Positions 1 to 64,000 of a DNA stretch of 64,000 nucleotides are shown piece after piece. The notes beneath the pieces were generated by a model, which worked only from the letters and a program-made list of their open reading frames with translations, made no database searches and was not told where the DNA came from. This DNA is from Candidatus Thiothrix anitrata (GTDB lineage Bacteria; Pseudomonadota; Gammaproteobacteria; Thiotrichales; Thiotrichaceae). Where the stretch lies: positions 2,941,283 through 3,005,282 of the forward strand of contig NZ_CP072800.1 of assembly GCF_017901155.1 (NCBI RefSeq), in the 5' to 3' direction. Numbering within the stretch: position 1 is the stretch's first letter; the number at the start of each line of letters is the position of its first letter. The translations under genes were made by a program, and so were the position numbers.

Positions 1-1
1 G

Positions 2-967
2 ATTACTGAGGTCGCTAAAGCCGACATGTCAACCGCACGCTGCTGGGAAGGTCATAATAATGCCATGATGCTGATTGATAACCTAGGCACTGACGTACAG
101 AAAGACCAATGGTTTCAAGGTATCGTAGAGCGTGGAGAACTATGGGCCGTGTGGAGCGGCGAGCCACTTCTAAAGACACCAGGTCAAACGCAAAAACTGG
201 GTACCTCGCTGGTACAAACGGAAGACGGCTACTTGCTCAATGGCACAAAAGTCTTTTGTACCGGAGCAACCCATGTCAATAAGGCCATTTTACTGGTCAA
301 TACTGCGGGAGCCGGTGGCGCACGCCATGCTTCCGATTCACCCGAGTCTGTCGTTATGCTAGCTTGTGATCTTGCTGATGCCACTGTGTCATACGATGAT
401 TCTTGGTGGAAACCTATAGGTATGCGTGGCTCCGTAAGCTGTCTAGTGAAGTTTGACAATACTTTTATTCCATTTGAGAACCAGATTGGCGAGCCAGGAC
501 AATTTTTGAAAGAGGAATGGCAAACGTACTGGACACCGCAATATGCGGCTACTTTTCTGGGGGCAGCAGAAGCTGCATACGATTACACCTTATCCTATGT
601 TAAAAATCAGCATCGGCAAAACGATCCCTTTATACAACAACGGGTTGCAAAAATGCGCATGAATATTCAGTCCGCCCACATGTGGCTAGACCATGTCGCG
701 GCTTTATGGCGGGACAAACGCCTAGAAGAAGCCAAGCTGGCTGGCAACATGGCGCGTTATCAGATAGAACAACTGGCCACTCAAACCGTTGATCACGCAA
801 CCCATGCCTGTGGTGCACGAGCCCTGATTCAGCCTAGCTCACTCGAAAGGATTTTACGAGACTTGTCTATTTATGTCCGCCACGATAATGATGACCATGT
901 ATTGGCAACCATTGGCAAATCCCTGCTGGGAGAAAGCCATGATTCCTCTTTTTTCAATAGCAAGTAA
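2..967 (+). CDS. acyl-CoA dehydrogenase family protein, 5' end outside window
   Basis: The reading frame is open from the first bases of the window, so the N-terminus is missing; the first internal ATG is at 26. The visible 321 residues look like an acyl-CoA dehydrogenase/flavin-dependent monooxygenase fold: a middle beta-domain (LNGTKVFCTGA, then GMRGSVSC) followed by a helical C-terminal domain (FLGAAEAAYDYTL and later helices). These enzymes bind FAD and oxidise acyl-CoA or related substrates; the substrate cannot be told from the sequence. The gene ends 45 bp before an IS630 relic. Family assignment is fairly sure, function is not. Confidence 0.7.
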   Translation: MTEVAKADMSTARCWEGHNNAMMLIDNLGTDVQKDQWFQGIVERGELWAVWSGEPLLKTPGQTQKLGTSLVQTEDGYLLNGTKVFCTGATHVNKAILLVNTAGAGGARHASDSPESVVMLACDLADATVSYDDSWWKPIGMRGSVSCLVKFDNTFIPFENQIGEPGQFLKEEWQTYWTPQYAATFLGAAEAAYDYTLSYVKNQHRQNDPFIQQRVAKMRMNIQSAHMWLDHVAALWRDKRLEEAKLAGNMARYQIEQLATQTVDHATHACGARALIQPSSLERILRDLSIYVRHDNDDHVLATIGKSLLGESHDSSFFNSK

Positions 968-1011
968 GTAACTAGAAATTTTCACGTATAAGATTCCGCT
1001 GATGTAAACTG

Positions 1012-1728
1012 ATGACCTGTCTCCCAAGAATGTCCGTGTCGATGAAATTTGCTCAACCTATCCCTGAAGAAATCCGCATCACCTTGCAGGAGATGTATAT
1101 GAATCACCCAACGTTCCGTTGCCCTCAACGCGCCCAAGCGATCCTGTTGAGTGTACGTGACGACCGTCCGCGCTCTGGTTGCCCACGGATATACACAGAA
1201 GCCGAAGAGGAAATGCTGAAAACCTTGGTGGAGGAAGAACCGCGCCAAATCAAGACTGCCCAAACCAAACTGGCTGATATGACCCAGAAAGTAGCCAGTA
1301 CCAGCACATTGAAACGCTTGTTAAAAAAAATCCCACTACCTCTGGAAGCGGATGCGTAAGTCATTGAAAGATAAGCGTGACCCAGTGGCTTTTGAGCGTG
1401 AGAAAGAAATTCAAGCCTTTCTCCATCAGCAAGTGGCAGCTGGCAAGTTGCGAATTTACTATTTCGATGGTTCAGGTTTCACCACTACCCCTTGTGTCCC
1501 TTACGGGTGGCAGAAATGAGGAGAAACACGCAGACTACCTACGGCTCATAGCAAACGCTTGAATATCTTAGGATTTATGAGCTTGAACAACGACAGTTTT
1601 TTCCACACAGTGGAAGGGCACGTTGATTCACAAGCCACCATTACCGCCTTTGATGCTTTTACTGCGCGTTATGCCGAAGAATTTGCACAAACAAAGATAC
1701 CTTGTTTAGTTATTCTGGATAATGCTCA
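1012..1728 (+). pseudogene. IS630-family transposase remnant
   Basis: Three consecutive pieces of one transposase are present. The first (1012-1359) is the helix-turn-helix N-terminal part. The second (from about 1331, running into an ATG at 1352) contains YLWKRMRKSLKDKRD and the DDE-domain start YYFDGSGFTTTP. The third (1520-1728) continues in the same frame after a TGA and reaches LVILDNA. The first junction is a frameshift at a run of eight A (1323-1330), the second is a nonsense codon at 1517-1519, and the 3' end is lost where the sequence joins an XRE-regulator fragment. Some IS630 elements shift frame on A-tracts, but the TGA and the missing end make this copy dead. Confidence 0.75.
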
Positions 1729-1841
1729 ATATCTCCCGCAATCTGGTTTCGGATTGGGAACGGGGAGTAAAAAAACCGGGCGGGCCAGCTTTACGTTTGC
1801 TGGGGATTGTGCAGAAGCATGGTTTGACAGCGTTGATTTAG
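1729..1841 (+). pseudogene. 3' fragment of an XRE/HigA-type antitoxin gene
   Basis: About 113 bp closely match the 3' end of the intact antitoxin gene at 5484-5807, starting at the shared words AATATCTCCCGCAATCT and GATTGGGAACG. The natural stop of this copy is TAG at 1839-1841. It is fused in frame to the IS630 relic, which creates an artificial open frame over both. Nothing suggests a function. It marks one end of the rearranged, duplicated segment that dominates the first 11 kb. Confidence 0.7.
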
Positions 1842-1866
1842 GCGATTGACGATTGGGCAGGTCACA

Positions 1867-2277
1867 TCAACCTTTGGCAGTTAACACCCGAAACCCTGCC
1901 TGATCAAAATGCTTGTCAAACGCCAAGGCAGTGGTGAGCTTCATTTCACGCATGACAACGAATGACAGACAATCGACCATTCCCCATTCTTTATCCTTGT
2001 AGCGTTGGTACAGATCAAAAGCCTCTTTGAACAGCAATGGATTCATGTGAATCAACGTCACATCTTCTGCTTCTTGAAAATGCTGGATGATTTCGACAGC
2101 CTGTGTTTTGAAGCTACGGGAAAGGGCGTTGCCTACTTCCAGCAGGACTGCATCGGTTGTTACCAGCGGATGTCCAACAAAATACGGTTCGAGTTGCAGG
2201 GCTTCATCGTGATGCTGGTCATTGGCGTTGATGTAGGCGAGTACGTAGCCCGTATCGACAAATAAAGGTTCAACCAT
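1867..2277 (-). CDS. PIN-domain toxin (VapC-like ribonuclease)
   Basis: The 136-residue protein begins MVEPLFVDTGYVLA and shows the acidic residues of PIN-domain nucleases in order: Asp in FVDTGY, Glu in LLEVGNAL, Asp in MVDCLSF and Asp near the C-terminus in AFDKHFD. VapC-type toxins are Mg-dependent RNases that cut specific RNAs and stop growth. The start at 2277 is chosen because it overlaps the stop of the upstream partner by 8 bp, a usual toxin-antitoxin arrangement. The longer open frame upstream is the antitoxin gene read in another frame. Confidence 0.82.
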   Translation of the reverse strand: MVEPLFVDTGYVLAYINANDQHHDEALQLEPYFVGHPLVTTDAVLLEVGNALSRSFKTQAVEIIQHFQEAEDVTLIHMNPLLFKEAFDLYQRYKDKEWGMVDCLSFVVMREMKLTTALAFDKHFDQAGFRVLTAKG

Positions 2278-2512
2278 GCGTTTGCCCCAGCACATAAGCA
2301 TCGTGGTTTTCGGACAAGTCGGGTGCTGCATGGATTTTTTCGACGGTGCGCAGACGTTCCAACAGTGTTTTGGGTTTAGGCGTTGCTGGGGCTGTTTCGT
2401 TGGCAGGTAGCAAGATAACCCGCACGGATAAACCTTCCCATTGTTGACGGTACATTTCTGGTATCAACAACATGCCGCTGTGTGGGGTGGCATTGAATTC
2501 AATGGCTTGCAT
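2270..2512 (-). CDS. antitoxin partner of the PIN toxin
   Basis: An 80-residue protein is encoded immediately upstream of the PIN toxin and overlaps its start by 8 bp. The N-terminal half (MQAIEFNATPHSGMLLIPE) looks like a short beta-rich DNA-binding module. The C-terminal half (TLLERLRTVEKIHAAPDLSE) is helical and could wrap around the toxin. By position and size it is the antitoxin of the pair and would repress the shared promoter. I cannot place it in a named antitoxin family. Confidence 0.65.
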   Translation of the reverse strand: MQAIEFNATPHSGMLLIPEMYRQQWEGLSVRVILLPANETAPATPKPKTLLERLRTVEKIHAAPDLSENHDAYVLGQTHG

Positions 2513-2568
2513 GGTGTTCTCCTGATTTTTGCGTATAGCGGGATTCTAGCATGGAAAGCGTGTGTCCT

Positions 2569-2655
2569 CACCCTCCCGCATACGACTCTATCCAGCCCTC
2601 TTCGCCGGGGGCTGGCAAATCCGGGCAGGTTTTCTGGTAGGGCAGCATCCCACTG
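2569..2655 (-). pseudogene. 3' remnant of a caspase/WD40-type STAND gene
   Basis: The minus strand encodes LPYQKTCPDLPAPGEEGW and then a stop. This is almost the same as the last codons of the intact 1437-residue caspase-NTPase-WD40 gene that ends at 5960. Nothing of the rest of the gene follows here; the 5' end of a related copy sits at 3284-3377 on the same strand. The two scraps look like the ends of one ancestral gene whose body was lost or replaced. Confidence 0.65.
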
Positions 2656-2707
2656 TTTGCTACAATGACCGTACTGCACCAACCGCCTGAATAAAGGATT
2701 CATTCCC

Positions 2708-2944
2708 ATGAAACGCACCATCGAAATAGATTGCCCGCCCGAATTAAGGAACTCACCCATGTTGAGTCAAACTGAAAAATTGCTCCGTTTCCGGCAAATT
2801 CGCCGCCGTAACTACCGCGCCAGTTTGCGGTTGGAAGGGTTTGCGCCATCAAACCAAACGCATTTGGACGAACAAGCCCCTCTGCTTTCCCCGCAAGACA
2901 TTGAAAACCGCATTGCCCAAATCAAGGCAAGGTATGTCGGATAA
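2708..2944 (+). CDS. YhfG-like antitoxin of a Fic module
   Basis: The 78-residue protein resembles E. coli YhfG, the small partner encoded directly before fic, in RRRNYRASLRLEGF. That segment holds S-x-x-x-E-G, which fits the inhibitory motif of Fic antitoxins, whose glutamate blocks the ATP site of the Fic enzyme. The gene overlaps the following fic start by 11 bp, as in YhfG-Fic pairs. Its target here is truncated, so it is probably an orphan. Motif and context agree; overall similarity is short. Confidence 0.65.
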   Translation: MKRTIEIDCPPELRNSPMLSQTEKLLRFRQIRRRNYRASLRLEGFAPSNQTHLDEQAPLLSPQDIENRIAQIKARYVG

Positions 2945-3320
2945 GTACGGTGTCAGCCAAGACCCGGATTGTTACCCCAATAGTTCGGTGCTGGTCAACA
3001 AGCTCAATATCCGTGATGCGCAGGAGTTGGAAGCTGTTGAAGCTGAGTTGACCCAACTTCGCAGTGAATCCTTCGAGCCGGATTTTGCCGCGTTTGATTT
3101 GGGTGTGTTGGCGGCGATTCATCGGCATTTGTTTCAGGACATTTACCCGTGGGCGGGGCAACTCCGCACGGTGGACATCAGCAAAGGCACTACCCGTTTT
3201 TGTTCTGCCCAATACATCCAGAAAGAGGCTGACCGCTTGCTTGCCCGTTTGCAGTCGGAGCAATGGTTGGAAGGGCTGGCATTGCTGGGCATCATTAACA
3301 GGCGCGACAAGGTTGCCTAA
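2934..3320 (+). pseudogene. Fic-family protein, 5' part only
   Basis: The first roughly 117 residues match the N-terminal helices of Fic AMP-transferases (IHRHLFQDIYPWAGQLRTV is the characteristic HxxLFxxiYxWAGxxR region). The catalytic HPFxxGNGR loop is absent because the frame runs at about 3284 into a foreign segment, the 5' end of a caspase gene read on the wrong strand, and stops at 3320. A matching 3' piece of a fic gene lies at 5809-5952. The enzyme cannot be active in this state. Confidence 0.75.
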
Positions 3321-3377
3321 CTTAGTGTGTGATTCATACTGGCTGACACCAACAATCAAAGCGATACGGCGCGACAT
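3284..3377 (-). pseudogene. 5' remnant of caspase-domain gene
   Basis: The minus strand gives MSRRIALIVGVSQYESH and continues for about 30 codons, nearly identical to the start of the intact caspase-NTPase-WD40 protein at 5960-10273. At 3284 the match stops and fic sequence begins. The divergent promoter region and the Trypco1 gene next to it are kept, so this is the left part of a duplicated cassette that lost its main gene. Confidence 0.8.
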
Positions 3378-3449
3378 AAGGGGGTTCTCTGTAGCAGCAA
3401 ACGCCCCTATGGTAGTATGAAAACCCCACAACCACCAAAGGTATCAACA

Positions 3450-3818
3450 ATGGCAACCCTCAAGGCAATAGCACTGGAAAACGGGCAATGGGTTTACATG
3501 CAAGTCGATGAAAATGTGACTTTTCCTGACATACCAACTGAAACACCGGACGATAACGGTTTTGAACACAAAGGCATCAAAGAGCAGGCCAAAAAAGCGG
3601 TAGATAATCTCGGTGATTTAATCCGCTCAATGTCCGACACTGCTGCTAAAGCCTTGCAAGATTCCGCTTTCGGCAATGCCAGCAAAATCACACTGGAATT
3701 CGGAATCAAATTGGGTGGTGAAACAGGCATTCCCTATATCGCGAACGGAAAAGCCGAAGGCTCGGTCAACGTCAAGGTGGAATTCTCCCCACACTCAATC
3801 CCAGCATCAACCAGATAG
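3450..3818 (+). CDS. Trypco1-type (trypsin-co-occurring domain 1) protein, copy 1
   Basis: The 122-residue protein begins MATLKAIALENGQWVYMQV. It has the layout of the Trypco1/CU044_2847 family: an N-terminal beta segment, a central amphipathic helix (VDNLGDLIRSMSDTAAKAL) and a C-terminal beta sheet (KITLEFGIKLGGETGIP). Such domains co-occur with trypsin, caspase and STAND NTPase genes in bacterial conflict systems; their biochemical role is unknown. The ATG at 3450 is preceded by AAAGG. It differs from copy 2 by only a handful of residues. Its divergent caspase partner is reduced to a scrap, so it may be an orphan or serve the intact caspase elsewhere. Confidence 0.7.
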   Translation: MATLKAIALENGQWVYMQVDENVTFPDIPTETPDDNGFEHKGIKEQAKKAVDNLGDLIRSMSDTAAKALQDSAFGNASKITLEFGIKLGGETGIPYIANGKAEGSVNVKVEFSPHSIPASTR

Positions 3819-3843
3819 CTGAAATTACAGGAGAGTGAGTGAA

Positions 3844-5193
3844 CTAACCGAATTTCGGCAAATGAGCAAGTGATTCCTTGATCGCTTCCTCCGGGTAATC
3901 GAAGTCGGTTAAATCACCTTGCAGGTAACGGTCATAGGAAGTCATGTCGAAATGCCCGTGACCTGAGAGGTTGAACAACAAGGTTTTAGCTTCGCCCGTT
4001 TTTGCGCAGTTTTGCGCTTCACGAATCGTGGCGGCAATCGCGTGGCAGGATTCGGGAGCGGCGATAATCCCTTCACTTTTCGCAAACAGCACCCCGGCGG
4101 CAAAGGTTTCCAGTTGCGGAACGGCAACGGCTTCGATTAAACCTTCGTGATACAACTGGCTCACTAACGCGGATTCGCCGTGGTAACGCAAACCACCCGC
4201 GTGAATTCCCGGTGGCATAAAATCATGACCCAAGGTGTACATTTTCATCAACGGAGTCAGACCAGCCGTATCACCGTAATCGTAGGTGTAAATACCTTTG
4301 GTCAGCGTTGGGCAAGACGTGGGTTCGACAGCCACCAAGCGCACATTTTTACCCGCTGCATTATCGGCTAAGAACGGGAACGCAACACCGCCAAAGTTAG
4401 AACCACCGCCGCAAGGCGCGAAAATCATGTCAGGGTAATCACCGACCATCGCCAATTGTTTTTTAGCCTCCAACCCGATAATGGTTTGATGCAGCAATAC
4501 ATGATTGAGGACAGAACCCAAGGCGTAATTGGTGTCCGCACGGCTGGCGGCTTCTTCCACGGCTTCGGAAATGGCAATCCCCAATGAGCCATTGGAATCG
4601 GGATGTGCCGCCAAAATAGCACGCCCGGATGCGGTCATATCGGTAGGGCTGGCGAAAACTTCCGCTCCCCAAGTTTGCATCATGGAACGGCGGTAGGGCT
4701 TTTGTTCGTAGCTGATTTTGACCATGTAAACCCGCACGTCAATACCAAATATCTGCCCCGCCAAGGCTAATGAGCAACCCCATTGACCTGCCCCTGTTTC
4801 GGTGGCTAAGCGTTTGATGCCTGCTTGCTGGTTGTAATAGGCTTGCGCAACTGCCGTGTTGGGTTTGTGTGAACCCGCCGGGCTAACCGCTTCGTTTTTG
4901 TAGTAAATTTTTGCCGGGGTATTGAGGAGCTTTTCAAGGCGATGAGCGCGATACAGCGGCGATGGTCGCCACATGGTCAGGGCTTCACGCACCGGGTCGG
5001 GGATTTTGATCCAGCGTTCGGTGCTGACTTCTTGCATGACCAAGGCTTCGGGGAAAATAGCTAACATCGCTTCGGGCGGAACCGGCTTGCCGTCTGGTCC
5101 CAGATAGGGCGAAGGCGGATTGGGCATATCAACAATCACATTGTACCAATGGGTTGGCATCTCGTTTTCAGGCAGGTAGATTTTGGTGGTCAT
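3844..5193 (-). CDS. TrpB-like PLP-dependent enzyme (TrpB2 type)
   Basis: The 449-residue protein fits the TrpB2 group of tryptophan-synthase beta-like enzymes, which are longer than classical TrpB. It starts MTTKIYLPENEMPTHWYNV. The PLP lysine lies in EAVSPAGSHKPNTA, and the phosphate-binding glycine loop is APCGGGSNFGG. The family condenses indole with serine, or acts in related beta-replacement chemistry. No trpA or other trp gene is nearby, so a stand-alone role is likely. The ATG at 5193 has a good GGAG ribosome site; the longer open frame upstream has none. A truncated, internally deleted second copy lies at 10740-11290. Confidence 0.85.
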   Translation of the reverse strand: MTTKIYLPENEMPTHWYNVIVDMPNPPSPYLGPDGKPVPPEAMLAIFPEALVMQEVSTERWIKIPDPVREALTMWRPSPLYRAHRLEKLLNTPAKIYYKNEAVSPAGSHKPNTAVAQAYYNQQAGIKRLATETGAGQWGCSLALAGQIFGIDVRVYMVKISYEQKPYRRSMMQTWGAEVFASPTDMTASGRAILAAHPDSNGSLGIAISEAVEEAASRADTNYALGSVLNHVLLHQTIIGLEAKKQLAMVGDYPDMIFAPCGGGSNFGGVAFPFLADNAAGKNVRLVAVEPTSCPTLTKGIYTYDYGDTAGLTPLMKMYTLGHDFMPPGIHAGGLRYHGESALVSQLYHEGLIEAVAVPQLETFAAGVLFAKSEGIIAAPESCHAIAATIREAQNCAKTGEAKTLLFNLSGHGHFDMTSYDRYLQGDLTDFDYPEEAIKESLAHLPKFG

Positions 5194-5313
5194 GCGCGTC
5201 TCCTTTTCCGTATGAAGTGTAGGTTTTATATTCCCACTTGAACCAGAAGTGTGCAAGCTAATACTATGTGTTATATTGATTTGGCAACCAATTAATATGG
5301 ACACCAAGCCTTC

Positions 5314-5487
5314 ATGCGAATCTTCAAAAACACATGGTTCACACGTTTTGCCAAAAGTGACCGGGCAAATATTGATAAAGCAGAGCTGGAAGCGTTCCGA
5401 CAGGCGGCAGTACATTTGCTGGCACTGGATGAGGAACAATTGGATAAGTTGCTGGAAAACGGCGCATTAACCGAGGTAACACCATGA
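5314..5487 (+). pseudogene. HigB/RelE-type toxin gene with in-frame internal deletion
   Basis: A 57-residue open frame starts MRIFKNTWFTRF, which fits the N-terminus of HigB/RelE-family toxins. It then jumps directly to AKSDRANIDKAELEAF and a C-terminal LLENGALTEV, which fits the end of the same family. About 65 residues of the usual length, including the catalytic sheet, are missing, but the frame is kept. The stop overlaps the antitoxin ATG (ATGA), as in intact modules. The toxin should be inactive. The reading frame is too short for routine gene calling and was found by translating upstream of the antitoxin. Confidence 0.7.
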
Positions 5488-5807
5488 AAGATGAGCAACA
5501 TTACAAATCTGATGCATTTGCAGCGATTCATGAAACGATGGACGCGCTTTATCAGGTGGGGGCTATCAACAAAAAAACCATGCGGGAGTTTGATGCTGCT
5601 TGTTTAGCACCTATTAGTGACATGCCCCCTCAAACCATTCGTGAGTTGCGGGAGCGGGAGCATGTGTCGCAACCTGTGTTTGCGGCTTATTTGAATATCT
5701 CCCGCAATCTAGTTTCTGATTGGGAACGTGGCGTAAAAAAACCGGGCGGGCCAGCTTTGCGTTTGCTGGGGATTGTGCAGAAGCATGGTTTGACGGCATT
5801 GATTTAA
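5484..5807 (+). CDS. XRE-family antitoxin (HigA-like)
   Basis: The 107-residue protein has a C-terminal helix-turn-helix of the XRE class (RELREREHVSQPVFAAYLNI, then NLVSDWERGVKKPGGPALR). This is the usual layout of HigA/NadS-type antitoxins, which repress their own operon and neutralise a HigB toxin. It overlaps the deleted toxin gene by four bases. With its toxin disarmed it may persist only as a repressor. A 113-bp copy of its 3' end lies at 1729-1841. Confidence 0.8.
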   Translation: MKDEQHYKSDAFAAIHETMDALYQVGAINKKTMREFDAACLAPISDMPPQTIRELREREHVSQPVFAAYLNISRNLVSDWERGVKKPGGPALRLLGIVQKHGLTALI

Positions 5808-5808
5808 G

Positions 5809-5952
5809 AAGGAACTTGCCCTCAATGCGGGGTATGAGGCGGGTTGGTCACAAGTGAATCGGGATGAATGGCTGGATGCCAACATCCGGGGGTATTTCGC
5901 TGATCTTGCGCCATTGCAGGCAATCTTTGCGCGGATTGTCAGCAGTTTGTAG
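5809..5952 (+). pseudogene. 3' remnant of a fic gene
   Basis: The open frame KELALNAGYEAGWSQVNRD continues with EWLDANIRGYFADLAPL and ends IFARIVSSL. It looks like the C-terminal tail of Fic proteins that follows the catalytic loop. No start codon or HPFxxGNGR motif precedes it. With the 5' piece at 2934-3283 it suggests one fic gene split by about 2.5 kb of inserted or rearranged DNA, with about 35 residues lost at the break. Identification rests on pattern memory of Fic C-termini. Confidence 0.55.
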
Positions 5953-5959
5953 AGCCGCA

Positions 5960-8900
5960 TCACCCTCCCGCATACGGCTCTACCCAGCCCTCTTCGCCGG
6001 GGGCTGGCAAATCTGGGCAGGTTTTCTGGTAGGGCAAGGCATCGCCGATGAAGCGTTGCCATTCGGCGAGGCTGAAATTGCGGTTGACGATGGAGCAGGC
6101 TTTTTTTGCCCAGCTTTCGGGATCTGCGTCCCATAGCCGTAGCGAGTTATCGACAGGCTCAAAGATATTGCCTCCTGCCCCACTGATTACATATTTTCCA
6201 TCTGGGCTAAACGCTACGTTATTAACCTGATTTTCATGCCCGCGCCACGGTTCTCCGATCGTTTGTCCTGTAGCTGTATCCCATAGCCTCAGGGTTTTGT
6301 CCCAACTGCCACTAATTACATACTTGCCATCAGGGCTGAATGCCACAGAGCTAACCGATTCCTCGTGCCCTAACCATGGCTCGCCGATTATTTGCCCTGT
6401 TTCCACATCCCATAACTGTAAAGTGTTACCAGTCTCACTGATAACAAGCCTGCCATCTGGGCTGAATGCCACAGATGAAACTCCTTTTTGATGTCCGCGC
6501 CATGGTTCACCAATAGCTTGTCCGCTTCTGGCATCCCACAACCGCAAAGTGTTATCAACGCTCCCACTGATAACACGCTTACCATCTGGGCTGAATGCCA
6601 CAGCTTCAACCGAGCCTTCATGCCCATACCACGGTTCGCCGATCATTTGCCCTACTGCCGCATCCCACAATCGCAAAGTGTTATCACTGCTCCCACTGAT
6701 AACACGCTTACCATCTGAGCTGAACGCTACAGAGTTAACCCGGTTCTGATGCCCTATCCACGGATTACCGATGGGTTGTCCATTGGACACATTCCATAAA
6801 CACAAGGTCTTGTCCCACCCCCCGCTAACCACGAACTTACCATCAGGACTAAATGCTACGGCACTGACAATCTCCTTATGCCAATGCCACGGTTTACCAA
6901 TGGGGTGTCCATTTACGGCATCCCATAGCCGAAGGGTACTATCCAGACTTCCAGATACCACATACTTACCATCAGGGCTGAACACCACACTTTCAACATT
7001 ACCTTTATGTCCTCGCCATACTTCACTAAATGCTTGTCTGCTAGCTACTTCCCACAAGCGCAGGGTATTATCCTCGCCACCACTAATTACGTACTTACCA
7101 TCAGGGCTGAACTCCGCGACGCGAACTCTACTTTCATGTCCATACCATGGTTCACCAATAGAATGTCCGCTGGCTACTTCCCACAAGCGCAAAGTCTTAT
7201 CTCCACTTGCGCTGATAACATATTTACCGTCTGGATTAAACGCAACATCGAGAATTGAACCCTTATGCCCAATCAATGGTTCACCAATAGTCTCCCCACT
7301 TACTACTTTCCGTAGCTGTAAAGTGTAGTTGGCAGTTAAGCCAGCAGTCCCAGTAAGCACATACTTACCATTTGGACTAAACGCTACGGAACTAACCCAG
7401 TATGTGTCTCTATCCCATACTTCTCCAATAGCTTGTCCACTGATCGACTCCCGCAATTGTGTGGGGTGATCTTCGCTCCTGCTGACCATATATTTTCCAT
7501 CAGGGCTAAATGCTTCAGCAGAACCCACGTTTTCACTTTTCTGGCCTCGCATTGGGTCGCCCAAGGTTTGTCCAGTTGTGACTTCCCACCGTCGTAGGGT
7601 ATTGTCTGCACTGCCACTCACCACATACTTGCCATCTAGGCTAAACGCTACAGAAATGACCCGGTCTTGATGCCCATGCCATGGTTTACCAATGGGCTGT
7701 CCACTTGCGACATCCCACAGTCGCACTGTTTTATCCTCACTGCCACTAACCACGTACTTACCATTCGGGCTAAATGCTGTGGTAAGAACCTTATCCTCAT
7801 GCCCATGCCATGGTTTACCAACAGGTTGACCGCTAGCAATATCCCACAACCGCAAGGTTTTATCCTCGCTGCCACTGATGACATACTTGCTATCCGGGCT
7901 GAAGGCTACAGCAGTAACTGGTTTTTCATGACCATTGAAAACTTTCCGCAAGTGTTCAGATGTCTGTAAACCATCACTCAAAGCAGCCCAAGCAATAGGA
8001 GATACCTTATCCAGACTTAATGCTTGTGTTGCCAATAATAATCCCTGGGCAGTGTAACCATTGATCACTGATGGCAAACGCATTGCCGATGCTGACTGGC
8101 TGGTAAGCTTGCCTACTAAGGCAACCTTAGTTTGACGATTGGCTTCTTGACGTTGTTGTTCTGTTTCTCGCCACTGCCAAGTAGTAATGAAAATGCCGAT
8201 ACATAACAGCACCATAATTAGAGCAATCAACTGTGCCTTTGCTTTTTTACGCTGTCTTTCCTCATTTTGACTAGCAGTAATAAAAGCTTTTTCGTCCTGT
8301 CCTATGAGTAAGGAATTGGGATTTCTGTCAATGATTTGTTGGGCTTCTGCCAGCCGTTTTTCGCGTAACAAGCTGCCACTAACCTTGTTTTTCCATGCGG
8401 TGATGCTGTCTTCCAAGCGCAGCCGCCAGCTTTTGATTTCGTGGTTGCTTGCCAGCCAACCCTGTAACCGTTGCCAGTCGCGAATCAGTGCTTCGTGCGC
8501 CACGGTGATGGTAGCTTGCCCGTGGTCGTCGTGGTCTTGGGTCAGCAGCCGTTCCTGCGTGACCAGTTGTGCAAGCAGTGCATCGAGTTCTTCGGTGTAT
8601 TGCGGTTGGCGGTTGTGGAGTTCTTGCAGGGTGACAGTGCGGCGCGTGTCGTCCTGCCCGTCGCCGACTTGGGTGAGTTCGACCATCAGCCATTCCATCA
8701 GGCGTTGCTGTTGGGGTTCGAGTTGCTGGTAAAACGCATCGGCTTTTTCGTTCAGCACCCCGCGCAAGCCGCCGCCGTGTTGCCCGCCCAATTGCTGGTA
8801 CATCGCCAGTGTCAGTTCGCGGCTGCGTTCCTGCCGTGCGGACTGCCAGAGTTTTTCCAGCACGTATTGCAACAGCGGCAAGCTGCCCTTGGCGTGCAGG

Positions 8901-10273
8901 GTCTGGTCAACCAGTTCGTCTTCTAGCACCTGTTCGCAGCGCATCCCCACCAGTGCCAGCGGACGGGTGATGGCTTCGCGCAATTCGCCCGCCGTCGGCG
9001 CAACCAGCAGCAGCGCGTGGTGTTGCAGGCGTTGCCCCAGCCCGGAGTATGCCTGTTCGGTGCAATGCCCCAGAAAATCCGCCCGCAAAGTCAGCACCAG
9101 ATGCAGCGGATTATCGCCGTCCAATGCTTCCAGCAGGCAGGCGAAAAACGCCGCACGTGCGGTATCATCGCGGCATTCGGTGAACACTTCCTCAAACTGG
9201 TCAATCACCAGCAGCAGCCGTTTGCCCGCCGTGACCAGCCGCAACACCTCACGCTGCAAATCCGCACCACTCGCCAGCGTGCCCACTTGCGCATCAGGAA
9301 AACCGCGCACCAGCGTATCCCGCAAATTCTGCAACGGCTGGGCAGTCGGGCGCATCACCAACACCTGCCAATCACTTTCCGGCAATTTCGGCAACAAGCC
9401 AGCCAGCACCAGCGACGACTTGCCACTGCCCGAAGCCCCCAGCAGCGGCACAAAACGGCTGGTACTGAGCTTGTCGAGCAATTGCTGGATCATGCCATCA
9501 CGCCCGAAGAAGAATTCCCGGTCAGCCTGCGTGAAAGTCAACAAGCCTTTGTACGGCGGATGGTCGGGCGGATAAGGCGATGCCATACTAACTTCACCGT
9601 GATATTGCGTGAGGGTAAAGGCGGAATTACCCCGGAATAACACTTGCTGAGGTAAGTTTTTGCGGTGCGCTTCGAGGTAGTCGACAAACTCCATCACACG
9701 GATTTCCGGCCTATCCTGATCTGGTGTTAGTGCTTCACACAGTATTTCCGTCAGCAGGCTTTGCCCATTTTTGGCAAGTGCCTCCCCATCTGCGGTTGAA
9801 GCAGCCACCAAACAAAAGCTCTTTTTCTCGGAAGGCTTGAACTTCAACACCTCCCCACTATGGCAACAATCCAGCCAAACGCAGAGATTTTTAACGGTAC
9901 TGTTTTCCGCCAATTCGATCAGAAATGACAAAGGAACGGCTAACGGGTCATCGGTAGCGGATAGGTACGAAGCCATGCCGTGATGGGATACGCCATGCCC
10001 AGAGAAATAGAAAACTGCCAGTTCGACTTCTTCGCCCGCTTGAGGATTCAGCACCTCACGTAACTTATCCCGCAACGCTTGCGCGAGCACTTTGCCAGAA
10101 CTCCCAACTTTGCCATCCGCCAACGGCAAGGGATACAGCATGTCAAAACCGCCGTATTCGGACAGCACATCATAAACTTGCTGGGCATCATTAACAGGCG
10201 CGGCAAGGTTGCCTAACTTAGTGTGTGATTCATACTGGCTGACACCAACAATCAAAGCGATACGGCGCGACAT
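5960..10273 (-). CDS. caspase (peptidase C14)-STAND NTPase-WD40 protein
   Basis: The 1437-residue protein has four parts. Residues 1-230 are a caspase-like protease with His93 in FSGHG and Cys137 in LDCCHSGE. About residues 270-620 are a STAND-type NTPase with Walker A GASGSGKSS and Walker B LLLVIDQFEEVF. One membrane helix follows near residue 690 (LIALIMVLLCIGIFITTW). The C-terminal half has about 14 WD40 repeats, enough for two seven-bladed propellers. By family logic the WD40 part senses a trigger, the NTPase oligomerises and the caspase cuts proteins, as in bacterial programmed-death or antiphage systems. The ATG at 10273 is chosen over a TTG at 10327. Trypco1 is divergent, 72 bp away. 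Confidence 0.88.
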   Translation of the reverse strand: MSRRIALIVGVSQYESHTKLGNLAAPVNDAQQVYDVLSEYGGFDMLYPLPLADGKVGSSGKVLAQALRDKLREVLNPQAGEEVELAVFYFSGHGVSHHGMASYLSATDDPLAVPLSFLIELAENSTVKNLCVWLDCCHSGEVLKFKPSEKKSFCLVAASTADGEALAKNGQSLLTEILCEALTPDQDRPEIRVMEFVDYLEAHRKNLPQQVLFRGNSAFTLTQYHGEVSMASPYPPDHPPYKGLLTFTQADREFFFGRDGMIQQLLDKLSTSRFVPLLGASGSGKSSLVLAGLLPKLPESDWQVLVMRPTAQPLQNLRDTLVRGFPDAQVGTLASGADLQREVLRLVTAGKRLLLVIDQFEEVFTECRDDTARAAFFACLLEALDGDNPLHLVLTLRADFLGHCTEQAYSGLGQRLQHHALLLVAPTAGELREAITRPLALVGMRCEQVLEDELVDQTLHAKGSLPLLQYVLEKLWQSARQERSRELTLAMYQQLGGQHGGGLRGVLNEKADAFYQQLEPQQQRLMEWLMVELTQVGDGQDDTRRTVTLQELHNRQPQYTEELDALLAQLVTQERLLTQDHDDHGQATITVAHEALIRDWQRLQGWLASNHEIKSWRLRLEDSITAWKNKVSGSLLREKRLAEAQQIIDRNPNSLLIGQDEKAFITASQNEERQRKKAKAQLIALIMVLLCIGIFITTWQWRETEQQRQEANRQTKVALVGKLTSQSASAMRLPSVINGYTAQGLLLATQALSLDKVSPIAWAALSDGLQTSEHLRKVFNGHEKPVTAVAFSPDSKYVISGSEDKTLRLWDIASGQPVGKPWHGHEDKVLTTAFSPNGKYVVSGSEDKTVRLWDVASGQPIGKPWHGHQDRVISVAFSLDGKYVVSGSADNTLRRWEVTTGQTLGDPMRGQKSENVGSAEAFSPDGKYMVSRSEDHPTQLRESISGQAIGEVWDRDTYWVSSVAFSPNGKYVLTGTAGLTANYTLQLRKVVSGETIGEPLIGHKGSILDVAFNPDGKYVISASGDKTLRLWEVASGHSIGEPWYGHESRVRVAEFSPDGKYVISGGEDNTLRLWEVASRQAFSEVWRGHKGNVESVVFSPDGKYVVSGSLDSTLRLWDAVNGHPIGKPWHWHKEIVSAVAFSPDGKFVVSGGWDKTLCLWNVSNGQPIGNPWIGHQNRVNSVAFSSDGKRVISGSSDNTLRLWDAAVGQMIGEPWYGHEGSVEAVAFSPDGKRVISGSVDNTLRLWDARSGQAIGEPWRGHQKGVSSVAFSPDGRLVISETGNTLQLWDVETGQIIGEPWLGHEESVSSVAFSPDGKYVISGSWDKTLRLWDTATGQTIGEPWRGHENQVNNVAFSPDGKYVISGAGGNIFEPVDNSLRLWDADPESWAKKACSIVNRNFSLAEWQRFIGDALPYQKTCPDLPAPGEEGWVEPYAGG

Positions 10274-10345
10274 AAGGGGGTTCTCTGTAGCAGCAAACGC
10301 CCCTATGGTAGTATGAAAACCCCACAACCACCAAAGGTATCAACA
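10274..10345. promoter_or_regulatory. divergent promoter region between caspase and Trypco1 genes
   Basis: The 72 bp between the two ATGs must hold both promoters. It is kept almost unchanged in the duplicated copy at 3378-3449, even though the caspase gene there is lost. No clear -35/-10 pair or operator palindrome stands out by eye. The Trypco1 side has AAAGG before its ATG; the caspase side has no clear ribosome site. Confidence 0.4.
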
Positions 10346-10714
10346 ATGGCAACCCTCAAGGCAATAGCACTGGAAAACGGGCAATGGGTTTACATGCAAG
10401 TCGATGAAAATGTGACTTTTCCTAACATACCGGCTGAAACACTAGACGATAGCGGTTTTGAACACAAAGGCATCAAAGAGCAGGCCAAAAAAGCGGTAGA
10501 TAATCTCGGTGATTTAATCCGCTCAATGTCCGACACTGCCGCCAAAGCCTTAGAAGATTCCGCTTTCGGCAATGCCAGCAAAATCACGCTGGAATTCGGA
10601 ATCAAATTGGGTGGTGAAACAGGCATTCCCTATATCGCGAACGGCAAAGCCGAAGGCTCGGTCAACGTCAAGGTGGAGTTCTCCCCACACTCAATCCCAG
10701 CATCAACCAGATAG
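10346..10714 (+). CDS. Trypco1-type protein partnered with the caspase-STAND protein, copy 2
   Basis: The 122-residue protein belongs to the Trypco1 group and is nearly identical to the copy at 3450-3818; differences cluster at residues 26-36 (for example FPNIPAETLDD against FPDIPTETPDD). It is transcribed divergently from the intact caspase-NTPase-WD40 gene with a 72-bp spacer, so the two are likely co-regulated. The small size, absence of a signal peptide and central helix suggest a cytoplasmic partner or regulator. A distant relative at 53198-53587 sits beside a trypsin-like protease. Confidence 0.75.
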   Translation: MATLKAIALENGQWVYMQVDENVTFPNIPAETLDDSGFEHKGIKEQAKKAVDNLGDLIRSMSDTAAKALEDSAFGNASKITLEFGIKLGGETGIPYIANGKAEGSVNVKVEFSPHSIPASTR

Positions 10715-10739
10715 CTGAAATTACAGGAGAGTGAGTGAA

Positions 10740-11290
10740 CTAACCGAATTTCGGCAAATGAGCAAGTGATTCCTTGATCGCTTCCTCCGGGTAATCGAAG
10801 TCGGTTAAATCACCTTGGAGGTAACGGTCATAAGAAGTCATGTCGAAGTGTCCGTGACCTGACAGGTTGAACAACAGGGTTTTAGCTTCGCCCGTTTTTG
10901 CGCAGTTTTGTGCTTCACGAATCGTAGCGGCAATCGCGTGGCAGGATTCAGGAGCGGTGATAATCCCTTCACTTTTCGCAAACAGCACTCCGGCAGCAAA
11001 GGTTTCCAGTTGCGGAACGGCAACGGCTTCGATTAAACCTTCGTGATATAACTGGCTCACTAACACATGATTGAAGACAGAACCCAAGGCGTAATTGGTG
11101 TCCGCACGGCTAGCAGCCTCTTCCACCGCTTCGGAAATGGCAATCCCCAATGAGCCATTGGAATCGGGATGTGCCGCCAAAATGGCACGCCCGGATGCGG
11201 TCATATCGGTAGGGCTGGCGAAAACTTCCGCTCCCCACGTTTGCATCATGGAACGGCGGTAGGGCTTCTGTTCGTAGCTGATTTTGACCA
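10740..11290 (-). pseudogene. TrpB-like gene, truncated and internally deleted copy
   Basis: The sequence matches 3844-4724 but lacks the 5' part, ending at 11290 within KISYEQKPYRRS. It also carries an in-frame deletion of about 110 codons that removes the PLP phosphate-binding glycine loop (the frame jumps from ALGSVFNHVL to VSQLYHEG). The PLP lysine region is missing too. The apparent 169-residue open frame starting at an internal ATG (11249) cannot encode a working enzyme. Confidence 0.85.
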
Positions 11291-11390
11291 GCCAATTTCA
11301 GAGCATAAGCGTGTTGCACTGGGGTTATCGCTTGCTGCCAGCCATTCCCTGCTATCCTTAAAAGCAGTCGTCCGGTAAGCGAGAACCAAT

Positions 11391-14093
11391 ATGAATAAGC
11401 AAGCGTGGCACACCCTTCCCTCTAACGACACGCTAAGTCGTTTAGACAGTCAGGCTACGGGTCTTGACACCCACACCGCCCAAGAACGCCACCGCACCCA
11501 CGGTGCAAACCGCCTGCCCGCACCGCCTAAACGCAACCCTGTGATCCGTTTCCTACTGCATTTCCACAATATCCTGATTTACGTGTTGATTGCGGCAGCG
11601 GCGGTTACAGCCTTGTTAGGTCATTGGGTCGATACCAGCGTGATTTTGGCGGTGGTTGTGGTCAATGCAATTATTGGTTTCCTGCAAGAGGGCAAGGCGG
11701 AACAGGCAATGGAGGCCATTCGGCAGATGCTTGCCCCCCAAGCAGCGGTATTGCGTGATGGCAAACGCACGACGGTGGCGGGGGAAATGCTTGTCCCCGG
11801 TGATATTGTCTTGCTGGAGGCAGGCGATAAAGTGCCAGCCGACTTGCGCCTGTTGCAGGCTTACGGCTTGCAGGTGCAGGAAGCTATTCTGACTGGCGAA
11901 TCCGTCCCCGTGGATAAGCAGGTGGAAATTGTCCCCGCTGAGGCGGCGTTGGGTGATCGCACCAATCTGGCATTCAGCGGTACGAATGTGACTAGCGGAC
12001 AAGGGCAAGGCGTGGTAGTCGCGATTGGCGGGCAGACCGAAATCGGGCGCATTAGTGGCTTGCTGGCTAAGGTTGATAGCCTCACCACGCCATTGGTGGA
12101 ACAAATGGATATGTTCGCCAAGTGGCTGACGCTGTTCATTTTGACCGTGGCAGTGCTGATTTTTGCGTTCGGCTATTTTGTGCAACATCAGAATTTCAGC
12201 GACTTATTCATGGCTGTGGTGGGCTTGTCGGTAGCTGCGATTCCTGCCGGATTACCAGCGGTATTGACCATTACACTGGCGGTTGGGGTGCAAGCAATGG
12301 CGCGGCGCAATGCGATTGTACGCCGCTTGCCTGCGATTGAAACCATTGGTGCGGTTTCGGTGATCTGTTCCGACAAAACGGGCACGTTGACCCGCAATGA
12401 AATGATGGTCGCGGCACTGGCTGGTGGCGCAGGTTTGTTTCGGGTAGCGGGCGAAGGTTACGCCCCGCATGGCACGATTGCGCCCGACAACGCCCCGCAT
12501 AACCCCCAGCCTGTAGCCGATACGCAGCCGCTATTACAGCTCATGGGGCTAACTGCCTTGCTGTGTAACGATGCTGAACTTAAACAGCACGAAACCTTGT
12601 GGCGGGTGGAAGGCGATCCGATGGAAGGCGCGTTACTCGCATTTGCGGCGAAAACCGGGCTGGATGTCTCGCAACAACGCCAGCAATGGGCGCGTGTCGC
12701 GGTGATTCCGTTTGATTCGCGGCATAAATTCATGGCAAGTCTGCATCACCATGCACAGACGCAAACCACGCGGGTATTTCTCAAAGGTGCGCCCGAACAT
12801 TTGCTGGCAATGTGTCACCACCAGCATAACGCTAGGGGTGAGACTGCGCCGCTGGATGCCGATTTCTGGCACGTTCAGGCAGAAGACATTGCCGCACAGG
12901 GGCAGCGCGTATTGGCACTGGCAGTCCGCACCCTGCCTACCAGGCAAACCACCTTGGAACACGCCGATGTACAAACCGATGTGGTGTTTTTAGGGTTGGT
13001 CGGTTTGATTGACCCGCCGCGCCCGGAAGCGATTGCTGCCGTGGCTGATTGCCATCGTGCTGGAATTCGCGTCAAAATGATTACCGGCGACCATGCTGCC
13101 ACCGCTGCGGCGATTGGCAAGCAAATCGGTTTGCAACACCCCAATAAAGTCTTGACCGGTGGTGAACTCGATATGTTGGATGAGGCGGAATTGGCAATGA
13201 CGGTGCTGCGCACCGACATCTTTGCCCGCACCACCCCGGAACATAAATTGCGTCTGGTCACGGCTTTGCAAGAACACGGCATGACGGTGGCAATGACCGG
13301 GGATGGTGTGAATGACGCACCCGCGCTCAAACGTGCCGATGCCGGTATTGCGATGGGGCAAAAAGGCAGTGAAGCCGCCAAGGAAGCCGCTGAATTGGTG
13401 TTGGCAGATGATAATTTTGCCTCGATTGCCGCAGCGGTGCGCGAAGGGCGTACCGTGTACGACAATATCCGCAAGGTGATTAGTTGGACATTGCCAACCA
13501 ATGCGGGGGAGGCGGCGGTGATTATCCTTGCCTTGCTGTTTGGGATGATGTTGCCGATTACCCCGATTCAAATCTTGTGGGTGAATATGATTACGGCAGT
13601 GACCTTGGGCATTGCGTTGGCATTTGAGCCAACCGAGGCAAACACCATGCAACGTCCGCCACGTCCGCGCCATGAGCCGTTATTGGGCGGGGCATTGGTG
13701 TGGCAGATTTCACTGGTATCATTGCTGTTCGTTGCCGGGGTTTTTGGTATTTATTTGTATGCACAAGATCAGGGCTATAGCGTGGAACTTGCCCGCACGA
13801 TGGCGATGAATACACTGGTGGTGATGGAAATCGCTTATTTGTTTTTCATCCGCAATATGTACAGCACCTCACTGAGTTGGGAAGCAGTACGCGGCACCAA
13901 AGTGGTGTGGATTTCGATTATCGTGGTGGCGGTTGCCCAGTTAGCGATTACCTATGTGCCACTGTTCCAAAGCATCTTCGCCACGCAAGCGGTTAGTTTT
14001 GCCGATAATGTATTGATTTTCGGCGTTGGTGTGGCGTTGTTTGTGTTAATCGAGTTGGAAAAACAGATGCGCTTACGTTTGCAGGGGAGCTAA
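11391..14093 (+). CDS. P-type cation-transporting ATPase (Ca/Na/H type)
   Basis: The 900-residue protein has the full P-type ATPase plan: an N-terminal cation-ATPase segment, actuator motif LTGESVPV near residue 165, membrane motif PAGLP, phosphorylation site CSDKTGTLT near residue 330, hinge motif TGDGVNDAP, and six membrane helices at the C-terminus. It lacks metal-binding CxxC domains and the CPC motif, so it is not a copper/zinc pump. The type (PMA/SERCA-like) moves cations such as Ca, Na or H. It is the first gene of a tight operon with an antiporter and a universal stress protein (3-bp gaps), which suggests ion or pH stress. Confidence 0.88.
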   Translation: MNKQAWHTLPSNDTLSRLDSQATGLDTHTAQERHRTHGANRLPAPPKRNPVIRFLLHFHNILIYVLIAAAAVTALLGHWVDTSVILAVVVVNAIIGFLQEGKAEQAMEAIRQMLAPQAAVLRDGKRTTVAGEMLVPGDIVLLEAGDKVPADLRLLQAYGLQVQEAILTGESVPVDKQVEIVPAEAALGDRTNLAFSGTNVTSGQGQGVVVAIGGQTEIGRISGLLAKVDSLTTPLVEQMDMFAKWLTLFILTVAVLIFAFGYFVQHQNFSDLFMAVVGLSVAAIPAGLPAVLTITLAVGVQAMARRNAIVRRLPAIETIGAVSVICSDKTGTLTRNEMMVAALAGGAGLFRVAGEGYAPHGTIAPDNAPHNPQPVADTQPLLQLMGLTALLCNDAELKQHETLWRVEGDPMEGALLAFAAKTGLDVSQQRQQWARVAVIPFDSRHKFMASLHHHAQTQTTRVFLKGAPEHLLAMCHHQHNARGETAPLDADFWHVQAEDIAAQGQRVLALAVRTLPTRQTTLEHADVQTDVVFLGLVGLIDPPRPEAIAAVADCHRAGIRVKMITGDHAATAAAIGKQIGLQHPNKVLTGGELDMLDEAELAMTVLRTDIFARTTPEHKLRLVTALQEHGMTVAMTGDGVNDAPALKRADAGIAMGQKGSEAAKEAAELVLADDNFASIAAAVREGRTVYDNIRKVISWTLPTNAGEAAVIILALLFGMMLPITPIQILWVNMITAVTLGIALAFEPTEANTMQRPPRPRHEPLLGGALVWQISLVSLLFVAGVFGIYLYAQDQGYSVELARTMAMNTLVVMEIAYLFFIRNMYSTSLSWEAVRGTKVVWISIIVVAVAQLAITYVPLFQSIFATQAVSFADNVLIFGVGVALFVLIELEKQMRLRLQGS

Positions 14094-14096
14094 CCT

Positions 14097-15803
14097 ATGG
14101 ACTTGGTACCACTGATCCATTCATCGCCATTCTATGAGTTAACCGCGTTGGTGGTGTTAGCGGCTGTTATCGGCTTTGTCGGGTTATTGCTGCGCCAGCC
14201 AATGATTGTGAGTTTCATTGCGGTGGGAGTGCTGGCAGGGCCTTCGGCATTGGATATTGTGCAGTCCAAAGAAAATATCGAATTGCTCTCAGAACTGGGA
14301 ATTGCTTTGCTGCTGTTTCTGGTTGGTTTGAAGCTGGATTTGAAGCTGGTGCGTTCTTTGGGGATGGTGTCGCTGGCAACTGGCTTGGGGCAGGTGTTGT
14401 TCACGTCGGTGATTGGCTTTCTGATTGGGTTGGCGTTGGGGCTGGATACCATTACCTCGCTGTATGTTGCGGTGGCACTGACCTTTTCCAGCACCATTAT
14501 TATCGTCAAGCTGCTGTCAGATAAGAAGGAAGTGGATTCGTTGCACGGGCGTATCGCTATCGGTTTCCTCATTGTGCAGGACTTGGTGGTGGTACTGGCA
14601 ATGATGGTGCTGTCGGCATTTGGTATCGGTGCGCAAGGTGGAGCGGATGCTAACGTGTGGCTGCACATCGGCACGGTATTGCTCTACGGGCTGGCAATGT
14701 TGGTGTTTGTGGGCTTGTTTATCCGCTATCTGGCAACGCCGTTGGTAGGGCAAGTGGTACATTCACCGGAATTATTGGTGACGTTTGCGATTGGCTGGGC
14801 GGCATTGCTGGCGGCATTGGGCAGCCATTTGGGTTTCAGCAAGGAGCTGGGCGGCTTGCTGGCGGGGGTGGCATTGGCTTCGACCCCGTACCGCGAGGCG
14901 ATTGTGTCGCGGCTGGCATCGTTGCGGGATTTTTTGCTGCTGTTTTTCTTTATCGCGCTGGGGATGCACCTTGACCTTGGTTTGTTGGGGGCGCAACTCT
15001 TCCCTGCATTGGTGTTCTCGGTGTTTGTATTGATCGGTAATCCGCTGATTGTTTTGGCGATTATGGGGGCAATGGGCTATCGCAAACGCACTGGCTTTTT
15101 GGCAGGGCTGACGGTGGCGCAAATCAGCGAGTTTTCCCTGATTTTTATGGCAATGGGGCTGACGCTGGGGCATGTGAATGCGGAAGCCCTCGGTTTGGTG
15201 ACATTGGTAGGGTTGGTGACGATTGCGCTGTCGGTGTACATGATTACCTATTCCCATACCCTGTATGCATGGCTGGAACCGCTGCTAGGGGTATTTGAAA
15301 AACGCATTCCAGTGCGGGAACTGGCACACCACCAAGGGGAACAAACCTTGCAACCCCATGATATTTTGCTGTTTGGGCTGGGGCGTTACGGCAATGTGCT
15401 GGCAGAAACGCTGCGACAACACGGCTTTCGGGTATTGGGCGTGGACTTTAACCCCGATGAAGTGCGCCAATGGCAGGAACGCGGGTACGAAGCGATTTAC
15501 GGTGATGCCTGTGACCCGGAATTTGTCGGGCATTTGCCGCTGCAAGGGGTAAAATGTGTGATTTCAGCTTTGCCACAACACGCGGTGAGCCTCACCCACG
15601 AAAATGCGCACTTGATGTTGTTGGATGCGCTGCACCGTCAACATTACGCGGGCAAGATTGCGATTGCTCTGCAACAGTCCAATGATGCAGAAGATGTTGA
15701 CCGCTTGAAAAGACGCGGGGCGGATTTGATCTTTCAGCCCTTCCACGACGCTGCTGCACAGGCGGCAGAACAACTTAAGGCACTATTAGCCACGAAGGAG
15801 TAA
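14097..15803 (+). CDS. CPA2-family K+/H+ antiporter with RCK domain (Kef/YbaL type)
   Basis: The 568-residue protein has about 12 hydrophobic helices (residues 1-390, for example LLLFLVGLKLDLKLV and GGLLAGVALASTPYREA). A cytosolic TrkA-N/RCK nucleotide-binding domain follows, starting HDILLFGLGRYG near residue 418. Kef-like proteins exchange K+ or Na+ for H+ and are gated by NAD(H) or glutathione through the RCK domain. It lies 3 bp after the P-type ATPase gene and 3 bp before the UspA-like gene, so the three are probably co-translated for ion homeostasis. Confidence 0.88.
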   Translation: MDLVPLIHSSPFYELTALVVLAAVIGFVGLLLRQPMIVSFIAVGVLAGPSALDIVQSKENIELLSELGIALLLFLVGLKLDLKLVRSLGMVSLATGLGQVLFTSVIGFLIGLALGLDTITSLYVAVALTFSSTIIIVKLLSDKKEVDSLHGRIAIGFLIVQDLVVVLAMMVLSAFGIGAQGGADANVWLHIGTVLLYGLAMLVFVGLFIRYLATPLVGQVVHSPELLVTFAIGWAALLAALGSHLGFSKELGGLLAGVALASTPYREAIVSRLASLRDFLLLFFFIALGMHLDLGLLGAQLFPALVFSVFVLIGNPLIVLAIMGAMGYRKRTGFLAGLTVAQISEFSLIFMAMGLTLGHVNAEALGLVTLVGLVTIALSVYMITYSHTLYAWLEPLLGVFEKRIPVRELAHHQGEQTLQPHDILLFGLGRYGNVLAETLRQHGFRVLGVDFNPDEVRQWQERGYEAIYGDACDPEFVGHLPLQGVKCVISALPQHAVSLTHENAHLMLLDALHRQHYAGKIAIALQQSNDAEDVDRLKRRGADLIFQPFHDAAAQAAEQLKALLATKE

Positions 15804-15806
15804 ACC

Positions 15807-16757
15807 ATGCGCCACTTTCATCATATTCTGTACGCCAGCACGCATTTGGATGACGCTACCTTGGATGGCTTAAAGCAAGCCCTAAGCATTGCTCGTGAAA
15901 ATCAGGCGACACTGAAGTTCTTGTTGTTACACCCGGAATTGCCCTCAAACCAATGGGAATACCGTGATATGTACCACAACTTTTTTCAGTCGCAAGTACA
16001 GGAATTACTCGAAACGGCGCGTGCTGCACTGAGTGCGTCCGCAGCGGAAATTCCGGCGGTGCGGGTGGAACTCGAAGCGATTAGTGATCCGCCCGCGATT
16101 AGCATGATTCGCCATGTGTTGCGTGATGGGCATGATTTATTGATTAAGGAAGCGGAAGTTAAAGGCAATCACAAGGGTTTTAAGGCATTGGACATGACCT
16201 TGCTGCGTAAATGCCCCTGCCCGGTGTGGCTGGCACGCCCGATCAGTGCTTCCCGTGCGGACATGCGGGTGGCAGTCGCGATTAACCCGGAAAGCCGCGA
16301 TGATAACGAGCAAGCACTAAGCTTGCGTTTGTTGGAACTTGCCAGTTCATTGGCGACGACGACCAGCGCTGAATTAGCGATTGTGTCGTGCTGGGATTAT
16401 CCATTTGAAGAGTTCTTGCGCCACAATGGGCGGGCAGAAGTGGCGGAGGCAACCATCTTGCAAACAGTGCTGGATGCGGAAAGTGAACATCGCGCCACCC
16501 TCCAGCATTTGCTCCAACAGGCTGGATTAACACCAAGGCACTACCGCGTTTATCACTTACGCGGGCAAGCCGATGACCTGATTCCCGACTTTGTTGAGGC
16601 GCATCAGGTGGATGTGTTGGTAATGGGCAGTGTGGCGCGTACCGGCATTAAAGGCTTTCTGATCGGTAATACGGCTGAAAACATTGCCGAGGAATTGGGT
16701 GGCAGCTTGGTGGCACTCAAACCCCACGGCTTTGTTTCGCCGATTGAGCCTTATTGA
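15807..16757 (+). CDS. universal stress protein with tandem Usp domains (UspE-like)
   Basis: The 316-residue protein contains two Usp domains. The first starts RHFHHILYASTHLDD. The second starts near residue 155 and ends with the Usp nucleotide-binding motif VLVMGSVARTGIKGFLIGN, which fits the G-2x-G-9x-G(S/T) pattern of ATP-binding members. Usp proteins are cytoplasmic stress factors. As the last gene of the ATPase-antiporter operon it may couple energy or ion status to transport. It overlaps the convergent permease gene by 7 bp. Confidence 0.85.
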   Translation: MRHFHHILYASTHLDDATLDGLKQALSIARENQATLKFLLLHPELPSNQWEYRDMYHNFFQSQVQELLETARAALSASAAEIPAVRVELEAISDPPAISMIRHVLRDGHDLLIKEAEVKGNHKGFKALDMTLLRKCPCPVWLARPISASRADMRVAVAINPESRDDNEQALSLRLLELASSLATTTSAELAIVSCWDYPFEEFLRHNGRAEVAEATILQTVLDAESEHRATLQHLLQQAGLTPRHYRVYHLRGQADDLIPDFVEAHQVDVLVMGSVARTGIKGFLIGNTAENIAEELGGSLVALKPHGFVSPIEPY

Positions 16758-17821
16758 GGCAATACCACGCTACTGACTTGCTGAGGCCAGGCATTGATCA
16801 CCGCATTGATCAAGGTCGCCAGCGGAATCGCGAAAAATACGCCCCAAATGCCCCAAATCGAGCCAAAAAACAACACCGCCGTGATAATCGCGGCGGGGTG
16901 TAAATTAACCATTTCTGCGAACAGCAACGGTACTAGCAGATTGCCATCCAGAAATTGGATAATCCCGTAGGCGATCATGACGTAGGCAAAATCGGCGTTA
17001 AATCCCCATTGGAAATACGCCACAATCGCCACTGGCAATGTCACCACCGCAGCCCCCACGTAGGGAATCAGCACCGAAATACCCACCAAAAACGACAATA
17101 GCATTGAATAACGTAAGTCAAACACCACAAATGCGATGAAAGAAGCTGCCCACACGATCAGAATTTCCAGAAACTTACCGCGTACATAACCGGCGATTTT
17201 GGCGTTCACTTCGCGCCAGACCTGCACCACCAATTCACGATCACTGGGCAGGAAGTTACCGAACCATGCCAACACCATGTCTTTGTCTTTCAAAAAGAAA
17301 AACACCAGCAACGGTACGACCACCAAATACACAATAAAGGCGATCAGGTTAAAGACCGATGACAAGGAAAAACTCAATACATGCCGGGATAATTGGGTCA
17401 GCTCATTGCGCAGGCTATTGAGCAATTCCACGATGGCTTGTTCGGAAATCAAGGTGGGGTACTTTTCAGGCAGTGTCAATAGGGCATCTTGCCCGGCAGC
17501 GATCATGCCCGGAATTTCCAAGGCAAATTGCGTTGCTTGTTTGAACATCAGCGGGGCGAGTATCACCAGCACCAATAACAGCAGCATCACGAATAGACTG
17601 AAGACCAGCAGAATTGAGGCAAAGCGTGGTAGCTTGCAGCGTCGCAGTAAATGCACCGCCCCGTCCAACAGGTAGGCGATAATGACGGCTGCCAACATCG
17701 GTGCAAGTATTTTTCCCGCAAAAACAATGACACTTAAACCCAGCAACAGTAACATTGCCAAAATGGCAACTTGGGGGTTGGAGAAGTGTCGGATATACCA
17801 GTCGTTGAGCAGTTTAAGCAT
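16751..17821 (-). CDS. AI-2E family transporter (PerM-like)
   Basis: The 356-residue membrane protein has the AI-2 exporter-like layout: two or three helices at the N-terminus (VAILAMLLLLGLSVIVFAG), a soluble middle with LPEKYPTLI, then helices with PLLVFFFLKDKDMVL and a C-terminal group with IPYVGAAVVTLPVA. The family includes TqsA and Na/H antiporter-like PerM proteins; substrates vary. It is convergent with the UspA-like gene and has no operon partner. Confidence 0.85.
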   Translation of the reverse strand: MLKLLNDWYIRHFSNPQVAILAMLLLLGLSVIVFAGKILAPMLAAVIIAYLLDGAVHLLRRCKLPRFASILLVFSLFVMLLLLVLVILAPLMFKQATQFALEIPGMIAAGQDALLTLPEKYPTLISEQAIVELLNSLRNELTQLSRHVLSFSLSSVFNLIAFIVYLVVVPLLVFFFLKDKDMVLAWFGNFLPSDRELVVQVWREVNAKIAGYVRGKFLEILIVWAASFIAFVVFDLRYSMLLSFLVGISVLIPYVGAAVVTLPVAIVAYFQWGFNADFAYVMIAYGIIQFLDGNLLVPLLFAEMVNLHPAAIITAVLFFGSIWGIWGVFFAIPLATLINAVINAWPQQVSSVVLPQ

Positions 17822-17961
17822 AGGGTTATTATCGTGGCATTTGCTGGTTAGAGGTAAGGGATACTAGCAGAACCGCGTTAAAAATGGCATAAACCTGTGA
17901 CAAGCAAGGCAGTGACCTTGTGAGGTATTTCGTTTATTTTTTAATAAAAAGGATTGTGCTA

Positions 17962-18930
17962 ATGTTAATGCCCTTACTTGCCGTATTGGCTGGTTTTGCT
18001 CTGTTGATGTGGAGTGCGGATAAATTCGTGGATGGCGCTGCCGCAACAGCTAAACATCTGGGAGTTTCGACTTTATTGATCGGGATAGTGGTGGTGGGCT
18101 TCGGGACATCTGCCCCTGAGATGGTCGTGTCTGCTTTTGCTGCATTGGATGGTAAACCGGCTCTGGCTTTGGGCAATGCTTACGGTTCCAATATTATCAA
18201 TATTACCTTGATTTTAGGGTTGTCGGCTATATTTGCGACGCTTGCGGTGCATTCCAGCATCGTGCGTAAAGAGTTGCCCATTTTGCTGGGTGTGACTTTA
18301 TTGGCAGGTTGGCAGTTGTGGGATGGTGAAATCAGCCGTGCTGACGCTATCGTGCTGCTAGTCGTGCTGTTCGCCATTATGGGTTGGATGGTGTATTCCG
18401 CCAAGCACAGCAAGCAGGATAGCTTGGGCGATGAAATGTCAGATGAAATGGCTGACAATTCCCTAACCTTAAAAGCGGCTATTATATGGTTAGTGATCGG
18501 CTTGTTGTTGCTCATGGCAAGCTCGAAAATGTTGGTATGGGGTGCGGTCAGCATTGCGCAAGGCTTGGGTGTTAGTGAATTGATTATTGGTTTGACCATT
18601 GTGGCGTTTGGTACGTCGTTACCGGAGTTGGCAGCCTCCATTGCTGCGGCGCGTAAAAACGAGGCGGATTTGGCGATAGGTAACGTCGTCGGCTCCAACC
18701 TGTTTAATACGCTGGCAGTGGTGGGTATCGCAGGTGTCATTGCTCCGATGCAGGTTGGATCGGAAGTGCTAAGCCGTGATTGGGCGGTGATGTTTGCTAT
18801 TACCGTTGGCTTATTCATTATGGCGTATGGTTTAAGGAAGCCAGGGCATCTGACCCGTTGGGAAGGCATCCTATTGTTGAGTGCTTATCTGGCGTACACC
18901 GGTTGGTTGATTTATACCGTGGTGGTGTAA
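17962..18930 (+). CDS. calcium/sodium antiporter (CaxA/YrbG family)
   Basis: The 322-residue protein has the inverted repeat of Na/Ca exchangers: two halves, each with an alpha-repeat motif, GFGTSAPEMVVS in the first and AFGTSLPELAAS in the second, followed by GNAYGSNIINI and GNVVGSNLFNT. About ten membrane helices are visible. It swaps Ca2+ for Na+ or H+ across the inner membrane. The ATG at 17962 has an AAAAAGGA site; the GTG at 17920 has none. A strong terminator follows at once. Confidence 0.87.
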   Translation: MLMPLLAVLAGFALLMWSADKFVDGAAATAKHLGVSTLLIGIVVVGFGTSAPEMVVSAFAALDGKPALALGNAYGSNIINITLILGLSAIFATLAVHSSIVRKELPILLGVTLLAGWQLWDGEISRADAIVLLVVLFAIMGWMVYSAKHSKQDSLGDEMSDEMADNSLTLKAAIIWLVIGLLLLMASSKMLVWGAVSIAQGLGVSELIIGLTIVAFGTSLPELAASIAAARKNEADLAIGNVVGSNLFNTLAVVGIAGVIAPMQVGSEVLSRDWAVMFAITVGLFIMAYGLRKPGHLTRWEGILLLSAYLAYTGWLIYTVVV

Positions 18931-18933
18931 AAT

Positions 18934-18961
18934 AAAAAGCCCCCGATTGGGGGCTTTTTAT
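18934..18961. terminator. bidirectional intrinsic terminator
   Basis: A perfect stem AAAAAGCCCCC / GGGGGCTTTTT with a GATT loop lies between the convergent Ca/Na antiporter and secF genes. T-runs on both strands allow it to serve both. Confidence 0.92.
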
Positions 18962-18980
18962 TAGCTAATGCGATACAGAA

Positions 18981-19925
18981 TCAGACTACCGAACCATCTT
19001 CATTCATGCCCTCGATTTTTTCCTTTTCCGGTGGGATCAAGGCTTCTTTGGTAATACCCAAGGTCAGCAGCAAATTACTCGCCACATAAATGGATGAGTA
19101 AGTACCCACCACAATCCCCACGATCAACGCCAACGAGAAGGCACTAATCACTTCGCTACCAAATACGTACAGTGCTATAACCACCAACAAGGTTGTCATG
19201 GAAGTCAGTAAAGTACGTGTCAGAGTTTGATTAATAGAAATATTCAACACCTCTCTAGGAGTTTCATCGCGTAATAGTCGGAAATTATCACGCTGACGGT
19301 CAAAAACCACGATAGTGTCATTCAATGAATAACCAATAATCGCCAACAATGCCGCTAACACCGTTAAATCAAACTCAATTTGTGTTAGTGAGAAAAAGCC
19401 CAGCGTGATTATCACGTCATGTACTAAAGCGACTACCGCTCCCACTGCAAAGCGGAACTCAAAGCGAAATGCCACGTAAATCAAAATACCGATGAGTGCG
19501 TACAGCATGGCCAAGCCGCCATCTTCGCGTAATTCCTCACCGATTTGTGGCCCGACGAATTCCACACGACGCAACTCCACCGCCGGTGTTTCCGCCTGCA
19601 ACGTGGCTAAAACATCGTTACTGAGTTTAGCTTTATCATCTGTTTCTACCTGAGGGGGTAAACGAATCAGGATGTCTTTAGCACTACCGAAATGTTGCAC
19701 AATGGCTTTGTATTCTGCCGCCTGCAACACACCACGCACCTTATCGGGATCTGTGCTTTCGGGGTAGGCGACCTCCATCACTGTACCGCCGGTAAAGTCG
19801 ATACCTAAATTCAGGCCACGCAAGGCTAAAGAGGCAATAGAAACCAAAATCATGAGGATAGAAAGCCCTAATGCCAGCTTACGCAGCCCCATAAAATCAA
19901 TTGTCTTATTTTTGTCGAGCATCAT
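18981..19925 (-). CDS. secF: protein translocase subunit SecF
   Basis: The 314-residue protein has the SecF signature: an N-terminal membrane helix, periplasmic GLNLGIDFTGGT, and a five-helix RND-type bundle with VALVHDVIITLGFF and GYSLNDTIVVFDR. SecF with SecD uses the proton motive force to pull secreted proteins through SecYEG. It ends the run efp-epmA-yajC-secD-secF, 12 bp after secD. Confidence 0.96.
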   Translation of the reverse strand: MMLDKNKTIDFMGLRKLALGLSILMILVSIASLALRGLNLGIDFTGGTVMEVAYPESTDPDKVRGVLQAAEYKAIVQHFGSAKDILIRLPPQVETDDKAKLSNDVLATLQAETPAVELRRVEFVGPQIGEELREDGGLAMLYALIGILIYVAFRFEFRFAVGAVVALVHDVIITLGFFSLTQIEFDLTVLAALLAIIGYSLNDTIVVFDRQRDNFRLLRDETPREVLNISINQTLTRTLLTSMTTLLVVIALYVFGSEVISAFSLALIVGIVVGTYSSIYVASNLLLTLGITKEALIPPEKEKIEGMNEDGSVV

Positions 19926-19937
19926 GATGTTACTCCA

Positions 19938-21788
19938 TTAAATACTTAGGGTCTGAACACGACGGTTGCCGTAAATCAGGTTAATCAAGGCACGACTCAC
20001 CACAATGGCAGTAAACATAGAAGAAATAATCCCCAGTGCCAGTGTAATAGCAAAACCTTTAATTGGGCCTGTTCCAAAACTAAACAGCACGACGGCAGCA
20101 ATGAGGGTGGTAATATTCGCATCGGTAATGGTCGACAATGCCCGCTCGAAACCCGCGTTGATGGCACGTTGCGTTGATGCCCCCGTGCGCAATTCTTCTT
20201 TAATACGCTCAAAGATCAGCACATTCGCATCAACCGCCATACCGATGGTCAAAACGATGCCCGCAATCCCCGGTAAGGTTAGCGTGGCTTGCAACATGGA
20301 TAACATCGCAAATACCAGCACTACGTTCATGGTGAGTGCCACATTCGCGACCAAACCAAAAACACGGTAGTAAACCGCCATGAAAATCAGCACCAAGGCA
20401 AAACCGATAAGAATGGATTGAAAACCGGTTTCAATATTTTCCTTACCCAAGTTCGGCCCAACAGTGCGTTCTTCTACGATATAAAGTGGTGCTGCTAATG
20501 CACCCGCCCGCAGCAACAGCGCGAGATCACGCGCTTCTTTGGGGGAATCTAATCCAGTAATTTGGAAACGTTTGCTCAGTTGCTCCTGAATTCGAGCAAC
20601 ATTGATAACTTCCTGCTCGGTACGACTGGTTTTTTGTAGCTCACCATTCACTTCAACCGTCTCAATTTTGGTTTCAATGAATACCACTGCCATAAGCTTT
20701 TGCACATTTTCACCGGTTACTTTGGCAAAACGGCTAGCACCCTTACCATCCAGCGTAATATGTACTGCTGGGCGACTATTCTCATCAAAACCAGAAGATG
20801 CATCAATAATCGACTCACCAGTCAACATAACACGCCGATTCAGCAGTATCGGGCTACCATCACGCTCCGTATACAGTGACATACCAATAGGCGCACGACC
20901 GGATTGTTTTGCTTGGAACGGATCATTATTCTCATCGACCAAACGGAACTCCAACGTTGCGGTAGCCCCCAAAATTTCTTTAGCACGGGCAGTATCCTGC
21001 ACCCCCGGCAATTGCACCACAATGCGATTTGCCCCTTGCTGTTGAATAATGGGTTCAGCCACACCAAGTTCGTTCACCCGCTTACGTAAGGTGGTAATAT
21101 TCTGCTGCAACGCGAACTTCTGAACCGCAGCGATTGCCGTTTCAGAGATACCCGCCTGTAAATCCGTGCTGTCATCCGGTGCAGCAATTTGCAAACTATC
21201 ACCGTATTCAGCACGCAACGCCTCTATAGCAGCATTACGTTCAGCAACTTCGCGAAACTTAACACTAACGGTTTCACCTTCACGGGTAACACCCAGATAC
21301 TTAATCTTTTGATCGCGGAAAAGGTCACGGAACTCATTATCATAGCGTTCCAATGCTTTATCGACAGCGGCTTTCATATCCACTTCCATCAGGAAATGTA
21401 CTCCGCCGCGTAAATCCAAGCCCAAATACATCGGCTGGGCGTTGAAAGCACGTAACCAAGCGGGTGTTGCTGGTGCCAGATTAAGTGCTACGACAAAATC
21501 CTTGCCTGCGGTTTCTTTCAACACTTCGGCAGCCGCTAATTGCGTGTCAGTATCCGCAAAATGGAACAATACCTGTGACCCTTTACTCTCGGTAAACTTT
21601 ATGTCCAACCCTTTGGCAACCAAGGCTTGCTCAAAGCGTTGCTGGCTGGCCTCATCCAGTACATCTTCGGAGGTGGAGCTTATCTGTACCGCAGGTTGAG
21701 AAGGGAATAAGTTCGGGGCAGCGTAGACAAGCCCGACTAACAGTACGACACCTACGAGGACGTACTTCCAGAGTGGATAGCGATTCAT
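19938..21788 (-). CDS. secD: protein translocase subunit SecD
   Basis: The 616-residue protein shows the N-terminal membrane anchor (PLWKYVLVGVVLLVGLVY), the SecD motif LGLDLRGGVHFLMEVD near residue 118, the large periplasmic P1 domain and the C-terminal RND helices with AVDANVLIFERI. It is the partner of SecF. The gene is 57 bp after yajC and 12 bp before secF. Confidence 0.96.
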   Translation of the reverse strand: MNRYPLWKYVLVGVVLLVGLVYAAPNLFPSQPAVQISSTSEDVLDEASQQRFEQALVAKGLDIKFTESKGSQVLFHFADTDTQLAAAEVLKETAGKDFVVALNLAPATPAWLRAFNAQPMYLGLDLRGGVHFLMEVDMKAAVDKALERYDNEFRDLFRDQKIKYLGVTREGETVSVKFREVAERNAAIEALRAEYGDSLQIAAPDDSTDLQAGISETAIAAVQKFALQQNITTLRKRVNELGVAEPIIQQQGANRIVVQLPGVQDTARAKEILGATATLEFRLVDENNDPFQAKQSGRAPIGMSLYTERDGSPILLNRRVMLTGESIIDASSGFDENSRPAVHITLDGKGASRFAKVTGENVQKLMAVVFIETKIETVEVNGELQKTSRTEQEVINVARIQEQLSKRFQITGLDSPKEARDLALLLRAGALAAPLYIVEERTVGPNLGKENIETGFQSILIGFALVLIFMAVYYRVFGLVANVALTMNVVLVFAMLSMLQATLTLPGIAGIVLTIGMAVDANVLIFERIKEELRTGASTQRAINAGFERALSTITDANITTLIAAVVLFSFGTGPIKGFAITLALGIISSMFTAIVVSRALINLIYGNRRVQTLSI

Positions 21789-21845
21789 TTTTATGAGATT
21801 CCGTGTGGAGTTGGACGTGAGGGGGAAAATCCCCCCACCTACCGT

Positions 21846-22181
21846 TTACGCGCCTTTCATCGTGCCCTTAGGCAAAACGCTGGCAACAGCCTGTTTTTGT
21901 ACTTTAATAGTGACATTATCGGCAATGGCAAGTTCGATAAAACTATCGCTAATGCTTGCAACCTTACCCAAAATGCCGCCACCAGTAACGATTTCATCAC
22001 CTTTACCAATGGATTCGATCATTAATTTATGCTCTTTCGCCCGCTTTTGTTGAGGGCGAATAATCATGAAATACATGATGGCGAAAAATACGCCCATCAT
22101 CAGCAGCATTTCAATGCCACCACCGGCAGGTGCAGCCGCACCCTCTGCATGAGCGTTAGAAATCAGAAAGTCCACATTCAA
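21846..22181 (-). CDS. yajC: preprotein translocase subunit YajC
   Basis: The 111-residue protein has one membrane helix (MLLMMGVFFAIMYFMII) followed by RPQQKRAKEHK and a small beta-rich domain (GDEIVTGGGILGKV), the hallmark of YajC, which associates with SecDF. It lies directly upstream of secD. In many gammaproteobacteria tgt precedes yajC; here epmA does. Confidence 0.95.
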   Translation of the reverse strand: MNVDFLISNAHAEGAAAPAGGGIEMLLMMGVFFAIMYFMIIRPQQKRAKEHKLMIESIGKGDEIVTGGGILGKVASISDSFIELAIADNVTIKVQKQAVASVLPKGTMKGA

Positions 22182-22208
22182 TCTCCTATCGTTGATTTTC
22201 GGTGGCTA

Positions 22209-23129
22209 TTATGCCACCTCCCACGGAAAAGCGATAACCTGTTTCAGGTCATTTACTTGCATCCTACACATCAGAATCCGGTCGATACCAACCGCAACCC
22301 CGGCACATTCTGGCAACCCCTGTTCCAACGCGGCAAGAAACCGTTCATCAACGGGGATGTCATTGCCGCGTGTTTGCGCATCCTGCGTTAATAACAAGCG
22401 GTTTCGCGCCGCATCAGTTTGTTCTTGATACCCGTTGCCGAGTTCCAACGCGCCTAAATAAACCTCAAAACGTTCCGCAACCGCTTGCCCTTGGTGCATT
22501 TGCACTGTTGCCAAGGCACTTTGACTGGCGGGGTAGTGGTAAATAAAAGTGAGTCGATCAGTGGGTAATTGCGGTTCCACACAATGGGTAAGCAACAGGT
22601 CACGCCAAGCTTGCACTGACATTTCACCGTTGATCACAATTCCCCGCTCACGCGCCACTACGGATAGCTCAGCTACGTCAGCAACATGGGGGTCAATCTG
22701 TAAGGTTTCAAGGAATACCTCACGATAACTGCGGAAATGCGGTAGCTGTTGCAAATGCGGGATCAGTAGATGCAATAAGTCAGCCACTTCCTGCATCAAT
22801 TGCTGCCAGCTAAAACCGAGGCGATACCATTCCAACATGGTGAATTCGGGATTATGACGAGTGCCACTTTCATCACGCCGCCACACCTTGCAAAGCTGGT
22901 AAATGTCGCCAGAACCGGCTGCCAGCAAGCGTTTCATCGGGTATTCCGGCGAGGTGTGCAAATAACGCAAACCCTGCGGCGTATTCACGCTGAAACTGTC
23001 AATGAAAGGGTCGGTGTTACCCGCTTGCGAAAGTGCCGGGGTTTCGACTTCCAGCACTGCACGTTCGGCAAAAAAAACGCGCACCTGCTGATTCAGAGAT
23101 GCGCGTTGCTGCAAGGCGGTTAGATTCAC
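22209..23129 (-). CDS. epmA: EF-P lysine(34) ligase EpmA (GenX/PoxA)
   Basis: The 306-residue protein is a short class II lysyl-tRNA-synthetase paralogue without the anticodon-binding domain. Motif 2 is visible in [18 protein letters not shown] and motif 3 in [14 protein letters not shown]. EpmA attaches beta-lysine (made by EpmB) to Lys34 of EF-P. The gene overlaps the end of efp by 4 bp (ATGA), so enzyme and substrate are co-translated. epmB is not in the window. Confidence 0.94.
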
Positions 23130-23695
23130 GCTTTAACGCGGGAAACGTATTCGCCAGTGCGGGTGTCGATTTTGAGGATTTCGCCCTCTTCCATGTAAAG
23201 CGGCACTTTTACCACTGCGCCGGTTTCCAAAGTGGCAGGCTTAGTACCACCTGTTGCGGTATCACCACGCACACCGGGATCAGTTTGGGTAATTTTGAGT
23301 TCGGCAAAGTTAGGGGTAGTCACTTGGAGCGGTACGCCGTTCCATAAAGTGACGACGCACTTTTCATTGCCTTTGAGCCATTTGACCGCATCAGCCATTG
23401 CGGTCGCACCTGCATCAAGCTGTTCAAAGGTGGTGGTGTCCATAAACGTCCAGTTTTCGCCGTCGGAATACAGGTATTCCATTTCGCGGTCTTCAACGTC
23501 TGCCCCTTCGTGGGTTTCAGTTGATTTGAACGTTTGTTCGATGGTGCGTCCGGTTTTGAGATTGCGGACGCGGGCGCGGGTGAACGCCTGGCCTTTGCCG
23601 GGTTTTACAAAGTCACTTTCTACGACAGTGTAAGGGTCGCCATTGAGGATAATTTTTACACCAGATCGTAAATCATTGCTGCCGTAGGTGGCCAT
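23126..23695 (-). CDS. efp: elongation factor P
   Basis: The 189-residue protein starts [19 protein letters not shown] and has the modification site [10 protein letters not shown] with Lys34 at the loop tip. This is the residue modified by EpmA, encoded just downstream. EF-P relieves ribosome stalling at polyproline stretches. It is the first gene of the run that continues to secF. Confidence 0.96.
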
Positions 23696-23772
23696 TATTC
23701 GTCTCCAAAATCATCTTAAACTTAAAGTAGCCCGCTATGATAACCGGAATTCGGGGGAAAAATCATGCCCCT

Positions 23773-24054
23773 TTAAGGTTTTGCGCGTTTAATGTAGGCT
23801 TGTGCAAAACGTTTTCCCAATTGCAGTTGCCCTTGCGCATCATAATGGATGCGGTCGGCCATTTTTCCTAGGCCATCGGTTGAAATCAGCACCGTGTTCG
23901 GCACTTGCTGCTGGATGCGTTGCTGTTGATGTCTAATATTATCAGTCATCAGGAAAGCGGGGTGTTCCGGGTTGATTTGCCCCACAAGAAACAAGCTGTT
24001 TGGTGCGTCGCCGATGATGATAACGGCGTGACTGTAGCATATTCCTTGGAGCTT
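23773..24054 (-). pseudogene. 3' remnant of a sialate O-acetylesterase-type (SASA) esterase gene
   Basis: The frame reads ICYSHAVIIIGDAP, then LFLVGQINPEHPAF and ends VLISTDGLGKMADRIHYDAQ...GKRFAQAYIKRA. The last part resembles the C-terminal Asp/His catalytic block of carbohydrate acetylesterases (DxIHF motif). A stop codon at 24055-24057 cuts the frame and no credible start exists, so most of the enzyme is missing. Confidence 0.5.
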
Positions 24055-24246
24055 TTATTACTGCTTTTCGGGAACTTACCACTGAGGGTATAATCAAATT
24101 TGTTGATCTTTTCGTGTTGCGTCCTAATCAGGGGTGGTTAAGGGGGCTAAGGTGCAGACACGGATTTCTAACAAAGACAAGGCAGTCAGGGCAAATGCCT
24201 AGCCGTTAGCAGTACGCAGCACATGGCTTTAATTGGGGAATTAGTC

Positions 24247-25311
24247 ATGGCTACAACGCATTTTGTGATACCGGGCACGGTATTCGCTTGGAACAGGGTC
24301 AAAGCCGGGGATATGGTTTTGTTAAAATCCGGCGACCACGGTGATTTAATCATTAATAACGTCGGCGATCACACCGCACTCGTCAATGTCATACCAGAAA
24401 ACGGCGCAATCATTACCTTAAACCGCTTGGTCATTAATACTTGCACCAATTTGGTATTCAATGGCAAGGGCAAAGTCACTATCCGCAGTAAAGGACAAAC
24501 CTCTGCCGATGTACCGCTGGTATCGGTATTGGGCGGACAAGGCAATGTGGTGCAATGGTGCTACATCCACACCGCCGCAAGCCGCACCGGCTGGCAAACC
24601 GCACAATGGCTGAAAGCGCGTGATGGGGTGTTTGTCGCAGGTGATGATTGCAAAATCAGCAATAATACTATTCACAATGTACGCACTGGCATTACCTTGC
24701 GCGGCTGGAGTTGCGATGCAATGTCTAACACCATCGACGGTTTTTGCGTGGATGGCATTCGGATGTTGGCGGATTACACCACCGCTGCTGATAACGTCAT
24801 CATGCATTCGTTCCTAGGCAATCCGAATAATCACAATGACGCGATTCAGTTGTGGAATGCTTCCGCACCTAATCCAATGGAAGGTATTTTAAACGGAGTG
24901 ATTATCCAGCGTAACCGTATTTTTAACCGTTCAACTGCACCGGGCGGTTTGCGTGATATGCAGGGTATCGGGTGTTTTGATGGGGTCATTCGCCGCGCAC
25001 TCATCCGTGATAACGTCGTACAAACCGACCATTATCATGGCATTAGCTTGGGTGTCGCTGAATATTGCACCATCAGTGGCAATACCGTGGTCGGCACTAA
25101 CCCTAGCAGCGTGCGCCAACCTTGGATTATGATCGGAACCAATAAAACCAATCGCTTAAGTTGGCGCAATACGGTAACGAACAACAAAGCAATGGACTTC
25201 AAACTCAGCGGCAATTACACCGCAACCGGCAATCAGGATTTGGAACCGACACAAGTAGCCAGTTTAATGCCGGTTGACGCACTCGAACCACTACTGTCGG
25301 CGGTCGCCTGA
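24247..25311 (+). CDS. right-handed parallel beta-helix repeat protein
   Basis: The roughly 354-residue protein starts MATTHFVIPGTVFAW. It consists of short beta-helix coils with repeating N/G/V patterns (CKISNNTIHNVRTGI, MSNTIDGFCVDGIRM, CTISGNTVVG), as in PbH1-repeat pectate-lyase-like proteins. No signal peptide is evident. Such folds occur in polysaccharide lyases, phage tail spikes and surface proteins; no catalytic set can be assigned. The ATG at 24247 has an upstream GGGG; an alternative ATG is at 24223. Confidence 0.7.
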   Translation: MATTHFVIPGTVFAWNRVKAGDMVLLKSGDHGDLIINNVGDHTALVNVIPENGAIITLNRLVINTCTNLVFNGKGKVTIRSKGQTSADVPLVSVLGGQGNVVQWCYIHTAASRTGWQTAQWLKARDGVFVAGDDCKISNNTIHNVRTGITLRGWSCDAMSNTIDGFCVDGIRMLADYTTAADNVIMHSFLGNPNNHNDAIQLWNASAPNPMEGILNGVIIQRNRIFNRSTAPGGLRDMQGIGCFDGVIRRALIRDNVVQTDHYHGISLGVAEYCTISGNTVVGTNPSSVRQPWIMIGTNKTNRLSWRNTVTNNKAMDFKLSGNYTATGNQDLEPTQVASLMPVDALEPLLSAVA

Positions 25312-25339
25312 GTTATAATAGGGGTTTTCACTCACAGCA

Positions 25340-26356
25340 ATGATGAAAACTCCTATGCGCGTTCTTGGAATAGAAACCTCTTGCGACGAAACTGGTGTCG
25401 CAATTTATGACACTGATAACGGTTTATTAGCACATCGCTTATTTAGCCAAATCGCGATGCACGCCGAATACGGCGGAGTGGTTCCAGAGCTGGCCTCGCG
25501 TGACCATATACGCCGTGTGCTGCCCTTGGTGCGCGAGGTATTGAGCGATGCGCAAATGAGTATGGGCGATATTCAAGGGGTGGCTTACACCGCTGGCCCC
25601 GGCTTGATTGGAGCGTTACTAACGGGTGCATCCATTGCGCGTTCTTTAGCTTGGGGTTTAGGAGTTCCCGCAGTAGGCGTACACCACATGGAAGGCCATT
25701 TACTCGCGCCGATGCTGGAAGACCTCCCCCCAGAATTGCCATTTGTAGCATTACTAGTATCAGGTGGACACACCATGCTGGTGGATGTGCCTCGCATTGG
25801 CGAGTACCACATTTTGGGAGAAAGCGTTGACGATGCCGCAGGGGAAGCCTTCGACAAGACCGCCAAATTGATGGGTTTGGATTATCCCGGCGGTCCGTTA
25901 TTGGCAAAACTAGCCGAACAAGGCAGACCGGGGCAATATAAATTCCCGCGCCCGATGGTGGATCGCCCTGGGTGTGATTTCAGTTTCAGTGGGTTAAAAA
26001 CCTTTTCACTAACAACTTGGCAAAACTCCTCACAAACCCCGCAGGATAAAGCCGATATTGCGCTGGCGTTTGAAGAGGCGGTTGTGGACACCTTGTTTAT
26101 CAAATGCCGTCGTGCTTTAGAGCAAGCGGGACGCAAATGCTTGGTGGTCGCCGGGGGCGTGGGCGCGAATCGGCGGTTACGGGCGCGACTGGCAACCTTG
26201 AATGCGCAAGTGTCTTTCCCTCGTCTCGCATTTTGTACCGACAATGGCGCAATGATTGCTTACGCGGGGGCGTTACGTTTACAAGCAGGCGCGAATGAAG
26301 CTGCGGTGTTTCAGGCGCGTCCGCGCTGGTCGCTCACCGAGTTAAACAGCTTATAA
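25340..26356 (+). CDS. tsaD: tRNA threonylcarbamoyladenosine biosynthesis protein TsaD
   Basis: The 338-residue protein starts near [18 protein letters not shown] and has the metal-binding motif [13 protein letters not shown], the nucleotide loop [10 protein letters not shown], and [14 protein letters not shown], all diagnostic of TsaD (Gcp/YgjD). With TsaB and TsaE it adds threonylcarbamoyl to A37 of ANN-decoding tRNAs. The start could also be the ATG at 25355. It overlaps the convergent FGE gene by 6 bp. Confidence 0.95.
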
Positions 26357-27247
26357 CTCACGCACCACCCGAAAACCTAAATTGGTGTCGAGTTCATCAA
26401 GGTAACGTTTTTTGCGTGCCGCACTGCGAGCTGACACCGCCGGATCAAACCACGAACCACCCTTGGTGACATACCAGTGCGGGTCAGCAGAAGCAGACGC
26501 ACTACCATCACGATTCGCATACAGGTGGGAGCTTGTCCAATGGTTGCTGGTGAATTCCCACACGTTCCCATGCATATCATGTAAACCCCAAGCATTCGCC
26601 GTGCGAATCCCGGTTTCACTGGCCTTGGGAGAAGGGAAACAGCGGGGCATATACCAGCGGCGTTTTTCCTGACCTTCCTTGTAGGGAAAAAACGGGTTGA
26701 AATGCACTTCCCTGCAACTCACATCATCACCGTGATAAAACGGCGTGGTTGTGCCAGCACGGGCAGCGTATTCCCACTCCGCTTCGGTCGGCAAGCGGTA
26801 ACGTTGCCCGGTTTCCGCACTGAGCCACGCCAAATAAAGTCTGACATCTTCCATGCGAATATTAATCACCGGTAATCGCCCGGTATGCCAAATCAATTCC
26901 GGGCGCAAAAACCATTCCGTTGCCTGCCGAAACCGTTCAAATTCGACCGCAGTAATGGGATAAGTCCCAATCGCAAACGCACACGGAATCGTGGTGAGAT
27001 GACGCGGGTATTCTTCGCGACGATGCCCGTACTCGTCAGGTTCCGACCCCATTTCAAAGCGTCCGGGTGGAATCACGGTCATTTCCGGGGCTAACCCCCC
27101 TGATTGATAGCTATCTCTGAAGTGAGATGGCACATTGGCTGCCCTTGCAGCATCAATCTGTAACTGACTGATTGCCAAGGAATTTAACTCATCAACATAG
27201 GGTATGGGTGAATCTATTTGAGATAATTGTGGTGTTGCCATCTGCAT
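26351..27247 (-). CDS. formylglycine-generating-enzyme (SUMF1/EgtB/PvdO) family protein
   Basis: The approximately 298-residue protein has the FGE-sulfatase fold: [25 protein letters not shown] at the start of the domain, [27 protein letters not shown] and a C-terminal [16 protein letters not shown]...[10 protein letters not shown]. Members are formylglycine-generating enzymes, sulfoxide synthases or non-enzymatic binding proteins; the active-site cysteines of true FGE are not evident. It is monocistronic. Unlike the three FGE genes at 46-54.6 kb, its C-terminus shows no variable-region pattern. The ATG at 27247 is chosen; no strong ribosome site is present. Confidence 0.78.
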
Positions 27248-27376
27248 CAGTGCATGGTAATAAACTAAAACAACAGGATTATCACCAAATTGGGGACAAA
27301 CACAATACAAAATGCCCTATTTTGAACTATATTTATCCTGAGGGTTTATCATCGTGATCAGCAGAGGGGAAACTGC

Positions 27377-27559
27377 ATGAAAAGGCGGGTATTAACGCGT
27401 AGCGTGGGGGCGCAACCCCATAAAGCGCAGGTATTGCTGGATGGGCTAATTATTTATGGTCAAGAATTGGGTGACCTAGGGAAGCAGTTGGAACGTTTAT
27501 TACGGCAACGGGGCGTGCATTCCAGCATGGATCCTGTTTTTGCATCTCGTTATCACTGA
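27377..27559 (+). CDS. small hypothetical protein
   Basis: The 60-residue frame MKRRVLTRSVGAQPHKAQVL has a good GAGGGG site 7 bp before its ATG, which is why I list it. It is charged, has a helical middle (LGDLGKQLERLLRQRG) and lacks membrane segments. I do not recognise it. The rest of the 27248-27699 gap holds only the upstream regions of the flanking genes. Confidence 0.35.
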   Translation: MKRRVLTRSVGAQPHKAQVLLDGLIIYGQELGDLGKQLERLLRQRGVHSSMDPVFASRYH

Positions 27560-27699
27560 TAGCGTACCAATACCGGGGTGGGTGACTTCCTGCCCCGCTA
27601 CTTGTTTCATTACTACTTTTGGATTACCCCCACATTTGCCCTGTTATTTTTCCGTAGTATGATGCGACTCTTTGATAATGCCATAGAGAATTAAAGCGC

Positions 27700-28881
27700 A
27701 TGACCGTGAAATCTTTCCACCCACCCGTTCGTACCCTCATGGGGCCTGGCCCTTCCGACGTTAGCCCGCGTGTATTGGGCGCAATGGCTCGCCCGACGCT
27801 GGGGCATCTTGACCCCGTATTCGTCGGCATGATGGACGAAGTGAAAGCGATGTTGCAATACGCTTTCCAAACCAAAAATGAGCTGACGATGGCGGTTTCT
27901 GCACCCGGTTCTGCGGGCATGGAAACTTGCTTTGTGAATCTGGTTGAGCCGGGTGATAAGGTCATCGTTTGCCAAAACGGTGTGTTCGGCGGACGCATGA
28001 AGGAAAACGTCGAGCGTTGTGGCGCGACCGCGATCATGGTGATGGATGACTGGGGCAAGCCGGTTGACCCAAACAAAGTTGAAGCCGCACTCAAGACAAA
28101 TCCTGATGCTAAAGTCGTGGCATTTGTTCACGCCGAAACCTCCACGGGTGCGCAATCCGACGCGCAAACGTTGGTGAAACTGGCACACGATTACGGTTGT
28201 TTGACCATCGTGGATGCGGTCACTTCATTGGCAGGTACGCCGCTGAAAGTGGATGAGTGGGAAATCGACGCGATTTATTCCGGTACGCAAAAATGTTTGT
28301 CGTGTGTCCCCGGTATTTCCCCAGTAAGCTTTAGTGAACGTGCGGTGGAACGCATTAAAAATCGCAAAACGCCGGTGCAAAGCTGGTTCATGGACTTGAG
28401 TCTGGTCATGGCTTACTGGGGTGGTGCGGGCAAACGCGCTTACCACCACACTGCTGCGGTCAATGCCCTGTACGCGCTGCACGAATCGCTGGTGATGTTG
28501 CAAGAGGAAGGCTTGGAAAACTCATGGGCACGTCATGCACGTAACCATCAAGCACTGAAAGCCGGTATCGAAGCAATGGGCTTGCGTTTCGTGGTGGATG
28601 AAGCTTACCGCTTGCCACAGCTGAACTCCGTCACCCTGCCCGAAGGCATAGATGAAGCGGCAGTACGTAGCGCGTTGCTCAACGATTACAGTCTGGAAAT
28701 CGGTGCAGGCTTGGGCGCATTGGCAGGCAAAATCTGGCGCATCGGCTTGATGGGCTTTGCCAGCAACGAAAAGAACGTGCTGAATTGCTTGGGCGCGTTG
28801 GATGCGGTGTTATCCGGCATGAATGCGCAGATTAATAGCGGTGTCGCGGTTCGGGCGGCGAAGCAGGCGTTCGCGCAATAA
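27700..28881 (+). CDS. serine/alanine-glyoxylate aminotransferase (class V)
   Basis: The 393-residue protein has the class V aminotransferase layout: the N-terminal GPGPSDVSPRVLGAM, GSAGMETCFVNL, VDAVTSLAGTPL with the PLP-pyridine aspartate, and YSGTQKCLSCVPGISP with the PLP lysine. The family includes alanine-glyoxylate and serine-glyoxylate transaminases, used in glyoxylate detoxification, photorespiration-type salvage or one-carbon pathways. No pathway neighbours are visible, so the amino donor is undecided. Confidence 0.87.
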   Translation: MTVKSFHPPVRTLMGPGPSDVSPRVLGAMARPTLGHLDPVFVGMMDEVKAMLQYAFQTKNELTMAVSAPGSAGMETCFVNLVEPGDKVIVCQNGVFGGRMKENVERCGATAIMVMDDWGKPVDPNKVEAALKTNPDAKVVAFVHAETSTGAQSDAQTLVKLAHDYGCLTIVDAVTSLAGTPLKVDEWEIDAIYSGTQKCLSCVPGISPVSFSERAVERIKNRKTPVQSWFMDLSLVMAYWGGAGKRAYHHTAAVNALYALHESLVMLQEEGLENSWARHARNHQALKAGIEAMGLRFVVDEAYRLPQLNSVTLPEGIDEAAVRSALLNDYSLEIGAGLGALAGKIWRIGLMGFASNEKNVLNCLGALDAVLSGMNAQINSGVAVRAAKQAFAQ

Positions 28882-29001
28882 CTTTATAAAGAAGATTAGG
28901 ATGAAGAGGGCGACCAGCCGATCGCCTTCTTTCTCCGACGATAGCTATTCCCCCGCGTTACTGCGAAAATAGCCGCCCCTACTGCTGACAAAGCCCCACG
29001 C

Positions 29002-30468
29002 ATGTTTGAACAAACCTTCAAAAATCTCGATGACGTATTGTGGAAAGAAGCGGGTTGCTCCTCGGAACTCGATTACACCGAACAATCGTCGTGGATTCTG
29101 TTTTTAAAATACCTCGATGATTTGGAACAGGAATACGAGCAGGAAGCCGAGCTTGGCGATATTCCTTACGAATACATTATTGATGCCGAATATCGTTGGT
29201 CGACGTGGGCAGCACCCAAAAAAGACGGCAAGCCTGACCGCGATAATGCCAAGACTGGCACTGATTTGATCCGCTTTGTGGATAACAAGCTGTTTCCGTA
29301 TTTGCAGAGCTTCAAGGAATCCGCGTCGTCACCGGAGACGATTGAGTACAAAATCGGTGAGATTTTCAGCGAGATCAAGAACAAGTTTGCCAGCGGCTAT
29401 TCCTTGCGGGATGCGCTGGAGTTGGTGGATCAACTGACGTTTGGTTCGCAGGCGGAAAAGCACGAGCTTTCGGCGTTGTATGAATCCAAGATCAAAAACA
29501 TGGGCAATGCGGGGCGTAATGGCGGCGAATATTACACCCCGCGTCCGCTGATTCGGGCGATGATTCAGGTGGTGCAGCCGCGCATTGGTGAGCGTATTTA
29601 TGACGGCGCGTGTGGGTCGGCGGGGTTCTTGTGCGAGGCGTTCAACTATTTGCGCTATGACGCGGCAGGCAACAGTGCCAAGCTGAGTACCGCCCAATTG
29701 CAGCAATTGGAAACCAAAACGCTGTACGGCAAGGAAAAGAAAAGTCTTGCGTATGTGATTGCGATTATGAACCTGATTTTGCACGGGGTGGATGCGCCGA
29801 ACATTATCCACACCAATACGCTGGCGGAAAATCTGGCGGATGTGCAGGAAAAAGACCGCTATCACGTCATCCTTGCCAATCCGCCGTTTGGGGGTAAGGA
29901 ACGCCCTGAAATCCAGCAGAATTTCCCGATCAAAACCGGCGAAACCGCGTTTTTGTTCCTGCAACATTTCATCAAATACCTCAAGGCGAAGGGGCGAGCG
30001 GCGGTGGTGATTAAGAACACCTTCCTGTCGAATTCGGATAATGCCTCCAAAGCGTTGCGGCAGGAATTGCTGGAAAATTGCAATTTGCATACCGTGCTGG
30101 ATTGCCCTAGCGGGACGTTCATTGGTGCGGGTGTGAAAACGGTGGTGCTGTTTTTTGACAAGGGCGAGCCGACGCAACAGGTTTGGTATTACCAACTTGA
30201 TCCCGGTCGTAATATGGGCAAAACCAACCCGCTCAACGACAACGACCTGAAAGAATTTATCGCGCTGCAACGCACGTTTGCCGACTCGGAAAAATCGTGG
30301 TCGGTGAAGATTGCCGATGTCGACAAAGACAGCTTCGACCTTTCCGTGAAGAATCCCAATAAGCAGGAAGCGGCGGCGTTGCGCGATCCGCAGGCTATTC
30401 TTGACGAGATTGCGGGGTTGGATGCGGAGAGTAAGGCGATTTTGGATGTGATTCGGGGGTTGTTGTGA
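29002..30468 (+). CDS. hsdM: type I restriction-modification system methyltransferase subunit HsdM
   Basis: The 488-residue protein starts with the HsdM N-terminal helical domain (FKNLDDVLWKEAGCSSELDYTEQSSWILFLKYL). It then has the N6-adenine methyltransferase core with GGEYYTPRPLIRAM, the AdoMet motif DGACGSAGFLCEAF and the catalytic ANPPFGG near residue 295. It methylates adenine in the sequence chosen by HsdS. It overlaps hsdS by one base (TGATG). Confidence 0.94.
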   Translation: MFEQTFKNLDDVLWKEAGCSSELDYTEQSSWILFLKYLDDLEQEYEQEAELGDIPYEYIIDAEYRWSTWAAPKKDGKPDRDNAKTGTDLIRFVDNKLFPYLQSFKESASSPETIEYKIGEIFSEIKNKFASGYSLRDALELVDQLTFGSQAEKHELSALYESKIKNMGNAGRNGGEYYTPRPLIRAMIQVVQPRIGERIYDGACGSAGFLCEAFNYLRYDAAGNSAKLSTAQLQQLETKTLYGKEKKSLAYVIAIMNLILHGVDAPNIIHTNTLAENLADVQEKDRYHVILANPPFGGKERPEIQQNFPIKTGETAFLFLQHFIKYLKAKGRAAVVIKNTFLSNSDNASKALRQELLENCNLHTVLDCPSGTFIGAGVKTVVLFFDKGEPTQQVWYYQLDPGRNMGKTNPLNDNDLKEFIALQRTFADSEKSWSVKIADVDKDSFDLSVKNPNKQEAAALRDPQAILDEIAGLDAESKAILDVIRGLL

Positions 30469-31742
30469 TGAGAAAGACCCTCACCCCAACCCCTCTCCCA
30501 GAGGTAGAGGGGCTAAGACAAGGAATGTATAAAGAATATCGACTAAAAGATATAACGACAAAGATTGGTAGTGGTGCTACGCCGAAAGGCGGTCACGAAT
30601 CTTACCAAGAGGAAGGCATTCCCTTAATACGCAGTTTAAATGTTTATGACGATGGCTTTAGAACGTCGGGTTTGGCTTATTTAGATGACCAACAAGCAAA
30701 AAAGCTGTCTAATGTTACTGTGCAAGAAAATGATGTTCTTTTGAATATTACGGGAGCATCTGTTGCTCGTTGTTGCATAGTGCCAAGTGATCTTGTGCCA
30801 GCAAGAGTAAATCAGCATGTTTCAATTATTAGGGTGAAGCCTGAGTTAGTCGATTCAAAGTTTCTTTCAATATTACTGACTTCAAAGAAATATAAAGATT
30901 TGTTATTGCATCATGGTGAATCAGGCTCGACTAGACAGGCAATTACAAAACTGCAACTGGAAGAGTTTGTTGTTTGCCTTCCACCACTCCCCGAACAAAC
31001 CCGCATTGTCGCCATTCTCGATGAAGCCTTTGCCAACATCAGTCAAGCGGTTGCCAACGCTGAAAAGAACCTTGCCAATGCCCGCGAGTTGTTCGACAGC
31101 TATTTGAATGAAGTGTTTACACGCAAGGGCGAGGGATGGGAAGAAAGATCGTTTACTGATATTTGTGATATTACATCAAAATTGGTTGACCCACGCAAAC
31201 CTGAAAATGTTAATTTACCCCATATTGGTGCTGGTAATATCGTATCCAATACTGGTGCTTTAATTGATGTAAAAACAGCACTTGAAGAAGAGTTAATATC
31301 TGGAAAATTTCTCTTTGATGATACGATGATTTTGTATAGTAAAATACGACCGTATCTTAAAAAAGTTTGTAGACCTGAATTTTCAGGCTTGTGCAGTGCT
31401 GATGTTTACCCACTAACACCCAATAAAGCAGTGCTCGATAAAAACTTTCTTTTCCATATGTTGCTTAGTGACAAGTTCACTAAGTTTGCAATAATGGGAT
31501 CAGATAGAGCAGGAATGCCAAAAGTTAATCGCAATCACTTATTTAGTTATCGCTGCTTTTTACCCAATATCAAAGAACAAAAGTATTTTGCAGATTGTAT
31601 TGATGAATTAGCTCAAAAAACACAAGAGCTTGAGGATGTTTATCGGCGGAAGTTGGCTGCGTTGGCAGAGTTGAAGCAGGCGTTATTGCAGAAGGCGTTT
31701 ACGGGCGAGTTGACGGTGGCTAACCATCTGCATCCACAATAA
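30468..31742 (+). CDS. hsdS: type I restriction-modification specificity subunit HsdS
   Basis: The protein of about 424 residues has two target-recognition domains: residues 20-170, ending in the conserved LPPLPEQTRIVAILDEAFA helix, and about 220-380, ending IKEQKYFADCIDELAQ. A terminal helix QALLQKAFTGEL follows. Each domain reads half of a bipartite DNA site. The start is odd: the first codons after the ATG at 30468 lie inside a REP-like repeat (CCCTCACCCCAACCCCTCTCC), so true translation may begin at the ATG at 30525 before YKEYRLKDIT. HsdM and HsdR flank it. Confidence 0.9.
   Translation: MRKTLTPTPLPEVEGLRQGMYKEYRLKDITTKIGSGATPKGGHESYQEEGIPLIRSLNVYDDGFRTSGLAYLDDQQAKKLSNVTVQENDVLLNITGASVARCCIVPSDLVPARVNQHVSIIRVKPELVDSKFLSILLTSKKYKDLLLHHGESGSTRQAITKLQLEEFVVCLPPLPEQTRIVAILDEAFANISQAVANAEKNLANARELFDSYLNEVFTRKGEGWEERSFTDICDITSKLVDPRKPENVNLPHIGAGNIVSNTGALIDVKTALEEELISGKFLFDDTMILYSKIRPYLKKVCRPEFSGLCSADVYPLTPNKAVLDKNFLFHMLLSDKFTKFAIMGSDRAGMPKVNRNHLFSYRCFLPNIKEQKYFADCIDELAQKTQELEDVYRRKLAALAELKQALLQKAFTGELTVANHLHPQ
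30477..30516. repeat. REP-like palindromic repeat inside the hsdS start
   Basis: The sequence begins CCCTCACCCCAACCCCTCTCC and ends GAGGTAGAGGGGC, the same family as the intergenic repeats at 47449-47592 and 54604-54790. Here it lies in frame within the annotated hsdS N-terminus. Confidence 0.6.
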
Positions 31743-31799
31743 GTGGCTATGTATAAGTAGCCATTTTCTTGAGAAGTGGCAATAAATAAGTAGCCAGAA

Positions 31800-32324
31800 T
31801 CACGCTTCTCCCGCAATTTTCAACGCCATTTCCGCCACTGTAGGTGACAGGTAATACCCTGAAGCCTGTAATTTTTCCAGTAACGGACGCGCTTGTGGAA
31901 TCAGTCCCAATCGTTTGGCAGTGGCGATGATCCCCGCACTGCCCATGATTTCTAGCGATAAACGCCGCGCCACTGCTCGCCCTTTCATTTCATCCATGAG
32001 CAACAATACACGTTGCCCCGTTTGTTGCAGCCCCGCCGCCCATAAAATCGCACTGGTTTCACCGGGGTCTAGCCCCGCGACATACGCAGCTACACCCGCA
32101 GGGCTTGGCAAGGTTTCTGGCAGCAATTCCACTTGTAACCACCCTGCCTGTATCGCAGCATCAATTGGCGCAGCATCGCTAAACTGACCACCCAGCAACA
32201 CTTCCTGTCGAACGGTTTCAGTGATCCAGACTTCACTAAACAATTCGCGCAACAAGTGAATGTGACCAATGCGTGCCAGTGCAATCAACGGGCTGGCATC
32301 GGTAATGACTATTTGTTGACTCAT
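31800..32324 (-). CDS. DUF3368/PIN-type nuclease toxin
   Basis: The 174-residue protein starts QIVITDASPLIALARIGH, with the PIN aspartate, then ETVRQEVLLG, LDPGETSAILWA and LLLMDEMKGRAVARRLSL, the conserved blocks of DUF3368 PIN-like nucleases. These pair with UPF0175 antitoxins, and such a gene lies directly upstream with a 4-bp ATGA overlap. It is likely a growth-arrest RNase. The pair sits inverted between hsdS and hsdR. Confidence 0.82.
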   Translation of the reverse strand: MSQQIVITDASPLIALARIGHIHLLRELFSEVWITETVRQEVLLGGQFSDAAPIDAAIQAGWLQVELLPETLPSPAGVAAYVAGLDPGETSAILWAAGLQQTGQRVLLLMDEMKGRAVARRLSLEIMGSAGIIATAKRLGLIPQARPLLEKLQASGYYLSPTVAEMALKIAGEA

Positions 32325-32695
32325 GCCGCTTTTATAGCCTGTTGTGCTTGCCGTTCGTTAATCCATTTTTCTGCAAAAGCGGCCTCTGCTGCCGCTTCTT
32401 CTTCCGAATAATCGACTACCGGAATGCCCATATTAGAAACCAGCGTCAACATTTCAGATAACGATTTGCCCGCAACTTTTGCCGCTGCTGCAAGCGAAAG
32501 CAATTTGTCCCGAAACATCGCGACACCGAGAACCAAGCGCACTTGCTCAAGATTGGGGATACCAGACAATTGCTCCATGCTAACCAAGAGTGCATCCGGT
32601 TTATCACGGTTTGTGACCATCATGAGTTCACGCTTTGCTTCACGCAACGCAACCGATGGATTGGTCTTGAGTTGGCGTATATTGACAACTTGCAT
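32321..32695 (-). CDS. UPF0175-like antitoxin
   Basis: The 124-residue protein has a Phd-like N-terminal beta segment (MQVVNIRQLKTNPSVALREAK) and a C-terminal UPF0175-type helical domain (RDKLLSLAAAAKVAGKS followed by SEMLTLVSNMGIPVVDYSEEE). It should bind the operon promoter and neutralise the PIN toxin encoded next, which it overlaps by 4 bp. The ATG at 32695 has an AAAGGAG site; the longer frame to 32743 lacks one. Confidence 0.78.
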   Translation of the reverse strand: MQVVNIRQLKTNPSVALREAKRELMMVTNRDKPDALLVSMEQLSGIPNLEQVRLVLGVAMFRDKLLSLAAAAKVAGKSLSEMLTLVSNMGIPVVDYSEEEAAAEAAFAEKWINERQAQQAIKAA

Positions 32696-32853
32696 TCTAA
32701 GTTCTCCTTTGATGTAGGAACATTTGCAGTTTGTCATACGCACCCTGTCTTTTCAAGCAAGCTAATCTTATACAAAACCATGATAAGTAACCTTGATGGT
32801 GCTACTATTCAAGCGCATCTTGCGCGATATTGGCGCAAAAACAGGGCTAATCC

Positions 32854-35217
32854 ATGACTCCAGAACTCGACCTCAACGAAGCCAATACCCGCGCCGAATT
32901 CATCGAGGAACACCTGCGGGAATCGCAATGGGGCGAACGCCACACACGCCATTCACGCATTGACCGTGAACACGTCATTTCCATCGGTAAATTGCTCGGT
33001 AGCGGACAACGCGCCAGCACCCGCCCTGCCGATTTCGTACTGCTCTACAAAGGTCACAAACTCGCCGTCATCGAAGCCAAACGCATCCGCCGCCATCCCA
33101 CCGAAGGCGTGCAACAAGCCAAAGATTACGCCGCACTGTTGAAGATTCGTTTTGCCTACGCCACCAACGGCAAGCAGATTTACCGTATCGACATGCTCAC
33201 CGCGCAAGAAACCTACGTCGACCGCTATCCGACCCCAGAAGAGCTATGGCACGCCACCTTTGCCCAGCCGAACGATTGGCGCGACCGTTTCAGCACGACC
33301 CCGTTTGAAGACAAAAGCGGCTCATGGCAACCGCGCTACTACCAACACAACGCCATTGAAGCCGCCCTCGAAGCCCTCATCAACGGCAAAGACCGTATCC
33401 TTCTCACGCTGGCAACCGGCACTGGCAAAACCGCGATAGCGTTCCAAATTGCATGGAAATTGTTCCACAGCCGCTGGAATGTCAAAGCATGGCGCGGTGA
33501 TACCAGCGTTGACCGCCAACCGCGCATCCTGTTTCTGGCTGATCGCAATATCCTCGCCAATCAAGCCTACAACGCCTTTTCCGCCTTCCCCGAAGATGCA
33601 ATGGTGCGAATTTCGCCCAACGCGATCCGCAAGAAAAAAGCCGTACCCAAAAACGGCAACCTGTTTTTCACGATTTTCCAAACCTTCATGACCGACACCA
33701 AGGACGCGGCGGGCAACCTGACTCCCAGCTTTGGTGATTACCCGCCCGACTTTTTCGACCTGATCATTATTGACGAATGCCACCGTGGCGGCGCGAACGA
33801 CGAAGGCAGTTGGCGCGGCATCATGGACTATTTCAACACAGCGGTACAAATCGGTTTAACCGCTACGCCCAAACGCGACGGCAATGTTGATACCTACAAA
33901 TACTTTGGCGAAGCGGTCTACACCTACTCGCTCAAGGAAGGCATTAATGACGGCTTCCTGACCCCGTTTCGGATCAAGCGCATTGTCAGCACCCTGGACG
34001 AATACACCCACGCAACCGACGACGAAGTGCTGGAAGGCGAAGTGGAAGAGGGCAGAACCTACACCGAAGCCGAAATGAATCAGTTGGTGGAAATCGAAGA
34101 CCGCGAACGCCATCGGGTCAAAACCTTCATGAACCTGATCGACCAAAGCGAAAAAACCTTGGTGTTTTGCGCCACCCAACAACACGCTTTAGCAGTGCGC
34201 AACCTCATCAACCGGATGAAACGCAGCACCCAACCGAATTACTGCGTGCGCGTCGCGGCGGATGATGGCAAAGAAGGCGAACGCTTGCTGAGTGCGTTTC
34301 AGGATAACGAAAAGAACATCCCGACGATTTTGACCACTTCCCGCAAACTCTCTACTGGCGTGGATGCACGGAATGTGCGCAATATCATCCTGATGCGCCC
34401 CGTCACCAGCATGATCGAATTCAAGCAAATCGTAGGGCGGGGCACGCGCCTATTCGATTTCAAGGATTACTTCACCCTTTATGACTTCGTGAAAGCCTAT
34501 GAACATTTCAAAGACCCCGAATGGGACGGCGAACCAGAGGTGTGCAAGGTCTGCAATGAACGGGTGTGCATCTGCGAGGCAGGCGACAAACCCACGCCGT
34601 CAATACGCGCACCAAACGACTGCCTACAACCACCCAAACGCGCCAAGGTAAAGCTGGCAGCAGGCAAAGCCGACAAGATTCAAAACCTGATTTCCACCGA
34701 ATTCTTGGGCGACGATGGCAAACCGATGAGCGTGCAAGATTACCTGCAACAGTTTTACACTGCCCTGCCGGAATTTTTTAAGGACGAGGAAGAATTACGC
34801 GCCTTGTGGAGTCAGCCGGAAACGCGCCAAGGCTTGCTGGATGGCTTGCAGGCAAAAGGTTACGCCGCGCAACAATTACAAGTGATCAGCCGTGCGGTGA
34901 ATGCCGAACGCAGCGATTTGTTTGATGTGTTGGCGCATATCGCGTTTTCATTACCTGCTAAAACCCGTGAAGAGCGTGTTGCTACGCACAAGACGCGGAT
35001 TTACCAAGGCTACAACTACAAACAACGCGAATTCATCGAGTTTGTGCTGGGGCATTACGTCGATGATGGCATTACCGAATTAGCCCCGACCAAGCTGAAA
35101 ACCTTCATCGACTTGAAATACCAAGGCATCCGCGATATGCCCGAAGAGTTGGGCAAAGCCGCTGATGTGAAAAAACTGTTCGTCGAATTTCAGCAACGCT
35201 TGTATGCACCATTATAG
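32854..35217 (+). CDS. hsdR: type I restriction endonuclease subunit HsdR
   Basis: The 787-residue protein has an N-terminal PD-(D/E)xK nuclease (RPADFVLLYKGHKLAVIEAK), then a superfamily 2 helicase: Walker A LATGTGKTAIAFQ, IIIDECHRGG, IGLTATPKR, and a C-terminal helicase half with DFVKAYEHFKDPEW. A Cys-rich patch (EVCKVCNERVCICEAG) and an HsdR C-terminal helical domain follow. It cleaves unmodified DNA after ATP-driven translocation. It completes the HsdMSR set although a toxin-antitoxin pair separates it from hsdS. Confidence 0.93.
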   Translation: MTPELDLNEANTRAEFIEEHLRESQWGERHTRHSRIDREHVISIGKLLGSGQRASTRPADFVLLYKGHKLAVIEAKRIRRHPTEGVQQAKDYAALLKIRFAYATNGKQIYRIDMLTAQETYVDRYPTPEELWHATFAQPNDWRDRFSTTPFEDKSGSWQPRYYQHNAIEAALEALINGKDRILLTLATGTGKTAIAFQIAWKLFHSRWNVKAWRGDTSVDRQPRILFLADRNILANQAYNAFSAFPEDAMVRISPNAIRKKKAVPKNGNLFFTIFQTFMTDTKDAAGNLTPSFGDYPPDFFDLIIIDECHRGGANDEGSWRGIMDYFNTAVQIGLTATPKRDGNVDTYKYFGEAVYTYSLKEGINDGFLTPFRIKRIVSTLDEYTHATDDEVLEGEVEEGRTYTEAEMNQLVEIEDRERHRVKTFMNLIDQSEKTLVFCATQQHALAVRNLINRMKRSTQPNYCVRVAADDGKEGERLLSAFQDNEKNIPTILTTSRKLSTGVDARNVRNIILMRPVTSMIEFKQIVGRGTRLFDFKDYFTLYDFVKAYEHFKDPEWDGEPEVCKVCNERVCICEAGDKPTPSIRAPNDCLQPPKRAKVKLAAGKADKIQNLISTEFLGDDGKPMSVQDYLQQFYTALPEFFKDEEELRALWSQPETRQGLLDGLQAKGYAAQQLQVISRAVNAERSDLFDVLAHIAFSLPAKTREERVATHKTRIYQGYNYKQREFIEFVLGHYVDDGITELAPTKLKTFIDLKYQGIRDMPEELGKAADVKKLFVEFQQRLYAPL

Positions 35218-36534
35218 CGCGTATTGCGCAAACAACCCGCCCACATCCACTCGCGCCCGCAGTTTCGCCGCCAGCAAATACAACCCACCTAGCTTGCGAT
35301 GTAAAAACAACGCATCCGCAGGCGGGGTATGCCAGTAATCTTGTTCCATGCTCAACGCCATGCCCGCGTCACGAATCCGGCTTGCCAAACTCGATGTGCC
35401 AAAGTCATACACGCCTTTCCAGCGCAACGGCTCACACGCTTGCTCGAACAAATCCAGCACCGCTGCCCGCTGTTCCGGCTTGATGAAGGCTTGGAAGAAA
35501 CCGATTTGCGCCGCGCCCGCATCCATCATGGCGCGATCCCGTTGCACTGCACCTTGCATCACTTGCCGATAGCCTTCCGCGATGGATTCGGGGTATGCCC
35601 GTGTTGCGCCAAAATCCAGCAAGATCAGTTGCTGCGCTTCACGGTCATAGCGGTAATTGGCAAAATTCGGGTCGGTCTGCACCAACCGGAAGCTGAAAAT
35701 TTCGCGGAATAATAAACCCAGCAGTAAGTGCATTACGCGGTCACGTTCTTCCTGCGGCGCGTGTGCCAGTGACTCAATCGGCACGCCGCCAATGTGCGTC
35801 ATCGCCAGAATATTTACCGTAGTGAAATCATCATGCACAGCGATCAGCGCAAATTCGGGGCTATCCGCCAATAGCTCTTGGTAACGACGGATGTATGCCG
35901 CTTCCTGCAAATAATCAGCTTCTTGGTGCAATTGTTGCTTGGCTTCTTCGAGCAGCGGTTGGTAGTCGATGCCTTTGGGGATCAGCCCCGAAATGCGCAG
36001 CAATGCTGCGACATTATCCACATCACTGCTGATGCTTTCACGCACGCCGGGGTACTGGATTTTCAGCGCGAGATGCCGCCCGTCTTTGGTGTGTGCCGAA
36101 TGCACTTGCCCAATCGAAGCCGCTGCTAAGGGTTGGAACGAAAATTGTTGAAAACGGGTGTTCCAACCTTTGCCCCAATTCTCGTCCAGCACTTTTGCCA
36201 ATTGGCTCAAGGGCATGGGTTTGGCATCGGAGCGCAGCCGGGAAAGAATCTCGGTGAGTTCGGCGGGCAACATATCGCCCGCATCCATCGACAACAATTG
36301 CCCAACCTTCATCGCAGCCCCACGCAACCGTGCCAGCTCGTCGGCAACGCGCTTGGCATTAGCGGGAGTCAACAGTAAGTCGCTGACTTTGGGGCGATTA
36401 CCTTGTGCAAGTTGCCGCGCACCTTCGGCGATCATCCCGCCTGCAACCCCCGTGGCGAGTGAACCGAGACGCGCCATGCGGGCAAAACGCCCGGCTGGGA
36501 CGCTGGCATTGTGTTTTTCGTCGATAGTGGTCAT
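35212..36534 (-). CDS. ABC1/UbiB-family atypical kinase
   Basis: The 440-residue protein has the family's KxGQ motif in GAAMKVGQLLSMDAGDMLP, AAASIGQVHSA, the ATP lysine in LALKIQYPGV, and LLDFGATRAY as the DFG equivalent. ABC1 (UbiB/AarF/COQ8) proteins support ubiquinone synthesis or lipid handling. This member lacks the long C-terminal membrane helices of UbiB proper and no ubi genes adjoin, so its exact role is open. It is convergent with hsdR, overlapping by 6 bp. Confidence 0.85.
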   Translation of the reverse strand: MTTIDEKHNASVPAGRFARMARLGSLATGVAGGMIAEGARQLAQGNRPKVSDLLLTPANAKRVADELARLRGAAMKVGQLLSMDAGDMLPAELTEILSRLRSDAKPMPLSQLAKVLDENWGKGWNTRFQQFSFQPLAAASIGQVHSAHTKDGRHLALKIQYPGVRESISSDVDNVAALLRISGLIPKGIDYQPLLEEAKQQLHQEADYLQEAAYIRRYQELLADSPEFALIAVHDDFTTVNILAMTHIGGVPIESLAHAPQEERDRVMHLLLGLLFREIFSFRLVQTDPNFANYRYDREAQQLILLDFGATRAYPESIAEGYRQVMQGAVQRDRAMMDAGAAQIGFFQAFIKPEQRAAVLDLFEQACEPLRWKGVYDFGTSSLASRIRDAGMALSMEQDYWHTPPADALFLHRKLGGLYLLAAKLRARVDVGGLFAQYAL

Positions 36535-36561
36535 AGCAGTTTCATCCGGTGGGCTTGCGTA

Positions 36562-36666
36562 TTACACAAAACGCCAGCGCTCATTGATCGTTAGACCGCG
36601 TTGGTAGAAATCATCATTGGGGTAGTAGTCGCACAACCATAGCAATGTTGTTTGTGCGTGGCTGTT
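36562..36666 (-). pseudogene. C-terminal fragment of an unknown gene next to IS30
   Basis: The minus strand encodes LWLCDYYPNDDFYQRGLT and then INERWRFV before a stop, a plausible protein tail. Its upstream part is cut by a stop just before the IS30 element at 36682. No continuation is evident on the other side of the element. I do not recognise the family. Confidence 0.3.
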
Positions 36667-36681
36667 TTATCAAACGTGTAC

Positions 36682-37806
36682 GGTGAATTCAAGTAATAAG
36701 TGCATAACCCACCAACTTTTCAGCATCCATGCCGGATAGCTCGCGGAACACCTCGTAAGGTGTCTTGAACCCCAGACACTTCCTTGGTCTGTTGTTGAGT
36801 TTATGCACAGCCTCAACTACCTGTCGGGTGGTCACGTCCAATAGCCCCATTGCCTTGGGGAAGTATTGGCGTAACAGCCCATTGGCATTCTCATTTTGCC
36901 CACGCTCCCACGAATGGTAGGGCTTGGCGAAATACGTTTCGCACCCAATGGCTTGGGCAACTTGCTCATGTTTGGCAAACTCCTTGCCGTTATCGAAGGT
37001 GAGCGTGTGTACGTAATCCTTGAAGCCGGACAGTAAGCTAATAATGCTGCTGGTCACTGCCTCTGCGGTCTTGTTTGCCACCGGTAGAGCTAGGCGTAGC
37101 TTGGATTTGCGTTCGTCCAGCGTCACCAGTGCGCCTTTGTGACTCTTGCCAATCATGGTGTCCGCTTCCCAGTCGCCCAGCCGTTCACGCTGGTTGGCGA
37201 CTTCCGGGCGTTCCTCAATGTCCACCCGGTTAGGGATGCCTTTGACACTGCCAGTGCCACTACCATAACGTTTGCGGTATTTCTTCGCATGACGGCGCAG
37301 GTTCAGGTATAGCTTACCGCCCGCACGCTTATCCTTCAGCACGTGCTGGTAGATGGTTTCATGGCAAACACTCGCTTTACCATCGGCTTTCAGCCTGCCA
37401 CTGATTTGCTCTGGACTCCACTGCTGTTCTTCCAACAATGTACCAATGTTGCCCGCCAGCTCTGGGGTCAACTTGACCACCTTGGGCTTCTCAACATGCC
37501 GTTGCTGTGCTTTGGCGTGCGCTTGTTTGTGCCGGTAGCCGCGTTGCCCTCGGTTGCGGGTCAGTTCACGGTGGATCGTCGATTGGCTGCGCCCCAAGGC
37601 GAGGGCTATTGTTGACTCCGACTCCTTCATCTTGTGCCGTGTTTCGATATAATACCTCTCCTCAGAGGTAAGGTGTGTGTAAGTCATGAAGCTCTCCCGT
37701 CAGTGGTTTTTCGGGATGCTTTTTACCACATCTTGCCTCTGACCTTATGAGGAAAGCCGCATCCCGTCTCGATTAACGGGTTATGCACTTATGATACGAA
37801 TTCGCC
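36682..37806 (-). mobile_element. IS30-family insertion sequence, copy 1 (1125 bp)
   Basis: The element is bounded by imperfect inverted repeats of about 29 bp (outer ends GGTGAATTC and GGCGAATTC, inner end ATAAGTGCATAACCC) and contains one transposase gene. Its ends were set by comparison with the second copy at 60283-61407, with which it shares the same ends and an identical transposase. No clean target duplication is visible at this copy. Confidence 0.9.
36689..37687 (-). CDS. IS30-family transposase
   Basis: The 332-residue protein has the IS30 N-terminal helix-turn-helix domains (MTYTHLTSEERYYIET and ALGRSQSTIHRELTRN) and the DDE catalytic core: Asp in GDWEADTMIG, Asp in LTFDNGKEFA and Glu in ERGQNENANGLLRQYFPK. 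The core motif order is complete, so it should be active. It is identical in sequence to the copy at 60290-61288. Confidence 0.95.
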   Translation of the reverse strand: MTYTHLTSEERYYIETRHKMKESESTIALALGRSQSTIHRELTRNRGQRGYRHKQAHAKAQQRHVEKPKVVKLTPELAGNIGTLLEEQQWSPEQISGRLKADGKASVCHETIYQHVLKDKRAGGKLYLNLRRHAKKYRKRYGSGTGSVKGIPNRVDIEERPEVANQRERLGDWEADTMIGKSHKGALVTLDERKSKLRLALPVANKTAEAVTSSIISLLSGFKDYVHTLTFDNGKEFAKHEQVAQAIGCETYFAKPYHSWERGQNENANGLLRQYFPKAMGLLDVTTRQVVEAVHKLNNRPRKCLGFKTPYEVFRELSGMDAEKLVGYALIT

Positions 37807-37941
37807 TCCTGCCATTTGCGCAATAAGGGCATGAACCGTGATTTCTACAAGTACGGTCAAACCGTTGGCTATGATAATACGGCTGTCGCCGCTCTTTGTT
37901 ATGCTGAATTGCTTTATCAAGACTCATGCTTTTACTGCCTC

Positions 37942-38010
37942 TTATTAGGGATTACCGCGCCGCGCTTGCCTGCTGTCAAATCATATTCCGCTTTCATAAT
38001 ACCGTATCTC
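37942..38010. repeat. 69-bp fragment copy of the brnA 5' end
   Basis: The sequence from TTATTAGGGATTACCGCG to CCGTATCTC repeats 38577-38645, which spans the start of brnA, with one mismatch. It lies in the same orientation about 0.6 kb away. The rest of the 37807-38023 gap shows nothing recognisable. Confidence 0.7.
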
Positions 38011-38023
38011 TTTTAGCACTGGT

Positions 38024-38356
38024 TCACGCTGTCGATGCTTGATTGAGTGCGTTTCTAACAAAATCGTTTAGGCTAACGCCCAATTCTTTTGCTTTTACTG
38101 CGACAGCCAAATGCAGTTCATGCCCTACCCTCACATTGAAACTCCCCTTACATGGGGTTTCAGGTTCATAGCCTTTTTCGGCACAAGTGGCTAGGTAGTC
38201 ATCCACTGCCACTTCAAATGCTGCTTTGAGTTCTGGCACTGTTTCGCCTTCGTAGTTAACAAGTGCTGAAATAAATTCCAGTTTACCGAAGAGAATACCG
38301 TCTTCCACTGATGCTTCAATACTGCCTAAATAACCCTTGTGTTCAAACATTTTCAT
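38024..38356 (-). CDS. HicB-family antitoxin-like protein (orphan)
   Basis: The 110-residue protein has the HicB pattern: a degraded RNase-H-like N-terminal half (YLGSIEASVEDGILFGKLEF, then YEGETVPELKAAFEVAVDDYL) and a C-terminal ribbon-helix-helix (FNVRVGHELHLAVAVKAKEL). HicB proteins bind DNA and neutralise HicA RNases. No hicA is adjacent; the upstream genes are brnT-brnA. It is either an orphan or the third gene of that operon. Confidence 0.75.
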   Translation of the reverse strand: MKMFEHKGYLGSIEASVEDGILFGKLEFISALVNYEGETVPELKAAFEVAVDDYLATCAEKGYEPETPCKGSFNVRVGHELHLAVAVKAKELGVSLNDFVRNALNQASTA

Positions 38357-38367
38357 AAATCGTGGAG

Positions 38368-38631
38368 TTAAGCCGCAACTTGCATTGAGGTGCTTTGTAT
38401 TTCTTCACGGATGATGCGTCTTAAAAGCAGTTCATCCAGCGGCTGCCCTGTAGTCATGCTTAACCGTAATGTTTGATTAACTAGCGTTTGATAGCCTATT
38501 CCTTCCGCTTCGGCACGGGTGCGAAACGCTTCAATAATATCATCGTCAATCCAGATGGTAATTCGGGTCTTCCCATTATTAGGGATTACCGCGCCGCGCT
38601 TGCCTGCTGTCAAATCATATTCCGCTTTCAT
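38368..38631 (-). CDS. brnA: BrnA-type antitoxin
   Basis: The 87-residue protein ends in a ribbon-helix-helix with the BrnA signature (KTRITIWIDDDIIEAFRTRA and GYQTLVNQTLR). BrnA represses the brnTA promoter and binds the BrnT RNase. The gene overlaps brnT by 17 bp. The ATG at 38631 is chosen because it starts MKAEYDLT; the longer frame extends back into brnT. Confidence 0.85.
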   Translation of the reverse strand: MKAEYDLTAGKRGAVIPNNGKTRITIWIDDDIIEAFRTRAEAEGIGYQTLVNQTLRLSMTTGQPLDELLLRRIIREEIQSTSMQVAA

Positions 38632-38905
38632 AATGCCGTATCTCCTTATTGGTCGCCTTACGTGCCGATATAATCCTGATATTGTCACCGCGCCATGTGT
38701 AAACAACAGTCAACACACGCCCAAAAATATCAGAACCCGTTGTTATAAATCGGTGTTCACCGTCTGCGGTAACGTCTTCCACTGTGACGGCTAGAGGGTC
38801 ATACAAAACGGGTTCAACATCGGATAGCAGGATGTGGTGCTTGACCTCATTCAACTTAGCTTTATTGCGTTTGTTCTTCGGGTCTTTGTCCCATTCAACA
38901 TCCAT
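38615..38905 (-). CDS. brnT: BrnT-family toxin (RNase)
   Basis: The 96-residue protein has the BrnT fold signature: VEWDKDPKNKRNKAKLNEVKHH near the start, then DVEPVLYDPLAV, and a C-terminal VYTWRGDNIRIISARKATNKE with the conserved RIISAR. BrnT is a RelE-fold RNase controlled by BrnA, encoded next with overlap. The pair lies in a mobile island bounded by IS elements. Confidence 0.88.
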   Translation of the reverse strand: MDVEWDKDPKNKRNKAKLNEVKHHILLSDVEPVLYDPLAVTVEDVTADGEHRFITTGSDIFGRVLTVVYTWRGDNIRIISARKATNKEIRHYESGI

Positions 38906-38960
38906 GAATCCGCCTTGTATGTATTCAGTATGTACATTAGGCGCGTTTTTAATAGGCTTG

Positions 38961-39500
38961 TCAATGCTGGGATGCTTGGCGTTTTGCCAGCGTGTCGGCT
39001 GCTAGTTGCTGCTGATAGGGGTTGATGTCGCCCTCTTCCGTACCTTCGAGCCGATAGCGTGCGCCGCCGTTGATGATGGCTTGTAAATATCGCCCGTGGT
39101 TGGTGTGCATCTTGAGGACTTTCTGTACGACGTTCTTTGACGCGCCGAGGAAGTGTTCTTCATTCACCAGACGGTATATGTCTTTGTCCACGCCGATAGC
39201 GAGCGGCTGGAAGTTAAACCAGACGGAAAAGCCGTTCAGGCGGTCATTCAGTTCACGGGCTTTAAGGTCGGATGGCGGGGTGATTTGTTTTTTGGGTGCA
39301 GGTTTACGCGGTGGCTTTTTGGGCTTGGTTTTGTTGGCGGGTGGTTTGGGTTTGGGGATTGGGACGCGCTGGACGTTGGGCAGGTCATCGCGGCGGATGA
39401 TGCGCTTGCCGGTGCGGGTCGCTGGTGTCGCAGTTGCACCCGCGCCGCTAGGTTTGCGGATGATGCTTAGGGTCTTTTTGGGGGTGTCGTTTTCGCTCAT
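38961..39500 (-). CDS. ProQ/FinO-domain RNA-binding protein
   Basis: The 179-residue protein has a basic, proline/lysine-rich N-terminal tail (residues 1-75, many PKPKPP runs). A ProQ/FinO domain follows: LNGFSVWFNFQPLAIGVDKD, then a helix ending in HTNHGRYLQAI and YRLEG. Such proteins are RNA chaperones acting on small RNAs and plasmid control RNAs; the length and island setting fit plasmid- or element-borne FinO relatives better than chromosomal ProQ. It is 28 bp downstream of the broken integrase gene. Confidence 0.8.
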   Translation of the reverse strand: MSENDTPKKTLSIIRKPSGAGATATPATRTGKRIIRRDDLPNVQRVPIPKPKPPANKTKPKKPPRKPAPKKQITPPSDLKARELNDRLNGFSVWFNFQPLAIGVDKDIYRLVNEEHFLGASKNVVQKVLKMHTNHGRYLQAIINGGARYRLEGTEEGDINPYQQQLAADTLAKRQASQH

Positions 39501-39527
39501 TTTCCAAACTTCCTTTATCAGGTCTTG

Positions 39528-40705
39528 TTAGCCGTGGGTCACGGTCTTGGATGGTTGTATGGTAACAGATGTGAGTGCCAGCAGCTTGTCACTGATCGTT
39601 TGCATAGGTTCGCGCAGGCGGTCTATGTCGGTAACGATATAACCGCCGGTCACGTCCCCTGCCCCGGTTTTGTGGTTGATCAGGCGTTTTAGGGTGTAAC
39701 CGCCGATACCTTCTTTTTCGGCAGTGGTGGCGAAGGTGCGGCGCAGGTCGTGCATTGCCCATTCGATACCAGTTCTTTCGGTAATGGCTTCTTTGACTTT
39801 TTCAATGTGGGCAAGCGGTGTGCTGTTATCCGTGCCCCGGAATACTAGCCCGGTGGTGTATCCGCACATGTCACGCCATTCGCTGAGAAGTTGCTGTGTG
39901 TAGGTGGTAAGTGGTAGTTCGTGATTGAGGCCGTTTTTGGTGTCGATCAGGAGGATGGTACGTTCTTTGAGGTCGATATTTTCCCATAGTGCAGAGGAAC
40001 ATTCAGCACGTCGATAGCCGTTGAACAGGCACAACAGGAAATACACCCGCGCACGATAAGCAAGCCGCCCACCATACCATTCGGGCAGGGTATTAACTGC
40101 GTCAAACCATGCTGGCATGTCGTCGGGTTTGATGATGGTCTTGCGCCGGTTGGGTTTGTTCCATGCGTTCGAGTGCGAGAGGCGGTTAACTGGGTTGGCG
40201 GTAATGATCGCCCTGCCCTCCGAGTCTAAATATTCCTCCATTGCGTAATTGAAGATTGAGCGCAGTACTCTCATTTCATTATTGGCACGCGCTGCTGCTT
40301 TTTCGGTTCTTTCCCGATGGCGGGTTTCCACCATTTCGCGGGTGATCTTAACCAGCGGCAGGTCTTGCCAGTCAGAGAACCCGACGGACATACATCTTTG
40401 GTAATCGGTGACGGTGAGTTTTTTCAGGTTGTGATGTGATGTCAGGTAATCGTCAAACGCTTTCGCGAGTGTCAGCCCTTCATGCTTGCGCTTTTCCTCC
40501 TTCACTTGATTGCTGGTTTTGTGGTTGGTGGCAATTTGCGCCAGTTCTGCGAGGGCTTTTTCACGCGCTTGCTGGACGGTGAGGTTTGGGAAACGCCCTA
40601 GCACGATGCGCTGTGAATGTCCTTTGACGGATTTGCGGACTTCTAGGGATTTCGTGCCTTTCGAGGTAATGCGGACTAACAGGCCATTGACCGCCGTATT
40701 GTAAT
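39528..40705 (-). pseudogene. tyrosine recombinase/integrase truncated by IS3 insertion
   Basis: The frame encodes a P4-type integrase lacking its first roughly 20 residues. It begins at AVNGLLVRITSKGTKSL (DUF4102 part), then an N-terminal SAM-like core-binding domain (KKLTVTDYQRCMSV), then the catalytic domain with Arg in LFNGYRRAECS, His-Leu-Arg-Arg in MHDLRRTFAT and the late GGYIVTDIDRLRE region. The 5' end is cut by the IS3 element at 40700, whose end supplies an unnatural start. The recombinase of this island is therefore probably dead. Confidence 0.8.
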
Positions 40706-40770
40706 GGTCTAATGATTTCAGACAGCCGAGAGAGTCCCTTATACTCCAGCGCACGGTACAGAGGATCATC

Positions 40771-41067
40771 ATGACCACACAGAAACATTTTAGCCCAGCC
40801 TTCAAGTTGGAAATCGCCAAACTGATGGTGGAGGAGCAATACAGCATCAAACAAGCCTGCGAAGCATCAGGTGCGGGCGAAACGGCGGTGAAACGCTGGA
40901 AGCAACAATATCTGGCGGAAAAGGCAGGGAGTCCCTTGCCAAACAAATCGGCATTGACCGAGGAACAGCGGGAAATTCAACAATTAAAACAACGTATCAG
41001 GCAATTGGAGACGGAGAGAGAAATCTTAAAAAAAGCCAGCGCCTTCTTTGCCAAGGAAATGTCATGA
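40771..41067 (+). CDS. IS3-family transposase OrfA
   Basis: The 98-residue protein has the OrfA helix-turn-helix (FKLEIAKLMVEEQYSIKQAC and AGETAVKRWKQQY) followed by a leucine-zipper helix (EIQQLKQRIRQLETEREILKKA). It binds the element ends. It overlaps orfB by 4 bp, where OrfAB fusion by frameshifting is usual in the family. Confidence 0.92.
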   Translation: MTTQKHFSPAFKLEIAKLMVEEQYSIKQACEASGAGETAVKRWKQQYLAEKAGSPLPNKSALTEEQREIQQLKQRIRQLETEREILKKASAFFAKEMS

Positions 41068-41924
41068 GCTATGGAATCATTGACACGCTAAAGAAGGCAC
41101 ATCCTGTTTCCCAACTGTGTGAGGTATTAGACGTGCATAAAAGCAGTTACTACTACTGGCAAGCCCACCGTGAACCGCCAGCGGCACGTATTCACCTGCA
41201 AATGCAGGTCAAAGCCATCCATGCGGAAGTGAACCAAACCTACGGTAGCCGCCGGATGTCGGATGCGCTCAAGGAAAAGGGGCTGGAGGTGGGACGTTAT
41301 CAAGCCCGGTGCCTGATGCAGGAAGCGGGCAGCGTGGCGATCTACCCCAAGAAACGTCATCGCTATCCAGCAGGCGAGGTCTCCCGTGTGGCAGACAACC
41401 ACCTCAACCGTGAATTTGACGCCAGCGCACCCAACCAAAAATGGGTGGGTGACATCACCTATTTGTGGACAGCATCCGGCTGGATGTATTTAGCCGTCGT
41501 ACTGGATTTATTCTCACGCAAAGTCGTGGGTTGGCAACTATCCGCTGCGCCTGACACCGCCTTGATACTTGCCGCCCTGAATCAAGCCGTGATCTTACGC
41601 CAAGTGACCGCATCCACCGGTCTGCTCTTCCACTCCGATCAAGGTTGCCAGTACACCAGCCATGCTTACCAAGACAGGCTTACCGAACTTGGCATCAAAG
41701 CCAGCATGAGCCGACGTGCTAACTGCTGGGACAATGCGGTGATGGAACGCTTTTTCCGAAGCCTCAAAGTCGAAGCCATTAGCCGTGAGCGCTACCAAAC
41801 CGCCGATGAACTTACCTGGGCGGTGAAAAAGTATATCCATTTTTACAACACCAAACGCTTGCATTCGGTGATCGGTGCGAAAACACCTAACCAATTTGAG
41901 CAACTTTTTTTGAAACAGGCTTAA
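41064..41924 (+). CDS. IS3-family transposase OrfB (rve integrase core)
   Basis: The 286-residue protein has the HTH_21 segment (VKAIHAEVNQTYGSRRM) and the DDE core: Asp in WVGDITYLWT, Asp in LFHSDQGCQYTS, and Glu in DNAVMERFFRSLKVE. It ends with the usual RLHSVIGAKTPNQFE. All three acidic residues are present, so the element may still move. Confidence 0.94.
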   Translation: MSYGIIDTLKKAHPVSQLCEVLDVHKSSYYYWQAHREPPAARIHLQMQVKAIHAEVNQTYGSRRMSDALKEKGLEVGRYQARCLMQEAGSVAIYPKKRHRYPAGEVSRVADNHLNREFDASAPNQKWVGDITYLWTASGWMYLAVVLDLFSRKVVGWQLSAAPDTALILAALNQAVILRQVTASTGLLFHSDQGCQYTSHAYQDRLTELGIKASMSRRANCWDNAVMERFFRSLKVEAISRERYQTADELTWAVKKYIHFYNTKRLHSVIGAKTPNQFEQLFLKQA

Positions 41925-42177
41925 TGGACTGTCCGAATTTACTTGACCATTACACTATACTGCTGGCATACACTATGCGCGGATGCCCATTATCGTCAAT
42001 CAGCCAATAAACCGGGTGTTTACCTACTAACTGCTCACTTTCTGACAGGATAATCGGTACGCCTTCGCCGTGCTTGCCCATGATGAAATTGCATTGTGAA
42101 CCCCAGTAAAAAGGTTTCGCAAACGCGCTGTGAATCCTATAATCACCGCTTTCTTACTTCAGACTTAAGATACAACC

Positions 42178-43890
42178 ATGCGAGTTTCCCGATTTCCTAT
42201 TACCACCCTGCGTGAAACACCCGCAGACGCTGAAGTTGTCAGTCACCAGTTAATGCTGCGTGCTGGTATGATCCGCCGCCTTGCATCCGGTTTGTATACA
42301 TGGATGCCGTATGGCTTGCGAGTGCTGCGCAAGGTCGAAGCCATCGTGCGTGAAGAAATGAACAACGCATGTGCTATCGAAGTGCTGATGCCGTCGGTGC
42401 AGCCTGCTGAGTTGTGGCAAGAATCCGGGCGTTGGGAAAAGTACGGTGCGGAATTACTGCGCATTCGTGACCGTCACCAGCGCGATTTCTGCTACGGTCC
42501 GACCCACGAAGAAATCATTACCGATTACGCCCGCAAGGAATTGAGCAGCTACAAACAGTTGCCAATCAATTTCTACCAGATTCAAACCAAATTCCGTGAC
42601 GAAGTACGTCCGCGTTTTGGGGTGATGCGTGCGCGTGAATTCTTGATGAAGGATGCCTACTCCTTCCATGCCACCCAGGAATCGTTGCAGGAAACCTACG
42701 ACACCATGTTTGCGGCGTATTCGCGCATCTTCCAGCGTTTGGGCTTGGATTTCCGCCCGGTGCAAGCCGATACCGGTTCGATTGGGGGCAACGCTTCGCA
42801 CGAATTCCACGTGTTGGCCGATTCCGGTGAAGACGCGATTGCGTTCGCCAGTGGCAGCAACTACGCCGCCAATATTGAGTTGGCAGAAGCGGTTTGCTTG
42901 ATTGCTGAACGCGCCGCGCCCACTGAAACGATGCGCGAAGTCGACACGCCAAACGCCAAAACCATCGAAGAATTGGTGGAACAATTTGGCATGGCGATTG
43001 AAAAAACCGTCAAAACCCTGATCGTGGCAGCCGCCGAAGACGCAGAATACGATTTCGTCGCGCTGTTGGTACGTGGCGATCACACCTTAAATGAAATCAA
43101 AGCGGAAAAAATCCCCGGCGTTGCTGTGCCGTTGCGCTTTGCCCGCGAAGATGAAATTCGCCCACTCATCGGTGCAGGTCCCGGTTCTTTAGGCCCGGTC
43201 GGTTTGAATATTCCGGTCATCGCTGACCGCACCGTAGCGAATATGTCCGACTTCGGCGCAGGCGCGAATGTCGACGGCAAACACTTTTTCGGCATCAACT
43301 GGGAACGCGATGTCGCGCTGCCGCAAGTCGCTGATTTGCGTAACGTGATCGAAGGCGACCCCAGCCCCGATGGTTGCGGCACGCTGTCTATCGTGCGCGG
43401 TATTGAAGTGGGTCACATCTTCCAGTTGGGCAAAACCTATTCGTCAAAACTCAACGCCACGGTGCTGGATGAAAGCGGTCGGGCGCAAGTGATGACCATG
43501 GGTTGCTACGGCATCGGTGTTTCCCGCGTGGTTGCGTCGGCGATTGAGCAAAATAACGACGAATTTGGCATCCGTTGGCCTGCGGCGATTGCGCCTTTCA
43601 CCCTAGTGATTGCGCCGCTGAATATGCAGAAATCACCGGATGTGGCAGCGCAAGCGGAAGCACTTTACGCGCAATTGCAAGCAGCAGGCGTGGATGTATT
43701 GCTGGATGATCGCGCATTACGCCCCGGTGCAATGTTTGCCGACCATGAATTGCTGGGCATTCCGCACCGCCTGATTATCTCCGAGCGCGGCTTGCAAGCT
43801 GGTGAAATTGAATACAAAGCACGTAGCGGTGGCGATGCAGTGAAAATCCCCGTTGCTGACATTATCCATTTTGTGAAGGAAAAACTGTAA
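42178..43890 (+). CDS. proS: prolyl-tRNA synthetase
   Basis: The 570-residue protein has the bacterial-type ProRS layout: class II motif 1 near residues 30-75 ([17 protein letters not shown]), motif 2 in [27 protein letters not shown], an inserted editing domain (about residues 225-400), motif 3 [13 protein letters not shown], and the anticodon-binding domain. It charges tRNA-Pro. Its stop overlaps the start of purH by one base (TAATG). Confidence 0.96.
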
Positions 43891-45476
43891 TGACAACCGC
43901 TTCTAACCTGCCCGTCACCCGCGCTCTGTTAAGCGTTTCTGACAAATCGGGCGTACTCGAATTTGCCCGTTTCCTGCACAGCCAAGGCGTGCATTTACTG
44001 TCCACGGGCGGCACTGCCAAGCTGCTGGCGGATAATGGCGTACCCGTCACCGAAGTGTCCGACTACACCGGCTTCCCGGAAATGATGGATGGGCGCGTGA
44101 AAACCCTGCACCCGAAAATTCACGGCGGCATTTTGGCACGTCGCGGACAAGATGATGCGGTCATGGCAGAACATAACATCGGGCGTATCGACCTGATCGT
44201 GGTTAACCTTTACCCGTTTGAAGCCACCGTTTCCAAACCCGGTTGCAGCTTTGAAGACGCGGTTGAAAACATCGACATCGGCGGCCCTACGATGGTTCGT
44301 GCCAGTGCCAAAAACCACGCGCACGTGACTATCGTGACTGAACCCGGCGATTACGCGCGTATTCAGGCGGAAATGGAAGCCAGCGCAGGCTGCATCACCC
44401 CTGCTACCCGTTTTGATTTGGCGATTAAAGCGTTTGAACACACTGCACGTTACGACGGCATGATTGCCAACTATTTCGGCGCACGGGTCGGCGAAGCCAG
44501 CCATGCAGCACCCGCGACTTTCCCGCGCACTTTCAGCCTGCAAGTCGAGAAAAAGCAAGATTGCCGTTACGGTGAAAACAGCCATCAAGCTGGCGCGTTT
44601 TACGCGGAATACAACGCCCCGCAAGGCAGCATTGCTACTGCCGTCCAGATTCAAGGCAAGGAATTGTCTTACAACAATATCGCCGACACCGACGCGGCAC
44701 TCGAATGCGTCAAGCAATTCGACGGCGCACCGGCTTGCGTTATCGTCAAGCACGCTAACCCGTGCGGCGTTGCCATCGGTGCGAATTTGCTGGAAGCTTA
44801 CAACCGCGCTTACAGCACCGACCCTGAATCCGCATTCGGCGGCATTATTGCATTCAACCAACCGTTAGACGGCGAAACCGCAAAAGTGATCGTGGATCGT
44901 CAGTTTGTGGAAGTTATTATCGCACCGGGGGTTTCGCCTGAAGCTGTTGCGGTGGTCGCTGCCAAGAAAAATGTGCGCTTGTTGACCGTGGATATGTGGA
45001 GCGGTGACGTTCCAAATCGTCTCGACTTCAAACGGGTTAACGGTGGCTTGCTGGTGCAAACGGCTGACATCGCGTTGCTGGATGAGCTGAAAGTCGTGTC
45101 TACGCGCCAACCAACGGATGCCGAGTTGCTCGACCTGCAATTTGCTTGGAAGGTTGCCAAATTCGTTAAATCCAACGCGATTGTCTACGCCAGCGGTAAT
45201 ATGACGATTGGTGTGGGCGCGGGTCAAATGAGCCGTATCAATTCCGCACGCATCGCCGCCATCAAAGCCGAACACGCTGGTTTAGTTGTGCCCGGTTCCG
45301 TGATGGCATCGGATGCATTCTTCCCGTTCCGCGATGGTATCGACAGTGCCGCCGCCGCAGGTATCAAAGCGGTGATTCAACCGGGTGGCTCGATGCGCGA
45401 TGAAGAAGTCATTGCTGCCGCGAATGAACACGGCATGGCAATGGTGTTTACGGGTATGCGCCACTTTAGGCACTAA
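43890..45476 (+). CDS. purH: bifunctional AICAR transformylase/IMP cyclohydrolase PurH
   Basis: The 528-residue protein has the N-terminal MGS-like IMP cyclohydrolase ([27 protein letters not shown]) and the C-terminal AICAR transformylase ([15 protein letters not shown] with the catalytic Lys-His in IVKHANPCG). It performs the last two steps of IMP synthesis. It is coupled to proS and followed by a strong terminator. purD, often next to it, is absent. Confidence 0.96.
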
Positions 45477-45491
45477 TGGTTTTTTTTAGAT

Positions 45492-45516
45492 AAAGCCGGG
45501 AGTTTTCCCGGCTTTT
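45492..45516 (+). terminator. intrinsic terminator after purH
   Basis: A stem AAAGCCGGGA / TCCCGGCTTT closed by a short GTT-type loop and followed by T residues lies 16 bp after the purH stop. Confidence 0.88.
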
Positions 45517-45539
45517 GATGGGTATTTGATACTGACAAA

Positions 45540-45830
45540 TCACGCAGCTTTGCGGGTGTGTATCTCTACTACTTGCCCAACACGTGCGAGCAAGTTAATC
45601 AACATATCCACGGTGAATAGCCCAATCTTACCACGATACAAATCGCTGATACGCGACTGCGACACATTCAATACTGCCGCCGCTTCGGTTTGGGTGGTGA
45701 ATCGCTCTTGTAAAATGTCGTTTAGTTCATCCATCAATTGCGCCCTGATAAGCAGGTTCGCCGCTTCTGCTTGCGGAAACAGGTCGTAAAATACGCTTTT
45801 CCCCACTGGTGTTACGTGTTCCACTGTCAT
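45540..45830 (-). CDS. XRE-family antitoxin
   Basis: The 96-residue protein has a central helix-turn-helix (RFTTQTEAAAVLNVSQSRIS and DLYRGKIGLFTVDMLINLL) typical of HigA-like antitoxins paired with Gp49-like toxins. It follows the toxin gene with a 4-bp overlap, the reverse of the classical order but usual for this subgroup. It likely represses the pair. Confidence 0.82.
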   Translation of the reverse strand: MTVEHVTPVGKSVFYDLFPQAEAANLLIRAQLMDELNDILQERFTTQTEAAAVLNVSQSRISDLYRGKIGLFTVDMLINLLARVGQVVEIHTRKAA

Positions 45831-46165
45831 GCTGTACGCTCCTTTGTCATCGCCTTGAACCGTTCCCGTGCAAGATTTATGTCATGTTGGGCGGTTTTCT
45901 GTGTCTTTTTCTGGAAAGCATGAAGCACATAAACCGCATCGGTAAACTTAGCCACGTAGATAACTCTGAACGCCCCCGATTCTTCGTGTATCCGAACTTC
46001 ATGCACTCCCTGCCCTATTCCCGCCATTGGCTTCCAATCCATTGGGAGTTTGCCAGATTGTAACCTGTGGAGCTGATAGCCTGCGTCTTGCATCGCATCC
46101 TCTGGGAATTCGCGTAAATCCCGGTAGCTGCTACCCATCCATACAAGTTCTTTCATCTCGCCCAC
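45827..46165 (-). CDS. RelE/HigB (phage Gp49-like) toxin
   Basis: The 112-residue protein has the Gp49-like RelE fold signature: MGSSYRDLREFPEDAMQDAGYQL early, then GVHEVRIHEESGAFRVIYVA and the C-terminal AVYVLHAFQKKTQKT. These are ribosome-dependent mRNA interferases. The XRE antitoxin gene follows with ATGA overlap. The pair is downstream of, and co-directional with, the DUF559-FGE gene; it may protect the conflict locus from loss. Confidence 0.85.
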   Translation of the reverse strand: MGEMKELVWMGSSYRDLREFPEDAMQDAGYQLHRLQSGKLPMDWKPMAGIGQGVHEVRIHEESGAFRVIYVAKFTDAVYVLHAFQKKTQKTAQHDINLARERFKAMTKERTA

Positions 46166-46243
46166 CCATTATATAAAGTTTTGTATATTACACCAGTAGA
46201 TTAGATGTCTACCCACAAATTTTCCTGATCTGTTGCTGGCTGG

Positions 46244-47458
46244 CTACTGACCTGACTGGACTGCTCTGTGACCTAGGGCAAGACGAAAACCAAAGCTGTA
46301 GAAGCGAAGACTCGTATCGTAGTTGAAGCGAGAAGCAGAACGGCAATGCTTGCTGCCGTGACTGAACCACGAGCCACCGCGCAACACGCGGGCGGAGCCT
46401 GTTTCTGCCCCCTGCGGGTCGTCTATCGGCTGTACCGGATAGTCGCCGAACCAATCCTGACACCATTCCAGCACATTGCCGTGCATTCCGTACAAACCCC
46501 AATCGTTGGGTGGAAGGAGTTTTACCTCAACGGTTTGCCGCCGGTACTCACTTTTTCGCCCGTTGTTATACGGCTCAGTACCATCGAAATTCACCAACGC
46601 TGAACTGATCTGCTCCCCGAAATAAAATGGTGTGGTTGTCCCTGCCCGACAACAATATTCCCATTGTGCTTCGGTGGGCAGGCACATTTGCAATTCTGGT
46701 TTCATCCCGTTCATTTTGGCGATGAAGCGTTGGGCATCTTCCCAACTGACTTGCTCAACGGGAAGGTGTTCACCTTTGAAGCTACTGGGGTCATCGCCCA
46801 TCACCACCTTCCACAGAGCTTGGGTCACAGTGGTTTCTGCCAACCAGAAACCTTGTGTCAGGGTAACTTCGTGCTGGGTTTCATCGTCATCACGTTCTGG
46901 CTCATTTTTGGGTGAACCCATTGTAAATGTTCCCGGTTCTATCCAGCGGAAATCATGGCGCACGCCTTTGTAGGTGAAGCCCATCCACAAGCCGTATTCG
47001 TCTTCGCCCCAGTCGGATGCCCATGATTCGGGGAAGGCGGCGGGGAAAATGGTGTGTTGGCGGATGATCATGGGTTGCCCTCCCCCCCCCCCCGCCCCCC
47101 TCTCCCGCAAATCGGGCGAGGGGGAGTGGAGGGAGTGTTCGATAGTTTGCAGGACGGTAGGGAGGTCGTCGAGGATTTGGTTATTCCAGAAGCGCAGGAT
47201 GCGGAAACCGGCGGTTTGCAGAAACAGAGTACGCACGTCGTCGTAGGCATGTTGTTCGGGGTCAGCGTGGTGGTTGCCGTCGAGTTCGACAATTACGCCA
47301 GCGGTGATGCAGGCGAAATCGGCGATGTATTCACCGACGGGGTATTGGCGGCGAAATTTGTAGCCGGATAATTGGCGATTGCGTAGGCATTGCCAGAGTT
47401 GGGTTTCGGCTGGGGTTGGCTGGTGTCGCAGTGTGCGTGCTTTGTCTAAGACCCTCAC
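46244..47458 (-). CDS. DUF559 nuclease-FGE fusion protein with C-terminal variable region A
   Basis: The 404-residue frame fuses two proteins. Residues 1-115 are a DUF559 Vsr-like endonuclease domain (RHQPTPAETQLWQCLRNR, FRRQYPVGEYIADF, VIVELDGNHHAD). From residue 130 (ATG at 47071) comes an FGE-fold domain (GTFTMGSPKNEPERDD, CLPTEAQWEYCCRAGT, YGMHGNVLEWCQDW, RVLRGGSW). The linker GAGGGGG is coded by a repeat and a 12-base homopolymer, so the fusion depends on tract length. The FGE part is about 85% identical by eye to the protein at 53708-54532, differing most in the last 36 residues (variable region A). It is the last large gene of the conflict operon. Confidence 0.75.
   Translation of the reverse strand: MRVLDKARTLRHQPTPAETQLWQCLRNRQLSGYKFRRQYPVGEYIADFACITAGVIVELDGNHHADPEQHAYDDVRTLFLQTAGFRILRFWNNQILDDLPTVLQTIEHSLHSPSPDLRERGAGGGGGQPMIIRQHTIFPAAFPESWASDWGEDEYGLWMGFTYKGVRHDFRWIEPGTFTMGSPKNEPERDDDETQHEVTLTQGFWLAETTVTQALWKVVMGDDPSSFKGEHLPVEQVSWEDAQRFIAKMNGMKPELQMCLPTEAQWEYCCRAGTTTPFYFGEQISSALVNFDGTEPYNNGRKSEYRRQTVEVKLLPPNDWGLYGMHGNVLEWCQDWFGDYPVQPIDDPQGAETGSARVLRGGSWFSHGSKHCRSASRFNYDTSLRFYSFGFRLALGHRAVQSGQ
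46268..46375 (-). repeat. DGR-like variable region A (diverged)
   Basis: This 108-bp segment aligns with variable regions B and C from GGCTCG/TCTTGG to CTAGGTCAC but has one extra codon (AGC AAG for AGG). It also differs at third codon positions, for example TCG, AGT and CGT where B and C share TCT, an xxC codon and CGC. Variable codons are again mostly xxC or xxT. The GC-rich hairpin seen after B and C is absent downstream. I read it as an older or retired target, or the product of another template. Confidence 0.55.
47082..47100. repeat. homopolymeric C12/G12 tract at the DUF559-FGE junction
   Basis: Twelve C residues (47082-47093), one G and six more C lie between the two domains. On the coding strand they read as glycine codons. 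Tracts of this length slip during replication, and a one-base change would separate the two domains. A sequencing or assembly error is also possible. Confidence 0.6.
47095..47135. repeat. REP-like hairpin repeat within the DUF559-FGE gene
   Basis: CCCCTCTCCCGC, AAAT and CGGGCGAGGGGG form a stem typical of the dispersed repeats also found at 47449-47592 and 54604-54790. It is read through in frame by the fusion gene. Confidence 0.6.
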
Positions 47459-47592
47459 CCCCTAGCCCCCTCTCCCGCATAGCGGGCGAGGGGGGACAAG
47501 AAAAGACCAAGACGCACGATCTCACTCACCGGGAACGCTTTCTTTAGCCCCTCGCCTGCTACGCGGGAGAGGGGTTGGGGTGAGGGCTTCTT
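47449..47592. repeat. two REP-like hairpin repeats
   Basis: Between the two FGE-containing genes lie two related hairpins: 47449-47496 (CCCTCACCCC, CCTCTCCCGC, GCGGGCGAGGGGGG) and 47545-47592 (CCCCTCGCC, GCGGGAGAGGGG, TTGGGGTGAGGG), in opposite orientation. Such repeats are common between gammaproteobacterial genes and can act as mRNA stabilisers, terminators or IS targets. Confidence 0.7.
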
Positions 47593-50558
47593 CATTTTTT
47601 CTTTCTCCTACTTGAACCACGCTGTCCATCCCCCGCTTGTCCCCCACGCGCTGCCGCCGCGTGGCTGCCAATCGGCTGCTGGACAGCTCTACCTGGCCTG
47701 ACTGGACTAAGCTCGTGACCTAGGGCAAGGCGAAAACCAAAGTTGCCGGCGCGAGCACCCGGATCGCTGTAGTCGCGGTAAGCAGAACGGCAATGCCTGC
47801 CGTTGTAGATCCAAGAGCCACCGCGCAACACGCGGTTAGAGCCTATCTGTTCTTGTAACGGATCAACTACCGAGCCTGCCGGATAGTCGCTGTACAAATC
47901 CTTACACCACTCCCAGACATTACCGTGCATTTCGTATAAGCCCCATTGGTTGGGTGGATAGCTTTTTACTGCTGCTGTCTTGTGTAATGCCCCTTCTGCC
48001 CAACCTGACTCTCCGAAAATCCCTGAGTAATTTACCTTATCGAGCGACAGTTCACCCTCGAAGTTAAACGCCCCAGTTGTACCTGCGCGACAGGCATTTT
48101 CCCATTCGGCTTCGGTGGGTAGGCGTAGTTTTAGTTGAGGGTATTGTTTGTTGACCCGCTTCAGGAACTTGTCGGTGACATCTTGCCAACTGACATTTTC
48201 AACCGGGTTGTTTGCGTCTTTAAAAGAACTGGGATTGTCGCCTGTCACCGCTTGCCACAGGGCTTGGGTACAGGCGGTTTCTGCCAGCCAGTAGCCTTGG
48301 GTGAGGATGACTTGGTGTTGGGCTTCGTTGTCGTAACGACCTGCTTCTGCTTCTCCGTTTTTGCCATCCGGGCTGCCCATCATAAAGGCGGTGGGTTCGA
48401 CCCAGCGGAAGCGTTGGGGGATTCCGGCGATGGTGATGTCAGCATACACGCCGTACTGATCCGTACCTGTACTTTCAGCCCAATAAGTTCCTCGTATGGT
48501 ATTGTCGGGTTCATAAAACCAGAAGCCCCTCAAACTTCCCAGCTCTTTATGCAAAACAGGGTTTATCCAATAGTACGTCACACCACCTGAAACTACCGCA
48601 ATTTCCTCTTTACCATAGCGAATACGATCTGCCCATTTCGGCTTCTGAAAACGCTCCAAGGTAATGGATTCTCCCGCGACATCCAACTGCTGGATTTCCT
48701 CCTCTTCCAGTGGAAAAGCCAATGTTTCTTTATCATTTAACGGCAGAATACTTTTTACAATTTCACCATCTGCCTTGTGATGCTGACGAAGCATCAAGCC
48801 GGAAGTGGTTGTAAAATGTGCCAAGGCACTGCCTGATGAAAAACCATGTTCATCCGTAGCTTCAAAGCCCTGCTTTGTGCCCAGTTGCAACGCTTGCTGA
48901 CCTTGCTGAAACAGCACATAGTCACGCTCATTGCTCACCGTCCGCTGGACAAACGCCAGCACATGGCGGGGATCGAAACCTTTGGGAATTTCGCCACCAT
49001 CAGGCGCACCTAGCTCGTACTTTTTATGCCCCCAGAGTGCCTGATAGAAATCGTATTTCCCCACCACATCCAGCGGCTGACGTTCAATCTGGTGCAGCAG
49101 GAATGCGTAAATGCCCGGTAATTCATCTGCCTGTTCCCAACCTGCCTTTACCAGTTCCCGCATATGTTGTTCTGCTTCGGCAATTTCCTGCGGGTTAGCA
49201 GGCACATCTTTCCCCAGCAAAGCTGCCAGTAACAACAACTCTTCATAACGCTGTGTGGGGAAGAGATGGCGATGATACTCCAAAATCAATTTGGCAATGT
49301 TTACCGCCAATTCCGGGTTTTTATCCCTTAACACCGCAAAGTGCTTGCGGTATTTTTCGATAACCTTGGGCTGCGCCTGAAAATGAAAGCCAAGATTGGT
49401 ACGTTCCACATCGGCATGATGCCATGCTGCCACCTCATGCCCCACATCGACATCCTGTGCTGACAACTGGTGACGTACTGCACGCAATAAGGCAGGCTCT
49501 ACCCGCACGGCTGGCGATAACCACGCCAACAAGTTTTCTGCCACAGTAGAATCATCGTCAAATACGGATGTTTCCAACAGATTCTGCGGCGCAACGTAAG
49601 TTGTTTTTTGCAGCGGACTACTGCGATCCCAACTGATGCAATCAAACAAATTGACCAACGCTGGTGTGAGGTAGCGCGTCGGCAAAGGCAATAATACCAG
49701 TGGGTTACAACCAGCCGCCCGTAATCGCTGCCCCAGTTTTATCCACGCACGTTGCGCAACCCCAGACTCATCCAACAAGCCAAGATCACTCAGGATAAAA
49801 ACGCTTGTACCTGCGTCCGGTATTTGCCAGTCGCGTGTCTCATACTGACGGGAAGATTCAACCTGAACCCTCCCCCCCGGCTGCCGTAACCATTGGTAAA
49901 TAACCAGCCCGGTCTGACCCCGCAAGTGCTTTAAATTGGCTAACAACTGCTTGTAATCATGGTTGAACAAGCGGGTACGCTCTGGACGATCGACCAGAAC
50001 CTGCACATTGGCAGTCCAACGTAGGCGTTGTTCACGGGGAATACGCTCCAACCAATAGCCATTGGCTACCGTGCGCACAATAGCGGGTATATCTGGCTGG
50101 TGTGTCTGGGTGTATTCACTCAATAAACCGCGTAACACTGGCCATAACCTTGACCAAGCAACCAAAGGCTCTTTCTCTGGTGGGGTCACAGATAACGCTA
50201 CCATGCGTTCAGGACTAATACGGTCAACATCCTCTAAAAAGGCAGGGTATTTTTTCTTACTATCCACTGGCTCAGGCAGCAGTTCACTTTGTTTTCGGCC
50301 AATAACCCGATAGAACTGGGCTGGCGATGGTTTCCTTGCTTGTGGCTCGTTTTTTCCTGAAGTAGAAGCATTATTTTCCTTTTGTTGTGCAGACCCTAAC
50401 GAAATAGCGGGGATTTTCAGGCTGACTTTAGGCTTTGGGGCTTTAAAACCACATAACTCGGCAGTAATCGGCAACAATTCATTTTCGACTTGCTGCAAGG
50501 CACGCAACAAATCGGCGCGGTTGACCCGTTTGGCATTCATTGAACGCATCTCAGTCAC
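47592..50558 (-). CDS. conflict-system sensor: divergent vWA/SAV_2336-like region plus FGE domain with variable region B
   Basis: The 988-residue protein has three parts. Residues 1-110 are helical with a charged linker. Residues 110-700 resemble SAV_2336-type proteins of conflict operons (VFILSDLGLLDESGVAQRAW, NPLVLLPLPTRYLTPAL), a divergent vWA-like region. Residues 705-960 are an FGE fold ([46 protein letters not shown]). Variable region B covers residues 913-948, and a 40-residue basic tail runs through the hairpin downstream. The GTG at 50558 is chosen because it overlaps the ATPase stop (GTGA). By analogy with ternary systems it would be the sensor driven by the MoxR ATPase and trypsin. 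The middle domain call is tentative. Confidence 0.72.
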   Translation of the reverse strand: MTEMRSMNAKRVNRADLLRALQQVENELLPITAELCGFKAPKPKVSLKIPAISLGSAQQKENNASTSGKNEPQARKPSPAQFYRVIGRKQSELLPEPVDSKKKYPAFLEDVDRISPERMVALSVTPPEKEPLVAWSRLWPVLRGLLSEYTQTHQPDIPAIVRTVANGYWLERIPREQRLRWTANVQVLVDRPERTRLFNHDYKQLLANLKHLRGQTGLVIYQWLRQPGGRVQVESSRQYETRDWQIPDAGTSVFILSDLGLLDESGVAQRAWIKLGQRLRAAGCNPLVLLPLPTRYLTPALVNLFDCISWDRSSPLQKTTYVAPQNLLETSVFDDDSTVAENLLAWLSPAVRVEPALLRAVRHQLSAQDVDVGHEVAAWHHADVERTNLGFHFQAQPKVIEKYRKHFAVLRDKNPELAVNIAKLILEYHRHLFPTQRYEELLLLAALLGKDVPANPQEIAEAEQHMRELVKAGWEQADELPGIYAFLLHQIERQPLDVVGKYDFYQALWGHKKYELGAPDGGEIPKGFDPRHVLAFVQRTVSNERDYVLFQQGQQALQLGTKQGFEATDEHGFSSGSALAHFTTTSGLMLRQHHKADGEIVKSILPLNDKETLAFPLEEEEIQQLDVAGESITLERFQKPKWADRIRYGKEEIAVVSGGVTYYWINPVLHKELGSLRGFWFYEPDNTIRGTYWAESTGTDQYGVYADITIAGIPQRFRWVEPTAFMMGSPDGKNGEAEAGRYDNEAQHQVILTQGYWLAETACTQALWQAVTGDNPSSFKDANNPVENVSWQDVTDKFLKRVNKQYPQLKLRLPTEAEWENACRAGTTGAFNFEGELSLDKVNYSGIFGESGWAEGALHKTAAVKSYPPNQWGLYEMHGNVWEWCKDLYSDYPAGSVVDPLQEQIGSNRVLRGGSWIYNGRHCRSAYRDYSDPGARAGNFGFRLALGHELSPVRPGRAVQQPIGSHAAAARGGQAGDGQRGSSRRKKK
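47644..47664. other. GC-rich hairpin downstream of variable region B
   Basis: A perfect 7-bp inverted repeat, CCACGCG and CGCGTGG with a 7-base loop, lies 50 bp after the end of variable region B. The same stem with a nearly identical loop follows region C. In known diversity-generating retroelements a hairpin or cruciform just past the variable region promotes retrohoming. Confidence 0.65.
47715..47819 (-). repeat. DGR variable region B (105 bp)
   Basis: The coding strand runs from GGCTCTTGG to CTAGGTCAC. Against region C (53732-53836) 21 of 35 codons are identical and 14 differ. All 20 base differences are at codon position 1 or 2 and none at position 3. Every differing codon ends in C or T. 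That is the pattern left by adenine-directed mutagenesis of AAC/AAT codons from a template repeat. The flanks (CGTTCTGCT, GGTTTTCGCCTTGCC) are unchanged. Confidence 0.85.
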
Positions 50559-51685
50559 TCAGCAGCCTCTTCATCACCTGCGGAAGATTTTGTATCACTA
50601 TCATCTTCCCGTTGCATACCGGGGTATTTCTTCAACGCATATTCCTTGATCACACGAAGCAAACGCATTTGCTCACCTGCGTCATCAGGAGCCAATTCAT
50701 CCAGCACACGCAATATATCCAGATACTCCGCCTGCCCCGGTGGTGTAACCCCAAGCCGGTTCGCTTGCTGACGGTCTTTATATAATTGTTCAGCCGCCTC
50801 GTTGAGAATATCGTCCGGGAAACGTGCCTCACCTTGATAATGTCCGTCCTTACCCCGCCGGATTGTTCTGTCTTGACAGGTTTGTTCTCGTGGCTGTTTT
50901 GGAAAATGGAAGGCAGCGCGGGCTTTCAACTCCCGAATCAAGTCGGCTTTGCCGCTCGGCAAGCGTAAATCCAGCACCATGCAACGGCGGACAAATGCTC
51001 CCGGCAATTGACGGTCTTCATTCGTCGTAATCACCACCAAGGGACGGATTTTTTTCTTACCGCAAACCTTTTCCCCATCACAGTTCACACCAACGGTTTT
51101 TTTTAACCAAGGCACGGTGAACTTACCGTTATCCAGTGTTTCCAGCAGGCTATTGGGTAAATCAGCGTCCGCTTTGTCGATTTCATCCAGCAACAATACC
51201 ACGCCCCTGTTTTCATCACCGGGATCATCACTGTCTGGCATGAACAAGGGATATTTACAGTTATGTTGCTTTGCAGACCCCCAATCAAACGCCCACCAGA
51301 GAATACCGGGGCTGAGGTACTGTTCGGGGTCTAACTCGGCATCAATTTTTTCTTGCTCTTTATCTTTAGCTGTCGCACTCAACACCTGCGCTTGACCCAA
51401 ACGGCTTACGGCATCAAAGCGATACCACAAGTCTTGTATTTCGGTATGGGCATCGACAACGTGGGACAGGAACTTACGCCCCATCACCTTGGCAGCCGCC
51501 CGTGCCAACTGGCTTTTTCCTGTCCCCGGCTCACCCCGTACCAGCAAAGGCCGACCGGATGCCAAAGCAGCACGAATCGCCTGTGCGGTGCGCTCATCGA
51601 AAACGTGGACACTCTCGCGCCATGTGCCCGTTTTTCTAAGGCAGTGCGAAGTGGCGATAAATTGTTCCAAGGTGGGTATGCTCAT
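50555..51685 (-). CDS. MoxR-type AAA+ ATPase of the conflict operon
   Basis: The 376-residue protein has an AAA_5/MoxR core: Walker A VRGEPGTGKSQLAR near residue 52, Walker B VVLLLDEIDKADADLPN, sensor 1 LVVITTNEDRQLPGAFVRR with arginine fingers. Downstream is a helical lid (DDILNEAAEQLYKDRQQANR). MoxR ATPases remodel partner proteins, often with vWA domains. It overlaps the protease gene upstream (ATGA at 51682-51685) and the FGE-sensor gene downstream (GTGA at 50555-50558), so the three are translationally coupled. The ATG at 51685 is preferred over a GTG at 51694 for that reason. Confidence 0.85.
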   Translation of the reverse strand: MSIPTLEQFIATSHCLRKTGTWRESVHVFDERTAQAIRAALASGRPLLVRGEPGTGKSQLARAAAKVMGRKFLSHVVDAHTEIQDLWYRFDAVSRLGQAQVLSATAKDKEQEKIDAELDPEQYLSPGILWWAFDWGSAKQHNCKYPLFMPDSDDPGDENRGVVLLLDEIDKADADLPNSLLETLDNGKFTVPWLKKTVGVNCDGEKVCGKKKIRPLVVITTNEDRQLPGAFVRRCMVLDLRLPSGKADLIRELKARAAFHFPKQPREQTCQDRTIRRGKDGHYQGEARFPDDILNEAAEQLYKDRQQANRLGVTPPGQAEYLDILRVLDELAPDDAGEQMRLLRVIKEYALKKYPGMQREDDSDTKSSAGDEEAAE

Positions 51686-53187
51686 GGGATGCACTCGTTA
51701 AAACTTTTCAGAAAATCCGCTACCGCCGTCATCAGGTTTTGCTCCTGACCATGAAAAGCTTTACCGCTACCGGGTACTTTATAGCGAACCATTGGGATTT
51801 TTAATTTACTTAGGAATTTTGCGCATTGTTGGGTATAGGCTGTGTCTTTGTTGTCTTCAAATTCCAATACCAAGCAATAATGCTCCTGATCCCTGTGCCT
51901 CACCCGTCTTTGGTTAAGTGTGGCTTCCAGTTCTTCAACTTCATCTGAAGTCAGGGTAGTGCTGCGCTCCTCATGGTTGACCGCATTCCAAACAGCGAGT
52001 TGCGTTTCCTGTAGTTTAGCTTCATCAGACCATTGGAACGGGGAAACAGAATGGAAAATGATATGCCTACCGTTAATGCTTCGCCCTGACTTATCCAGAT
52101 CAATATTGGCTTTTCTGCGCTGATGATGTGACACAAACAACTCAACACCACCCAAGGTGCGGACATGTAGCTCGAAGTAATACCCCGACAAATCGTCAGC
52201 ACCCAACCATGAAGTCAGTTGTACGGCATCATCCGGGTTCACCAAGCTCAATACCAGATAGCCGAGAATGGTTTCAATACCCTTCTGAATGGCGTGCAAA
52301 TCCCCTTCAACCTTGTCAAAAACCGAGTTGGGATCATGGGGGTCAAAGCACCTGAACATTGCACCGGAAAAAGCCTGATTAATCACCAAGCAATCCCGCC
52401 CGCACTGCTGCAAAGCCTGCACCAACCCCTTGGCAATCGCATCCGGCTGGGTATTTACCGTTGGTAACTTCATCTGCTGCAAGACCTGATTCAGCTCTTC
52501 CCGCAGCGTTTGTTGATAAACATCCATGCCCTTGCCTGACAAGGCTTTACTGATTTGCGCAATGATTTGGTCTTCAAACGAAGGCGTGGATGGTGCAGAA
52601 GCAGTGGATGCTGTAGGAGAAGTCACAGCAGGCAAATGTGTGTTGAGGAAATCATCCCAAATGGCTGTCAAGGGGATCATAATCCCCGCATTTTGGCTAT
52701 CGGACTTAGCTTGAATAATACCGATTAGTGTTCCATTCGCTAAAACCGCGCCGCCGCTCATGCCATGCGAAGGTTGGGTGTGGAACTTCCAACTGTCGGG
52801 TGCAGCCCAAATGCTTAAGGTACTGCCAAACCGCTTGGTGTCACCACCAGAAGGCGAGTTATCATAACCCAACAACTCAACATCTAGCCCTTGTGCTAAG
52901 GTTATGCCGCTGTTGCAGCCGACCTGCGTTTTATTGTGTGGCTGGGCTAGGGTCAACAAGCTGATGTCCCTGTCAGGATGGTGTTTTACCTCTTTAATGG
53001 GCATTCCGGGGTCACGCCTGACCATGCCGACTTTGAGGCTTTTAGCGGGCACTTCACCTGATTCTGGGCAAATAACGTGTTTTGCTGTCAACACCTTGTC
53101 AGGCGCAATGCACACCCCTGACCCTAGAAACGTACCTTGATTAGGCAAACCATCCCACAAACTCACGATGATGTCAGATAAATCCAT
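51682..53187 (-). CDS. trypsin-like serine protease with unassigned C-terminal region
   Basis: The 501-residue protein has an N-terminal trypsin-like domain (residues 1-190) with an intact triad: His37 in LTAKHVI, Asp74 in HPDRDISLL, Ser144 in SHGMSGGAV. No signal peptide is present, so it is cytoplasmic. After a Ser/Pro/Ala linker (residues 190-210) come a short helical domain (EDQIIAQISKALSGKGMDVY) and a C-terminal domain I cannot name, ending in VADFLKSFNECIP. Cytoplasmic trypsins beside MoxR ATPases are a known conflict-system arrangement in which the protease is the likely effector. It lies 10 bp after Trypco1 and overlaps the ATPase gene. Confidence 0.85.
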   Translation of the reverse strand: MDLSDIIVSLWDGLPNQGTFLGSGVCIAPDKVLTAKHVICPESGEVPAKSLKVGMVRRDPGMPIKEVKHHPDRDISLLTLAQPHNKTQVGCNSGITLAQGLDVELLGYDNSPSGGDTKRFGSTLSIWAAPDSWKFHTQPSHGMSGGAVLANGTLIGIIQAKSDSQNAGIMIPLTAIWDDFLNTHLPAVTSPTASTASAPSTPSFEDQIIAQISKALSGKGMDVYQQTLREELNQVLQQMKLPTVNTQPDAIAKGLVQALQQCGRDCLVINQAFSGAMFRCFDPHDPNSVFDKVEGDLHAIQKGIETILGYLVLSLVNPDDAVQLTSWLGADDLSGYYFELHVRTLGGVELFVSHHQRRKANIDLDKSGRSINGRHIIFHSVSPFQWSDEAKLQETQLAVWNAVNHEERSTTLTSDEVEELEATLNQRRVRHRDQEHYCLVLEFEDNKDTAYTQQCAKFLSKLKIPMVRYKVPGSGKAFHGQEQNLMTAVADFLKSFNECIP

Positions 53188-53197
53188 GTGTGCTTAC

Positions 53198-53587
53198 CTA
53201 AGCGGTGGTATCAGTGGGCTTGGGCATGGCTTTTTTCCATTTAGCATTGACCTTCACACCACCATTGACGCTGCTTTTGGCAAGGAAAGGGATATTATGT
53301 TCACCCGCAAAACCGATGTTGACTTCAATCGACCACTCGTCTGGGCTGATTTTGCTGATACCTTTATCAATAGAACCAACGACCGCCTCCAAGGTGTCCG
53401 CGACACTGCTCACCTTGTCCTTGAAATAGTCACTGATTGGCCCGACTGGAGCGGCATCATCATCCAGCAAATCGCTGGGGCGATTATCTCGTGGTGTCAC
53501 GATAGGCTGGGTAATGTCGATGTCTTCGACCTCAATCCAGATAGTCTTGCCGTTGATTTCGACGGGTGAAATTTTTCGTTGTGACAT
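53198..53587 (-). CDS. Trypco1-type protein of the trypsin operon
   Basis: The 129-residue protein shares the Trypco1 layout with the two proteins near 3.5 and 10.4 kb: ISPVEINGKTIWIEVEDI at the N-terminus, a central helix (YFKDKVSSVADTLEAVVGSI) and a C-terminal sheet (EVNIGFAGEHNIPFLAKS). It lies 10 bp before the trypsin gene, the association that named the family. The ATG at 53587 has a GAGGAG site; the longer frame runs back into the hairpin region of the FGE gene. Confidence 0.8.
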   Translation of the reverse strand: MSQRKISPVEINGKTIWIEVEDIDITQPIVTPRDNRPSDLLDDDAAPVGPISDYFKDKVSSVADTLEAVVGSIDKGISKISPDEWSIEVNIGFAGEHNIPFLAKSSVNGGVKVNAKWKKAMPKPTDTTA

Positions 53588-53664
53588 GGCGTTGCTCCTC
53601 AATAATAAATGCGATAAACCGATAAAAAACCTAACCGACCCGCCAGCCATCCCCCGCTCGTCCC

Positions 53665-53685
53665 CCACGCGCTCCCGCCGCGTGG
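53665..53685. other. GC-rich hairpin downstream of variable region C
   Basis: The perfect stem CCACGCG / CGCGTGG with a 7-base loop repeats the one at 47644-47664, including flanks (GCAGCCGATTGGCAGC on one side, GGGGGAC on the other). It begins about 46 bp past variable region C and lies outside the coding region here. Confidence 0.65.
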
Positions 53686-53707
53686 CTGCCAATCGGCTGC
53701 TGGCTGG

Positions 53708-54532
53708 CTACTGCCCTGACTGGACTGCTCTGTGACCTAGGGCAAGGCGAAAACCAATGGCGCTGCTGCGATCACCCGGAACGTAGTGGTGGCGGGAAGC
53801 AGAACGGCAAAACCTGCCGGAGCTGAACCAAGAGCCACCACGCAACACGCGGTAAGAGCCTATTTCTTCCCCTTGCGGGTCGACTGTCGGCTGCGCTGGA
53901 TAGTCACCGTACCAGTCCTGACACAATTCCCACACATTACCGTGCATTTCGTACAAGCCCCAATCGTTGGGTGGAAGACTTTTCACCTCAACGGTTTGCT
54001 TCCGATACTCACTTTTGCGCCTATCGTTGTAGGGGTAATTACCGTCGAAATTCACCAGCTCGGAATTAATTTGCTCCCCGAAATAAAACGGTGTGGTTGT
54101 CCCCGCCCGACAACAATATTCCCATTGCGCTTCGGTGGGCAGGCACATCTGTAACTCCGGTTTCATCCCGTTCATTTTGGTGATGAAGCGTTGGGCATCT
54201 TCCCAACTGACTTTCTCAACGGGAAGATGTTCACCTTTGAAGTTACTGGGGTCATCGCCCATCACCACTTCCCACAAGGCTTGGGTCACGGTGGTTTCTG
54301 CCAACCAGAAACCTTCTGTCAGGGTGACTTCGCACTGGGTTTCATCGTCATCACGTTCTGGCTCATTTTTTGGTGAACCCATCATGAATGTTCCCGGCTC
54401 TATCCAACGGAAATCCTGCCGCACACCTTTGTAGGTGAACCCCATCCACAAGCCATACTCATCCTCACCCCAGTCGGATGCCCAAGATTCGGGGAAGGCA
54501 GCGGGAAAAATCGTGTGTTGGCGGATTTGCAC
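53708..54532 (-). CDS. FGE-fold protein with C-terminal variable region C
   Basis: The 274-residue protein is a stand-alone FGE-fold domain: IRQHTIFPAAFPESWASD, GTFMMGSPKNEPERDD, CLPTEAQWEYCCRAGT, YEMHGNVWELCQDW, RVLRGGSWF, ending GFRLALGHRAVQSGQ. Variable region C covers about residues 232-267. It is closely related to the FGE half of the 46244-47458 protein. The start is unclear: a GTG at 54532 aligns with the ATG of that relative, and the frame stays open to a GTG at 54646 within REP-like DNA. It is the first gene of the operon. In DGR systems this fold displays hypervariable ligand-binding residues. Confidence 0.75.
   Translation of the reverse strand: MQIRQHTIFPAAFPESWASDWGEDEYGLWMGFTYKGVRQDFRWIEPGTFMMGSPKNEPERDDDETQCEVTLTEGFWLAETTVTQALWEVVMGDDPSNFKGEHLPVEKVSWEDAQRFITKMNGMKPELQMCLPTEAQWEYCCRAGTTTPFYFGEQINSELVNFDGNYPYNDRRKSEYRKQTVEVKSLPPNDWGLYEMHGNVWELCQDWYGDYPAQPTVDPQGEEIGSYRVLRGGSWFSSGRFCRSASRHHYVPGDRSSAIGFRLALGHRAVQSGQ
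53732..53836 (-). repeat. DGR variable region C (105 bp)
   Basis: The segment is the counterpart of variable region B. The codon pairs that differ (B then C) are ATC/TTC, TAC/AGC, AAC/TCC, CAT/TTT, TAC/TCC, GAC/CAC, TAC/CAC, AGC/TAC, GAT/GTT, GCT/GAT, GCC/AGC, GGC/AGC, AAC/GCC and TTT/ATT. No difference occurs at a third base and no difference falls outside these codons. Confidence 0.85.
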
Positions 54533-54603
54533 GGCAAACTCGAAGGCGTGGTTTGTAATACGCCAATTAAAGCAGATAGAGAGGAAAACTGCACATATTC
54601 TGA

Positions 54604-54790
54604 AGACCCTCACCCCAACCCACACCCCTGCCTCCTTCGGACGCACTTACGCCCCGCCAAGCGGGCGAGGGGCTAAGAGAGATAGACATTCTTACGACGT
54701 AAAGAGGGTGGTGTTTGGCTAAGAGAGATAGCTCTTCTTGCTCCCCCTCTACCGCTTAGCGGGAGAGGGGGCTGGGGGGTGAGGGTCTTC
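54604..54790. repeat. REP-like hairpin repeats upstream of the conflict operon
   Basis: Two hairpins flank a short unique stretch: 54604-54677 (CCCTCACCCC, GCGGGCGAGGGGC) and about 54741-54790 (CCCCTCTACCGC, GCGGGAGAGGGGGC, GGTGAGGGTCTTC), inverted relative to each other. No promoter is obvious between them. Confidence 0.7.
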
Positions 54791-54815
54791 GCAGTGGTGT
54801 GACTGACTAGGTGGT

Positions 54816-55787
54816 TCAATGCCCCGGTTTACAAATGGCGTGACTGAAAACCGCACGCATCGTTAACACAATCAGCACTAATAACAATGCCGTCAACAAC
54901 ACTAATAATCCGGCTGCAATCCATTGATACGCAACCACTTGCGATTTTTCATACATCACAAAGCTGGCAATCGTAATCGCCGCCGTCGGGAACGAATACG
55001 CCCACCAAGGTAGCCCAAACTTCAATTTCGCAAACCGTCCGAATTGGCTCAACAGCAACAACGTCAGGAATAGCCCGAAGAAATACAACATCCGCGCAAA
55101 CGCATCCAGCTCATTTTCCAACTGCATATAAGCAATGAAGCCCACTGCTGGCGGCGCAATCAAAATGAATAAGGTCGGTAATAAAAAGGCATCCAACGCT
55201 TGATGAAAGATCATACGATTAAACACCAGCGTCATTAATATCAGCCAGAAAAACATACCGATACTAAAGAAAAACCACGACACATCCACAAATCCCAGCG
55301 GCACACCCACCACCGGTACAAGCACATTCCCCACTGCCGGAATGAACCACGCAGGGTTAATGTGCTGAATTTGGAAATGTTCGTGGTGCATCCACTTATT
55401 CACCACATACAGAGTAAATAACAGATGCAGCAGCGTTCCTGTCGCCCAGATAGGCAGTACGAAACCGACGTTCATACCCTGCAATGCGGTTGCAATTAGC
55501 AATAAACTGATCGAAATCGTCGGAAAAAAGCTCAGCTTGACCGGATGCGCTAACTCTTGCGCCACACTTTGCGGATGTCGCCAAAGTTTACTGAGGTAAA
55601 TCACCAGCATCAGGCTGAACACCCCGACCGTCAGGCCAACCAGCCAAGGAGTAATCCCCAGATCAAGCTGAAATACATGCTGGGCTTTTTCCCACGCAAT
55701 CGTCAAACCCGATAAACCCATTACTACCGAGAAGAACGAGATCGGGAAAAAGGCTAAACGCCCGTGTGGTGCAGGAGTGTGTTCCAT
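54816..55787 (-). CDS. TDT-family (TehA/SLAC1-like) anion transporter
   Basis: The 323-residue protein has about ten hydrophobic helices and begins LAFFPISFFSVVMGLSGLTIAWEK, the pattern of the TDT family (TehA, SLAC1 and the yeast sulfite pump Ssu1). Later helices include GNVLVPVVGVPLGF. Family members pass anions such as dicarboxylates, chloride, nitrate or sulfite. Its position divergent from a sulfur-type molybdoenzyme operon makes sulfite or a related anion a reasonable guess, not shown by the sequence. Confidence 0.78.
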   Translation of the reverse strand: MEHTPAPHGRLAFFPISFFSVVMGLSGLTIAWEKAQHVFQLDLGITPWLVGLTVGVFSLMLVIYLSKLWRHPQSVAQELAHPVKLSFFPTISISLLLIATALQGMNVGFVLPIWATGTLLHLLFTLYVVNKWMHHEHFQIQHINPAWFIPAVGNVLVPVVGVPLGFVDVSWFFFSIGMFFWLILMTLVFNRMIFHQALDAFLLPTLFILIAPPAVGFIAYMQLENELDAFARMLYFFGLFLTLLLLSQFGRFAKLKFGLPWWAYSFPTAAITIASFVMYEKSQVVAYQWIAAGLLVLLTALLLVLIVLTMRAVFSHAICKPGH

Positions 55788-55798
55788 GATGCCAATCC

Positions 55799-56194
55799 TC
55801 AGTCGTTAATGACTAATGCTTTTGCCCAGGCTTGCATCGCGTTATTGGCGAGTGGCATGGGCGCTTCCATAAAGCTGATCACGAAAGTATCGGCTTTTTC
55901 AGCAATGCCGATAGCGCGGGGGCGGACTGCCAACACTTGCGGGTTAGGTAAATGCGTACCGAAGCAGAACACCACGTTTTTAGCCGCAATAATGTCGGCA
56001 GCGATTTCGCCTTGTGGCAGCGCTTTGGTGTGCGCGTAGTGGTCGAAAACCGCGATGAATTGTGCCACCGGGTGTTCGGCGATTTTCGCTAAGAAATAGT
56101 CAACAATGCCGTCTACGGTGCGGTGGGCAATTTCATTTTTGCCGACTTCCATCGTGAAGACGGGGTATTTTTCTTGCAACATCATGTGTTTCAT
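55799..56194 (-). CDS. conserved hypothetical protein
   Basis: The 131-residue soluble protein starts MKHMMLQEKYPVFTMEVGKN and has alternating helices and strands (VDYFLAKIAEHPVAQFIAVFDHY, NVVFCFGTHLPNP). I do not recognise a named family with certainty. It lies 11 bp upstream of the TDT transporter gene and is probably co-transcribed with it. The ATG at 56194 has an AAGGA site; the longer frame does not. Confidence 0.6.
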   Translation of the reverse strand: MKHMMLQEKYPVFTMEVGKNEIAHRTVDGIVDYFLAKIAEHPVAQFIAVFDHYAHTKALPQGEIAADIIAAKNVVFCFGTHLPNPQVLAVRPRAIGIAEKADTFVISFMEAPMPLANNAMQAWAKALVIND

Positions 56195-56464
56195 GGGGAT
56201 TCCTTCTATTAAAGAGTGAAAAGCTAACAGTGGGGCGATTCTAGGGTTTGGCAAGCGGTTTGGCATTGAAAAATAGCAAACTAAAGCACTAAGGTATTAC
56301 GCCGTTGATCGCTGCGCAACAATCGTAGTTTTCATGATGTAAGTCAAACAATACTCAACAAAACCTTGCGATTTAACAAGGTTGATTCGTGCCTCGCCCC
56401 GCAGACTATCCCTTATAAAGAGATGTCAATGAACATCGTTGTATCGCGCTAGTAGGAGTCAAAC
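56195..56464. promoter_or_regulatory. divergent intergenic region upstream of the molybdoenzyme operon
   Basis: This 270-bp gap must carry promoters in both directions. It contains an AT-rich stretch (56280-56400) and TAGGAG just before the molybdoenzyme GTG. No operator or known site can be named by eye. Confidence 0.35.
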
Positions 56465-58765
56465 GTGCAGGAATCTAATCAATCCGGCAAGGCATCGCGC
56501 CGCGCCTTTCTCAAAGGCATGATGGGAACAGCCGTCGCCTCAACGGCGGCGTTAAGCCTTGATGCGCAAGCGCGTATCCATGCCCCCCACGAGTTGGAAA
56601 CCCTCAAGGATTACGAAGAACACTGGGGTTTTTGCGACATGTGTTACTGGCGATGTGGCTTAAAAGTCCGCACCCGTGACGGCAAAGCCTTCAAAATCGA
56701 CGGCAACCCCGAACACCCGCTCAATCGGGGTGTGGTGTGTGGCAAAGGCAATTCCGGCATTCAGGTAGCGTTTGCACCCAACCGTTTGAAGCAGCCAATG
56801 GAACGTACCGGCGCACGCGGCGACAATAAATGGCGACCCATGCCGTGGGATGAAGCACTCGACAAAGTAGCGCACGAACTGACCAAGGTAAAAGAAAAAT
56901 ACGGCGCACAATCCTTGGTAATGATCGGTCACGGCACGTGGGAAAAGCCCTATCACCGCCTTGCCCATGCCTTTGGCACACCTAACACCACCAGCCCGGT
57001 ATTCGGCTTGTGCTGTGGGTCACGCGGCGTTGCCAATACGCTGATTGCGGGCAAAAACCTGACCGGCAACGAAACCATCGACTTGGAAAATTGCAAATAC
57101 TTCCTGATGATGGGGCGCAACATTACCGAATCCTTGCACAACGGCGAAACCCTCGGCTGGATTGACGGGGTGGCTAATGGCGCGAAAGTGACTTATGTTG
57201 ATCCGCGTTACACCATCACCGCCTCTAAAGCGGATGAGTGGCTGTCGATTCGTCCACTCACTGACCACGCTTTTCTGCTGGCACTGATCCATGTGGTGAT
57301 TAAAGGTGGTCTGTACGACAAGCAATTTGTCGCCGAATACGTCACTGGCTTGGATGAACTGGCTGCCAAAGTCGAGCAATACACCCCCGAATGGCAGGAA
57401 GCAATCACCACGATTCCGGCGGACACAGTGCGCCGCATTGCGCTCGAAATGGCGCAGAAAGCACCTGCGGTATTCGTTTACAGCCCGCGCCGTTTAACCC
57501 GTACTTCCAATGATCTTGGCACGGGGATGAGCATTTCGATCCTCAACTCGTTGTTTGGGGTATGGGATCGCAAAGGCGGTATTTTCACCCCGCAAACCAT
57601 CAAAGTGCCTGAGATTGATTTGCCGGAATTCCCGCACGCGCATGTCAGCCGTGAAGAAGGGCATGGCGATTTTGATTTTGCCCACAACCCGTTTGCTGTT
57701 GACGTTGAAGGCAAAATACAGCGTGCGGATGGTGCAGGCGTGCCGGGGCGTTGGCCGCTGGCTAACCCGCAATACGGTTTGACCAATGAAATGTGGAAGG
57801 CAATGGCGGAGCAAGACCCTTACCCGCTGAAAGCCTTGCTGACGGCTGGCGGTAATGGTTTTACCAATAGCACCGACTATGACACGGTGCGCAAAGCCTT
57901 GCTGAACATGGATTTTTACGTCGCGGCAGACGTGAGTCCCAATGAAATGAATAGCTATGCCGATATTATCCTGCCCGAAGCCAGCTATTTGGAGCGGTAT
58001 GACGATTTGCAAATCGGCGGCGCACGCGAAGGTTTCATTGCCTTGCGTGAACCGGCGATGCAACCGCTGCACGATACCAAAGGCTCGTGGGATATTTGCA
58101 AAGCCTTGTCGCAACGCTTGGGGCTGGAGGCGTATTTTCCGCACGATTCGGTGGCGGATATGCTGGATGACCGCTTGAAAAAAGCCGGTTATTCACTCGC
58201 GGAACTGAAGGAAAAAGGCATTATTAAAAAGCCCGCCGATGATGCGATTAACTTCCCGCGTGAACACGGCGGTAAGTCGGTCTTCCCGACCCCCAGCGGC
58301 AAGATTGAGCTGATTCCCAGCCAGTTACAAGCCCTAGGGATGGCGGATGCGATTGAGTGGGCAGAGCAGCCACGCCCTAAAGACGGTGAGTTCCATTTTA
58401 CCTTTGGGCGGGTAGGTTTCCATACCCATGCGCGAACTCAGGACAATATCTGGTTGAACTATTTCATGCCGGAAAACTTGCTGTGGATACACCCGGACGC
58501 TGCCGCCAAGCTCGGCATTAGCGATGGCGAGACGGTGGAGGTCAAGGATCCCAAAGGACGCGGTGGCAAGATTGCCGCCAAAGTCACGCCGCGCATCCGC
58601 CCGGATACGGTGTTCACGGTACACGGTTTTGGGCATTGGGATACGCGCATGACCACGGCGGTCGGCAAAGGGTTGTCGGATTCGTTGCTGGCATCGGATA
58701 CCCGTGAAAAATACATTGGCAGTATTTCCATGGGTATGAACATGGTCACTGTGACTAAAGTCTGA
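56465..58765 (+). CDS. molybdopterin oxidoreductase of the thiosulfate/polysulfide reductase type (PhsA/PsrA-like)
   Basis: The 766-residue protein (GTG start) begins with a Tat signal (SRRAFLKGMMGTAVASTAA). It has a 4Fe-4S motif CDMCYWRCG...CGKG, the likely Mo-cysteine region FGLCCGSRGVAN near residue 185, and the molybdopterin-binding C-terminal domain (SDGETVEVKDPKGR). Length and motifs fit PhsA/PsrA rather than formate dehydrogenase, which carries SeCys or Cys followed by His. It is exported folded and works with the Fe-S and cytochrome b subunits encoded next. In a sulfur oxidiser the complex could run in either direction between thiosulfate or polysulfide and quinol. Substrate is inferred. 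Confidence 0.82.
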   Translation: MQESNQSGKASRRAFLKGMMGTAVASTAALSLDAQARIHAPHELETLKDYEEHWGFCDMCYWRCGLKVRTRDGKAFKIDGNPEHPLNRGVVCGKGNSGIQVAFAPNRLKQPMERTGARGDNKWRPMPWDEALDKVAHELTKVKEKYGAQSLVMIGHGTWEKPYHRLAHAFGTPNTTSPVFGLCCGSRGVANTLIAGKNLTGNETIDLENCKYFLMMGRNITESLHNGETLGWIDGVANGAKVTYVDPRYTITASKADEWLSIRPLTDHAFLLALIHVVIKGGLYDKQFVAEYVTGLDELAAKVEQYTPEWQEAITTIPADTVRRIALEMAQKAPAVFVYSPRRLTRTSNDLGTGMSISILNSLFGVWDRKGGIFTPQTIKVPEIDLPEFPHAHVSREEGHGDFDFAHNPFAVDVEGKIQRADGAGVPGRWPLANPQYGLTNEMWKAMAEQDPYPLKALLTAGGNGFTNSTDYDTVRKALLNMDFYVAADVSPNEMNSYADIILPEASYLERYDDLQIGGAREGFIALREPAMQPLHDTKGSWDICKALSQRLGLEAYFPHDSVADMLDDRLKKAGYSLAELKEKGIIKKPADDAINFPREHGGKSVFPTPSGKIELIPSQLQALGMADAIEWAEQPRPKDGEFHFTFGRVGFHTHARTQDNIWLNYFMPENLLWIHPDAAAKLGISDGETVEVKDPKGRGGKIAAKVTPRIRPDTVFTVHGFGHWDTRMTTAVGKGLSDSLLASDTREKYIGSISMGMNMVTVTKV

Positions 58766-58778
58766 GGAGGCGAATAAC

Positions 58779-59528
58779 ATGGTTGCAAAATACGTGATGT
58801 TGGCGGATACCACCCGCTGCATTAACTGCAAGGCGTGCGAAGTCGCTTGCCGTGCGGAATGGGATACCCCGCTGGGTTACTCGCGTGACTGGGTGAAGGA
58901 AGTCGAATACGTCAATGCCAAGGGGTTGCCGGAAGTGCAATTATTCCCCGGTCGTTGCCAGCATTGCGACGACCCGCCGTGCGTGGAGGTTTGCCCCTCC
59001 GGTGCGTCCTGGAAGCGTGAGGACGGCATTGTGCTGGTCGATCATGCCATTTGTTCCGGTTGCGAATTGTGCGTTCCGGCTTGTCCGTATGACGCACGGT
59101 GGCTGAATCCGGTGACGAATACCATTAGCAAATGCACCTTCTGCCAGCCGCGCATCGACAAGGGCTTGCAGCCTGCGTGCGTGGATACGTGTGTGGGGCG
59201 TGCGCTGATTTTTGGCGATGCCAATGACCCGAATTCTGAAGTTTCCCAATTGTTGAAAGCGAAAGAATGGCAAAAGCTGGTGACGGATGAGGTCAATATT
59301 GGCCCCAACCATTATTACTACACGGCGGGCAAAGCGATTCCTGACACGGTGATGCCGAAGCTGAATGAGCGGCATTTGTCCGGCACGCTGATGGAAAACA
59401 TCGTTAACCCGCTGGGGACACTGGGTATCGGCGGGATGATGGCGGTATTCCTCGGTGCAGGTATTAAAAAATTGATCGACCGTCGCCAAGACGTGAGCAA
59501 CAAGGAGGGCAGCCATGAGCAGCACTAA
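58779..59528 (+). CDS. 4Fe-4S electron-transfer subunit (PhsB-like) with C-terminal membrane anchor
   Basis: The 249-residue protein has four cysteine clusters of DmsB/PhsB-type subunits: CINCKACEVAC, CQHCDDPPCVEVCP, CSGCELCVPACP and CTFCQPRIDKG...CVDTC. After residue 200 it adds a helix TLGIGGMMAVFLGAGI, likely a membrane anchor, unlike short PhsB proteins. It relays electrons between the molybdenum subunit and the cytochrome b subunit. It starts 13 bp after the catalytic gene and overlaps the next gene by 14 bp. Confidence 0.88.
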   Translation: MVAKYVMLADTTRCINCKACEVACRAEWDTPLGYSRDWVKEVEYVNAKGLPEVQLFPGRCQHCDDPPCVEVCPSGASWKREDGIVLVDHAICSGCELCVPACPYDARWLNPVTNTISKCTFCQPRIDKGLQPACVDTCVGRALIFGDANDPNSEVSQLLKAKEWQKLVTDEVNIGPNHYYYTAGKAIPDTVMPKLNERHLSGTLMENIVNPLGTLGIGGMMAVFLGAGIKKLIDRRQDVSNKEGSHEQH

Positions 59529-60243
59529 ACCCACCATTAAGGTGCGTACCAAGGATGTGATTGCAATCCACTGGTTCAACGCTTTTTTCTGGCTGACGCT
59601 GGTATTGACTGGCTTTGGCATTATTTCCGGCGATTTTGTGCGCCTTGCTCCGGCATTCTGGCCGACATTCCTGCAAAACCTGCTGGGGGGCAATGCCAAT
59701 TTGGTGTTGCTGCACGGCATCGGTGGCATGGTGTGGGCGGGGGTGATTGGCGTGTACGCGCTGTTGAATTTCAAACGGGTGGTGTTGCCGTTTCTGAAAA
59801 ATGTGCTGGTGTTAACGCCTAAGGCTGCTATCGCGGATGTGCGTTCGATGGTGATCACGTTGGCGCATTTATTTGGCTTGCTGAAACACAAAAGCGTGCC
59901 ACCGCAAGGGCGTTACAACGGGGCGCAACGTTTGCTGGGGACGATGATTATTGCGTGTTCGCTGGCGATTGCGGTGACGGGGATGTATTTGTTCCTCAGC
60001 CCGATGCTTCTGGATTTTGCCGCATCAGCGGGGGTCTTGGGGGGCGTGTTCCGCTGGGCGTTGGTGATTCATTTGGCAGCGGTGTTGCTGGTATTGCTGG
60101 GCTTGGTGGCACATATCTATTTTGCGGTGGTGGAAGAGCCGGAATCGCTGGAAACCATGAAGTCGGGCGAGGCGGAAGTTGCGTTTATCAAGCACCATAA
60201 TCCCTTGTGGTATGCGGAGTTGGAGCGTGAGGGGAAGGTTTGA
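59515..60243 (+). CDS. cytochrome b membrane subunit (FdnI/PhsC-like)
   Basis: The 242-residue protein has four to five membrane helices with candidate haem histidines in VIAIHWFNAFFWLTL, VLLHGIGGMVWAG, and IHLAAVLLVLLGLVAHIYF. This is the layout of the formate dehydrogenase gamma/PhsC cytochrome b561 family, which links the periplasmic enzyme to quinones. It ends the three-gene operon; 40 bp later comes an IS30 insertion. Confidence 0.85.
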   Translation: MSSTKPTIKVRTKDVIAIHWFNAFFWLTLVLTGFGIISGDFVRLAPAFWPTFLQNLLGGNANLVLLHGIGGMVWAGVIGVYALLNFKRVVLPFLKNVLVLTPKAAIADVRSMVITLAHLFGLLKHKSVPPQGRYNGAQRLLGTMIIACSLAIAVTGMYLFLSPMLLDFAASAGVLGGVFRWALVIHLAAVLLVLLGLVAHIYFAVVEEPESLETMKSGEAEVAFIKHHNPLWYAELEREGKV

Positions 60244-60282
60244 ACTTTATTAGTATTTGATTTTTATGAAAAATTAACATAT

Positions 60283-61407
60283 GGTGAATTCAAGTAATAA
60301 GTGCATAACCCACCAACTTTTCAGCATCCATGCCGGATAGCTCGCGGAACACCTCGTAAGGTGTCTTGAACCCCAGACACTTCCTTGGTCTGTTGTTGAG
60401 TTTATGCACAGCCTCAACTACCTGTCGGGTGGTCACGTCCAATAGCCCCATTGCCTTGGGGAAGTATTGGCGTAACAGCCCATTGGCATTCTCATTTTGC
60501 CCACGCTCCCACGAATGGTAGGGCTTGGCGAAATACGTTTCGCACCCAATGGCTTGGGCAACTTGCTCATGTTTGGCAAACTCCTTGCCGTTATCGAAGG
60601 TGAGCGTGTGTACGTAATCCTTGAAGCCGGACAGTAAGCTAATAATGCTGCTGGTCACTGCCTCTGCGGTCTTGTTTGCCACCGGTAGAGCTAGGCGTAG
60701 CTTGGATTTGCGTTCGTCCAGCGTCACCAGTGCGCCTTTGTGACTCTTGCCAATCATGGTGTCCGCTTCCCAGTCGCCCAGCCGTTCACGCTGGTTGGCG
60801 ACTTCCGGGCGTTCCTCAATGTCCACCCGGTTAGGGATGCCTTTGACACTGCCAGTGCCACTACCATAACGTTTGCGGTATTTCTTCGCATGACGGCGCA
60901 GGTTCAGGTATAGCTTACCGCCCGCACGCTTATCCTTCAGCACGTGCTGGTAGATGGTTTCATGGCAAACACTCGCTTTACCATCGGCTTTCAGCCTGCC
61001 ACTGATTTGCTCTGGACTCCACTGCTGTTCTTCCAACAATGTACCAATGTTGCCCGCCAGCTCTGGGGTCAACTTGACCACCTTGGGCTTCTCAACATGC
61101 CGTTGCTGTGCTTTGGCGTGCGCTTGTTTGTGCCGGTAGCCGCGTTGCCCTCGGTTGCGGGTCAGTTCACGGTGGATCGTCGATTGGCTGCGCCCCAAGG
61201 CGAGGGCTATTGTTGACTCCGACTCCTTCATCTTGTGCCGTGTTTCGATATAATACCTCTCCTCAGAGGTAAGGTGTGTGTAAGTCATGAAGCTCTCCCG
61301 TCAGTGGTTTTTCGGGATGCTTTTTACCACATCTTGCCTCTGACCTTATGAGGAAAGCCGCATCCCGTCTCGATTAACGGGTTATGCACTTATGATACGA
61401 ATTCGCC
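60283..61407 (-). mobile_element. IS30-family insertion sequence, copy 2 (1125 bp)
   Basis: The element has the same ends, length and orientation as copy 1 at 36682-37806 and an identical transposase. TAT flanks both ends and is a possible 3-bp target duplication. Identity between copies implies recent transposition. Confidence 0.92.
60290..61288 (-). CDS. IS30-family transposase, identical second copy
   Basis: The 332 residues are the same as those of the transposase at 36689-37687, including the HTH and the DDE residues. The gene is intact and reads away from the molybdoenzyme operon's 3' end. Confidence 0.95.
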   Translation of the reverse strand: MTYTHLTSEERYYIETRHKMKESESTIALALGRSQSTIHRELTRNRGQRGYRHKQAHAKAQQRHVEKPKVVKLTPELAGNIGTLLEEQQWSPEQISGRLKADGKASVCHETIYQHVLKDKRAGGKLYLNLRRHAKKYRKRYGSGTGSVKGIPNRVDIEERPEVANQRERLGDWEADTMIGKSHKGALVTLDERKSKLRLALPVANKTAEAVTSSIISLLSGFKDYVHTLTFDNGKEFAKHEQVAQAIGCETYFAKPYHSWERGQNENANGLLRQYFPKAMGLLDVTTRQVVEAVHKLNNRPRKCLGFKTPYEVFRELSGMDAEKLVGYALIT

Positions 61408-61862
61408 TATCATAAAAATATTATATATTTAGTGTTAAAAAGCTGAATATTTATGAGTTGGGTAAAATAGCACTCAATGATGAGCTGAAAAACGGTATTT
61501 TGTCTTTAATGGTATACTTTGCGTCATTTTTTCTATTGGCGTGCACTTTTATAGGAGTATCTGTTATGGATGTTTATACAATGTTTGAATGGTGCGGTAG
61601 GTTCTGCGGGTTCACTAAAGATTCAAGTATTGTTTTAAGTTCATATAGAGTGTTACCAATAGATCCTAGAGGTTCAACTCCTCTGACCCGCACCAATTTT
61701 GAGTTATACCATCGGCAATTGAGTTCTCGGTTTTGGTATTTTTAATAATATTTTATTTATCAGTTGTTTGAGAATTTTGATTTGTCGGTGGTATATGTTA
61801 GAGCTTGTGAACACAATTCTGAAATTTCTGATGATTCATGGCAAGCTCAGTTTACCTTTAAC
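61408..61862. other. AT-rich stretch with no supported protein gene
   Basis: The 455 bp between IS30 copy 2 and the MOSC gene are much richer in A+T than their surroundings. Short open frames exist, such as one with GTG at 61458, but it runs through the tRNA-like sequence and lacks any family resemblance. The low GC suggests imported DNA. The only structured element is the tRNA 3' end described separately. Confidence 0.5.
61606..61695 (+). tRNA. tRNA-like sequence: clear 3' half, degenerate 5' half
   Basis: The 3' part is canonical: a T arm with a 5-bp stem and the loop TTCAACT (AGAGG-TTCAACT-CCTCT, 61668-61684), a 7-base acceptor strand GACCCGC, then ACCA. GCGGGTT at 61606-61612 could pair with the acceptor strand with one G-T pair. 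The 55 bases between have class II tRNA length (Leu/Ser/Tyr), but no recognisable D loop or anticodon arm. It is more likely a tRNA 3' fragment left as an att site by an integrative element than a working tRNA. Confidence 0.4.
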
Positions 61863-62342
61863 TTAGTTTTCGACAAGCAGTGCATCACCAACCGTGATAA
61901 CCCCACTTTCCAGTACCCGCAAGCAAACCCCGCTATTCAATCCTAGCGATTTGGTCATATTTTTCCGGGTCAATTGGTTGATGTAGCCACAAGGTGGACG
62001 CGGTTTGTGGTATTCGAATAGAACGGATCCAATACGAAAACGCTTGCCACGCAATGCCTTGGTTTGTAGACCAGAAATCACCAGATTGCGCCGATGTTCA
62101 CCGTTTTCTAGCGGAACTGGCAGCCGTTTGTTGGCTTGTTGCAGGTCGTGTTCCGAAATCAGCGTAACCTGACAGCTTTCTACCGGATGCCAGTAACCTT
62201 TGCCCGCGTGATAGCGGTCGCCCACTAAGCCCTTGCCCATCACCGCGCTGGCATAGGTAACAGCAAGCATTTTTCCACCACCCTGCGGCGTGATGTAGAT
62301 GTGCGTCAGGCGCGGAGCGGGGCGGCGAAAGATTGCAAACAT
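61863..62342 (-). CDS. MOSC-domain protein
   Basis: The 159-residue protein has the MOSC fold signature: VMGKGLVGDRYHAGKGYW early, ENGEHRRNLVISGL in the middle and the conserved cysteine in PRPPCGYINQLTRKN. MOSC domains, named after molybdenum cofactor sulfurase C-termini, bind sulfurated molybdenum cofactor or serve as sulfur carriers in metal-cluster assembly. The start at 62342 follows the bcp stop by 4 bp, so the genes are co-transcribed. Confidence 0.82.
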   Translation of the reverse strand: MFAIFRRPAPRLTHIYITPQGGGKMLAVTYASAVMGKGLVGDRYHAGKGYWHPVESCQVTLISEHDLQQANKRLPVPLENGEHRRNLVISGLQTKALRGKRFRIGSVLFEYHKPRPPCGYINQLTRKNMTKSLGLNSGVCLRVLESGVITVGDALLVEN

Positions 62343-62346
62343 GGGG

Positions 62347-62817
62347 TTATGCCATCTGTTTCTTGACCACGTCCAACATCGCTTGCGCGTGCCCGTTCGG
62401 GTCAACTTGATACAACGCTTCCACCAACATTCCCTGTTTGTCGATGACGAAGGTGGAACGCACAATGCCCATTTTTTTCACGCCGTTCTTTTCCTTTTCT
62501 TGCCACACGCCATAAGCCGCGCAGACTTCGCCGGACGTATCCGCCAACAGTTCCACTTTTAGCCCGAATTTGTCGATGAAGGCTTGATGGCTGCCGCAAT
62601 CGTCCTTGCTGACCCCGATTACCACCGCATGATGCGCGGCAAATTCGGCTGCCAGTGCGGTGAATTCGTTCGCTTCAATGGTGCAGCCGGGGGTATCGTC
62701 TTTGGGGTAAAAGTACAGCACGACATGTTGTTTGCCTGCGAAATCAGCCAGTGACACGGTTGTGCCGTGCTGATTGGGGGAACTGAACGCGGGGGCAGGT
62801 TGCTTGGCTTGTAACAT
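62347..62817 (-). CDS. bcp: thioredoxin-dependent peroxiredoxin Bcp
   Basis: The 156-residue protein has the peroxiredoxin Q/Bcp core: APAFSSPNQHGTTVSLADF, YFYPKDDTPGCTIEANEF with the peroxidatic cysteine, and GIVRSTFVIDKQG. The resolving cysteine five residues later, found in E. coli Bcp, is replaced (EAN); a candidate replacement is the Cys in SKDDCGSHQ. It reduces hydroperoxides with thioredoxin. The ATG at 62817 has a GGAG site. Confidence 0.9.
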   Translation of the reverse strand: MLQAKQPAPAFSSPNQHGTTVSLADFAGKQHVVLYFYPKDDTPGCTIEANEFTALAAEFAAHHAVVIGVSKDDCGSHQAFIDKFGLKVELLADTSGEVCAAYGVWQEKEKNGVKKMGIVRSTFVIDKQGMLVEALYQVDPNGHAQAMLDVVKKQMA

Positions 62818-62926
62818 CAAATATCTCCGAATTTGGGAAAGCATGGGTTATGTCATTTTCTACGTGAATGACTGTGTTAACACGAATAACCCTACTCTTC
62901 TGTACTGATGCTGGTTTACCTTGCAT

Positions 62927-62957
62927 AAAAAACCCGCCAACGGGTGGCGGGTTTTTG
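62927..62957 (-). terminator. intrinsic terminator after the Prx6-type gene
   Basis: AAAAACCCGCC and GGCGGGTTTTT form an 11-bp stem with a short loop, 27 bp after the stop of the downstream-reading peroxiredoxin gene on the minus strand. Symmetric A/T tails could let it act both ways. Confidence 0.85.
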
Positions 62958-62983
62958 TGGACAGGTTTAAGGCTGTTCAGTCA

Positions 62984-63625
62984 TTACAGGGCTTTCTTGC
63001 AGAAATACCAGTCAGTGCATTCGTAGCCTTCACTCATACGCGCTTCAGCCGCATCCACGTCTTGGGGTGGTGGCACGATAACTTTGTCACCCGGTTGCCA
63101 GCCTTCTGGTGTGGCAACTTTGTGGGTGTCAGAGGTTTGCAGTGCTGCAACCAGACGTAAAAATTCATCAATTGAACGTCCGTTGGTCATGGGGTAGTAC
63201 ACCATTGCCCGCAGGATGCCGTTCGGGTCGATAATGAAGGTTGCCCGTACCGCTGAAGTATCCGCCGCGCCGGGGTGGATCATGCCGTAAGCTTTAGCAA
63301 CATTCATGCTCAGGTCTTCGATGATCGGGAAGTTGATTTCAACGCCGAATTTTTCCTTGATGTTACGTACCCAAGCGACGTGGCTATAGTAGCTGTCGAT
63401 GGACAAACCGAGCAGTTCACAATTCAGGGCTTGGAAATCGGCATGACGTTTGGCAAACGCCGTGAATTCCGTGGTGCAAACCGGGGTGAAGTCAGCCGGA
63501 TGCGAGAACAGCACCAACCATTTGCCTTTGTAGTCATCCAGCTTTTTCACGCCGTGGGTAGTGCGGGCTTCAAAAGCCGGGGCAGCTTCATTGAGGCGTG
63601 GCATTGAGTAAGTTGTGTTTTCCAT
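62984..63625 (-). CDS. Prx6/1-Cys-type peroxiredoxin
   Basis: The 213-residue protein has the AhpC-TSA motif LVLFSHPADFTPVCTTEF with the peroxidatic cysteine at about residue 50. It also has the long C-terminal arm of the Prx6 group with EGWQPGDKVIVPPPQ and two late cysteines in ECTDWYFCKK, as in archaeal-type Prx. It removes H2O2 and organic peroxides. It is transcribed on its own, with a terminator before bcp. Confidence 0.9.
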   Translation of the reverse strand: MENTTYSMPRLNEAAPAFEARTTHGVKKLDDYKGKWLVLFSHPADFTPVCTTEFTAFAKRHADFQALNCELLGLSIDSYYSHVAWVRNIKEKFGVEINFPIIEDLSMNVAKAYGMIHPGAADTSAVRATFIIDPNGILRAMVYYPMTNGRSIDEFLRLVAALQTSDTHKVATPEGWQPGDKVIVPPPQDVDAAEARMSEGYECTDWYFCKKAL

Positions 63626-63783
63626 AGTAAGTATCCTTTCTGACGTTGTTGGGTTCAGGTGGTTTGATCAAGAGAAGCAGGGTTTGGAAGCTGCTTCTCA
63701 CTTGTTGATAGGCATATTATTGAATACTGATTGATTAGTAAAACAGAATAAATAGCATATTTCGATCGGTAAATACGATCATT

Positions 63784-64000
63784 TTAGATTGAAAAGGGTA
63801 AGATAAATCCGTTGTTTTGTAAAAAAGCCAGCAATGCAGGTGCGTGTTCCTCTATTTTATCGACAGAGGCGTGACCCGCGTCGGGAATTTCCAGCAGGGT
63901 TAAACGCGCTTGCGGGCAGTGGCTGACGATGGCATGTGCATCCGCGAGTGGCACAACCTGATCGTCTACTCCGTGCACCAACAGAATAGGGCAAGCAATC
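63784..64000 (-). CDS. alpha/beta hydrolase, 3' part only
   Basis: The 71 visible codons are the C-terminal part of an alpha/beta hydrolase: PILLVHGVDDQVVPLADAHA carries the acid residue region and IPDAGHASVDKI the catalytic histidine. The nucleophile lies outside the window. The last codons (FILPFSI) end before an AT-rich 158-bp gap upstream of the peroxiredoxin promoter. Substrate unknown. Confidence 0.75.
   Translation of the reverse strand, partial: IACPILLVHGVDDQVVPLADAHAIVSHCPQARLTLLEIPDAGHASVDKIEEHAPALLAFLQNNGFILPFSI

Follow-up and report, generated by a model that had tools for sequence, protein, structure and literature searches.

The window, a 64,000-nucleotide stretch of the Candidatus Thiothrix anitrata genome, carries on its minus strand a run of genes for two proteins with an FGE/C-type-lectin domain, a MoxR-like ATPase, a peptidase and an adapter, next to a DUF559 gene and a third FGE copy ("REP-like repeat" is a name coined in this analysis; HRDC, RT and TR denote the accessory gene, reverse transcriptase and template repeat of a diversity-generating retroelement, DGR):

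46244..47458, minus strand: open frame of the DUF559 domain plus a third FGE target (A), bridging 12 consecutive C at 47082-47093
46268..46375, minus strand: variable region A, an eroded copy that has an additional codon and changes at third positions
47129..47449, minus strand: DUF559 domain, in the place of HRDC-RT-TR in the genomes G050, G056 and G058
47448..47505, no strand assigned: REP-like repeat, beside DUF559
47577..47605, minus strand: junction, where the stop codon of B overlaps ATGA and a REP-like repeat starts about 7 bases on
47592..50558, minus strand: long target B, an N-terminal part of about 690 residues without a Pfam match, then an FGE/C-type-lectin domain
47715..47819, minus strand: variable region B, in the long target
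50555..51694, minus strand: MoxR-like AAA ATPase gene (AAA_5, 5.6e-13; bpMoxR, 7.2e-5, below its cut-off)
51682..53187, minus strand: trypsin-like peptidase gene (PF13365, 3.4e-10)
53198..53692, minus strand: Trypco1 adapter gene (PF19493, 8.7e-11)
53708..54646, minus strand: short target C, with an FGE-sulfatase domain of C-type-lectin fold; 2y3c is its best match by sequence in the PDB
53732..53836, minus strand: variable region C, in the short target, covering 35 codons towards the end of its FGE/C-type-lectin domain

On the far side of DUF559 there is a related copy of the REP-like repeat (47082-47124), and beyond the start of gene C an inverted partner (54732-54789). The DUF559 domain is presumably nuclease-like. 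The ATGA at the junction marks the position where the HRDC gene starts in relatives. A MoxR ATPase, a target that could serve as sensor, and a peptidase effector with its adapter thus stand in one run, as in the MoxR ternary conflict systems used for comparison (PMC10907252), and no Pfam match to a vWA domain was found in the run. The targets would be the C-type-lectin sensors of such a MoxR-trypsin-Trypco1 system. The preliminary description had proposed an FGE scaffold with a C-terminal variable face, and sequence comparison agrees with it: PF03781 was found, and the region aligns to Treponema denticola variable protein 1, the protein of 2y3c.

Over their 105 aligned bases, variable regions B and C differ at 20 positions, spread over 14 codons and distributed 11/9/0 over codon positions 1/2/3; in B as in C, each of the 14 variable codons has C or T as its last base, and the other 21 codons are identical. 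Every number of the preliminary description, which had not split first from second positions, was reproduced. Upstream of the region, in 194 aligned codons of the same FGE domain, the B/C differences are 68/48/90, and the contrast of third with first-plus-second positions between region and upstream part is significant (Fisher p = 4e-5), the complete lack of third-position change over 35 codons having p ~3e-10 given the upstream rate. The pattern, described earlier as the opposite of drift, is far from chance. A is present in 16/20 of the differing pairs (p = 0.006; 0.018 against the upstream rate). No decay was seen at the 85 identical sites, and the last 24 bases of C equal B exactly and A at 23/24. 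Variable region A differs from C over 34 codons by 11/9/4, and a fourth copy, D, probably part of a TIR-NACHT protein, lies beyond the window in the same genome (G000:C1:3043781-3043884); A and D, neither of them noted in the preliminary description, both carry third-position changes.

Eight templates from other genomes were compared with these regions, seven from genomes of the genus and one from a Nitrosomonas MAG, the template-like repeats of G030 and G055 (L082, L094) being outside this set. All 20 variable B/C bases correspond to A in at least four of the eight templates (p = 3.6e-13; 8e-10 to 1e-13 for single templates), so that the differences are confined to template adenines at 20/20 with third positions fixed, as judged on templates of other genomes. 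Since these bases coincide with the template adenines of same-genus DGRs, adenine-directed mutagenic retrohoming, suggested earlier as the origin of the pattern, is well supported, and the B/C pattern is a DGR footprint. The nearest of the eight templates, that of Nitrosomonas, mismatches B at 14/77 and C at 13/77 non-A sites, and a template cognate to the window turned up in none of the genomes searched. When the genus targets were compared with their adjacent templates over the first 93 bases, five of seven had no non-A mismatch (G056 twice, G050, G057 and G059); the other two, both from G058 with its broken RT, had 2 and 11, the latter an upper figure owing to an extra codon in the long target. 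This count leaves out the second G050 target, whose frame shift kept it from use as a clean region, the G057:C3 target, whose contig stops just past its RT with no template seen, and G055b, which adjoins a broken RT.

The genome itself (one contig, 99.56% complete) was searched for the DGR machinery. With B as the query, 11 matches at E <= 10 were obtained, none of them a template: the four variable regions and seven stretches of 14-28 bases (E 0.03-4), the latter with 1-6 AAC/AAT codons in 170 bases where four known templates have 10-13. A hypothetical template as the query returned only the four variable regions at E <= 1e-4, so the A-rich template repeat predicted for this genome was not found with either query. 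The motif (I/V/L)GxxxSQ defines DGR RTs and, as motif 4, varies in about 10% of them, according to the available text of PMC3521204. Three RVT_1 matches were present in the genome, none with a recognisable motif of this kind: two read QGAILSP and LGSPLSG in its place, and the script found no such motif in the third. A DGR RT query found the same three proteins only (best E 7.5e-16 at 31% identity), and the expected DGR-type RT was thus not recognised among them. A DGR-type HRDC was not found in the genome, where two weak matches, of 28-29% identity, fell in frames of 644 and 266 aa. As drivers in trans, the CRISPR-side RT (L001) and the 1003-aa and 607-aa RTs were rejected on motif; judged by eye, the genes adjoining L001 are cas1 and cas2. 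An active DGR in this genome was rejected because RT and template are both lacking. The preliminary description had held that absence of template and RT from both the genome and its relatives would speak against a DGR; neither was recognised in the genome, but an open-frame DGR-type RT occurs in 6/15 other genus genomes searched. Class-wide, the hypothetical template had matches at E <= 1e-10 in 5/369 genomes, including its own and G045 of the same family; none was nearer than the regions of the window (two candidates scored per genome), and four new loci (L125-L128) were obtained. The exact 32-base template-start pattern occurred in three stretches of the genome contigs, from two Thiothrix MAGs and one Nitrosomonas MAG.

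In G050 and G056, MoxR is followed by the long target, HRDC-RT-TR and the short target in that order, and G058 has the same arrangement with its RT broken; in all three, RT-TR sits between two targets. In the window and in G048, G052, G055 and G061, a REP-flanked DUF559 gene fills this place. The first bases of the HRDC frame survive ahead of the junction in these four genomes, and about 7 bases in the window; by this comparison, which is suggestive only, the junction at 47577..47605 is proposed as a deletion scar. G052, in which no DGR RT was found, retains 101 bases from behind the template (93%) and a shortened, decayed template, and HRDC and RT pieces remain between the targets of G054. 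Besides that of the window, five genomes of the genus in which no DGR RT was recognised keep such targets. The variable-region pairs at DUF559 loci differ by 6/6/0 in G052, 8/8/0 in G055 and 8/7/1 in G048 (one inserted codon set aside), next to 8/8/0 in the RT-positive G056. The fifth such pair, that of G061, differs by 11/10/10, and its regions match different templates. Pairs without an adjoining RT may also be rich in third-position differences (12/12/19 at the second G048 locus; 13 to 21 in G029), and the G054 pair reads 13/12/6; the results for G061, G029, the second G048 locus and G054 run against a simple history. Both G052 targets equal the G050 template at 67/67 non-A sites (65/65 of the sites compared between its regions and that template), with the domains directly upstream 78-83% identical.

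The DUF559 family is represented by 1-6 matches per genus genome, 41 in total, and the idea of a gene restricted to this locus was rejected on this count. In a tree of 34/41 matches, which lacks the third match of the window's own genome (missed by tblastn) and six more, the locus label needs two changes, with modest supports; the copy of the window stands apart on a long branch, and a single clade of DUF559 genes from such loci is not supported. The stretches retrieved around two related REP-flanked genes, G054a and G058b, contain no FGE gene, which makes DUF559 look like a mobile unit.

Because the searches for template and DGR RT were negative here, the locus is read as a former target locus whose diversifier is gone: B, C, the eroded A and also D are very probably DGR variable regions left after loss of the diversifier, not parts of a working DGR. 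The position pattern of B and C, the template adenines of the relatives and the negative searches are observations, while the history of the cassette is a reconstruction from sequence. An HRDC accessory gene, a reverse transcriptase and a template repeat would once have lain between long target B and short target A, and the shared template would have been copied into the targets with errors at adenines; the cassette would then have been deleted, leaving the REP-flanked DUF559 gene in its place and the binding faces to be altered by ordinary mutation and recombination only. The lack of decay at the 85 B/C sites requires that the loss, or else a transfer, was recent. Counting against such a loss are the missing cognate template, a scar of about 7 bases that could be due to chance, third-position changes in A and D beside undecayed B and C, and RT-less pairs that are not all fresh. 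With one genome per species, the loss is deduced from synteny with other species.

That the assembly merely lacks the diversifier, and that B and C are still being altered in trans by a DGR carried on a plasmid, prophage or other replicon, seems unlikely to us, even though the undecayed identical sites would fit and Thiohalocapsa PB-PSB1 is reported to diversify targets in trans (PMC10907252). The single, nearly complete contig speaks against it, as do a query with B that had one match among 72,556 plasmid records (an Acaryochloris FGE gene, 77%) and none among 50,697 phage records, collections that may omit records of this genome, and two exact patterns that had no match in viral contigs, a weak test; a template on phage, plasmid or viral contig was rejected for want of a useful match. 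Moreover, because the five genus genomes with no recognised DGR RT also keep targets, a missed replicon would have to recur. Far less probable still is gene conversion that equalised B and C, followed by diversifying selection that changed only amino-acid positions of the binding face: B and C are paralogues and ligand-face selection is plausible, but this predicts neither zero third-position change in 14 variable codons nor the base-level coincidence with template adenines, with A in most differing pairs.

We give equally little credence to DUF559 as a functional replacement, a nuclease that keeps paired variable regions exchanging without reverse transcriptase. Copies not closely grouped do occupy the same place in the window and four species, and the G052, G055 and G048 pairs resemble that of G056. 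Against this stand the G061 pair, the G054a and G058b genes, and the match of G052 and G048 regions to other species' templates at nearly all non-A sites, as expected of relics. Within the preferred reading of targets left after DGR loss, it is conceivable, though rather improbable, that DGR cassettes move between Thiothrix species, overwrite resident sensors with newly mutated versions before being removed in turn, REP-DUF559 units taking the site and the population fixing ("freezing") a tested repertoire; if so, the variable regions of RT-less species would record the last visiting template, as G052 regions may for that of G050.

DGR-diversified sensors of MoxR ternary conflict systems of the clade 5A type were described by Dore et al. 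2024 (PMC10907252), and, as far as the available text goes, the window resembles them in the MoxR gene adjoining a long target with an unassigned N-terminal part, in the second, short C-type-lectin-only target with Trypco1 and trypsin-like peptidase genes nearby, and in the lack of a vWA domain. In PB-PSB1, RT genes gave way to MITE-like arrays and not to a REP-flanked DUF559 gene, and that strain keeps other DGRs (PMC10907252), whereas no RT or template was found in the genome of the window. Treponema denticola isolates without RT and TR keep leftover DGR targets, so targets with adenine-site differences outlast the core DGR there, and its HRDC accessory gene adjoins the RT (PMC4891356); host and target differ, and the available text of that source describes no replacing gene or HRDC-start scar. 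Orphan targets (T. denticola, PMC4891356) and mobile repeats in place of DGR parts (Thiohalocapsa, PMC10907252) are thus already on record. Nearer to hand, the MAG Nitrosomonas sp. D5_Bin_16 (L095, L129) has a target that shares 71% identity with A over 267 residues and, of the eight templates, the one nearest to B, C and D; unlike the window, it has an RT frame (IGSLTSQ, YMDD) and a template between two targets. G056, taken as Candidatus Thiothrix singaporensis (CP059265.1), and G050 share with the window the locus plan, the fold and template adenines at its variable bases, and differ in retaining HRDC, RT (IGSLTSQ, YMDD) and template. If sensors were indeed hypermutated and then locked, they would resemble, in simple form, immune receptor repertoires that cease diversifying, and, as the genus holds intact, broken and vanished diversifiers at one locus plan, the fate of a DGR target after loss can be tested in it.

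Searching the whole genome of the strain (G000) with variable region B as the query gave four clear places, each in a target gene with an FGE/C-type-lectin domain:

47715-47819 of the window, minus strand: variable region B, in the long target (N-terminal part of about 690 residues plus FGE domain)
53732-53836 of the window, minus strand: variable region C, in a short target (FGE domain)
46268-46375 of the window, minus strand: variable region A, third copy, short target, with one extra codon
G000:C1:3043781-3043884, outside the window: variable region D, fourth copy
G000:C1:3043777-3046620 (L071:3778-6621): 947-codon open frame with TIR, NACHT and FGE domains and variable region D at its end

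Direct reading of both stretches showed the codon pattern in the preliminary description of B and C to be exact: 20 of 105 bases differ, within 14 codons, with 11, 9 and 0 differences at codon positions 1, 2 and 3; the third base is C or T in all 14 variable codons, and the remaining 21 codons are identical. In the upstream part of the same FGE domain (194 aligned codons), by contrast, the counts at codon positions 1, 2 and 3 are 68/48/90 (Fisher test for the codon-position split, p = 4e-5), and at the upstream rate zero third-position changes in 35 codons would have a chance of about 3e-10. Since only 106 of the 194 upstream residues are identical and the two splits are so unlike, these genes are old paralogues in which a 105-base stretch was shared recently, yet differs at 20 chosen sites. 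Four third-position differences separate A from C over 34 codons, and D has four to B and likewise four to C, so A and D carry ordinary decay, none of which is seen between B and C.

The adenine-specific retrohoming proposed in the preliminary description is well supported by the diversity-generating retroelements (DGRs) of other genomes. Among eight templates, seven from genus genomes and one from a Nitrosomonas MAG, all 20 B/C sites are A in at least four, a property of 33 of the 105 sites (p = 3.6e-13). Because this threshold was our own choice and some templates are near-copies of each other, the single-template values are safer: taken singly, the templates have an A at 18 or 19 of the 20 sites (p = 8e-10 to 1e-13). 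In Candidatus Thiothrix singaporensis (G056), the target pair differs 8/8/0 by codon position; all 16 differences lie at adenines of the G056 template, which each target equals at 69/69 non-A sites; the Nitrosomonas pair differs 9/7/1, with 16/17 at template adenines. The B/C footprint is thus real and DGR in origin. The loci L095 and L129 of the MAG titled Nitrosomonas sp. carry a DGR reverse transcriptase (RT; IGSLTSQ, YMDD) and a template between two FGE targets, one of which shares 71% identity with the window's target A.

No such machinery was found in G000, whose assembly is one contig of 3,546,315 bases (99.56% complete, 3.27% contamination). No DGR-type RT was recognised among its three RVT_1 hits: two proteins have QGAILSP and LGSPLSG where the DGR motif would stand, and a script search found no DGR-type motif in the third. 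The DGR RT of the Thiothrix genome G054 as a query returned the same three RTs only (best identity, 31%), and the DGR-type accessory gene HRDC was not found in G000. The expected A-rich template of about 105 bp was not found either, neither query giving a candidate: beyond the four regions, B gave seven matches of 14-28 bases (E 0.03-4), whose surroundings contain 1-6 AAC/AAT codons per 170 bases, a count that reaches 10-13 in four known templates, and a hypothetical template found only the four variable regions at E <= 1e-4. The locus in the window is most likely an orphaned, frozen target locus. A 607-aa RT frame at L003 (G000:C1:2291352-2291798), adjoined by a frame that we take by eye to be TIR-like, is possibly a defence RT.

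Across the 16 genomes of the genus set, G000 included, six (G050, G054, G055, G056, G057, G059) have at least one SQ-motif RT in an open frame, and the DGR-type RT of G058 is broken. No SQ-motif RT was recognised in the other nine (G000, G048, G049, G051, G052, G053, G060, G061, G062; for G060 the motif was checked in 3 of 33 RVT_1 hits). Two variable-region queries were run, and six of these nine (G000, G048, G051, G052, G053, G061) match one of them at E <= 1e-4.

The minus-strand order in the window is short target C, Trypco1, trypsin, MoxR, long target B, DUF559, short target A. In G050, G056 and G058, MoxR is followed by the long target, the RT, the template and the short target, with the HRDC gene preceding the RT; in G048, G052, G055 and G061 a DUF559 gene lies between the two targets. 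G050, G048, G061 and G055 carry the locus at one and the same chromosomal place, where the upstream side is at least about 90% identical over kilobases; the neighbours there, as listed among the open frames of G050, G061 and G052, are, judged by eye, presumably IMP dehydrogenase and GMP synthase. In G061, G048, G055 and G052 the long-target stop codon still overlaps the start of the HRDC frame, of which a few bases remain before a REP-like repeat begins, or other sequence in G052. The latter retains 101 bases from behind the template (93% identity), the template itself being shortened by internal deletions (by eye, from one short BLAST match). Between its targets G054 retains an HRDC piece of 148 bases and an RT piece of 44 (81-82% identity), together with genes that we take by eye to be a toxin-antitoxin pair. 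Elsewhere in RT-less G052, a DGR-type HRDC piece (G052:C1:541664-542050; 40% identity to the G050 protein, query 1-132) is perhaps another lost cassette. The window locus has other neighbours and has diverged much further from these loci, with 23-28% protein identity to them (matched parts, N-terminal half of the long target), so we infer its place in this history of cassette loss by analogy; only about 7 bases at its junction fit the HRDC-start scar, which makes a deletion scar there suggestive rather than proven.

Each genus genome has between 1 and 6 DUF559 hits; of the total of 41, 34 were placed in a tree with modest supports. The target-locus copies of G048, G052, G055 and G061 cluster with G058b, and that of the window forms a long separate branch inside a wider group also containing G054a; no FGE gene lies within the stretches fetched around G054a and G058b. 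In all 7 members of the wider group, the repeat CCCTCACCCC or its complement lies nearby, and the window's copy has this type on one flank and a related repeat on the opposite flank; the type also occurs beside some DUF559 genes outside the group. We read DUF559 with its repeats as a mobile unit settled in the vacated place, perhaps more than once. In the window a run of 12 C (47082-47093) fuses DUF559 and target A into one open frame, and in G048, G061 and G052 the corresponding frames overlap yet are separate. A change in the number of C residues would separate or join the two frames. Inverted REP-like repeats (47448-47505 and 54732-54789; 86% complementary) flank the C-to-B gene run. Additionally, the window carries at 6126-7928 a repeat array with a 54-base core in 14 copies, the spacing of which (mostly 129 bases) is presumably WD40-like, by eye.

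On sequence comparison, the variable regions track template alleles, not the age of the surrounding gene. Both regions of G052 equal the G050 template at 65/65 compared sites, whereas identity in the domains immediately before them is 78.4% and 82.7%. One region of G048 equals the G058 template at 65/65 and the other is off by 1, but here, unlike in G052, identity in the upstream domains is in any case 96.8% and 93.7%. G061 has one region near each template allele (4 and 1 off). This pattern would be explained if the cassette, or target ends, had passed between species.

A literature search with most subscription journals outside its scope gave no paper pairing either Thiothrix or DUF559 with "diversity-generating retroelement". 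The locus plan of the window is the one that Dore et al. (PMC10907252) present for DGR targets in MoxR conflict systems, and they also report MITE-like arrays in place of RT genes; the conflict systems were defined by Kaur et al. (PMC7159879). For Treponema denticola, passages of an earlier study call the targets leftovers in isolates without RT and template, and name HRDC as the accessory gene of its DGR (PMC4891356). The closest PDB relative of FGE protein C by sequence is T. denticola variable protein 1, with the variable region aligned.
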